DNA of 32,978 nucleotides, from contig WQWU01000030.1 of NCBI GenBank assembly GCA_009785215.1, positions 1 through 32,978 of the forward strand. The letters run 5' to 3'. The stretch is from Treponema sp. (lineage in GTDB: Bacteria; Spirochaetota; Spirochaetia; Treponematales; Breznakiellaceae). This document shows, piece by piece, positions 1 to 32,978 of the stretch; the stretch's first letter is position 1; each line of letters starts with the position of its first letter. The notes below the pieces were generated by a model. It made no database searches and was not told the origin of the DNA. It saw only the letters and a program-made list of their open reading frames with translations. A program made the position numbers and the translations under genes.

Positions 1-312
1 GCTCTTTATAATGGAAGCTCGGCGGGGATATACAGAGCAAGAACAACGCCTGTAGACATGTTTTCTGCAAATGCATGGGGATTACATGACATGCATGGAA
101 ATGTGAGGGAGTGGTGTTGGGATTGGTATGGAACATATCCTACAACAGAGCAGCTAAATTACAAGGGTGTTTCCTTTGGTTCTCTTCGTGTATTGCGCGG
201 TGGGAGTTTTGGCGGCGTCGGTCGTTTCCTCCGTTCTGCCGGTCGGGATTACCTCAATCCCATCGGCAGGAACGCCGATGTCGGTTTCCGCGTTGTTCGC
301 TCTTATCCCTGA
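1..312 (+). CDS. FGE-sulfatase (SUMF1) domain protein, C-terminal part
   Basis: This is the 3' end of a gene that enters from the left; frame 1 is open from base 1 to the TGA at 310-312 (103 codons). The protein shows the family's C-terminal signature: NAWGL-DMHGNVREW, then CWDWYG, RVLRGGSF, an R-S-A-G-R element and the closing GFRVVR. The fold is that of formylglycine-generating enzyme, a C-type-lectin-like fold that bacteria also use for surface ligand-binding proteins. The ATG at 58 lies inside the domain, so it is not a credible start. The last ~115 bases are poor in A and carry NNC/NNT codons at the family's variable positions, which suggests a DGR target protein (separate entry). Enzyme activity cannot be judged because the part expected to hold the catalytic cysteines is not in the window. 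The domain call is firm; the role is open. Confidence 0.85.
   Translation, partial: ALYNGSSAGIYRARTTPVDMFSANAWGLHDMHGNVREWCWDWYGTYPTTEQLNYKGVSFGSLRVLRGGSFGGVGRFLRSAGRDYLNPIGRNADVGFRVVRSYP
187..300 (+). other. candidate DGR variable region (VR)
   Basis: In this 114-base stretch only 11 bases are A, although the genome around it is AT-rich. The family's fixed residues (RVLRGGS, R-S-A, the spaced R and P, GFRVVR) are kept. The residues between them (F-G-G-V-G-R-F, G, D-Y-L-N, I-G, N-A-D-V) are all encoded by codons ending in C or T. That is the pattern expected when AAC/AAT codons of a template repeat are randomised at adenines by a DGR reverse transcriptase, as known for Treponema denticola TvpA. 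No template repeat or reverse transcriptase is seen in this window. Confidence 0.5.
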
Positions 313-540
313 CGTATGAAAAACACTATATATTTTAGTAAGCAGGTATGATCACGCAAGTGTAACAGGTACCAATTTCCCGTAGGATGCATGACACCTA
401 ACGCTACTATATGCAGCGTACCGCCGCAGATTTCGAGCAATACCTGCTCAGCTTGTATTGAAACTAAAAAACAGAAAGCGTTTTTTATGTGCTTTTGTGT
501 GAGTTCTTGGCTTGTGTGAGGTCTTGGCTCAAAAGCGAAA
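313..540. other. intergenic region between the FGE-domain gene and the Rpn gene
   Basis: No credible ORF is seen in these 228 bases. A short inverted repeat pairs 401-405 (ACGCT) with 415-419 (AGCGT). An AT-only stem pairs 466-472 (AAAAAAC) with 480-486 (GTTTTTT) around a 7-base loop; it is a weak terminator candidate for either flanking gene. From 488 on lies an interspersed repeat (separate entry). If the upstream gene is a DGR target, the DNA just after its stop is where a homing (IMH-type) element would be expected, but no strong GC hairpin sits directly behind the stop. Confidence 0.5.
488..530. repeat. interspersed repeat, left copy, with 17-bp tandem duplication
   Basis: Bases 488-514 are identical over 27 bp to 1667-1693, on the other side of the Rpn gene and in the same orientation. 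Within this copy a 17-bp unit (497-513) is repeated at once at 514-530 with two differences. A related inverted copy lies at 17123-17160. Confidence 0.85.
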
Positions 541-1452
541 TTACAGCTTTGCTATTTCTTCTAGGGAGAGGCCAGTGATATCGCGGACAAATTCCGGTGT
601 CATACCTTTTGCCAAAGCATTTCTGGCAATATTGATGCTAGTTTTAGTGATTCCTTCTTTACGGCCTTTTATTAGGCCTATTTCCACTGCGGTATGGTAA
701 TCGGAATATTTATCCATCTCATACATTTTGCGGCTGCGTATTCGAGCACGCTCATGTTCGTCTTGACTTATTTCTCTTAATAATGTCGCAGCCATGCCTA
801 TCTCCTCTTTTTCTTTTATTATATCATTAATTAGCTTTCTGTATACAGGATCATCAGCATATTTAAAGAATAATGACCATTTTTCAAATGTAGTAAGAGC
901 TTCTACAGGTTTTTTTTCTACAGTATATAATTTACTTAATTCTACAATAATAATATTGACTTGATCTGTTAGTTGTTCTCCATCCTCTGTACGCAGTGAA
1001 AACCTATGCACAAAATCCTTGCGATTAGAAAAAACAGTGTGTAATGAAAATGTGATTTGGTATGTCCTCTTTAGGTCTTTATATCTTACTCCTTTTGATT
1101 TCTGAGAAGAATGAAGGTCTGTCAGATAATAAGTATATTTATTTAAGAAATTGATTCGTATTGTTCCAGTTTCCACTCGTTCTTCGCAGTGCATTTCAAC
1201 ATTAACTTGGTCTCCGTTTTCGATTGTACAGTTAACATCAAAACGCTCAATTTTTTCTTCTATATCCATTGCTGGTAGTTCATTATTTCGGATTTGCACA
1301 TCCAAAACTTTTTGTTCGATAACTGCCGAAATGATATCGATTAGGACTTGTTTGGCATTTGGATGCGTAAGCAAAGCTTTAAAAATGCGATCGTCTGATG
1401 GCGGTAACAGGTCTGCATCTTCTGTTATAAAATTGTTCTTTAGGTTGGCCAT
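541..1452 (-). CDS. Rpn family nuclease / putative transposase
   Basis: The 303-aa protein matches the Rpn (recombination-promoting nuclease, PD-(D/E)XK) family. It has an N-terminal D-R-I-F-K-A-L-L element, a predicted nuclease core around D72 and E86 (FDVNC...VNVEMH), and a C-terminal tail of the type GLIKGRKEGI...ARNALAKGM...ITGLSLEEI common in this family. The start at 1452 (MANLKN) is chosen because AAGGAG lies 8-10 bases upstream; an ATG at 1497 would place the reading frame through a hairpin in the leader. The family's usual E-x-Q is E-M-H here, so activity is uncertain. Family members promote RecA-independent recombination and are often mobile or multicopy. The gene lies between 27-bp direct repeats and is transcribed against its neighbours. 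Confidence 0.88.
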   Translation of the reverse strand: MANLKNNFITEDADLLPPSDDRIFKALLTHPNAKQVLIDIISAVIEQKVLDVQIRNNELPAMDIEEKIERFDVNCTIENGDQVNVEMHCEERVETGTIRINFLNKYTYYLTDLHSSQKSKGVRYKDLKRTYQITFSLHTVFSNRKDFVHRFSLRTEDGEQLTDQVNIIIVELSKLYTVEKKPVEALTTFEKWSLFFKYADDPVYRKLINDIIKEKEEIGMAATLLREISQDEHERARIRSRKMYEMDKYSDYHTAVEIGLIKGRKEGITKTSINIARNALAKGMTPEFVRDITGLSLEEIAKL

Positions 1453-1481
1453 ATATATCTCCTTGAGCAGGGCTCCCCCCG

Positions 1482-1504
1482 ACAGTGTATTTTGCATACA
1501 CTGT
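1482..1504. promoter_or_regulatory. 9-bp perfect inverted repeat in the Rpn gene leader
   Basis: ACAGTGTAT at 1482-1490 pairs perfectly with ATACACTGT at 1496-1504 around a TTTGC loop. If the -10 at 1513-1518 is used, the Rpn mRNA would begin almost exactly with this stem. It could be an operator or a 5' mRNA hairpin. No T-run follows on the minus strand, so it is not a terminator for that strand. Confidence 0.6.
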
Positions 1505-1512
1505 TAAAAAGA

Positions 1513-1521
1513 CTTATATCA
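1513..1521 (-). promoter_or_regulatory. extended -10 promoter element for the Rpn gene
   Basis: On the minus strand this reads TGATATAAG, an extended -10 (TGn plus TATAAG, 5 of 6 to consensus). No good -35 is seen 17 bases upstream, which is tolerated for extended -10 promoters. Predicted transcription start is near 1506. Confidence 0.4.
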
Positions 1522-1651
1522 GACATAGATCTGACATATATATATATGGCGTGAATATGCACTGTGCTTTAGTGAAAAAGAGAATACCTCATTATTTTTC
1601 CCAAAATAATTTTCACAAATAGGCATTAGCCCTGCAACCCATTATTCGCTG

Positions 1652-1693
1652 TGTCCTTTGTGCTTCTGTGCTTTTGTGTGAGTTCTTGGCTTG
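1652..1693. repeat. interspersed repeat, right copy
   Basis: Bases 1667-1693 are identical to 488-514. The preceding bases (1652-1666, tgtcctttgtgcttc) extend the match to the inverted copy at 17123-17160. The sequence is built from TTTGTG/TCTGTG words. Confidence 0.85.
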
Positions 1694-1732
1694 AGGAAAC
1701 CCGTTCTAAAACCCGTTTTTCTGTAAAACCTC

Positions 1733-1761
1733 ATGACTTTTTTTTGTGTTTCTACTATACT
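1733..1761 (+). promoter_or_regulatory. promoter of the adenylate cyclase gene
   Basis: ATGACT (1733-1738, 4 of 6 to TTGACA), a 17-base spacer and TATACT (1756-1761, 5 of 6 to TATAAT). The start codon begins only 7 bases after the -10, and no Shine-Dalgarno sequence is visible, so the mRNA may be leaderless. Confidence 0.5.
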
Positions 1762-1767
1762 ACGCCT

Positions 1768-3807
1768 ATGGATATAAAACATAACCGGCGTGCAATTGAT
1801 AATATACGTTTTTCCATTGGCGCCAAGTTAATAACGATTATTTCGATTATTGTAATTATTTCTCTTGGTTCTATAACCGCTTTGGTTTCCTGGTTGGTTC
1901 AATCGGATTTACAGGTAACTGCCGAGGAAAATAACTTTGAAACTAACCTAAGGTCAGCAACGGAAGCGGAGTCTCTGGTGAGCAATGTGCGCTCAAACTC
2001 CAAAATGCTGATTCAAACAATTACTGCTCTTGGAACGCAGTCTTCCGTTATAGAGGAAACAACAGAATTTTTCTGGACAGAAAATCCGCAGATTGCATCA
2101 GTCTTTTTTATAGCTGCAGGCAGGCAGGAACAGCTGATGGTTAATCATCAATTTTTTTCTTCGCGGGATATTGATGTTGGGCTTGTGCCGGTTTACTTTA
2201 ATAAGCAAAGAACAACACTTGGCAGAGCTGTCCGCGGTGAGATTGTTCTTAGAAATGCAGCGCCTGATTTTTCCAGAGCAGTTTTGGCTTTGTTTTTTCC
2301 ATGGCAGAACGGCGGAGTCGGGGGAGTTTTATTTTCATCGGAAAACATGAATAACAATTTCGGTTTTGGTGTAAATCAATCTTTTATGATAAACACAGAC
2401 GGTGAGCTTTTGTCTCATGCAGATTTTTCACTTCTAAAAGAAGAAACAAATATTGCGGATTTAGATTTTATCCGTTCTATTCTTGATAGCCCGGAAAGGA
2501 ACAGGCAAAGTCTTTTAGAATCTGACTTTGGTATTATGCAGTCTTTGCCCAGAACTGTAGAAACCAATGCTGTCTCTGCTTTTTTTAACAATATTAGCGC
2601 ATGGATTCAGCCGTATCTGGATGAAATAAAGAATTTTTTTGCCGGAATCGGAATAGGAAAAAGAACGGATGATAAAACAGTCCGTCAGTTTGTTGCGTAT
2701 ACAAAATTGAATTCAATTGGAGCTGTTGTAATTACTAATATAGAATACGACAGAATATTCGAAGGAATAATTGCAACTACGCGCCGGAATATTTATCTTA
2801 CAATCGCTGTTTTAAGTATATCGATTATTTTTATCTGGTTTTTTTCCAAGACAATTTCGATTCCGTTAAAATCGCTGGCTGTTGCTGCGCGGCAAATAGA
2901 AACCGGCAGATTCGAGCTGGATCTGCAGGCAAAAACTCATGACGAGATTGGTGTTCTTACTTCCAGTTTCCATAAAATGTGTTCCGCTCTGCATATTTTC
3001 GGCAGATTTACAAATAAAGAAATTGCCGTTAAGGCAATGCGCGGCGAAATTAAACCGGGCGGGTTTCCAAAACACGGAACAGTTTTCTTTTCTGACATTC
3101 GTGAGTTTACTGCAAAGTCGGAACACTTTACCCGGGTTTTTGGAGCAGAGGCTTCCAACAAAATTGTTAATTGGCTTAATGATTACTTTACGCAGATGAT
3201 CGACTGTGTAGAAAAAACCAATGGTGTTGTAGACAAGTTTATCGGCGATGCCGTTATGGCGCACTGGGGCACAGCTTATAGTGCAGGAAGCCCGCGTAAC
3301 GATGCATTTAATTGTATTAAAGCGGCATTAATGATGCGGAAAGCGCTGTACTTTATGAATAAAAACCGTAAACCCGGAGACCCGGCAGATCCTCCCATTC
3401 GTATCGGATGCGGTATTAATTCAGGTATTGTAACTGCAGGTCAGCTTGGCAGTAATATGAGAATGGAATACACGGTAATAGGAGATCCTGTAAATCTTGC
3501 ATCCCGAATAGAAGCGCTGACCAAACCGCTCGGTGTAGATATTTTAATTTCTGAAGATACATGGAATCTTGTAGGAGATAAATTTATTACAGAAGAAATG
3601 CCGCCTGTAACAGTTAAAGGAAAAGAAAAACCTGTAAGAATATTTGCAATTGTTAATTTTACAGGAGAGGAAAGAGGGCCGCAAACTATCGGTGAAGTTC
3701 GTTCTCTTCTTGGTATTGATGTACCGGTACTTGATGCAGTTGATGTTAATAAAGACGAAAAAAAATACACAATAAACAAAGTTAAAAAAGGTAATAAACA
3801 GCCGTAA
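1768..3807 (+). CDS. membrane sensor adenylate cyclase (class III) with HAMP domain
   Basis: This 679-aa protein should make cAMP from ATP at the inner membrane. From the N-terminus: TM helix (~20-44), a large extracytoplasmic sensor region (~45-338, Cache-like in position), TM helix (~341-360), HAMP (~361-413) and a class III cyclase domain (~434-625). Metal-binding Asp are D443 (FFSDIRE) and D494 (FIGDAVMA). K490 and D573 sit at the positions that select adenine, and N576/R580 (NLASR) are the catalytic pair, so ATP rather than GTP is the likely substrate. The start at 1768 is chosen because the upstream 39 codons run through the interspersed repeat and the promoter. There is no visible ribosome-binding site. 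The FecR gene follows after 2 bases, so the two are very probably co-transcribed. Confidence 0.9.
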   Translation: MDIKHNRRAIDNIRFSIGAKLITIISIIVIISLGSITALVSWLVQSDLQVTAEENNFETNLRSATEAESLVSNVRSNSKMLIQTITALGTQSSVIEETTEFFWTENPQIASVFFIAAGRQEQLMVNHQFFSSRDIDVGLVPVYFNKQRTTLGRAVRGEIVLRNAAPDFSRAVLALFFPWQNGGVGGVLFSSENMNNNFGFGVNQSFMINTDGELLSHADFSLLKEETNIADLDFIRSILDSPERNRQSLLESDFGIMQSLPRTVETNAVSAFFNNISAWIQPYLDEIKNFFAGIGIGKRTDDKTVRQFVAYTKLNSIGAVVITNIEYDRIFEGIIATTRRNIYLTIAVLSISIIFIWFFSKTISIPLKSLAVAARQIETGRFELDLQAKTHDEIGVLTSSFHKMCSALHIFGRFTNKEIAVKAMRGEIKPGGFPKHGTVFFSDIREFTAKSEHFTRVFGAEASNKIVNWLNDYFTQMIDCVEKTNGVVDKFIGDAVMAHWGTAYSAGSPRNDAFNCIKAALMMRKALYFMNKNRKPGDPADPPIRIGCGINSGIVTAGQLGSNMRMEYTVIGDPVNLASRIEALTKPLGVDILISEDTWNLVGDKFITEEMPPVTVKGKEKPVRIFAIVNFTGEERGPQTIGEVRSLLGIDVPVLDAVDVNKDEKKYTINKVKKGNKQP

Positions 3808-3809
3808 AT

Positions 3810-5270
3810 ATGAAGAAAAAACCAGACCCGCAAATGATATCCAATAATCCTCACAAATTAAGAAAGCGGGATTTCTTTGTTATAATAATTTTCCTTTTTT
3901 TTGCTTTAGTAAGCCTTGAATTATTCAGGCGGGATCTCCTGCAGACATTCAAATTAAAAAATGTTGAACCTGTCGGAACTGTTGTTGTAAAAAGAAACAC
4001 GGTACAAAGGAGGCTGGGCGACCGCGTGCTTTGGGACAGGCTTGCCCGCGAATCTCCTGTTTATGTTTGGGATTTAATCCGTGTTGCAGATATTTCTGCA
4101 GCAACGCTTTATATTGATGATAACAGTATAGACCTGGGAGAAAATACAATTATCCGTATTGTTCCTTCTCCTGACGGAATTGGTGTAATGATAGTTATGA
4201 GTTCTGGAAGTCTTTCTCTTGCTGCCGGAAATGAAAGTATCATATTGGATTTAAACGGCAGACAAATCAGATCTGAGCCGGGAGCGGCGTTAAATGCATA
4301 TATAGCTGAGAACGGAGAACTTTTTGTTCAGGAATACGGAAGTATAGCGCAGTTAATACAGGAGGGAGCAGGAAGGAATGTTTCCGGAACTCAGTTAATA
4401 AGCCCCTCCATTAACAGTACGATTCGTTACAATGAAAGTATGCCAATGTTAAACTTTTCCTGGACAGAAGTAGAAGAAGCTGTTTCTTATGTTATTCAAA
4501 TTAGTGATAATGTTGATTTTTTAAATCCGCAGTTTCAAATGAATAGTTCAGTTAATTATATTGCTGTATCCGGAATAAGAGACGGTTTATGGTATTGGCG
4601 GGTTAAACCGGTTCTTCCGTCTGTTTTTGGATCGCAGTCTTTTTTTACAACACCTTATTTTTTCAGCGTAGAACAGACTAATACAGATTTACAGGAATTA
4701 AGTTTATCGGATTGGCTGGTTTTGGAAATGCCGTCTTCCCAGGTTCCTTATGGAGTGCCGCCGGAACTTATTCCTGCAGCTTTTACAGCTTCGCCGCCGC
4801 CGGTTATTGCGGCAGTTCCAGCACCGGTTCCTGCGCCGCCAGCGGCGAGGCCAACGGCGAGGCCAGCGGTGCCGCAAGCGGCGCCGCAGCTATTACCTGC
4901 GCCGCGGAATATGCAGCCGGTAAATGGAACAAGTTTTGGAATAACGCAGCTGCAGAATCAAAGAACAATTGTTTTTAACTGGTCGCCGGTTCAGGGAGCA
5001 AATGCTTATATTTTTATTTTGTATAATCAGACAGATAACGGCAGGCTGCAGGTTGTCAGATCTACAATTAACCGCGGTGCAAGTTATACATTGGATAACC
5101 TTAGAATGCTGGACAGGGGAAGTTTTGTCTGGCAGGTTGAACCAATCAGGCAGGGCAGAGGAAATGCAATTGAACAGCGCGGTATGATAGGAGAAAGTTC
5201 ATTTGTTATCGACTTTCCTTCTCCAGGACCTGTACACATAGAAGAAACAGGAATACTGTATGGTAATTAG
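3810..5270 (+). CDS. FecR-domain membrane-anchored protein with two FnIII-like repeats
   Basis: The 486-aa protein has a short basic N-terminus, one TM helix (~21-39), and then an extracytoplasmic part. That part has a FecR-like domain (~55-185: VGTVVVKR, D-N-S-I-D-L-G-E-N-T, SGSLSLAAG), a beta-sandwich repeat of fibronectin-III type (~205-280, with YVIQISD and WYWRVKP), a Pro/Ala-rich linker (~325-370) and a second such repeat (~372-455, with AYIFILY and FVWQVEP). Classical FecR relays signals from an outer-membrane receptor to a sigma factor; no sigma factor is encoded here, and the neighbour is a cyclase. The linker DNA carries a 12-bp tandem duplication (4843-4866). The gene starts 2 bases after the cyclase stop with only a weak AAGG upstream. 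Domain call is good; the function is inferred. Confidence 0.75.
   Translation: MKKKPDPQMISNNPHKLRKRDFFVIIIFLFFALVSLELFRRDLLQTFKLKNVEPVGTVVVKRNTVQRRLGDRVLWDRLARESPVYVWDLIRVADISAATLYIDDNSIDLGENTIIRIVPSPDGIGVMIVMSSGSLSLAAGNESIILDLNGRQIRSEPGAALNAYIAENGELFVQEYGSIAQLIQEGAGRNVSGTQLISPSINSTIRYNESMPMLNFSWTEVEEAVSYVIQISDNVDFLNPQFQMNSSVNYIAVSGIRDGLWYWRVKPVLPSVFGSQSFFTTPYFFSVEQTNTDLQELSLSDWLVLEMPSSQVPYGVPPELIPAAFTASPPPVIAAVPAPVPAPPAARPTARPAVPQAAPQLLPAPRNMQPVNGTSFGITQLQNQRTIVFNWSPVQGANAYIFILYNQTDNGRLQVVRSTINRGASYTLDNLRMLDRGSFVWQVEPIRQGRGNAIEQRGMIGESSFVIDFPSPGPVHIEETGILYGN
4843..4866 (+). repeat. 12-bp in-frame tandem repeat in the Pro/Ala linker
   Basis: Two adjacent 12-bp units (cggcgaggccaa and cggcgaggccag) lie inside a GC-rich stretch that encodes a flexible A-R-P-T/A-R-P-A linker. 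Such units can change in number without shifting the frame. Confidence 0.8.
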
Positions 5271-6165
5271 CAAGCGGCATTTGTTACTTGCAATGATTCT
5301 CTTTATGTTCCCGTTTTTTGTTACTGCAGAAACTGTTAACAGGTTTGCGTGGTCCAGCGATTATGCACTGCGTTATGAAGTTGTTTTTGAACGGATTGTA
5401 AATGAAAATTACGTTCTGCATTTACAGGAATTTACTGCAGAGCAATATATCGATCTTTCTTTGCCTGTGGGTAGTTATCGTTTTCGGATTATTCCTTACG
5501 ATATTCTTGATAGGCCAAGTGAGCCGTCGGAATGGAGATATATAGAAGTTATTCCAGTACCAGGGTCAGATACTCAAGTTGAATCAAGACCTGTCTTTGA
5601 GCCGATGCGCGAACCGGATCCAGAACCGGAACAGATACCCGTTTCTGAACTGCAGCCTGAGCCGGAAATTCCGCCCCAAGTTATAGAAAGAGAGCCAAAG
5701 GAAAGAACATATCTTTTTGATCCATTGGGAGCTGTATTGTGCAGCGCCGGCGCGGCGTGGTCTCCTGTATTGCCGGTTTACGGAAATGGTTTTGGTAATG
5801 ATTTTTCTATTTTCAGTTCCTCACTGCGGATGAGTGTAGTTTTCCTTACACCTTTAAATATTTATCTGGGGCCGGAATTAATAGCAATTTATGATGTAAA
5901 CGATGTTACTAATTTAATTGCCGGTGTTAACATTTTAGCCATGAAATGGCTGCCCTATGAAAGATGCGCTTTAAGTTTTAAATTCGGTGTTGCCGCCTCT
6001 TTAGTATCTGACGATGATGTCTATAACATTTTTAATACAGGGGCTGCCATTCGCTGGCGGGTAACAAATAGTATATTACTGGAAGCCGGATTCGATTTTC
6101 AGCATATGTTTACATTAGCAAGCGGCGGTTTACGCCCCTGGATAGGAATCGGTTATCAATTTTAA
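5260..6165 (+). CDS. predicted outer-membrane beta-barrel protein
   Basis: The 301-aa protein has a signal peptide (~1-23, cleavage after VTA). Next come a beta-rich domain (~24-100) and a Pro/Glu-rich spacer (~100-140, many P-E-P and E-P-E-P-E units). The C-terminal half (~148-301) consists of alternating polar/hydrophobic strands and ends in Y-Q-F. A terminal Phe on such a domain is typical of outer-membrane barrels. The first ATG overlaps the FecR gene by 11 bases and has AGGA upstream. From memory and unverified: Treponema pallidum has hypothetical envelope proteins beside its cyclase gene, one reported to bind fibronectin (Tp0483). No recognised domain name can be given. The gene meets the CPBP gene tail to tail with a 4-base overlap. 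Confidence 0.65.
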   Translation: MVISKRHLLLAMILFMFPFFVTAETVNRFAWSSDYALRYEVVFERIVNENYVLHLQEFTAEQYIDLSLPVGSYRFRIIPYDILDRPSEPSEWRYIEVIPVPGSDTQVESRPVFEPMREPDPEPEQIPVSELQPEPEIPPQVIEREPKERTYLFDPLGAVLCSAGAAWSPVLPVYGNGFGNDFSIFSSSLRMSVVFLTPLNIYLGPELIAIYDVNDVTNLIAGVNILAMKWLPYERCALSFKFGVAASLVSDDDVYNIFNTGAAIRWRVTNSILLEAGFDFQHMFTLASGGLRPWIGIGYQF

Positions 6166-6821
6166 TTAATTAAAAAAGAGTTTATTATATAAACTGAAAT
6201 GTTATATAAGCTGTGTGCGATTGCAATGCCATGAAGTGAATTGTACCGTAAAAAAAGAAATCCCAATAATACACCGGACAAGGCGGCGTTTAAAAACCCC
6301 CAGGGCCCCATGTGAATATGACAAATGGAAAAAAGCGCGGCAGAAAATATTAATGCAGATGAAGAGCTTAAATTCATTTCTTTTCTTTTTGTTAATAAAT
6401 AAAAACGAAAAAAGCTTTCTTCCAGATAGGCCGCTAAAATACAGATAATACAGACAAATATCCATTCTGCTGCCGAAGATGGAGTACGAAATAAAGTTTG
6501 AGTGCCTGTTCCGCCGGCATATTTAGATACAAGTGTTATTACAAAACCAATTATTAATAAACATGGAAATGTAATTAAACCCGAAAGTAAGTCTTTTCTT
6601 CCAGGTCTGACGACCCAATACTCCAGTTTCCATGTTCTAAGTATTAAATACCAGACAAGAATCAGCGAAGGGATGATAAAAAGCCCGATTCTTATCAAAT
6701 CTCCTGCAGCAGAAAACTCTGCCGCTTGTGCGGTTCCGCCCGCCTGGGAACCCAATTGTGCTATAGAACCAGATAAAAACAGGAGAATATACAGGATGAT
6801 CGCTTCTAAATATATACCCAT
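6162..6821 (-). CDS. CPBP family intramembrane metalloprotease (CAAX-type)
   Basis: This 219-aa polytopic membrane protein carries all CPBP (Abi/CAAX) motifs: EESFFR at residues 134-139 (EExxxR), F-S-I-C-H-I-H at 164-170 and H-S-L-Y-N at 203-207. The Glu and His residues form the active site. About six TM helices are seen. Family roles include CAAX processing, bacteriocin self-immunity and regulated membrane proteolysis; the target here is unknown. The start at 6821 has no clear ribosome-binding site, but a TATAAT lies at 6836-6841 on the minus strand, so the leader would be very short. It is divergent from the PilZ gene, and its 3' end overlaps the barrel gene. Confidence 0.85.
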   Translation of the reverse strand: MGIYLEAIILYILLFLSGSIAQLGSQAGGTAQAAEFSAAGDLIRIGLFIIPSLILVWYLILRTWKLEYWVVRPGRKDLLSGLITFPCLLIIGFVITLVSKYAGGTGTQTLFRTPSSAAEWIFVCIICILAAYLEESFFRFYLLTKRKEMNLSSSSALIFSAALFSICHIHMGPWGFLNAALSGVLLGFLFLRYNSLHGIAIAHSLYNISVYIINSFLIN

Positions 6822-6899
6822 ATCTTGATATTTATATTATAATCTAATTTATAAAATTGATCACGAGGGGAGCTTCCCTGCGGCAGAGGTAAAACATTG

Positions 6900-7955
6900 A
6901 TGCCTTTTCTGATATTAGTAGTTTTGTTTCTCGTTGGAGCCATTTTGCTTACTCAGGGAAGGCAGGCATCCGGAAACTGGATACAGTTTTTTGCAAAGGG
7001 CAAGGAAGCCGGCTTTACAATTAAAGATATGGAGCAGCTTAGAAAACTGGTTGCTGCTGCCCAAATTAAAGATCCTGTTGCAATATTTAAGTCTCAAAAA
7101 CAATTTGAATTAATTATTCGTTCTATGGTAAATACGGTTAGATTATCCGGAGAACGCGGAGACCCTACAGTACAGTATTTTCTTTCTAAACTTTTTGACT
7201 ACTTTAAAAAAATAGAAATGGAAGTCTCTGAGAATAAAGCCCGTATTTCCAATTCCAGGCAGATAAGCGAAGGTCAGCCTTTGCGTGTTTTAGTCGCCGG
7301 TACAGGCGTTTATAAGTCTGAGGTTGTCAAGAATTTCGGCAATTACCTTACTATTGCACGTCCTGTTAATTCTAAAAATTCAGCTTCCATGCAATGGCAT
7401 GGCGTAAAAATATCTGTTTATTTCTGGCGGGAAGATGATGCAGGTTATGTTTTTGATACCGAGGTAATTGACGAAGTTTTTTCCAAGGGTATTTCATCTC
7501 TTAAAGTGGAACATAATGAATCTCTTTTTAGAACGCAAAAACGAAAATCGCTTCGTGTAAAATTCTGCAGGCCGGCATTCCTCTATCTTGTTGATGATAA
7601 CGATAATCCCCACAAGCTTGAAAAGTCTGCAGGGCTTATGTGCATGCTGGAAGACATTTCAGATACAGGCTGCGCTTTTAAAATTAACGGACAAGCTGCA
7701 GTGGGGCTTCGTTTAAAAGTGCAGTTTTCTCTGGACAGAATTCCAATTTGTATGCCGGCTACTGTTCGTTCTGTAGAATATTCACAGGAGACTGATACGT
7801 CTCTTGTGCGGATGGAAGCAGACCCTTTGCCGATTGGAACTCGTAACCATATACTGTGTGAAGTGTTCGATCTATTACCAGAAGATGATGAAGATGAATT
7901 ACCGTTTCGTGTATTGGAAGAAGAAGCGGATGCGGCTTCCGGCCAATCAGTTTAA
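6900..7955 (+). CDS. PilZ domain protein, membrane-anchored
   Basis: The 351-aa protein starts with a single TM helix (~1-18). A mostly helical region (~38-115) and a beta-rich part (~125-205) follow, and then a PilZ domain. The PilZ motifs for cyclic di-GMP binding are both present: RKSLR at 215-219 and DISDTG at 252-257. It probably tunes motility or envelope functions in response to c-di-GMP. The ATG at 6900 directly follows an in-frame TTG at 6897; AGAGG at 6885-6889 is 7 bases before the TTG and 10 before the ATG, so either may be used. A possible promoter is TTGATA (6825-6830) with TATAAA (6850-6855), though its 19-base spacer is long. The C-terminus is acidic. Confidence 0.85.
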   Translation: MPFLILVVLFLVGAILLTQGRQASGNWIQFFAKGKEAGFTIKDMEQLRKLVAAAQIKDPVAIFKSQKQFELIIRSMVNTVRLSGERGDPTVQYFLSKLFDYFKKIEMEVSENKARISNSRQISEGQPLRVLVAGTGVYKSEVVKNFGNYLTIARPVNSKNSASMQWHGVKISVYFWREDDAGYVFDTEVIDEVFSKGISSLKVEHNESLFRTQKRKSLRVKFCRPAFLYLVDDNDNPHKLEKSAGLMCMLEDISDTGCAFKINGQAAVGLRLKVQFSLDRIPICMPATVRSVEYSQETDTSLVRMEADPLPIGTRNHILCEVFDLLPEDDEDELPFRVLEEEADAASGQSV

Positions 7956-7971
7956 AATAAAGGAGAAGAAA

Positions 7972-8979
7972 ATGCATAAACAGATTAGTTTTATTACGTT
8001 GTTTGTTTTTTTAACAATGAGCGTTTTTTGTGATAATGCAAATCAGTTATCTGATAATCTCCATGATCAAAATAATAGAAATTCCGGTACATCCGGCAGC
8101 CAGGACATCGATGCGCTTTGGAGACAGTTTTTATCAAGTTCCAATGCAGATACAATGGCAGAAATATTAATAACTCTTGGAACATTAGGCAAGGGAAACA
8201 AACAGGTTATTGATAATCTTAATAATCATCTTATGGGAATGAATCTGCTTTTTAGATCCGGTTCGGCTGTTAATTATACTGTTGTATCTGCCTGTATTTC
8301 TGCAATTATGGAATTAGGCGACAGTTCTTCCTATCCTGCGCTTTTTTCTGTTTTATATGCAGGGTATCCTGAAGTAATTGCTTCGGAAGCGCAGGGAGCG
8401 CTGGAAATAATTCCCGGCAATTTCTATCAGTTCCTTTTAAACGTTATTCAAAATAATCCGCCGGATGAAAAATTTGCGGCTTTCAGGGCAGGCATGAACA
8501 GCGAACGGTTAAGTTTATCAGAGCGCGGTCAGCTTGCAGAACGTGCGCTTGAACAGTCTCTTAATGATACCGGTAATAATATTGATCTAACTGCAATGCG
8601 TTATTCTGCAGTTTTATATCTTAATCATTTTAGATGGACCCGCGCCAATGCGCTTGTAATTAGGCACTATTACCGCGTACAGTCTGATTTTCTTCAGGAT
8701 AACGCTTCCAAGGAACGTTTTATAGAAGCAATCGCTTGTCTTGGCGCAGTTGGAGATTCTGATGCTGCGCTTGTTTTGGGATTACAGCTTGGATTGATAA
8801 ATGCAAGAACAGAAAGTACAGGTGCTTTTGATCCTGATATTACAATGGCGATTGTCCGCGCTCTTGGCAATATTGGTTTTCATGCTGCATTTGATCATTT
8901 GCTTTCTGTCAGTAATTTATCATATCCTGAAGATATTCAGATAGCTGCCAGAGAAGCAGTTGATCGTCTTAAATGGTAG
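7972..8979 (+). CDS. exported helical-repeat (HEAT-like) protein
   Basis: This 335-aa protein has a signal peptide (~1-20, ending SVFC-DN). Behind it lie repeated helical pairs of the HEAT/Armadillo type, e.g. VVSACISAIMELGDSSSYPA, A-L-V-L-G-L-Q-L and AIVRALGNIGFHAAFDHLLS. Such repeats usually hold other proteins together in the periplasm. Cys20 might be a lipobox Cys, but Phe at -1 argues against it. The start at 7972 is fixed by AAAGGAG 8 bases upstream; the reading frame is open further upstream through the PilZ gene but has no reason to start there. The ComEC gene overlaps its end by 7 bases. Specific function unknown. Confidence 0.75.
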   Translation: MHKQISFITLFVFLTMSVFCDNANQLSDNLHDQNNRNSGTSGSQDIDALWRQFLSSSNADTMAEILITLGTLGKGNKQVIDNLNNHLMGMNLLFRSGSAVNYTVVSACISAIMELGDSSSYPALFSVLYAGYPEVIASEAQGALEIIPGNFYQFLLNVIQNNPPDEKFAAFRAGMNSERLSLSERGQLAERALEQSLNDTGNNIDLTAMRYSAVLYLNHFRWTRANALVIRHYYRVQSDFLQDNASKERFIEAIACLGAVGDSDAALVLGLQLGLINARTESTGAFDPDITMAIVRALGNIGFHAAFDHLLSVSNLSYPEDIQIAAREAVDRLKW

Positions 8980-10442
8980 TAGGATTAATAAATTATTTAA
9001 AAATTCCTCCTATTCAAGCTGCCGCTGCCGGCGCTTTAATTGGTTTTTATGTTTTATTCAGAATGCATTTTTTATTTGTAATTATTTTTTTATCATTAAT
9101 TTTTATTTCATTTAATCTGTTTTTTGTTTTAGCTTCCTTAAATACAGCATCGCGCAGATTGCACTTAATATCAATCTATTCTATTGTTATAACTGCAGGT
9201 ATTTTTGCCGGATTATTTGCCGCATACGAAGGACGCAGTAATGTTTATTTTTCCATTCCGGAAAATAGTGTAACCGGCATAGAAGGCAGATTACTGGATG
9301 ATCCAAGAATAGTTTCCGGCGGCAATATGATAGCTGTTGTTTCCATGTATACTGCATCAGGCAAAGATGGTTTAAGAGTTTCAAGCCGCGGCGAGGTTTC
9401 AGTATTTTTTTCGCAGGAAAACGCGCAGAAAATTCGTGAGTTCGGACGCGGCACTGTTATTTATATTGAGGGAATACCAGGATATTCCGGGTATGGCTGG
9501 TCGGTAAATGCACAATCTGTTCATATTGTTAAACCCGCATCTGTTATTGAACAAAAACGTACAAGTATAAGATTAAGTTTGATAAATCGTTTTAGTAAAG
9601 AAGATTTCGGCGGAATGTCACTTATTTTGCTTTTAGGAATAAGGGATAACCTGGATTCTTCTCTTTTATCATTATACAGGGAGGCAGGGCTGTCTTATAT
9701 ACTTGCACTTTCCGGAATGCATTTGGCAATTTTTGCAGCGCTGATTTCTTTTGTTCTAAGGAAACCGCTTGGTCTTAAAGGGTGTGCAATTGCAGGATCA
9801 GTTTTTATTTTTCTTTATTGCCTTTTGACAGGTCCAATGCCAAGTCTTTACCGCGCCGCTTTTATGTACTTCCTTGGAGTTGCTGCCATTATCGGCGGGT
9901 TTCCAAAAAAGACAATGTCAATTTTATCAGTTTCTTTTTTATTCCAGCTTATTATTACTCCAGCGGCAGGAAACTCAATTTCATTTATTCTTTCTTATTT
10001 AGCTCTTGCCGGAATCTTATTAACAGGTTTTTCATTATCATCGCTTCTTGCCGGCAAAATACCTGATTTTTTATTACAGCCTCTTTCTATTTCTGCCGGC
10101 GCTTTTTTGGCAACAGCCGGTGTCTGCAGTTTTGTATTTGGAATGATTGCGCCTATGGGAATAATAACAAGTCTTGTGATAGTTCCTCTTACAGCAGTAT
10201 TTATGACAGGTTCCATACTTTGGCTGCTCTTTGATTTTTTTTCCATTTCTGCATTTCTTAATCCGCTGTTATCATTTTTATACTGGATTATGGAAAAAAT
10301 AACATCTCTTGCAGGAATTATACCTGGTATTTCTGTAAACCCTTATTTAATTTTAATTTTTTCTTTGGGTTTGTCGCTGTGGATTATCATAATGGAATAT
10401 AACCGCCGTATGAAGCTTTTAAAGCTGCAGCTTTTCGATTAA
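8973..10442 (+). CDS. comEC: ComEC/Rec2 family DNA-uptake channel, core domain only
   Basis: The 489-aa polytopic membrane protein carries the competence domain with SYILALSGMHLAIF at residues 241-254. It also has the N-terminal region (TM helices plus a soluble OB-like segment ~95-190 with V-T-G-I-E-G-R-L-L) and then about eight further TM helices. In naturally competent bacteria this protein forms the inner-membrane channel for single-stranded DNA. Full-length ComEC proteins (~750 aa) end with a metallo-beta-lactamase domain; this one stops after the membrane part, as many short family members do. The frame is intact. The ATG at 8973 overlaps the previous gene by 7 bases, which suggests translational coupling. 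A competence role is unproven here. Confidence 0.85.
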   Translation: MVVGLINYLKIPPIQAAAAGALIGFYVLFRMHFLFVIIFLSLIFISFNLFFVLASLNTASRRLHLISIYSIVITAGIFAGLFAAYEGRSNVYFSIPENSVTGIEGRLLDDPRIVSGGNMIAVVSMYTASGKDGLRVSSRGEVSVFFSQENAQKIREFGRGTVIYIEGIPGYSGYGWSVNAQSVHIVKPASVIEQKRTSIRLSLINRFSKEDFGGMSLILLLGIRDNLDSSLLSLYREAGLSYILALSGMHLAIFAALISFVLRKPLGLKGCAIAGSVFIFLYCLLTGPMPSLYRAAFMYFLGVAAIIGGFPKKTMSILSVSFLFQLIITPAAGNSISFILSYLALAGILLTGFSLSSLLAGKIPDFLLQPLSISAGAFLATAGVCSFVFGMIAPMGIITSLVIVPLTAVFMTGSILWLLFDFFSISAFLNPLLSFLYWIMEKITSLAGIIPGISVNPYLILIFSLGLSLWIIIMEYNRRMKLLKLQLFD

Positions 10443-10459
10443 TTTTACCGGAGAATCTT

Positions 10460-11326
10460 ATGAATGCAGAAAATAGTATTAATTATAATTCCCCTGCGGC
10501 ATTAAAAGCTTTTCTTGAACAAGAAGGCCTTGGAATGCAGAAAAAATTCGGACAAAACTTTTTAATTAATCCTCAGGTAAGAAAAGATCTGGTACAGGTT
10601 ATGGAATTAAAATCCGGAGACTGTATTTGGGAAATAGGCCCCGGGCTTGGTGTTATGACAGAATTGCTTCTGGAAAAAGGAGCAAATGTAAAAGCATTCG
10701 AGATTGATAACGGTTTTATCCGTGTATTAAAAAATATTTTTTCTGAAAATAAAAATTTTACAATTGTAGAAGGCGATGTTATGAAAACATGGCAGAAACA
10801 TCCGCCGGTACCGTATCTTTTGGGCAATCTTCCATATAATATTGCGGCTGTTTTGCTGGCAGATTTTATTGAAAAAGGAAGGCAATTTTCCCGCATGGCA
10901 GTTACAGTACAAAAAGAAGTTGCACTCCGCATGATGGCATCTGCAGGATCGCCGGATTATTCTTCTTTTTCTGTAATGTGCGCATCTGTTTATTCTGTAA
11001 AACCAATAATGACAATCCGTCCTTCTTCATTTTTTCCTCAGCCAAATGTTGATAGCATGGGAGTTCTGCTTGTAAACCGTTTAACCGGTGAAAAGTTTCC
11101 GGAAATATTTTTTCCGCTTGTCCGTGCGCTTTTTGCATCAAGACGAAAGACAATAAAAAACAATCTTATAACTTTTCTTTCTCCCCGGCACGGAAAAATA
11201 AAAACGTTGGATATTTGCGCTTCTGTTTTGCACGAAAATGCTGTAAATGAGAATGAAAGAGCAGAAAATCTGGATTTTAATGCGTTTTTATCTCTTGCAA
11301 AATCCATAGATAATATGCGATTATAG
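10460..11326 (+). CDS. rsmA: 16S rRNA dimethyladenosine transferase
   Basis: KsgA/RsmA dimethylates the two adjacent adenines near the 3' end of 16S rRNA during small-subunit maturation. The 288-aa product shows the N-terminal KKFGQNFLINP, the SAM-binding motif WEIGPGLGVMTELLL, the acidic FEID and EGDVM, catalytic motif IV GNLPYNIAAVLL, and the C-terminal RPSSFFPQPNVDS. A good ribosome-binding site (CCGGAGAATCTT) precedes the ATG. It is 17 bases after comEC and 8 before the YggS gene, in the same run of genes. It is also known as ksgA. The assignment is secure. Confidence 0.95.
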   Translation: MNAENSINYNSPAALKAFLEQEGLGMQKKFGQNFLINPQVRKDLVQVMELKSGDCIWEIGPGLGVMTELLLEKGANVKAFEIDNGFIRVLKNIFSENKNFTIVEGDVMKTWQKHPPVPYLLGNLPYNIAAVLLADFIEKGRQFSRMAVTVQKEVALRMMASAGSPDYSSFSVMCASVYSVKPIMTIRPSSFFPQPNVDSMGVLLVNRLTGEKFPEIFFPLVRALFASRRKTIKNNLITFLSPRHGKIKTLDICASVLHENAVNENERAENLDFNAFLSLAKSIDNMRL

Positions 11327-11334
11327 AAACAGGA

Positions 11335-12024
11335 ATGAATATTGCCGGAAATATTGCAAATATAGAAGAACGGATTCAAAGGGCATGTAACAATGCCGGG
11401 AGAAAACGTGATGAGATCGTCCTTATGGGTGTAACAAAGTTCATTTCATTGGAACGAATAAAAGAAGCATATCAATCCGGCATTCGTTGTTTCGGTGAAA
11501 GCAAGGTAAAAGAAGCTGCAGAAAAGTTCGATTCTTTTAAAATTGATCATCCTGAGGCACAGCTTCATTTAATCGGCTCTTTGCAGAGAAATAAGTCTAA
11601 ACAGGCAGCGCTTTTCTTTGATTGTATTCAATCTGTAGACAGAGATGAACTTGTTGATGAACTTGTTAAACATTCCATGTTTAGGGCAGAGCCGCTGAAA
11701 GTTTTATTGGAGCTGCATACAGGGGAAGATACAAAAAGCGGATATGCAGATTTAGATGCTCTTTATAAAGCGGCGGAAAAAATTTTAAAAAGCGGCAATT
11801 TAAAACCTGCAGGTCTTATGACCATGGCGCCTTACACAACAGATGACAATTTGATTCGTTTGTCATTCAGGCAGCTTAGAAATGCGCAAAAAGAACTGGA
11901 AAAGCGGTTTCCGCCGTACGAAAACTGGAGTTGTTTAAGTATGGGGATGTCCAATGATTTTGAGACAGCTATAGAAGAGGGTTCAAATTTGCTGCGCATT
12001 GGCGGTGCAATTTTTAAGGATTAG
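11335..12024 (+). CDS. YggS family PLP-homeostasis protein
   Basis: This 229-aa protein belongs to the YggS/PLPBP (alanine-racemase-fold, type III) family, which binds pyridoxal phosphate and keeps vitamin B6 and amino-acid pools in balance. Visible marks are V-T-K-F near residue 35 (PLP lysine), CFGESKVKEA, HLIGSLQRNKSKQA, SVDRDEL, a lysine-rich GEDTKSGY, GLMTMAPY and the closing LSMGMSNDFETAIEEGSNLLRIG. The family more often has G-E-N where this has G-E-S. The only upstream AGGA touches the ATG with no spacer, which is unusual, so coupling to the preceding ksgA gene (8 bases away) is likely. Confidence 0.93.
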   Translation: MNIAGNIANIEERIQRACNNAGRKRDEIVLMGVTKFISLERIKEAYQSGIRCFGESKVKEAAEKFDSFKIDHPEAQLHLIGSLQRNKSKQAALFFDCIQSVDRDELVDELVKHSMFRAEPLKVLLELHTGEDTKSGYADLDALYKAAEKILKSGNLKPAGLMTMAPYTTDDNLIRLSFRQLRNAQKELEKRFPPYENWSCLSMGMSNDFETAIEEGSNLLRIGGAIFKD

Positions 12025-12031
12025 GAAATAA

Positions 12032-12523
12032 ATGAAGAAAACAATTTTTATTTTATTTATTTTTCTCATATTGGTTCCGGCGCCCCGGATAACAGCGCAG
12101 AATCTAACTGCTAATGAACCTACAACAGTTACTTTTGATACTACAGGTTTTCCGCAATGGGCAAAAGATTTGCGGAGATTCGATATAATTGCATTTGGCA
12201 CATTCCCATTTACAATGTTTGCTGTTACTTTTACCACAGATATGGTCCGCTGGAGTAATGCAAACAGCTATGACTGGAGCGAAGAAGGAAGGCGTTATGC
12301 TCCATGGCCATTAAAATCTGCTGGAGCAGTTGAAATGACAAATGATGAACTTGTCCGGACTGTATCAATTGCCGCCGGAGCATCGCTTACGCTTGCGCTT
12401 GTTGATTTAATCATTGTAAAAATAAAAAGAAATAAAGAACAGCGCCGGATTGAAAGTCTGCCTTCAGGTATTTACGAGATAGAAATTACACCGTACGGTA
12501 CACCGGAAGAAGATAATACATAA
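12032..12523 (+). CDS. small exported/membrane protein, unrecognised
   Basis: The 163-aa product has an N-terminal signal (~1-23, cleavage near ITA-QN). Two further hydrophobic segments follow, one around residues 50-72 (FDIIAFGTFPFTMFAVTFTT) and one at ~112-132 (IAAGASLTLALVDLIIVKIK), and then a short charged tail. I recognise no named family. It sits between YggS and RluD genes and its stop overlaps the RluD ATG by one base (TAATG), so it is translated as part of this operon. It may be a conserved treponemal envelope protein, but that is a guess. Confidence 0.7.
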   Translation: MKKTIFILFIFLILVPAPRITAQNLTANEPTTVTFDTTGFPQWAKDLRRFDIIAFGTFPFTMFAVTFTTDMVRWSNANSYDWSEEGRRYAPWPLKSAGAVEMTNDELVRTVSIAAGASLTLALVDLIIVKIKRNKEQRRIESLPSGIYEIEITPYGTPEEDNT

Positions 12524-13443
12524 TGCCGTGCCTTTCCCTTGTAATCGAAGATCAATTGTCTGCAGGTTTTAGGCTTGATCGTTTTATTTCAGAAAAGTTA
12601 AACCTGTTTTCCCGTTCGCAAATTAAGGTGAGAAACTTAAAGGCAAAAATAAACGGAAAAGATATTAAACTTTCCCGTATTGTTAAAAAGGGAGATTTAA
12701 TCGAATTAAACTGGATAGAAACGCAGCCTGCCGGTATTATTCCGCAGGATATTCCTCTGGAAATTATTTATGAAGATAAAAATTGCATTGTAATAAACAA
12801 GGAACAGGGGATGGTTGTTCATCCCGGAGCGGGAAACAGGCAGAATACTCTTGCAAACGCTTTATATTTTAAAATATTAAATAAAAGCGGAGAAATAACG
12901 GAGAGCGAACGCCCGGGAATTGTTCACAGACTGGATAAAGATACATCGGGAATAATTATTGCCGCTTTTAATGATGAAGCTCATGTATTTCTTGCAGATC
13001 AATTTAAGGCAAGAAAGACAATAAAAACATATATATCGATAGTTCAAGGCGCGCCAAAAGAAAAAAAAGGCCGCATAGAAACATTTATAACAAGGGATCA
13101 AAGAGATCGTAAACGTTTTACTGTTTCGCCCGGCGGCAGAACAGCCCTTACTTTTTATAAAGTTATTAAAAGCTGGAAAAATTATTCGCTTGTTTTACTG
13201 CGTCCGCGGACAGGGCGTACTCATCAGCTTCGTGTTCATATGCGGCATATCGGCTGTCCTGTTCTTGGAGACCCAATTTACGGAAAAACAGACAAAATGT
13301 TTACAGATGCATCGTTAATGCTGCATTCAAAAAAACTGGCAATAATTATTCCCGGCGGTACAGAACAGCGGGTTTTTTCGTCTGAAATGCCTTTGCGTTT
13401 TCTAAACGTTATTGAAAAACTTAACAGGATTAATAATGGATAA
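12523..13443 (+). CDS. RluD-type 23S rRNA pseudouridine synthase
   Basis: The 306-aa protein has an N-terminal S4 RNA-binding domain (~15-65, SRSQIKVRNLKAKINGKDIK) and a RluA-family catalytic domain. The catalytic Asp is D138 in HRLDKDTSG. Other family marks are VVHPGAGN, a T-Y-x-S/A-I-V-Q-G strand and RPRTGRTHQLRVHMRHIGCP. It converts specific uridines of 23S rRNA to pseudouridine, and the S4 plus catalytic layout fits RluD. The start overlaps the preceding stop by one base. A second, shorter synthase gene follows with an 8-base overlap. Confidence 0.92.
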   Translation: MPCLSLVIEDQLSAGFRLDRFISEKLNLFSRSQIKVRNLKAKINGKDIKLSRIVKKGDLIELNWIETQPAGIIPQDIPLEIIYEDKNCIVINKEQGMVVHPGAGNRQNTLANALYFKILNKSGEITESERPGIVHRLDKDTSGIIIAAFNDEAHVFLADQFKARKTIKTYISIVQGAPKEKKGRIETFITRDQRDRKRFTVSPGGRTALTFYKVIKSWKNYSLVLLRPRTGRTHQLRVHMRHIGCPVLGDPIYGKTDKMFTDASLMLHSKKLAIIIPGGTEQRVFSSEMPLRFLNVIEKLNRINNG

Positions 13444-14146
13444 CCATAATATTGATAACCCGTATATTCTTGAAGAAACAGAAAATTTTGCTGTTGTATA
13501 CAAACCTCCTAAAATGCACTGTACGCCGGGCGAAAGCGGATATACATTATTAAACTGGTATACTGCTAACTCTGCAAAAGTATTTGATATTATGCACAGG
13601 CTGGATTATGAGACGCACGGGCTTGTTTTGTTTGCAAGAAACGAAAAAAGTTTTAATTATTTTAAGGACTTACAGGACAAAGGTGAGTTTATTAAGGAAT
13701 ATTCTGCTGTTTGTCTTCATATAAACCGCGATGTTCCGCTTGAAGGGTTCCCTCCTTATTCTTCTGGTTTTTCCGGTATAGAAAGTTATTTTCGGCCGTT
13801 CGGACCTGGCAGGAAAGTGGTACGCCCTGTTTTGGAAGAAGGGAAAAAACATAAAGAAATTGCCAAAGATAAAGGCGGGTTTTATAAAACAGAAATAGTA
13901 TCTTTTAATGATAATAATTTTATATTGAGGTTAAAGCGGGGATTCAGGCATCAAATTAGATGTCATCTTTGCTGGATAGGGTATCCGATATTAAACGATC
14001 CGCTGTATTTCTATGATGTTTTTGATGATGAAACGCAAAGTGCTTTAGCACTTAGGGCACATGCCCTTTTTTTTACTGACCCTGAAAACGGCATAAAAAG
14101 AGAGTATAAGATCGAAACATTGAACAAATTAAATATTAAAATATAG
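13436..14146 (+). CDS. RluA-family pseudouridine synthase without S4 domain
   Basis: The 236-aa protein has the RluA-family catalytic domain but no S4 domain. The active site reads HRLDYETHG at residues 54-62 (catalytic D57), with the usual T-S-G changed to T-H-G. Later motifs are Y-S-A-V-C-L, LRLKRGFRHQIRCHLCWIGYPI and NDPLYF. It begins YILEETENFAVVYKPPKMHC. The start at 13436 is chosen because AGGA precedes it at proper spacing; an ATG at 13412 would overlap the RluD gene by 32 bases. It could be an RNA-specific paralogue of its upstream neighbour with a different target. The sequence between motifs is divergent, so the target cannot be named. Confidence 0.85.
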   Translation: MDNHNIDNPYILEETENFAVVYKPPKMHCTPGESGYTLLNWYTANSAKVFDIMHRLDYETHGLVLFARNEKSFNYFKDLQDKGEFIKEYSAVCLHINRDVPLEGFPPYSSGFSGIESYFRPFGPGRKVVRPVLEEGKKHKEIAKDKGGFYKTEIVSFNDNNFILRLKRGFRHQIRCHLCWIGYPILNDPLYFYDVFDDETQSALALRAHALFFTDPENGIKREYKIETLNKLNIKI

Positions 14147-14164
14147 TGAATAAATTGTTATTTT

Positions 14165-14174
14165 ATTGTACAAT
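14165..14174 (+). promoter_or_regulatory. palindrome containing a possible -10 before murC
   Basis: ATTGTACAAT is a perfect 10-bp palindrome and contains TACAAT (14169-14174), a fair -10. The murC ATG starts 5 bases later. The -35 region is poor (best TAGTGA, 3 of 6). It could be a weak promoter giving a leaderless mRNA, an operator, or chance in AT-rich DNA. Confidence 0.25.
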
Positions 14175-14179
14175 GAATC

Positions 14180-15673
14180 ATGGCGCAGGAAATGATTAAA
14201 CCCAATTCGTTTGTATACTTTATTGGTATTAAAGGTACGGGTGTTTGCGCTCTTGCAGAACTTATGTTTAATTCCGGAATGAAAGTAAGCGGAAGCGACA
14301 CCCCGGAAGAATTCTATACAGACGTCATTTTAAAAGAACTGGGTATTCCCTACCATGAAGATTTTTCTGCCTCGCATATTAATAGTGAAATTGACATGGT
14401 TATTTATTCGGCTGCCTATAGTGCAGATTCAAACCCTGAACTTGCAAGAGCGCAGGAACTTAATATTCCCATAATAAAATACACAGACGCTCTTGGTATT
14501 TGGTCTGCCAGATTTGATTCCACCGGTATTTGCGGCGTGCACGGAAAAACTACTACTACGGCAATTTGCGGAATACTTGTTAGAGCGGCAGGTGTTCCTG
14601 CGCAGATACTTGTTGGCAGCGCCGCACTGGATTTTGGCGGCAGATCTACCCTTAATCTTGGAGACAAATATTTTATTGCAGAAACATGCGAGTACCGCAG
14701 GCATTTTTTGTCATTCTGCCCAAAACGGTTAATACTTACTTCTGTAGAAAGCGATCATCAGGATTATTTTCCAACTTATGAATCTATCCGCGATGCGTTT
14801 GTAGAATACTGCCGCCTATTGCCGGAAGGAGGACAGTTAATTTATTGCGCAGATGATCCCGGCGCAAGCGAAGTTGCAGCTATTATAAAAAACGATAATC
14901 GCGGGATAGAAATTATCCCTTACGGGTTTCTTGCATCCGGCAGTTTTAAAGTTACTTCTTACAGCGTTAATAACGAAAGAGCTGTTTTTTCTGTTGCAGG
15001 AATTCAATGTGAATTTAAAATGCGTATTCCCGGCCGTCATCAGGTATTAAATGCAGCTGCAGGTTTGGCTCTTGTTTCATCATTGGTAAAGAGCGAAGGA
15101 GCATTATCGCTTAATAATGAACAGATTCAATCGGTTAAGGATGCCCTTGAAAATTTTAAAAGTACAAAACGCCGGAGCGAAATTATCGGGGAAGCGAATG
15201 GTATTATTTTCATGGATGATTACGGGCATCATCCTACCGCTATAAAAACAACGCTGGAAGGAATTAAAACTTTTTATCCAGAACGCAGATTAATTGTTAG
15301 TTTTATGTCGCATACATATACGCGCACGGCGGCGCTTTTAAATGAGTTTTCGTTTTGTTTTAATGATGCAGATATTATGATTTTTCATAAGATTTACGCA
15401 TCTGCAAGAGAAAATTATAAAGGCGGTGTAAACGGAGAGATACTTTTCGAAAAAACTGCCGCCGTTCGCGGCACCGTACGCGGTACCGTACGCGGTACAA
15501 TACAGGAAAAAGAAACTTTTTATTATCACGAAATAGAAGAAGCCTTTATACCCTTATGTGAAATGCTGAAACCCGGCGATATATTTATCACTCTGGGAGC
15601 CGGAAACAATTGGCCGCTTGGCGTAAAACTTCTTTCGTTTTTTAAATCAGTTAGCGGGGTGAATCATGGTTAG
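14180..15673 (+). CDS. murC: UDP-N-acetylmuramate--L-alanine ligase
   Basis: MurC adds L-alanine to UDP-MurNAc, the first peptide step of peptidoglycan synthesis, in the cytoplasm. The 497-aa protein has the Rossmann-like N-terminus FIGIKGTGVCALAEL, the ATP loop GVHGKTTTT (119-127), DHQDYF, the central domain with IPGRHQVLNAAAG, and the C-terminal FMDDYGHHPTAIKTTLEG. The family's E-x-D-E-S-D-x-S-F region reads AETCEYRRHF (168-176), a clear departure that might be lineage-specific. An in-frame 12-bp triplicate adds V-R-G-T three times at residues 429-440. Mpl, the recycling ligase, is the main alternative. There is no strong ribosome-binding site at the ATG. Confidence 0.85.
   Translation: MAQEMIKPNSFVYFIGIKGTGVCALAELMFNSGMKVSGSDTPEEFYTDVILKELGIPYHEDFSASHINSEIDMVIYSAAYSADSNPELARAQELNIPIIKYTDALGIWSARFDSTGICGVHGKTTTTAICGILVRAAGVPAQILVGSAALDFGGRSTLNLGDKYFIAETCEYRRHFLSFCPKRLILTSVESDHQDYFPTYESIRDAFVEYCRLLPEGGQLIYCADDPGASEVAAIIKNDNRGIEIIPYGFLASGSFKVTSYSVNNERAVFSVAGIQCEFKMRIPGRHQVLNAAAGLALVSSLVKSEGALSLNNEQIQSVKDALENFKSTKRRSEIIGEANGIIFMDDYGHHPTAIKTTLEGIKTFYPERRLIVSFMSHTYTRTAALLNEFSFCFNDADIMIFHKIYASARENYKGGVNGEILFEKTAAVRGTVRGTVRGTIQEKETFYYHEIEEAFIPLCEMLKPGDIFITLGAGNNWPLGVKLLSFFKSVSGVNHG
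15464..15499 (+). repeat. three 12-bp tandem units inside murC
   Basis: Three near-identical 12-bp units (gttcgcggcacc, gtacgcggtacc, gtacgcggtaca) encode V-R-G-T three times. They fall in the C-terminal domain of MurC between FEKTAA and IQEKETFYYH. The frame is kept. Confidence 0.95.
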
Positions 15674-16532
15674 CATGACAGGTTATGCATATCAGGAAAA
15701 AACAGGGCAGGATTTGTCTGTTTCTGTAGAAATAAAAGGGGTAAATAGCCGTTATCTGGAAGTTTCTGTTAATCTTCCTCCGTGGCTTACAATGTTTGAA
15801 TCAAAAATAAAAGAAAGTATAACTTCGCGGTGCGGCAGGGGAAAAGCTGATGTTTTTATTCGTGTGCGCGAACATAATGTGCCAATAAGTATCAAAATAA
15901 ATAAAAATGCAGCAAGAGCATATTTTAATTCGATGAACGAGCTGACAAAAGAACTTGGTATAAAAGAAAAGCCAAATATTGATTCTTTAATGAGGATAGA
16001 AAGTATTCTGGAAATAGAAAAAAACCGCGACAACGAATACTATTGGCAGGAAATTAAACCGGTATTTAATGATGCTCTGCAAATCTTCTGCAATGAAAGG
16101 GAAAGAGAGGGGAAACATACAGAAGATGATATAATTTCCCATATTGGAATAATCGAATCATCATTAAAAAATATTTCCGCTTTTGTTCCGGTAATAGAAC
16201 AAACACTTAAAGAAAATATTAAAACGCGTTTTGCAGAATTATTGGGAAATAATATCGACGAGAACAAAGTACTTTCAGAAACAGCATCATTATTATTAAA
16301 ATATACAATTTCGGAAGAAATCTCCCGTCTTTCTTCTCATCTGGGAGAATTCAGGGCAGAGACAGAAAGGAACCAAAAACCGGGAAAAAAGCTGGATTTT
16401 TTATGCCAGGAAATGAACAGGGAAATTAACACAATTGGATCAAAGAGCGCTATAATAGAAGTAACAGGCGAAGTTGTCAAAATGAAAGAAATGCTGGAGA
16501 ACATAAGAGAGCAGCTAAGAAATATTGAATAA
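15666..16532 (+). CDS. YicC family endoribonuclease
   Basis: The 288-aa protein opens with the family signature MVSMTGYA and has VEIKGVNSRYLEVSVNLP, GRGKADVFIRV and the C-terminal block KKLDFLCQEMNREINTIGSK plus E-V-V-K-M-K-E-M-L-E-N-I-R-E-Q-L-N-x-E. Members of this family have been characterised as endoribonucleases (YicC, YloC). A ribosome-binding site GGGGTG lies 5 bases upstream of the ATG, and the gene overlaps murC by 8 bases. A kinase gene follows, an arrangement that resembles yicC-gmk in other bacteria, but here the partner is a CMK-like kinase. Confidence 0.92.
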   Translation: MVSMTGYAYQEKTGQDLSVSVEIKGVNSRYLEVSVNLPPWLTMFESKIKESITSRCGRGKADVFIRVREHNVPISIKINKNAARAYFNSMNELTKELGIKEKPNIDSLMRIESILEIEKNRDNEYYWQEIKPVFNDALQIFCNEREREGKHTEDDIISHIGIIESSLKNISAFVPVIEQTLKENIKTRFAELLGNNIDENKVLSETASLLLKYTISEEISRLSSHLGEFRAETERNQKPGKKLDFLCQEMNREINTIGSKSAIIEVTGEVVKMKEMLENIREQLRNIE

Positions 16533-16558
16533 TGCTCACTTTAAAGTTTGGAGGGGTG

Positions 16559-17104
16559 ATGAAAAAAAATATTCGAATCGCTATTTCCGGCAGAAGCGGC
16601 TGCGGCAACACTACAGTTAGTAAAATGGTCGCAGATGCTTTGGGTTTGCGTTTTATCAATTTTACTTTTCGTTCGCTTGCAAAAGAAAGAGGTCTGGAAT
16701 TAAAAGACATTCTTGTTCTTGCGGCAAATGATGACTCTATAGATAAAGAAGTGGATACAAGGCAGGTGCAGATTGCGCGTGAAAATTCTCATGAAAACAG
16801 CGGCTGTGTATTAGGTTCGCGTCTTGCAATCTGGATGCTGGAAGAAGCGGATTTAAAAGTTTATCTCGATGCTAAACCGCAGACAAGGGCAGAGCGGATT
16901 GTAAACAGGGAAGGCGGCAATCTTGAAGAAGTTTCTGCCTTTACTGCAGAGCGCGACAAGCAGGATCACGGCAGGTATCTGCGCATTTATAATATTGATA
17001 CTGACGATTTTAATTTTGCAGATTTAATTATCGATACTGATAAATATGATCCTCAGCAGATTACAGATATAATTATAGAAAGAGCAAGAGAAATTATTGG
17101 TTAA
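16559..17104 (+). CDS. cytidylate kinase-like protein
   Basis: The 181-aa protein resembles (d)CMP kinases: a nucleotide-binding loop ISGRSGCGNTTVS (9-21), a D-x-R-Q region, GSRLAIW, VYLDAKPQTRAERIVNREGG and a lid with R-D-K-Q-D-H-x-R-Y-L-R-I-Y-N-I-D. It likely phosphorylates CMP/dCMP for nucleotide synthesis. In the loop the usual Walker-A Lys is Asn (N17). I recall the G-C-G-N-T-T form in spirochaetal CMK-like proteins, but this needs checking. The start at 16559 is chosen for its strong GGAGGGG site; an ATG at 16532 would overlap the yicC stop without one. The ligand and reaction are inferred from family resemblance only. Confidence 0.8.
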   Translation: MKKNIRIAISGRSGCGNTTVSKMVADALGLRFINFTFRSLAKERGLELKDILVLAANDDSIDKEVDTRQVQIARENSHENSGCVLGSRLAIWMLEEADLKVYLDAKPQTRAERIVNREGGNLEEVSAFTAERDKQDHGRYLRIYNIDTDDFNFADLIIDTDKYDPQQITDIIIERAREIIG

Positions 17105-17122
17105 AAAAAATTTAGAAGAGGA

Positions 17123-17160
17123 CCTCACACAAAGGCACAGAGGCACAAAGAACACGGAGG
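17123..17160. repeat. interspersed repeat, inverted copy
   Basis: Read on the minus strand, this copy matches the repeat at 1652-1686 with a few differences (ttctttgtgcctctgtgcc against tcctttgtgcttctgtgct). Its last bases, GGAGG at 17156-17160, form the ribosome-binding site of the next gene. Confidence 0.8.
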
Positions 17161-17167
17161 TTTTTAA

Positions 17168-18151
17168 TTGTTGGAAAGAATATCTTCGTTACCAATAGAC
17201 TCAGAAAAATCAACTCAAAGTGTAAAAACTACAAAAGCTAAGGCTCCGGCGCAAAGTGAAAAACCATCAATTTCAAATCCGGCGCGTTCTGCAGTTTCGA
17301 CCGTCGCTGCAGGATTGCCGCAGGATAAATTATCGTCTTCTATTGTGTCGTTTGCGCGTTTTTTTTCGCTCTCTTTAAAACCGCAGGTTCTTGCAGATAT
17401 ACGCCGTCAGGTTTTTCTAGTTCAAGGGCAAACATTAACTCAAACAGCAGTGTTAACACAGCAAGCTGCGCAACCTGCGGCGCATACTGGCACTGACCAA
17501 TCAATTTTTAAAATGCGCGAGGCAATATCGCTGTCTGCCGCCGCAGCCGAAAGTAAGGGAGTGGAGCTTCTGCCTAAAGGTCTTGAATCGTATGCCGAAG
17601 CTGCAGACCCTGATCTGCGGCGGCAAAACAGGGAACAAAAGCAGAAAAAACAAGACAGGGAGCAGACTGAGAAGGAAGAAATAAAGACAAACTCTATCTC
17701 TGCAAATAATATTAAAAAATCGGCTTATGATTATTTAGATAAGAACCCTCTTATCGATATACTAAATAAACTGCCCGGGAAAAACGGCAAACGCTGGGTT
17801 GTGTTTCCTTTTGATTTTAAAACAAACGATATGGAATATATGGTGTCGGTGAGGGTTCTATTAGATGATAACCGAAACATAAATAAAACTGTTTGTTTGG
17901 CTATGGATATAGCGGAAAAAAATAATCAGCATAATCGATGGCTTTTTTATATGGAATCTGTTAATGAAAAACCCATTAAACTTTTTGTTTATTTACAGGA
18001 TGAGATTCCTGCCAAAATGCATTTGAAATACAAGGAAAAATTGTCGCAGGAACTGGATATTCCGCAAAAGCAGATTTTTATTAAAATAAGAGAAGAATCA
18101 TTTCCGTATGAGGCAGACAGCGGTTTTTCTTCTATAGATGAGGCTGTTTGA
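17168..18151 (+). CDS. FliK-like protein paired with an FlhB-like gene
   Basis: The 327-aa product is low-complexity for two thirds of its length: Ser/Ala/Gln-rich (1-150), then Lys/Gln/Glu-rich (~150-170). It ends in a compact C-terminal domain (~210-315: RWVVFPFDF, Y-M-V-S-V-R-V-L-L-D-D, N-R-W-L-F-Y, VYLQDEIP, QIFIKIREESF). A disordered N-terminus with a folded C-terminus, directly upstream of an FlhB-C-like gene, resembles Bacillus subtilis YlqG-YlqH and suggests a role with the flagellar export gate. There is no ATG; TTG at 17168 has GGAGG with 7-base spacing, and the next codon, also TTG, is an alternative. The site lies in an interspersed repeat. Sequence identity to FliK is not demonstrated. 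Confidence 0.6.
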   Translation: MLERISSLPIDSEKSTQSVKTTKAKAPAQSEKPSISNPARSAVSTVAAGLPQDKLSSSIVSFARFFSLSLKPQVLADIRRQVFLVQGQTLTQTAVLTQQAAQPAAHTGTDQSIFKMREAISLSAAAAESKGVELLPKGLESYAEAADPDLRRQNREQKQKKQDREQTEKEEIKTNSISANNIKKSAYDYLDKNPLIDILNKLPGKNGKRWVVFPFDFKTNDMEYMVSVRVLLDDNRNINKTVCLAMDIAEKNNQHNRWLFYMESVNEKPIKLFVYLQDEIPAKMHLKYKEKLSQELDIPQKQIFIKIREESFPYEADSGFSSIDEAV

Positions 18152-18153
18152 TT

Positions 18154-18438
18154 ATGAAGAAAAAGAAAATTGCATCGGCAATTGGATATTCTCCCGGCGA
18201 TTCTGCTCCCAGATTGTATGCTTCGGGAAAGGGGCGTAATGCCGATCAAATTATTACTGTTGCCGGGGAAGCAGGTATCGCTGTAATTGAGGATGCAGCT
18301 CTTGCATCGCTTTTGGATACATGGGCGGACAGTTCGGTAAAATCCGGCGATTTTATACCTCCTTGGTGTTGGGAAGCGGCTGCCAAAGTGCTGGCTTTTG
18401 TATTATCTGCGGAAAATAAAGAACATAAGGGCTATTGA
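18154..18438 (+). CDS. FlhB C-terminal-like export switch protein (FlhX type)
   Basis: This 94-aa protein corresponds to the cytoplasmic C-terminal part of FlhB/YscU/EscU: A-I-G-Y-S-P-G-D-S-A-P-R-L-Y-A-S-G-K-G, then I-T-V-A-G-E-A-G-I-A-V-I-E-D-A-A-L-A-S-L-L, and finally I-P-P-W-C-W-E-A-A-A-K-V-L-A-F-V. The autocleavage motif NPTH is not present; the protein begins just after the place where it would be. Stand-alone FlhB-C proteins can support flagellar export in other bacteria. ATG at 18154 and TTG at 18148 are both possible; the upstream GAGG lies 10 or 4 bases away. It is coupled to the preceding FliK-like gene. Confidence 0.85.
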   Translation: MKKKKIASAIGYSPGDSAPRLYASGKGRNADQIITVAGEAGIAVIEDAALASLLDTWADSSVKSGDFIPPWCWEAAAKVLAFVLSAENKEHKGY

Positions 18439-18463
18439 CTTTTTTTCTCTTTTTTGGGAAGAT
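18435..18463 (+). promoter_or_regulatory. possible tRNA operon promoter
   Basis: TTGACT (18435-18440), a 17-base spacer and GAAGAT (18458-18463). The -35 is good, the -10 poor (3 of 6). It overlaps the stop of the FlhB-like gene and would start transcripts about 25 bases before the tRNA-Gly. Confidence 0.3.
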
Positions 18464-18494
18464 GTTAAATAGCGGTATGTTTTATTGGGCTTTA

Positions 18495-18566
18495 GCGGCT
18501 GTCGTATAACGGCTATTACCCTAGCCTTCCAAGCTGGTGACGTCGGTTCGACTCCGATCAGCCGCT
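18495..18566 (+). tRNA. tRNA-Gly (anticodon TCC)
   Basis: The acceptor stem GCGGCTG (18495-18501) pairs with CAGCCGC (18559-18565), with discriminator T at 18566. The anticodon stem-loop is TAGC-CTTCCAA-GCTG with anticodon TCC, reading GGA. The T-arm is TCGG-TTCGACT-CCGA. No CCA is encoded. The 72-base length is normal for glycine tRNA. Confidence 0.95.
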
Positions 18567-18587
18567 ATGGCATAATAAAACACTATC

Positions 18588-18661
18588 GGGTCCATAGCTC
18601 AGCTGGTTAGAGCGCTTGTTTTACACGCAAGATGTCCCTGGTTCGAATCCGGGTGGGCCCA
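18588..18661 (+). tRNA. tRNA-Val (anticodon TAC)
   Basis: The acceptor stem GGGTCCA (18588-18594) pairs with TGGGCCC (18654-18660) with one T-G wobble; the discriminator is A at 18661. The D-stem is GCTC/GAGC. The anticodon loop TTTACAC carries TAC, which reads GTA. The T-arm is CCTGG-TTCGAAT-CCGGG. No CCA is encoded. It lies 21 bases after the tRNA-Gly, with no terminator between it and the lipoprotein gene. Confidence 0.95.
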
Positions 18662-18680
18662 AAGCAGAGTGGAGGAACGA

Positions 18681-19787
18681 ATGAAAAAATTATTTTATGT
18701 CTGTTTAATCCTGGTATTATTTCTGCCGGTTTCTTGTCAAAGAAAGGCGGATGATCTTGGTCCTATTACTGATATGGGTATAACTGTTCGCTTGCTTACT
18801 GACGCGACAGGAGTAGATGATAAATCATTTAATGCTGCTGCCTGGAGAGGTATTCTTGAGTTTTACGGTGATTCATGGGCAAACCCCAGACAGAGGGGAA
18901 AGGCCTACGATTGGATTACTGCCCGGGATCAAAGTATGTACATACCTAACCTTAGACAGGCAACTGACGAAGGTTATGACTTAATTATTGTAAACGGGTT
19001 CACATGGGATGATGCTGTAACTCAGGTTTCCCTGGATAATCCCGATCAAAAATATTTAATTGTTGATGTTGACTGGGTAGAAGCCGGTAGTATTATGCAG
19101 GCGGCTTATGCCGAACACGAAGGTTCATATCTTGTTGGCGTTGCGGCAGCTTTAAAAGCGCTGGAAGACGGCGTAGTTAATCCCCGTTTTGGTTTTATCG
19201 GCGGCATGCCCGGCGCTGTTATTACAAAGTTTCAGGTAGGTTATGTTCAGGGAATATTGTCTGTGATTCCCAACGCTCAAATAGTTGATTATTATGTCGG
19301 CAGCTGGAATGAACCAGGACTTGCAAAGATTCAAGCTATGACATGGTACGATTCCGGAGTTTATGCAATTTTTTCTGCGGCTGGAAACAGCGGCAACGGA
19401 ACCATTGCGCAGGCAAGAGAGTACCGAGCCGCCGGCAGAAATGTCTGGGCTATCGGCGTTGATTCAGATCAATTTGAAGACGGATTATACAATAGAACAG
19501 ATTCTGCTGTATTAACATCAATGTTAAAACGTGTAGAGAACAGCGTTATGTACGCGCTCAATGCAGTTAGAAATAATACTTTTACACCTAAAGTTATTAT
19601 ATTTGATTTAAAGGTCGATGGCGTTGGTTATTCTGCCGTTAATCCGGCTTTAAGCAGTGAAATAATCGATACTTTGGAAATTGTTAAAGAACAAATTTCC
19701 AGCGGTCAGATTATAGTTGCGGCAACTCTTGCAGAAGCTATGCGGCTGCCCGGCTTTCCTCAGAATTTAAGAGCGATTGACGACTAG
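18681..19787 (+). CDS. tmpC: BMP/PnrA-family nucleoside-binding lipoprotein
   Basis: The 368-aa lipoprotein has a signal peptide ending in the lipobox LPVSC (Cys19). The BMP-family binding domain has GVDDKSFNAAAWRG near the N-terminus, NLRQATDEGYDLIIVNGF, YAEHEGSYLVGVAAAL, FGFIGGMPGAVITKFQVGY, YAIFSAAGNSGNGTIAQARE and WAIGVDSDQ. Treponema pallidum TmpC/PnrA of this family binds purine nucleosides and feeds an ABC importer. The start is at 18681, where GGAGG sits 5 bases before the ATG; GTG at 18669 is unlikely. It begins 19 bases after the tRNA-Val, so tRNA and mRNA may share a transcript. Its stop overlaps the next permease start by 11 bases. The symbol is given by family likeness. Confidence 0.9.
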   Translation: MKKLFYVCLILVLFLPVSCQRKADDLGPITDMGITVRLLTDATGVDDKSFNAAAWRGILEFYGDSWANPRQRGKAYDWITARDQSMYIPNLRQATDEGYDLIIVNGFTWDDAVTQVSLDNPDQKYLIVDVDWVEAGSIMQAAYAEHEGSYLVGVAAALKALEDGVVNPRFGFIGGMPGAVITKFQVGYVQGILSVIPNAQIVDYYVGSWNEPGLAKIQAMTWYDSGVYAIFSAAGNSGNGTIAQAREYRAAGRNVWAIGVDSDQFEDGLYNRTDSAVLTSMLKRVENSVMYALNAVRNNTFTPKVIIFDLKVDGVGYSAVNPALSSEIIDTLEIVKEQISSGQIIVAATLAEAMRLPGFPQNLRAIDD

Positions 19788-20880
19788 ATTAAACAAAATA
19801 GAAAATAAAACTCTGGAATTGTTAACCAGCTCGGATGCCGCTGTTTCCGTTGTTGTTGTGTTTTTTGGTTTTCTTATAGCTACTTTAATACTTTTAATAA
19901 TTGGAAGAAATCCTGCAGGTATGTATCAGGCAATGCTGCAGGTAGTATCCGGTTTTGATCTAAGACGCGGAACATGGAATGCGCGGTATATAGGCGAGTG
20001 GCTGGTTATTTCGATGCCGCTTATTCTCTGCGGATTAAGTATGGGTTTTTCTGCCCGCGCTGGTTTATTTAACATAGGTGCAGAGGGTCAGTATATTGCA
20101 GGTTTAACCGCGGCGCAGATAATAGCAGTTTTTTATTCCAATTTTATTTTTGCTGTGTTAGGCGCAATTATTGCAGGTTCGTTATGGGGCGGCATTGCAG
20201 GTATTTTAAAAGCCAGATACAGGGTTTCTGAAGTAGTAACCACAATTATGATGAATTATATTGCTCTTTTTATTCATCGTATAATTACACTGGGAATTCC
20301 AGGCAGTAATACATTCAGAACGCCGGAGTTTTCCGCCGCCGCTTCTCTTTCCAGTTCAACGCTTGCATCCATAACAAATAATTCAAGGCTTAATAACGGT
20401 ATTTGGTTTGTTATTGCCGCTATTATTATTTACTGGCTTATTATGGAAAAAAGCACACTAGGTTTTTCTTTGCGAGCGGCGGGTTTTAACAGAGAAGCGG
20501 CTTTATACTCAGGGATGCATGTTAAAACAAATATTACTATCGCTATGGCAATTTCCGGGGCATTTGCAGGGCTTGCAGGCGCCGTTGTTTCGTTAGGTGT
20601 ATTTACTCACGGACGTGTATTATCTGCTTTTGAAGGTTACGGCTTTGACGGCATTGCGGTAGCTCTTGGCGGAAATTGCACTGCACTGGGAACAGCTATA
20701 ATGGGATTGCTTTTTGGAATGCTTAAATCTGCTCAGCCTTTAATGCAGTCGCGCCAGATTCCAAGAGAGATAGTTTCCATTATTATGGGATTAGTTGTTA
20801 TATTTATTGCTTTAAGACCCGGCATTTATATGTTTGTTGAATGGCGTTCAAGAACAAAAATTAAAAAGGAAGATAAATGA
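19777..20880 (+). CDS. nucleoside ABC transporter permease 1 (RbsC/BMP type)
   Basis: This 367-aa polytopic protein belongs to the branched-chain/ribose permease family found with BMP lipoproteins (YufP-like). Marks: LCGLSMGFSARAGLFNIGAEGQYIAG in the N-terminal half, then an E-V-V-T-T-I-M-M-N-Y-I-A-L motif, LRAAGFNREAALYSGM and GLAGAVVSLG. About eight to ten TM helices are visible. No ATG stands at the start; TTG at 19777 has AAGAG upstream and overlaps the lipoprotein gene by 11 bases, which points to translational coupling. Usually an ATPase gene comes between lipoprotein and permease; here there is none. Confidence 0.9.
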   Translation: MTTRLNKIENKTLELLTSSDAAVSVVVVFFGFLIATLILLIIGRNPAGMYQAMLQVVSGFDLRRGTWNARYIGEWLVISMPLILCGLSMGFSARAGLFNIGAEGQYIAGLTAAQIIAVFYSNFIFAVLGAIIAGSLWGGIAGILKARYRVSEVVTTIMMNYIALFIHRIITLGIPGSNTFRTPEFSAAASLSSSTLASITNNSRLNNGIWFVIAAIIIYWLIMEKSTLGFSLRAAGFNREAALYSGMHVKTNITIAMAISGAFAGLAGAVVSLGVFTHGRVLSAFEGYGFDGIAVALGGNCTALGTAIMGLLFGMLKSAQPLMQSRQIPREIVSIIMGLVVIFIALRPGIYMFVEWRSRTKIKKEDK

Positions 20881-21770
20881 CAAATATGCTTCCTTCTACA
20901 TTAATGATTGTTTCACCAATATTGATTGCCGCAATCGGAGGAATGATCTGCGAACGCGCAGGAGTTGTAAATATTGCGCTAGAAGGCCTTATGTCTATAG
21001 GAGCTATGACAGCTGCAATTATTCATGTCCTGCTTGAAACAAGTATTGGTTTTTCCATTCCATTAGCTTTAATTTTTGCGGCGTTTGCAGGCGGGTTATT
21101 TTCTGTTATTCATGCATTTGCTTCTGTCACATTAAGAGCAGATCAAATTATTTCCGGAACCGGAATTAATTTATTGTCCAACGGGATAACTGTTTTTATC
21201 TGTCAGCTTGTGTTTCGTATGGATAGAAGCTTAAGTTACAGAATGGGAATGCAGGCGGGTTTCCTGGGTTTATATCCTACAATCTGGATAGCTTTATTTA
21301 TTCTTTTTATTACCTGGTTTGTATTGTATAAGCGCCCCTTTGGCCTTCGTCTTCGCGCTTCCGGAGAGTTTCCGCAGGCTCTTGCTGCATCGGGAGTGAA
21401 TGTAATAAGAATCCGGTATATTGCAATAATTGTATCAGGAATGCTTGCAGGTCTTGCTGGAGCCTGCGTTGTTTTAACACAGGATATACAATTCACTGTT
21501 AATACTATTAACGGTAAAGGTTTTATAGCTCTTGCCGCAGTATCTTTCGGCAGGTGGCTTCCCCTGGGTGTTCTTGGCGCAAGTTTTTTATTCGGTCTTT
21601 CTTCCAGCTTTGCAGTTAATGTTTTTAATATAAGAAGCCTGGACTTTCTGCCGTCTGAAATTTTTAATATGCTGCCGTATCTTATTACTCTGCTTACGCT
21701 TGTAGTATTCAGCGGAAAGGATTATGCGCCAAGAGCAGTTGGTCAGCAGTACGACATCACAAAAAATTAA
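20877..21770 (+). CDS. nucleoside ABC transporter permease 2 (RbsC/BMP type)
   Basis: The 297-aa membrane protein is the usual partner permease of this system (YufQ-like): IAAIGGMICERAGVVNIALEGLM near the N-terminus, LRADQIISGTGINLLSNG, LRASGEFPQALAASGV and GMLAGLAGACVVL. It overlaps permease 1 by 4 bases (ATGA), so expression is coupled. With permease 1 it should form the membrane channel for nucleosides delivered by the lipoprotein. The mutS2 gene meets it tail to tail 21 bases later, so the operon ends here without an ATPase gene. Confidence 0.9.
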   Translation: MTNMLPSTLMIVSPILIAAIGGMICERAGVVNIALEGLMSIGAMTAAIIHVLLETSIGFSIPLALIFAAFAGGLFSVIHAFASVTLRADQIISGTGINLLSNGITVFICQLVFRMDRSLSYRMGMQAGFLGLYPTIWIALFILFITWFVLYKRPFGLRLRASGEFPQALAASGVNVIRIRYIAIIVSGMLAGLAGACVVLTQDIQFTVNTINGKGFIALAAVSFGRWLPLGVLGASFLFGLSSSFAVNVFNIRSLDFLPSEIFNMLPYLITLLTLVVFSGKDYAPRAVGQQYDITKN

Positions 21771-21791
21771 GTAACTTAATTGCAGCTTTAG

Positions 21792-24182
21792 TTATTTAAG
21801 CACAACCTCTGTTCTGCCGTATCCGCCAAGTTCCGGACGGGAAAAACCGAATTCTGCAACTGCAGGATGTTTGCCAAGATAATCATGAACACCCTGCCGC
21901 AGTATTCCGTGTCCTTTACCGTGAATGATGGCAAAGTTTCTTAAGCCAGAAAGAACTGCGGCATCAAGCTGGCGGCGTACCAATTCCATTGCATCTTCGA
22001 ACCGCATTCCGCGTATTTTTAATTCATAAACAGCATCGCCTGTTGAACTGTATTCTGCAGACCATGATGCTTTAGCGGCTGGTTTAACCGCAGATTTTTC
22101 TGCAATAACAGGAATTAATTCACTTTCCGGAAAATTCATTTTTAAGGAGCCTATTTCTACTATCCATGAATTATTTTTATCTGCGCGGATTATTACGCCG
22201 CGTTGCTTTGAAATACCTGCAAAAACTTCTGTACCCGGAGAAAAAATAAAATTGCCGCGGAAAGGCTGTTTTTCTGTTTTTAATAATTCTTTGCGGACTG
22301 CATTTTCTTCCATTTCCAAAATTTCATTTTCCTGCTCAGTATAAACATTAAGCTGATTTAAAAAATCTTTTACTTTTAATGTTTTTTCTCTGTCTATTTC
22401 GCCTTCTTTTAATTCGCGTACAAGGTTTTCCAGTGTCTTTCTGCTTTCACGCAGGAACTGATTCAGCGAGCCGATGGATTCGCGTTTTAATTCCGCTTCT
22501 TTTTGGCGAAGCTGAAGTTCTTTTAAGTCTGCTCTTCTTTTTTCTTCCTTTAATTTATTTTGTTCTAGTTCGCTTTTTTTCTCCAAACCGGCAAGCTCTC
22601 TTTGTTTTTCTTCTAGTCCTTTTATCATTTCGCTTACATCAGATTTTTCTTCATCAATGTAATTTCTTGCCATGTTAACAATTTCGGTATTAAGGCCGTT
22701 AGCTGCCGCTATATCGATAGCTCTGCTTTCGCCGGGAAGCCCGGAAATTATTTTATAAGTGGGAGAAAGTGTCTGCGTATTAAATTCAACAGATGCATTT
22801 TCTACACCGGGTCTTGTATATCCGTAATGTTTTAAGATTCCATGATGAGTTGTAATAATCATACGTGCATTTTTTTCAATTAAAAAATCTAAAACAGCCA
22901 TTGCAATTGCGCCGCCTTCCTGCGGGTCTGTTCCCGAACCAAGTTCATCAAGAAGAACAAGCGACTTCTCGCTGGCTGCATCAGTTATTGCTGATACATT
23001 TGTAATGTGAGCAGAAAATGTAGAAAGCGACTGATTAATGGACTGCTCATCACCGATATCTGCGTATATTCCGTCAAAAACCGGAAGCAAACTTCCTTCA
23101 TCAAGGGGGAGTGCAAGGCCGCTCTGATTCATCATTGCAAAAAGCCCAAGTGTTTTAAGAGCGACAGTTTTTCCGCCTGTATTCGGCCCTGTGATAATTA
23201 ATGTTCTGGTATTAATATTCATTTCTATATTGATGGGAACAGCTTTTTTTAACAATGGATGGCGGGCCTGTTTTAATAAAAGGCTTTTGCCGCTGCCGCT
23301 GTGATTAACTGCAAAATTATTTTTTGCAGCGGCAGAGTATTTTGCCTTTGTTCTTAAACATTCCAGTTCAATAATTGCTGAGTGATATGTTTTTATTTCT
23401 TCTGCATGAATGGAAATATTTTCTGTTAACTCGCGCAGTAATTTCTGAATCTCCGCATCAAGATTTCTTTTTTCCAGTAAAAGTTCATTGTTTTTTTCTA
23501 CCGCATCCAGAGGTTCTATAAAGATAGTCTGACCGCTTCCTGATACTTCATGTACAATTCCAGGAATTCTTCCGCGGTAATTGGCTTTTACTGCAAGAAC
23601 AGCTCTTCCGTCTCTTTGCGAAGGCAGAGGCGATTGCAGCATTCGTTTGTAGTCATCGTCAGCCGAATAGCGCGAAACTGCATTTTTTAGGTCTTTCTCC
23701 AGGCTGTTTATCCGCTTTTTTAAAACACGTAAAACCGGCAGATCGCGCAGGTTACCTTCTCTGTCTATAATTTTAAAAATTTCTGCCGATACAGAGCTGC
23801 AATCAGGCAGGTTATTAATTATAGAAATTAACATTTCTTCTTTACTAAGCCATTTTAGAAATTCTAAACTTCGTTCAATAAATAATCCAACAGCAAGCGC
23901 TTCGTCCATATCCAGAACAGTGCCTTCTGTTCCCAATTTTGGAATAAGAAAGCCGATAGAAGGCAGCCATGAGCGAGGTTCGTCACTGCGGTTTTTTATC
24001 ATTAAAAAAATTGCAGAAACAATCTTTTTTATATCTTCTGCCGAATCATCATAAACAGGCTGAGAGTCTTTTATTATCTGCGCAGCTTCTTCGCTTACTG
24101 AAAGAGAAGCAACATTTTCCATTATTTTAGGATACTCAAGAAGTATTTGTGTTTTTTTTGTTATGTTTTTTTCAGTCACCAT
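21792..24182 (-). CDS. mutS2: MutS2 family ATPase/endonuclease with Smr domain
   Basis: The 796-aa protein has the MutS core and ABC-type ATPase (Walker A GPNTGGKT at 332-339; Walker B region LVLLDELGSGTDPQEGGA). A long Lys/Glu-rich coiled coil (~520-600) follows, and then a C-terminal Smr nuclease domain with LKIRGMRFEDAMELV and IIHGKGHGILRQGVHDYL. MutS2 lacks the mismatch-recognition domain; it is linked to suppression of recombination and to rescue of collided ribosomes. The start at 24182 is chosen because GAAGGCAAAGAAA precedes it; upstream codons run into rsgA. It overlaps rsgA by 11 bases. Confidence 0.95.
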   Translation of the reverse strand: MVTEKNITKKTQILLEYPKIMENVASLSVSEEAAQIIKDSQPVYDDSAEDIKKIVSAIFLMIKNRSDEPRSWLPSIGFLIPKLGTEGTVLDMDEALAVGLFIERSLEFLKWLSKEEMLISIINNLPDCSSVSAEIFKIIDREGNLRDLPVLRVLKKRINSLEKDLKNAVSRYSADDDYKRMLQSPLPSQRDGRAVLAVKANYRGRIPGIVHEVSGSGQTIFIEPLDAVEKNNELLLEKRNLDAEIQKLLRELTENISIHAEEIKTYHSAIIELECLRTKAKYSAAAKNNFAVNHSGSGKSLLLKQARHPLLKKAVPINIEMNINTRTLIITGPNTGGKTVALKTLGLFAMMNQSGLALPLDEGSLLPVFDGIYADIGDEQSINQSLSTFSAHITNVSAITDAASEKSLVLLDELGSGTDPQEGGAIAMAVLDFLIEKNARMIITTHHGILKHYGYTRPGVENASVEFNTQTLSPTYKIISGLPGESRAIDIAAANGLNTEIVNMARNYIDEEKSDVSEMIKGLEEKQRELAGLEKKSELEQNKLKEEKRRADLKELQLRQKEAELKRESIGSLNQFLRESRKTLENLVRELKEGEIDREKTLKVKDFLNQLNVYTEQENEILEMEENAVRKELLKTEKQPFRGNFIFSPGTEVFAGISKQRGVIIRADKNNSWIVEIGSLKMNFPESELIPVIAEKSAVKPAAKASWSAEYSSTGDAVYELKIRGMRFEDAMELVRRQLDAAVLSGLRNFAIIHGKGHGILRQGVHDYLGKHPAVAEFGFSRPELGGYGRTEVVLK

Positions 24183-25122
24183 TTTCTTTGCCTTCAAGAT
24201 CATCCATTATGCGGAGAAAACTTTCATAACGGTCTTCGTGAATAATTCCGGCATGTACCGCTTCCATAATTTTACAGCCTATTTCTGTTTTATGGGAGCA
24301 TGAAAGGCCGAAACTGCACTTTCCGGCTAACGGAGCAAACTCACGCATGTTAAGAATTACTTCGCTGGAATCAATACCATCCGGTATAAAACGCCGTACT
24401 CCCGGAGTATCAATTATTCGTGTTTTATCATTCAGTTCATACATTACAGATAATGATGTTGTATGAACACCTCTGTCGTATTTTTCATTTAAGTTTCCTT
24501 CCTTTATATCCAATCCTGGCTGCAAAGCGTTTAATACACTGGATTTTCCAACGCCGGATTGCCCGGTCAAAACGCAGGTTTTTTCCTGAATCTTTTTTCT
24601 AAGTTCATCAAGTCCTTCGCCGGTTTTTGCCGAAACGCGCATTACATTGTATCCAATTCGGGTATATTCTTCCAGGCGTTCATCAACATCTATATCGTTA
24701 TAATCAATATCTATTTTGTTGCAGATAACAAGCGGTTCTATTCCTGCAATATCAGCCTGCAGTAAAACCCGGTCAAGAAAACGCGGTCTAAAGGGCGGTG
24801 ATACGGGAGTGCAGAAACAAAGCGATAAGTCTACATTTGCTGCCAATAACTGGCTTGCAGCTCCTTTCTGATTAAAACGGCTGAACAGATTGCGTCTTTC
24901 ATCAACAGAGAGAATCATGCCGGTGCTGGAATTATTCTGATATTCAATATTAACCCAGTCTCCCGGAGCGGCAGGGTTATATAAATTTTCCTGCCCTTTT
25001 AATATTTTTCCTTTTATCCGGCATTCCAGTTCTTTTATTCCATCTGTTGTTTCAATACGTGTTATGATAATGTTACGTGAGCTTCGTATTACAATGCCTT
25101 TAATTAATTCCATTTTACTCAT
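24172..25122 (-). CDS. rsgA: ribosome small-subunit-dependent GTPase A
   Basis: RsgA is a circularly permuted GTPase that checks late 30S maturation. The 316-aa protein has an N-terminal OB fold (GIVIRSSRNIIITRIE). The G motifs come in the permuted order NKID (G4), GQSGVGKSSVLNAL (G1) and DTPGVRRF (G3). The zinc-binding tail has C-S-F-G-L-S-C-S-H and a later Cys. No ribosome-binding site stands before ATG 25122 or the second ATG at 25113; murI ends only 5 bases upstream, so re-initiation is likely. An ATG at 25176 would overlap murI by 49 bases and is rejected. Confidence 0.94.
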   Translation of the reverse strand: MSKMELIKGIVIRSSRNIIITRIETTDGIKELECRIKGKILKGQENLYNPAAPGDWVNIEYQNNSSTGMILSVDERRNLFSRFNQKGAASQLLAANVDLSLCFCTPVSPPFRPRFLDRVLLQADIAGIEPLVICNKIDIDYNDIDVDERLEEYTRIGYNVMRVSAKTGEGLDELRKKIQEKTCVLTGQSGVGKSSVLNALQPGLDIKEGNLNEKYDRGVHTTSLSVMYELNDKTRIIDTPGVRRFIPDGIDSSEVILNMREFAPLAGKCSFGLSCSHKTEIGCKIMEAVHAGIIHEDRYESFLRIMDDLEGKENGD

Positions 25123-25127
25123 ATATT

Positions 25128-25943
25128 TTAAACAAAACTTAGTTTTAATCCCAGTTTTTCTGCCCGGTTTTTCCATAATGAATCAGAACTGTCTTTTTCT
25201 GTTAAAAATAACTGGTGCGCTGGTTTAAAGTTTTCTTCAACACGGAGTTTTCTGCCGTTTTCATCAAGGAGAAATTCGATTCGTTTTGTAACTCCTCCCA
25301 GTGAATCAAAAACCCTAATTACTGGTTCTGCTTCTTTGCGGAATTCTTCCAGTAAATATAAAAAATGAGTGCAGCCAAGTACAAGAGTATCCACTCCTTC
25401 TGCACGAAAGAGATCGATATATTTTTTTACAATCTCTTTTTTTTCGTTTTTATCCGCTTTATCAAAACTCTGTTCTATAAACTCTACAAGTTCCGGCGCA
25501 GCAATGCCGAAAATTTCACTTTGACTGCCAGCGCGTGTTTCACAGTTTTCTGCAATATGCTGGCTGTAGGGGTCTTCTATTGTACGCGCTGTACCAAGAA
25601 TGCCAACTTTACCTGTAATACTTGCTCCTGCAGCCGGTTTAACGGCAGGCACTGTTCCCACAAAAGGTAAATCAGGAAAATTCTTTCTTAATGGTTCAAG
25701 AGCTGATATAGTGGCAGTATTGCATGCTAATACTATTATTTTAGGATCTGCCAATTTTAGCAGTTTTTCTGTTAGCGAAATTAATATAGATGATATTTCT
25801 TCCTTTTCGCGCGGACCGTATGGAAAATTTTTGCAGTCTGCAGTATAACATACCTCTTCCCGGGGATTTCTGGCAGTAAAATCATTAAGATAGGTGAGTC
25901 CGCCAATGCCTGAATCAATAAATAGTACCGGTCTGTTATTCAT
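25128..25943 (-). CDS. murI: glutamate racemase
   Basis: MurI converts L- to D-glutamate for peptidoglycan. The 271-aa protein shows FIDSGIGGL (D10, S11), the two catalytic cysteines C74 (LACNTAT) and C191 (GCTHFLYL), plus NFPYGPR and a GTVPAVKPA segment. Length is normal. It starts 3 bases after the stop of the zinc-ribbon gene and has no visible ribosome-binding site, so coupling to that gene is likely. It may be co-expressed with rsgA and mutS2 downstream. Confidence 0.95.
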   Translation of the reverse strand: MNNRPVLFIDSGIGGLTYLNDFTARNPREEVCYTADCKNFPYGPREKEEISSILISLTEKLLKLADPKIIVLACNTATISALEPLRKNFPDLPFVGTVPAVKPAAGASITGKVGILGTARTIEDPYSQHIAENCETRAGSQSEIFGIAAPELVEFIEQSFDKADKNEKKEIVKKYIDLFRAEGVDTLVLGCTHFLYLLEEFRKEAEPVIRVFDSLGGVTKRIEFLLDENGRKLRVEENFKPAHQLFLTEKDSSDSLWKNRAEKLGLKLSFV

Positions 25944-25945
25944 AG

Positions 25946-26236
25946 TTATTTAAATAAATTATTAAAGGCATCTCTGGAAGAATCGGCCTTTTCCCTGTCT
26001 TTTGTTCCTGTACTATGCTTGCGGTATTTTACATCCAGCGAAAACCAATCGCAAAAATTGGCGCGTTCCTTGTCCGGCTGCGGCTCTGCACTTGTTTCGT
26101 GGCAATCACCTCTTGCGCCAGGAAGGAAAAAACGGCAATTTTTGCATGAACGCAGATCTTTGCCGCAGTCCTGGCATCTTAAAGAACGCCCAATCGGGTC
26201 GGGATCATTAACTGGAGAACCGCAATACCAGCACAT
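25946..26236 (-). CDS. small cysteine-rich zinc-ribbon protein
   Basis: The 96-aa protein begins MCWYCGSPV and has C-Q-D-C-G, C-K-N-C-R-F-F-L-P-G, then D-C-H-E and a later F-C-D-W-F. Several Cys pairs suggest one or two zinc ribbons. The C-terminal ~35 residues are charged and probably disordered. I do not know a named family. It heads the leftward murI-rsgA-mutS2 group and is divergent from the pentapeptide gene, separated by 60 bases. AGAGG occurs 13 bases upstream of the ATG, which is far. Confidence 0.75.
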   Translation of the reverse strand: MCWYCGSPVNDPDPIGRSLRCQDCGKDLRSCKNCRFFLPGARGDCHETSAEPQPDKERANFCDWFSLDVKYRKHSTGTKDREKADSSRDAFNNLFK

Positions 26237-26296
26237 AATGTTATTTTAACCTCTGCAAGACTGGTTGTAAAGGCAGAAATGTGGTAATATTCAAAA

Positions 26297-26887
26297 ATGT
26301 TTATAATTAATCCGTGCGCTGCGGGATGCGGAAGGCCGGCAATTACAGGTTATAATCTTTGTTTTATTCATCAGGCCAATCCTGAGCAGGAATATAACAG
26401 TATTTGTAATTATATAGAAAAAAACATGATAATAAAAGATTTCTGCGTGTCTGGTATGAGGTTCGAAAACACTAATTTTTCCAATCATCAATTTTACGGG
26501 TGCAATTTTAAAGAAACATTATTTGTTAACTGTGATTTTACATCAATAAAAACGAGGATGAGCTTCTTCGATTTTGCAGAATTTGTTAATTGTGATTTTT
26601 CCAAGTCCGATATTCAATTCTTGTCTTTTGCAGGAGCAGTGTTTTATAACTGCAGTTTTGAAGGTACAGAGCTTGTGCATGTAAATTTTGAAGGAGCGTC
26701 CATTAACGCCGCTTCATTTAACAATTCAAATCTTTATAACAGCAGATTCATAAGCGCCGATATAACAAAGACATCTTTTGTTAACTGCAATTTAAAACGG
26801 GTTTATTTTGCAAGCGCAAAACAGGAAGATGTATTTTTTAAGTCGTCCAATACGGCAGAAGCTTTATTTGAAAGGGAAGAACAATGA
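26297..26887 (+). CDS. pentapeptide-repeat protein with N-terminal Cys cluster
   Basis: The 196-aa protein starts with a likely metal-binding cluster (C7, C11, C22, H25: PCAAGCGRP...LCFIH). From ~50 to ~185 it runs as pentapeptide repeats of the A/C-x-F/L-x-x type, e.g. MRFEN-TNFSN-HQFYG-CNFKE, then AEFVN-CDFSK and AVFYN-CSFEG. Pentapeptide proteins form a right-handed quadrilateral helix; some mimic DNA and protect gyrase, but most have no known task. No ribosome-binding site precedes the ATG. The MBL gene overlaps its end by 4 bases. The cluster joined to repeats is uncommon; a role cannot be named. Confidence 0.85.
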   Translation: MFIINPCAAGCGRPAITGYNLCFIHQANPEQEYNSICNYIEKNMIIKDFCVSGMRFENTNFSNHQFYGCNFKETLFVNCDFTSIKTRMSFFDFAEFVNCDFSKSDIQFLSFAGAVFYNCSFEGTELVHVNFEGASINAASFNNSNLYNSRFISADITKTSFVNCNLKRVYFASAKQEDVFFKSSNTAEALFEREEQ

Positions 26888-27510
26888 AGTTATTTTTTCA
26901 TTACTGTTCTTACGGTTTTAGCAACTGCTATGTTATTGGAACCGAAAATGCAGATCATGGACGGCAGAATACTGCAATTATAATAGATCCCGGAAGCATG
27001 GAAAAAGTTATACTCGAAACAATCGAAAATAACAATTTTGATCTTAAAGCAGTATTAATAACCCACGAACATTTAGCGCATGTGCGCGGTTTACGCACCC
27101 TTAAGCGGATATACAATGCAGAAGTTTTTGCTGTTAATCAAAGCATAATAGAGCATAAAACTGCCATGATAAAAGACGGAGACATTATCGTCATCGGCGG
27201 TTTTGAGGTAGAAGTTATATCGATACCCGGACATTCTTCGGATTCTGTTGTTTACAAGATTGATAATCTGCTTTTTACCGGTGATGTGCTTACTGCGGGA
27301 CTTGTCGGCAGTACTGCAAGCGCATACGGAGCTGCAACTCAAATGAATAAACTGCGAAGCCGTCTTCTTTCACTTCCCGGCGATTATATTGTTCTGCCAG
27401 GTCATGGCCCGCCATCTACACTTGAAGCAGAGCGCCGCTTTAATATGGACATATTCAATTATGAACAAGGCCGTAATAAGCGTCCTGCATTCAAGGTAGA
27501 TCTTCTTTAA
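26884..27510 (+). CDS. metallo-beta-lactamase-fold hydrolase with altered metal motif
   Basis: The 208-aa protein looks like a short glyoxalase-II-type MBL hydrolase: NCYVIG, AIIIDPG, the metal motif, PGHSSDSVVY (H117), LFTGDVL (D134) and VLPGHGPPS (H174). The motif H-x-H-x-D-H reads THEHLAH (H61, H63, A65, H66), so the Asp that normally binds the second metal is Ala. The enzyme may hold one metal, use another metal, or be inactive. The reading frame is intact and the other ligands are kept. The ATGA overlap with the pentapeptide gene implies joint expression. The substrate is unknown. Confidence 0.88.
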   Translation: MKLFFHYCSYGFSNCYVIGTENADHGRQNTAIIIDPGSMEKVILETIENNNFDLKAVLITHEHLAHVRGLRTLKRIYNAEVFAVNQSIIEHKTAMIKDGDIIVIGGFEVEVISIPGHSSDSVVYKIDNLLFTGDVLTAGLVGSTASAYGAATQMNKLRSRLLSLPGDYIVLPGHGPPSTLEAERRFNMDIFNYEQGRNKRPAFKVDLL

Positions 27511-27517
27511 TAAACCC

Positions 27518-29023
27518 TTAGCGTTTAAACCTTAATGATTCAAGAGCAGAATCGCCTCTTGTTATGCCAAACCACAGCTCTTCGCCGGTTCTTTCGCGTA
27601 ACACTTTGTAGAATTCGCCTAAATCATTTACAACTTGTCCGTTTATGGAGTTTATTCTGTCTCCCTGCCTTAAACCTACAACATCTGCAGGGCTTCCTGA
27701 TACAACCTGCGCTGTAAAAAGTCCAGCTGCATTATTATCAAGCTGAAGCGTTTGCCTTATTTGATCATTCAATGGTACAACCAAAACGCCTGGCCAAAGC
27801 TTTCTATTATCTGATGCCGCTTGTTCAGTGCGTACTTCGATACGAACACGAATATCTCTTTGTTGTTTGTCTCTGATAACTGTGAATACTGCATTTTCTC
27901 CAGGTCTTAATTCGCCAACCATCATTTGAAGCTGCTGAACTCCGCGGACTTCTCTGCCGTTTACGCTTGTAATAAAATCGCCGGGTCTAATGCCGCCTGT
28001 ATCTGCAGGAGAGCCAAGGAATACCTGTACAGCCAATGCGCCGCGTCTGTTTTCCAATCCTAATGCGGCAATTGTTTCCCTGTTCGGTTCCAGTAATGAA
28101 ACGCCAAGCCATCCGTAACTAGTTGTTCCAGTTTCGATAAATTCATCTATAGAACGTTTTACATTATTTACAGGAATTGCAAATCCAAGCCCGACATTTC
28201 CTCCGCCGGACATATTGCTGGCAATCCATGTGTTAATGCCGATTACTTCGCCTCTGATATTAACAAGAGGCCCGCCTGAGTTTCCCTGGTTAATTGGAGC
28301 ATCTGTTTGAATAAAATCATTTATGTTACCTCCAGGCCCGCCTGTTCTTCCAACTGCGCTGACAATTCCCATTGTTACAGAAAACGAAACTCCAAGCGGA
28401 TTGCCAATAGCAATTGCCCAGTCGCCGACAGCGACAGTATCAGAATCGCCAAGAACAGCAAGAGGAATAATATCATTCGTTTTAAAGGAAACTAATGCTA
28501 AATCTCTGCGTTCGTCTTTTCCGACAAGCTCCGCCGGATATTCTTTGCCGTCTTTTGTCGCAACTCTTATTTCTGCCGCATCATCTACAACATGGTTGTT
28601 TGTAAGTGCGTAATAAGTGCCGTTATTGAATCGTACAACAACTCCTGAGCCAAGCCCCTGCGAACGAAATTCCCGTTCTTGCCTGTTATTAGGGCCGCGT
28701 TCGCGCGGTCCAAAGAAAAATTCCCATGGAATCCCGTTAAAATTCGGAGCCTGCTGACGCCTTACAGAAACAGTTTTTAGTTCGACAACAGAAGGCAGCA
28801 CTTTTTCCGATACAGCTCTAAAGGTTGTTTGCAGGGCTTCTGCCACAGCAAGAGCATCTTCTGGAATTATGACCTGATTCTGCTGTGCCTGTACCCTTTG
28901 CCTTGCTCCCGGGGTTGAACAGGAAAATGATAAAAAAGCCAGAGAAAACCCAAAAATAGCTCCAATTAGAACCAAATTAAAGATAAACAGGTTCGTAGAT
29001 GAGAGTTTTTTTATTAAATTCAC
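27518..29023 (-). CDS. HtrA/DegP-family envelope serine protease
   Basis: The 501-aa protein has an N-terminal hydrophobic segment (~11-34) ending in LSFSC (Cys35), so it is a membrane-anchored or lipid-anchored periplasmic protease. The trypsin-like domain has H144 (TNNHVV), D174 (RRDLALV) and S249 (QGNSGGP), all in place. Two PDZ domains follow (~300-395 and ~405-500). HtrA proteins degrade or refold damaged envelope proteins. The start codon is GTG at 29023, with AGGAG 9 bases upstream. It is called by family; DegP, DegQ and DegS cannot be told apart here. It lies 7 bases tail to tail from the MBL gene. Confidence 0.94.
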   Translation of the reverse strand: MNLIKKLSSTNLFIFNLVLIGAIFGFSLAFLSFSCSTPGARQRVQAQQNQVIIPEDALAVAEALQTTFRAVSEKVLPSVVELKTVSVRRQQAPNFNGIPWEFFFGPRERGPNNRQEREFRSQGLGSGVVVRFNNGTYYALTNNHVVDDAAEIRVATKDGKEYPAELVGKDERRDLALVSFKTNDIIPLAVLGDSDTVAVGDWAIAIGNPLGVSFSVTMGIVSAVGRTGGPGGNINDFIQTDAPINQGNSGGPLVNIRGEVIGINTWIASNMSGGGNVGLGFAIPVNNVKRSIDEFIETGTTSYGWLGVSLLEPNRETIAALGLENRRGALAVQVFLGSPADTGGIRPGDFITSVNGREVRGVQQLQMMVGELRPGENAVFTVIRDKQQRDIRVRIEVRTEQAASDNRKLWPGVLVVPLNDQIRQTLQLDNNAAGLFTAQVVSGSPADVVGLRQGDRINSINGQVVNDLGEFYKVLRERTGEELWFGITRGDSALESLRFKR

Positions 29024-29147
29024 GATGATAACTCCTGAAATTTTAATATCTTCTTTATACTATATCAAATATATAAATGGTTTAATAGTTACAGGTATAT
29101 AGAAAAAATCCAGAGTGAATAATACTCCGCCAATCTTTCAAATATAT

Positions 29148-29174
29148 ATTATATTATGCAGTATATATTGTCAA
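29148..29174 (-). promoter_or_regulatory. promoter of the htrA-like gene
   Basis: On the minus strand TTGACA (29174-29169) is followed by TATAAT (29153-29148) with a 15-base spacer, or by TAATAT with a 17-base spacer. Both hexamers match the sigma-70 consensus; no heat-shock or sigma-E-like element is evident. Confidence 0.6.
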
Positions 29175-29266
29175 TCACTTTTGCCCGTTTAAGCCTCTTT
29201 TTACATTGTTAAACATAGAAGCATCATTTTTTTAGTAAATACAGCTGTAACGTTAAACGAAAAGCA

Positions 29267-29295
29267 TTGACAACTTATGGGATATAATTTTTAAT
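29267..29295 (+). promoter_or_regulatory. promoter of the metallophosphoesterase gene
   Basis: TTGACA (29267-29272), 17 bases, TTTAAT (29290-29295, 5 of 6). The ATG is 7 bases past the -10, at the expected transcription start. A TATAAT at 29283-29288 is only 10 bases from the -35, so it would need another -35. Confidence 0.55.
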
Positions 29296-29301
29296 AATAT
29301 T

Positions 29302-30168
29302 ATGAAAAAGAAACCCCTGGTATTATTGATTTTGTCAGCATTTGTAATTATTTTTATTTTATTTTCGTGCAGTTCAATAAAAATAAGAACATATGAAATG
29401 GAAACGCCTTTATTGAAAGAAGATACCAGTATTAAAATAGTATTAATCTCCGATTTACATAGTACAATTTTTGGGAAAGAACAAATAAAATTAATTGAAA
29501 AAATTAAAGAACAAAATCCTGATTTAATATTATTGGCAGGAGATATTCTTGATGATGTAGTTCCGCATAGAGGAACAGAATTGCTGTTGGCTGGTATTAA
29601 TACTATTGCTCCAATCTATTATGTTACCGGAAATCATGAATACTGGTGCCGGGAAATTAACGAAATTAGATTACTGCTTCAGTCGTATCAGGTAAATATA
29701 TTATCAGATAGTTATGTAAGAATTAATATTAAGAATAATTATATAATTCTGGCAGGTATAGAAGATCCTGACAAAGAAAGATATGAAACCCCGGGATATA
29801 ATCAAAATGAAATTATGGAAAGAGCTTTTAGAGAATTAGATGAAATAGATTTGTTTAAAATATTAATTGCTCACCGGCCGGAAAATATAGAAACTTATAA
29901 AAAATATTCTTTTAATTTGGTTTTATCCGGACATTCACACGGAGGACAGGTAAGAATCCCATTTATAATGAATGGTTTATACGCTCCGAATCAAGGGCTT
30001 TTTCCTAAATATGCCGGCGGGTTATATAGACATGATGAAAAAGTACACATAGTAAGCAGGGGTCTTTCAATAAATCCACGGCTTCCAAGAATATTTAACA
30101 ATCCTGAATTGGTAGTTGTAATAATAGAATCAAACATTTTGTCTGTTGATATTAATCCGGACAACTAA
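29302..30168 (+). CDS. lipoprotein-like metallophosphoesterase
   Basis: The 288-aa protein has a signal peptide with lipobox LFSC (Cys23) and a calcineurin-like phosphoesterase domain: ISDLHS, LAGDILDD, TGNHEYW, a later L-I-A-H-R-P, and GHSHGGQ. These are the five metal-binding blocks of the family, close to YkuE-type enzymes; relatives include the lipid-A pyrophosphatase LpxG. The substrate is unknown, and an envelope lipid or phosphoester is a reasonable guess. There is no ribosome-binding site. The predicted transcription start coincides with the ATG (see promoter). The region is markedly AT-rich compared with the window's centre. Confidence 0.88.
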   Translation: MKKKPLVLLILSAFVIIFILFSCSSIKIRTYEMETPLLKEDTSIKIVLISDLHSTIFGKEQIKLIEKIKEQNPDLILLAGDILDDVVPHRGTELLLAGINTIAPIYYVTGNHEYWCREINEIRLLLQSYQVNILSDSYVRINIKNNYIILAGIEDPDKERYETPGYNQNEIMERAFRELDEIDLFKILIAHRPENIETYKKYSFNLVLSGHSHGGQVRIPFIMNGLYAPNQGLFPKYAGGLYRHDEKVHIVSRGLSINPRLPRIFNNPELVVVIIESNILSVDINPDN

Positions 30169-30212
30169 AAATATAAACTTCTATAATTTAAATAAACTAT
30201 AGGAGGAAATTA

Positions 30213-31106
30213 ATGTTTAAAAAATACGTACATTGCATAATTCCATTTCTTGTTGGAATAACATTATCTGTTTCAATGGGTTTAACAATTTGGATTGGTT
30301 TTTTTCTTGTTTTTATACCAATTGGGTTGAGTGTATCATTAGGATTTTTTATTAGCGTTAAATTTAACAACCCGGATTTGGGAAGAAGAATATGTCTTTC
30401 TATTGTATCGATAGTTTTCCTTGTATTTCTTGGAATTATGCAGCGCGAAAACATGCAAATAGAAGAAACGGTATTTTATTTTGCATATTTTTTAAGTACA
30501 GGGATATTCACTCGTGTTTTGATACATTACGCTATAGCAAAAGTAATTGGTCCGTTATTCTATGGAAGGGGTTTTTGCGGTTGGGCTTGTTATACTGCTG
30601 CTTTGCTGGAATGGCTGCCCATAAAAGAAAATAATGTGATCCCAAAAAAATTAACTTACATACGAATACCTGTTTTAATAATATCATTACTTGTACCGTT
30701 TATTCTTATTCAATTGGGATATGATTATTACAACAGGCATATTTATTCACCTGTTAACGGCTCTTTTATAGAAACACATAAACTTGATCAATTAATTTGG
30801 TTTCTTGTTGGATATATATTATATTACATAATTGGAATAATACTTGCGTTTATTTTCAGGAAAAAACGAGCTTTCTGTAAAATATTTTGTCCTGTATCGC
30901 TTGTTATGAAATTACCAACTAAATTTTCATTGGTAAAAATAAGACCAAGCGGTAATAAGTGTATAGATTGCGGCAAATGTAATAAGGTATGTCCAATGGA
31001 TGTAAATGTACAAAAATATATTGAAAACGGGCAAAGAGTAAAATCAACAGAATGTATATTTTGCAGAAATTGTATTCATATTTGCCCTGTAAAGGCAATA
31101 AAATAA
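30213..31106 (+). CDS. NapH-like polytopic 4Fe-4S membrane protein
   Basis: The 297-aa protein has about five TM helices (~5-45 as two, 58-80, 88-115, 150-172, 190-215). Between them lies GRGFCGWACYTAALLEW, and a further C-K-I-F-C-P segment. The C-terminus has two [4Fe-4S] sites: CIDCGKCNKVCP and CIFCRNCIHICP. This is the layout of NapH/CcoG-type electron-transfer proteins, which shuttle electrons at the membrane. The family's FCGWxCP has Y in place of P here. AGGAGG is ideally placed before the ATG. It starts 44 bases after the phosphoesterase stop and may share its transcript. The electron partner is not encoded nearby. Confidence 0.85.
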   Translation: MFKKYVHCIIPFLVGITLSVSMGLTIWIGFFLVFIPIGLSVSLGFFISVKFNNPDLGRRICLSIVSIVFLVFLGIMQRENMQIEETVFYFAYFLSTGIFTRVLIHYAIAKVIGPLFYGRGFCGWACYTAALLEWLPIKENNVIPKKLTYIRIPVLIISLLVPFILIQLGYDYYNRHIYSPVNGSFIETHKLDQLIWFLVGYILYYIIGIILAFIFRKKRAFCKIFCPVSLVMKLPTKFSLVKIRPSGNKCIDCGKCNKVCPMDVNVQKYIENGQRVKSTECIFCRNCIHICPVKAIK

Positions 31107-31137
31107 AATATTATTTGAGTATAAAATACGGCACAAC

Positions 31138-31161
31138 TGCGCTTAACACAAGGTTAACGCA
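31138..31161. repeat. inverted repeat with one bulge
   Basis: TGCGCTTAAC (31138-31147) pairs with GTTAACGCA (31153-31161) around an ACAAG loop; C31142 is unpaired. No T-run follows on either strand, so it does not look like an intrinsic terminator. Confidence 0.7.
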
Positions 31162-31226
31162 AAAATGTCATATACAACCCGAACTTATGTGCAATATCCA
31201 TAATTATTAGATATAGATTAAGATAT

Positions 31227-31255
31227 TTGACAATATACAAATAATTTGTTACATT
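31227..31255 (+). promoter_or_regulatory. promoter of the 256-aa membrane protein gene
   Basis: TTGACA (31227-31232), 17 bases, TACATT (31250-31255, 4 of 6). The ATG lies 6 bases past the -10, so the mRNA may be leaderless; no ribosome-binding site is seen. Confidence 0.5.
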
Positions 31256-31260
31256 AATAT

Positions 31261-32031
31261 ATGGATAATTTTGATAATATAGAAGATACTTATTTATGGA
31301 ATAATTTTAAGAAAATATTTAATTGGAGAAAACCATTATTATATGTTTCTATTTTTGCTGCATTAATCTTTTATTATTTAATATTTATATTTAATTTTAG
31401 AGAAGAAAATTATGGTTTAATGGAAATCTCTAAAAGCATAAGATTTTTCACCTTTACTTTTTTTGTGTTTTGGATTGGTATTCCATTTATTGTTTATAAA
31501 CCGCTTCGAAAGATTAAAACTAGGTTTCTTAGATTTTTAATATTATTTGGTTATTTATTTCTAGTTTCTTTAATTGTTTCTTTTTTAGCATGGGAGTACT
31601 TTATTTATGATAATAAACAGTTAAATAGTTACAAAAAAGTATTGCCAATAAAAAATAGCCCTTACTATAGAAACAGAAATACTTTAATTTATAATGACAT
31701 TAAAGAAGTAAGAATTTTTGGATCAGGCGAAAATACTTCTCATGGATTTATAATGAATAACGATCAAAGATATAGATTAGGTTTAAAAAATTTCACAGCT
31801 CGATCAAAAAACATTTTTTTATTTGTATTATATAATGAATGTGAATGGTTAAGAGAAAGTATTACTGCTACATACGGATCAATAGATAAAATTGAGAATA
31901 GGATTATTTATAATAGTATATATCGTTTTAACATTCAACATTTTTTATTTTTCTTGTTTATTATTTGGATATTAATTGCTTTTAGTGTAATTTTATTAAT
32001 CTATATTTATGATCCAAATATAAGAATATAG
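31261..32031 (+). CDS. membrane protein, unrecognised
   Basis: The 256-aa protein has four likely TM helices: ~28-50 (YVSIFAALIFYYLIFIF), ~58-78, ~85-112 (FLRFLILFGYLFLVSLIVSF) and ~228-250 (FLFFLFIIWILIAFSVILLI). Between the third and fourth lies a soluble domain of ~115 residues (~113-227) containing N-D-I-K-E-V-R-I-F-G and R-Y-R-L-G-L-K-N. I recognise no family. Codons are strongly AT-biased, unlike genes left of 29 kb. It is monocistronic by layout, with its own promoter. Origin by transfer is possible. Confidence 0.6.
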   Translation: MDNFDNIEDTYLWNNFKKIFNWRKPLLYVSIFAALIFYYLIFIFNFREENYGLMEISKSIRFFTFTFFVFWIGIPFIVYKPLRKIKTRFLRFLILFGYLFLVSLIVSFLAWEYFIYDNKQLNSYKKVLPIKNSPYYRNRNTLIYNDIKEVRIFGSGENTSHGFIMNNDQRYRLGLKNFTARSKNIFLFVLYNECEWLRESITATYGSIDKIENRIIYNSIYRFNIQHFLFFLFIIWILIAFSVILLIYIYDPNIRI

Positions 32032-32097
32032 TATGGGTACTGCACATAGCAGGATTGTAGATTCTAAGAAGTTATTTTAACTATTTTAAAAGTCTGA

Positions 32098-32211
32098 GGG
32101 TGGCTAGGTCAGTCGTTTCGCTCGTTTCCATGCCCCACCCCGTTAATGTTTGTCAACCTTGCAAAACTAAAAGCTTCGCATTGGCGGCTTCGCTTATTCG
32201 GGTTGCTAAAC
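32098..32211. repeat. two adjacent imperfect stem-loops in an intergenic island
   Basis: Stem 1 pairs GGGTGG (32098-32103) with CCACCC (32135-32140). Stem 2 pairs GTTTGTCAACC (32148-32158) with GGTTGCTAAAC (32201-32211), with one wobble and one mismatch. Inside it are AAGC/GCTT and CGC/GCG pairs and a doubled GCTTCGC. It might be a structured RNA, a transposon relic or a recombination site. Confidence 0.55.
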
Positions 32212-32282
32212 CTTTGTTTATAATCAAATAGTTATGTAAAAAATCAGAAAATATTAAAAATATTTTAAATCTTAATTATATG

Positions 32283-32310
32283 TTGACAAAAACATAAAAT
32301 GTATTATACT
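32283..32310 (+). promoter_or_regulatory. promoter of the 164-aa membrane protein gene
   Basis: TTGACA (32283-32288), 16 bases, TATACT (32305-32310, 5 of 6). The leader would be about 28 bases and contains the AGG of a ribosome-binding site. Confidence 0.65.
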
Positions 32311-32344
32311 ATGTAAATATAAAATTTATTGAGGTAAATATAAC

Positions 32345-32839
32345 ATGAAAAAAGATATATTTTTATTTTATTTAATTGTTTCACTCATTAACGCAATTAT
32401 CTATGGATTATTTACTTATTTTATTATTTATAAGATGATTGCAAGAGAAAATTTATTAATAACATCATATCTAAATATTATTTATATTATTATTGGATTA
32501 ATTATTACTGATAAGGCTCGCAATTTTGGCTTATTAAAAAGGGATTTAATAATTGAGATATATAAAGAAATGGGTATAATATTTAAAACATTTTATGCAG
32601 TTACTCAAGTATCTTTTCGGCCGGGTATGTATGTATTTTACATATTGGTATTGATTTTTTCTCAGATGTATACCTTTGAATCAGATATAATGCCATATTA
32701 TTTAGGTAATTTTTTTCATTCAATTGAATATGGGTTATTGGTATTAATAACTTTTGATAGTTTGAAAGTGCTATTATTAAATGAATGGAAATGGTTTAAA
32801 AAAAATGTAGATCCTGAAATAAATGATAAAGATGTATAA
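32345..32839 (+). CDS. small membrane protein, unrecognised
   Basis: The 164-aa protein has three or four TM helices: ~5-30 (FLFYLIVSLINAIIYGLFTYFI), ~40-56 (LNIIYIIIGLIIT), ~95-112 (MYVFYILVLIFSQMYTF) and perhaps ~125-145. The C-terminal tail is charged. No family is recognised. The start is supported by GAGG about 10 bases upstream and by a good promoter. It is as AT-rich as the gene before it, and could be an accessory cassette. Confidence 0.65.
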   Translation: MKKDIFLFYLIVSLINAIIYGLFTYFIIYKMIARENLLITSYLNIIYIIIGLIITDKARNFGLLKRDLIIEIYKEMGIIFKTFYAVTQVSFRPGMYVFYILVLIFSQMYTFESDIMPYYLGNFFHSIEYGLLVLITFDSLKVLLLNEWKWFKKNVDPEINDKDV

Positions 32840-32978
32840 ATAATAAAAATATAATTATGGGAACCTCTAAAAACTAAGATTTTTCTTCCATAACTCCAAT
32901 TATTTAATTAAATTTTATATTACAAAAATAAAATTGTCAACAAACAGAATATTTTATTCATTTTTTGTTGCATTAGCA
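32840..32978. other. right-edge intergenic region
   Basis: No gene is seen on the plus strand. On the minus strand there is a consensus promoter at 32912-32940. The next minus-strand ATG (32891-32889) opens a frame of only five codons (M-E-E-K-S-stop). What follows is antisense to the 164-aa gene. Confidence 0.5.
32912..32940 (-). promoter_or_regulatory. leftward promoter facing the 3' end of the 164-aa gene
   Basis: On the minus strand TTGACA (32940-32935), a 17-base spacer and TAAAAT (32917-32912, 5 of 6). No gene is found in its path on that strand. Confidence 0.45.

Follow-up and report, generated by a model that had tools for sequence, protein, structure and literature searches.

A probable past target of a diversity-generating retroelement at the edge of a Treponema contig

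What wrote the last codons of the gene with which this Treponema contig opens, and are they still being rewritten? The DNA analyzed here (the window, 32,978 nucleotides) is an entire contig, G000:C30, of a 1.9-Mb assembly that comprises 54 contigs and is 74.7% complete. Since the contig start falls inside this gene, which encodes an FGE-sulfatase/TvpA-like protein, the gene is 5′-cut (Table 1). The initial annotation had read positions 187 to 300 as a candidate variable region (VR) of a diversity-generating retroelement (DGR), a system in which an error-prone reverse transcriptase (RT) copies a non-coding template repeat (TR) rich in AAC/AAT codons, misreads the TR adenines during copying, and yields a cDNA that replaces the C-terminal codons of a TvpA-like (FGE-type) protein gene. 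Our analysis leads us to regard it as probable that this segment is indeed a VR that was written by a DGR in the past and that the window copy is an orphaned, inactive target, the sequence of which would have been frozen in this genome.

Composition and codon signature of the segment

The base composition on which the proposal had been built was confirmed. With 11 adenines in 114 bases, the segment is among the A-poorest 114-mers of the window (n = 32,865; mean, 33.9; minimum, 11), and each of the 34 114-mers with no more than 11 adenines lies inside positions 164 to 311. Its GC content is 61%, compared to 44% in positions 1 to 186 of the same gene and 38% in the whole window. Likewise, the described habit of NNC/NNT (NNY) codons between the fixed positions of the family is followed by 23 codons out of 25 in the stretch from RGGS to GFR; the exceptions are a CGG and an AGG, in columns that are Arg in 140/140 and 101/140 non-template cores of the family, respectively. 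Against a baseline of 50.9% NNY (7,481 codons in 19 ORFs of the window), this corresponds to a nominal P of 1.4e-5, a value that assumes an independence that codons do not quite have. However, the habit is family-wide, as 115 of 140 non-template cores have NNY at at least 9 of the 10 columns in which templates encode Asn, and NNY at these columns is therefore weakly specific for a DGR target.

The assignment to the TvpA type was borne out as well: the best solved-structure match by sequence is 2y3c (TvpA), both for the part of the protein encoded in the window and for a full-length copy on contig C23 of the same genome (E=3.3e-32), in each case ahead of SUMF1.

Table 1. Positions of the target gene, its variable region, and neighboring features in the window, together with the template-RNA tail loci of the genus
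Feature	Position	Strand	Evidence or remark
3′ part of FGE-sulfatase/TvpA-like target gene, 103 codons + stop	1..312	+	PF03781 E=4.4e-22; 2y3c (TvpA) E=1.6e-13
DGR-type variable region core, 32 codons, RGGS...GFR	196..291	+	alignment with 7 genus TRs
Template-Asn columns of the window core	codons 6, 7, 11, 18, 19, 20, 24, 26, 27, 28	+	10/10 NNC/NNT, one still AAC
Stop codon and site of IMH-like signal (mostly GTTCTG in template-paired genus targets)	310..324	+	window reads TGACGTATGAAAAAC, signal absent
Interspersed repeat	381..420	+	same-genome copies C2:153-193 (85% identity) and C2:1046-1086 (83% identity)
Possible template-RNA terminator scar GAAAGCGTTTTTTAT, suggestive only	474..488	+	15-mer match
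PD-(D/E)XK nuclease/transposase-family gene, downstream of target gene	541-1497	-	PF12784, E=2e-31
Template-RNA tail	L081:6747-6946	-	
Template-RNA tail	L082:7752-7884	-	
Template-RNA tail	L083:3397-3572		
Template-RNA tail	L087:3479-3634	-	
Template-RNA tail	L180:1712-1867		
Template-RNA tail	L181:7030-7186		

Templates and targets in the same genus

RVT_1 was present in 18 of 59 genomes searched. A scan for repeats whose differences fall only at the A of one copy detected, in five genomes of the same genus (G004, G005, G009, G014, and G024), a template on the RT-bearing stretch with the C-terminus of an FGE-type gene as its target. Over the best 80-nt core, these five TR/VR pairs have 16 to 18 differences, 100% of them at template adenines, and two more pairs that have no RT alongside (G012:C41 with 15 and G026:C88 with 14 differences) also differ at A throughout, so that the cores of all seven pairs differ by 14 to 18 positions, at TR adenines only. 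The few non-A differences outside these cores are found mostly at the repeat ends, with one within the G024 repeat. The templates have an RGGSWNN..NRNNNIGFR-like reading, and a domain scan of the G024 cassette alone revealed an HRDC-domain ORF in addition to the RVT_1 RT. A-biased repeats with other targets were found in G006, G012, G021, and G028; G012 and G021 (L085 and L090) also show a second DGR type, whose template reads FWSSSQNN and whose target ends differently. Furthermore, VR codon 16 can be an in-frame stop, which is TAA in the G009 template (L081, G009:C88) and TGA or TAA in targets (L081; L286, G009:C166; L298, G009:C131; and L259).

The segment of the window is homologous to these DGR targets and aligns codon for codon with their VRs, and where the window has its scattered NNC/NNT codons, the TRs hold AAC/AAT. 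At the ten columns that are AAC/AAT in at least 6 of the 7 templates, the window reads GGC GGC TTC GAT TAC CTC GGC AAC GCC GAT, i.e., NNY without exception. In comparison to the seven TRs, the mismatch rate of the window is 65-72% at A sites and 25-39% at all others (P 3e-5 to 0.017 in one-sided Fisher tests). The reading of the segment as a DGR footprint is sustained by the genus VR alignment, the TR Asn codons at its NNY columns, and the match to TvpA. Of the 169 cores collected, 149 besides the window have its length, and the one that mismatches it least at non-A sites is the G012 TR (25%), with an ordinary target next (27%). No template is known for the exact window copy, either from its own genome as searched or among the seven genus TRs; even the nearest TR differs from the window at 17 of 68 non-A sites. 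Codon 5 of the window core (TTT) is not accounted for by A-mutagenesis of the TGG present in all seven templates.

A family search of the own genome revealed four places. C23 holds the full-length copy (300 aa counted from the ATG, with a lipobox-like LLTC) and, in tandem on its 3′ side, a truncated one; the other two are the window and a 5′-cut copy on C6 that adjoins a recombinase-like ORF (named by eye). The whole VR core is present in three of these four copies; the truncated C23 copy has the VR tail only, out of frame with the remainder of the gene. This tail, compared with the G012 template, provides the strongest in-genome evidence. Over 32 nt (C23:29062-29093), it mismatches the G012 TR at 0/22 non-A and 6/10 A sites, and nowhere else in the 166,766 own-genome positions scanned are there fewer than two non-A mismatches; to the other six TRs, the tail has 3 to 8 non-A mismatches. 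The window itself has 0/10 non-A and 6/10 A mismatches over the first 20 nt of the same stretch, and 3/22 non-A mismatches over all 32 nt. The other own-genome copies likewise look diversified and fit less well in that C6 has NNY at 8/10 columns and the full-length C23 copy carries one extra codon.

In the 180 bases before RGGS, the window and the full-length C23 copy are 83% identical, with 9, 6, and 16 mismatches at codon positions 1, 2, and 3, whereas the first 22 VR codons are 64% identical, with 9, 10, and 5 mismatches (Fisher P=0.027 for the upstream versus VR split). In the VR, the mismatches thus move to codon positions 1 and 2, which matches the prediction of adenine mutagenesis of AAY codons. 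Within-genome paralogue pairs that are 70% or more identical upstream (n = 35, pairs that are not independent, 31 of them being from two genomes) have VR mismatches of 374/296/183 versus 269/206/498 upstream, a codon-position pattern that is what DGR activity predicts. A clear third-position deficit was present in only 2 of 10 paralogue pairs of Po218_bin21, one of these two genomes, and none was seen in the single G019 pair. Moreover, an orthologue group of six loci (L194, L195, L199, L202, L207, and L208; 15 pairs) has VR mismatches of 13/0/127, i.e., 127 of 140 at third positions, with nearly one VR sequence across species and the NNC/NNT signature retained. By its sequence conservation, this group could be an old VR that is now kept like any gene, possibly a domesticated variable region. 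Since the signature persists in a synonymously evolving group, it shows origin, but it is no proof of activity and gives no date for the event.

Machinery, 3′ signal, and break-up of cassettes

The initial annotation had noted neither an RT nor a template in the window, and we agree, as there was no RVT_1 match and the A-biased repeat scan returned no template. It had further suggested that the gene would be rewritten in trans or by elements past the left end of the contig. In the 74.7% complete assembly, however, no RT was identified by family search (PF00078/RVT_1) or with the genus profile built from five RTs, and a template-peptide search returned no template, its matches being three target copies and a C13 match that was taken as chance (E=0.08). 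DNA matches on C2 were rejected as a template as well, since they represent the interspersed repeat near an IS200-like transposase; an IS200-like (Y1_Tnp) gene lies just downstream of one of the two C2 copies (L191). A covariance model of the template-RNA tail (see below) had no match in the own genome either, with 75 of 407 first-look candidates scored. The assembled 75% thus contain neither the near-copy nor the RT that the DGR reading led one to look for, which, taken literally, speaks against that reading; with 25% of the genome missing, the absence of RT, template, and tail is weak negative evidence.

The local evidence from the 3′ signal is stronger than this genome-wide absence. TTCTG follows the stop codon in 6 of the 7 template-paired genus targets, with TTTGAC in the G014 target; at the same place, the templates carry CCCTG, CTCTG, or TCCTG, and CCTGAC in G014. 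The 3′ ends of target and template in the genus pairs read GTTCTG versus GCCCTG, GCTCTG, or ATCCTG. Directly 3′ of the window VR, this IMH-like signal is absent, with TGACGTATG instead of TGAGTTCTG, and for this reason the window gene was not classed as a working target; the C23 copy retains TGAGTTC. Among 142 genome-locus VR cores with a nearby stop (excluding 4 viral cores and 24 that have no stop close by), GTTCTG is kept in 29, kept in part in 30, and neither in 83. Nine viral-contig relatives entered the analysis as sequences only. With RT and template not found and the 3′ homing signal absent, the sequence is probably frozen, and the genome as assembled gave no evidence for the suggested service in trans or from the left.

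Across the genus, the FGE family was found in 38 of 39 genomes (402 matches) and the RT profile matched in 13 of 39, five of which scored high (376-685 bits). The profile also matches five of another six genomes, to which public loci had led. G019 (L120, L138, and L162) has 53 FGE-domain matches, the most of the 39 genomes, and the RT profile finds only a 109-aa fragment there. Six templates are followed 3′ by a conserved three-stem RNA tail (Table 1), in which a stem over CTGCGG, next to where the template ends, is accompanied by a middle stem and a terminator, with two-sided change in at least one sequence at 8 of 29 consensus pairs and no Rfam family at gathering score in the four of the six tail loci that were searched. 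The covariance model built from these six templates matched in 13 of 39 genus genomes, G000 not being among them.

Cassettes in different states of completeness were found. Both RT-less TR/VR pairs have no RT between or after the repeats: on G012:C41, which begins 546 bases before the target gene, the template is followed by a 675-aa ORF (translation-factor-like by eye), and G026:C88 ends 273 bases past the tail. On G016:C83, where the template is gone, an internally deleted RT precedes a template-RNA tail; L248 has a shortened HRDC-like ORF and then a terminator arm (by eye); and on G026:C27 (L254), the target is followed by the terminator arm only. Furthermore, four template-less targets have the template's RNA tail right behind their VR (L286, G009:C166; L287, G024:C87; L288, G004:C33; and L279, G021:C11), and the tails of those on G009:C166 and G024:C87 are closely similar to the template tail of their own genome. 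Such orphans might have arisen by crossing-over between VR and TR, with the RT deleted and the template tail left behind. This idea was weakened because tail-bearing targets mostly carry the VR-type TTCTG (G009:C166, G024:C87, G004:C33, and G021:C44; a variant in G061:C100) and only G021:C11 has the template-type GCTCT; the combination of template tail and VR-type TTCTG on the same targets points to an exchange of tail and target by a route other than simple VR x TR crossing-over.

In the window, the 15-mer at 474-488 was found elsewhere only at the TR terminators of G009, G005, and G026 (1.57 Mb fetched, in partly overlapping loci), a match that was picked after being seen. A terminator profile run over the window with nhmmer was not significant (1.2 bits, E=4.1), and it was also weak in parallel cases (L030/L254, E 0.04; L248, E 0.09). 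As far as a string match goes, the 15-mer may be the last trace of a template-RNA terminator. The window would fit as the end of a decay series in the genus, from cassettes to RT-less pairs, remnants, and bare targets. A more far-reaching reading, though not the more likely one, is that DGR cassettes of the genus break up again and again, giving rise to a large reservoir of hypervariable orphans that would also include the targets on G009:C166 and G024:C87, which have both an intact GTTCTG and the template's tail. Some of these genes, as a speculation, may still be rewritten in trans. If so, a large family of receptors would depend on a small number of RTs. We consider this genus-wide break-up more interesting than the single orphan target.

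Origin, present activity, and known systems

For the origin of the segment, the genus evidence and the C23 tail outweigh the missing RT and template, but they do not do so for present activity. The same DGR mechanism would thus have written the window copy, which is presumably inactive now. That the quarter of the genome missing from the assembly holds an RT and a template which still rewrite the gene in trans is unlikely. Points in its favor are the fragmented assembly with a contig start inside the target gene, the diversified look of the other own-genome copies, and the two RT-less TR/VR pairs of G012 and G026, near which, admittedly, contigs end. What speaks against a remote but active DGR is the absence of GTTCTG behind the window stop, a motif fully kept in 29 of 142 cores, together with RT, TR, and TR-RNA tail not having been found in the assembled part.

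Two further explanations concern the origin itself. Normal divergence of an ordinary FGE paralogue, with Asn/Gly/Asp-rich loops that happen to use NNC/NNT codons and with no DGR involved, would agree with the finding of the family in 38 of 39 genus genomes, compared to 13 of 39 for the RT profile, and with an orthologue group of the family that changes synonymously in this segment. We nevertheless hold it to be quite improbable, since A-only TR/VR pairs occur at the same codons in the same genus, an A-only match to a genus template exists within the same genome (C23), and the A and GC composition of the segment departs from the rest of the gene. Alternatively, an already diverse C-terminus might have come in from a paralogue by gene conversion or recombination; exchange between copies does occur in the genus, as the second targets in G009 and G024 closely share the 3′ tail of the template. 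Here, however, no donor was seen among the other own-genome copies, and the VR would be DGR-written all the same, which makes this explanation hardly credible. A VR written by a DGR in the past and orphaned since then therefore remains our preferred reading, and it implies that composition alone (A-poor, with runs of NNC/NNT) can flag DGR targets where the machinery is unseen.

Among known systems, the formylglycine-generating enzyme SUMF1 shares the Pfam FGE-sulfatase domain and is the weaker match compared to TvpA. The Cys pair of its C-terminal segment is catalytic, and the window protein has no Cys after residue 39, i.e., none in the aligned C-terminal segment; a function as formylglycine-generating enzyme is thus unlikely. 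The nearest public relatives of the window are presumably of termite origin, and a literature search for diversity-generating retroelement and termite returned no spirochaete paper by title. A large DGR survey points out that its design misses remote targets (PMC8144416). Should orphan targets still be rewritten in trans, the number of diversified proteins would be higher than RT counts suggest. With the DGR of Bordetella phage BPP-1, as also cited in PMC4891356, the genus shares the mutagenesis of adenines between TR and VR, together with a difference between the 3′ ends of VR and TR, in contrast to which the target here is a chromosomal FGE-type protein, with no RT found in its own genome.

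The closest parallel is the TvpA/DGR system of T. denticola, in which the target belongs, by sequence, to the same protein family and has its VR at the C-terminus. Like the genus studied here, it has an HRDC-domain ORF together with the RT (as in the G024 cassette) and an IMH-like 3′ signal, and the IMH/IMH* difference reported for T. denticola (PMC4891356) resembles the 3′ difference between genus targets and templates. Some targets are lipoprotein-like in both, 18 of 47 full-length genus ORFs matching a crude lipobox pattern. The protein of the window gene may be surface displayed. Targets in genomes in which RT and TR are absent or were not found are likewise common to both: T. denticola strains without RT and TR keep targets, which that study reads as leftovers of a lost DGR (PMC4891356), so that orphan DGR targets are of a kind already described there. 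By contrast, the window copy has no 3′ signal, and unlike T. denticola, the genome belongs to another Treponema lineage with a larger target family (up to 53 FGE matches per genome). Thus, the hypervariable-protein system of oral Treponema also occurs in another lineage of Treponema, with a much larger family of targets.
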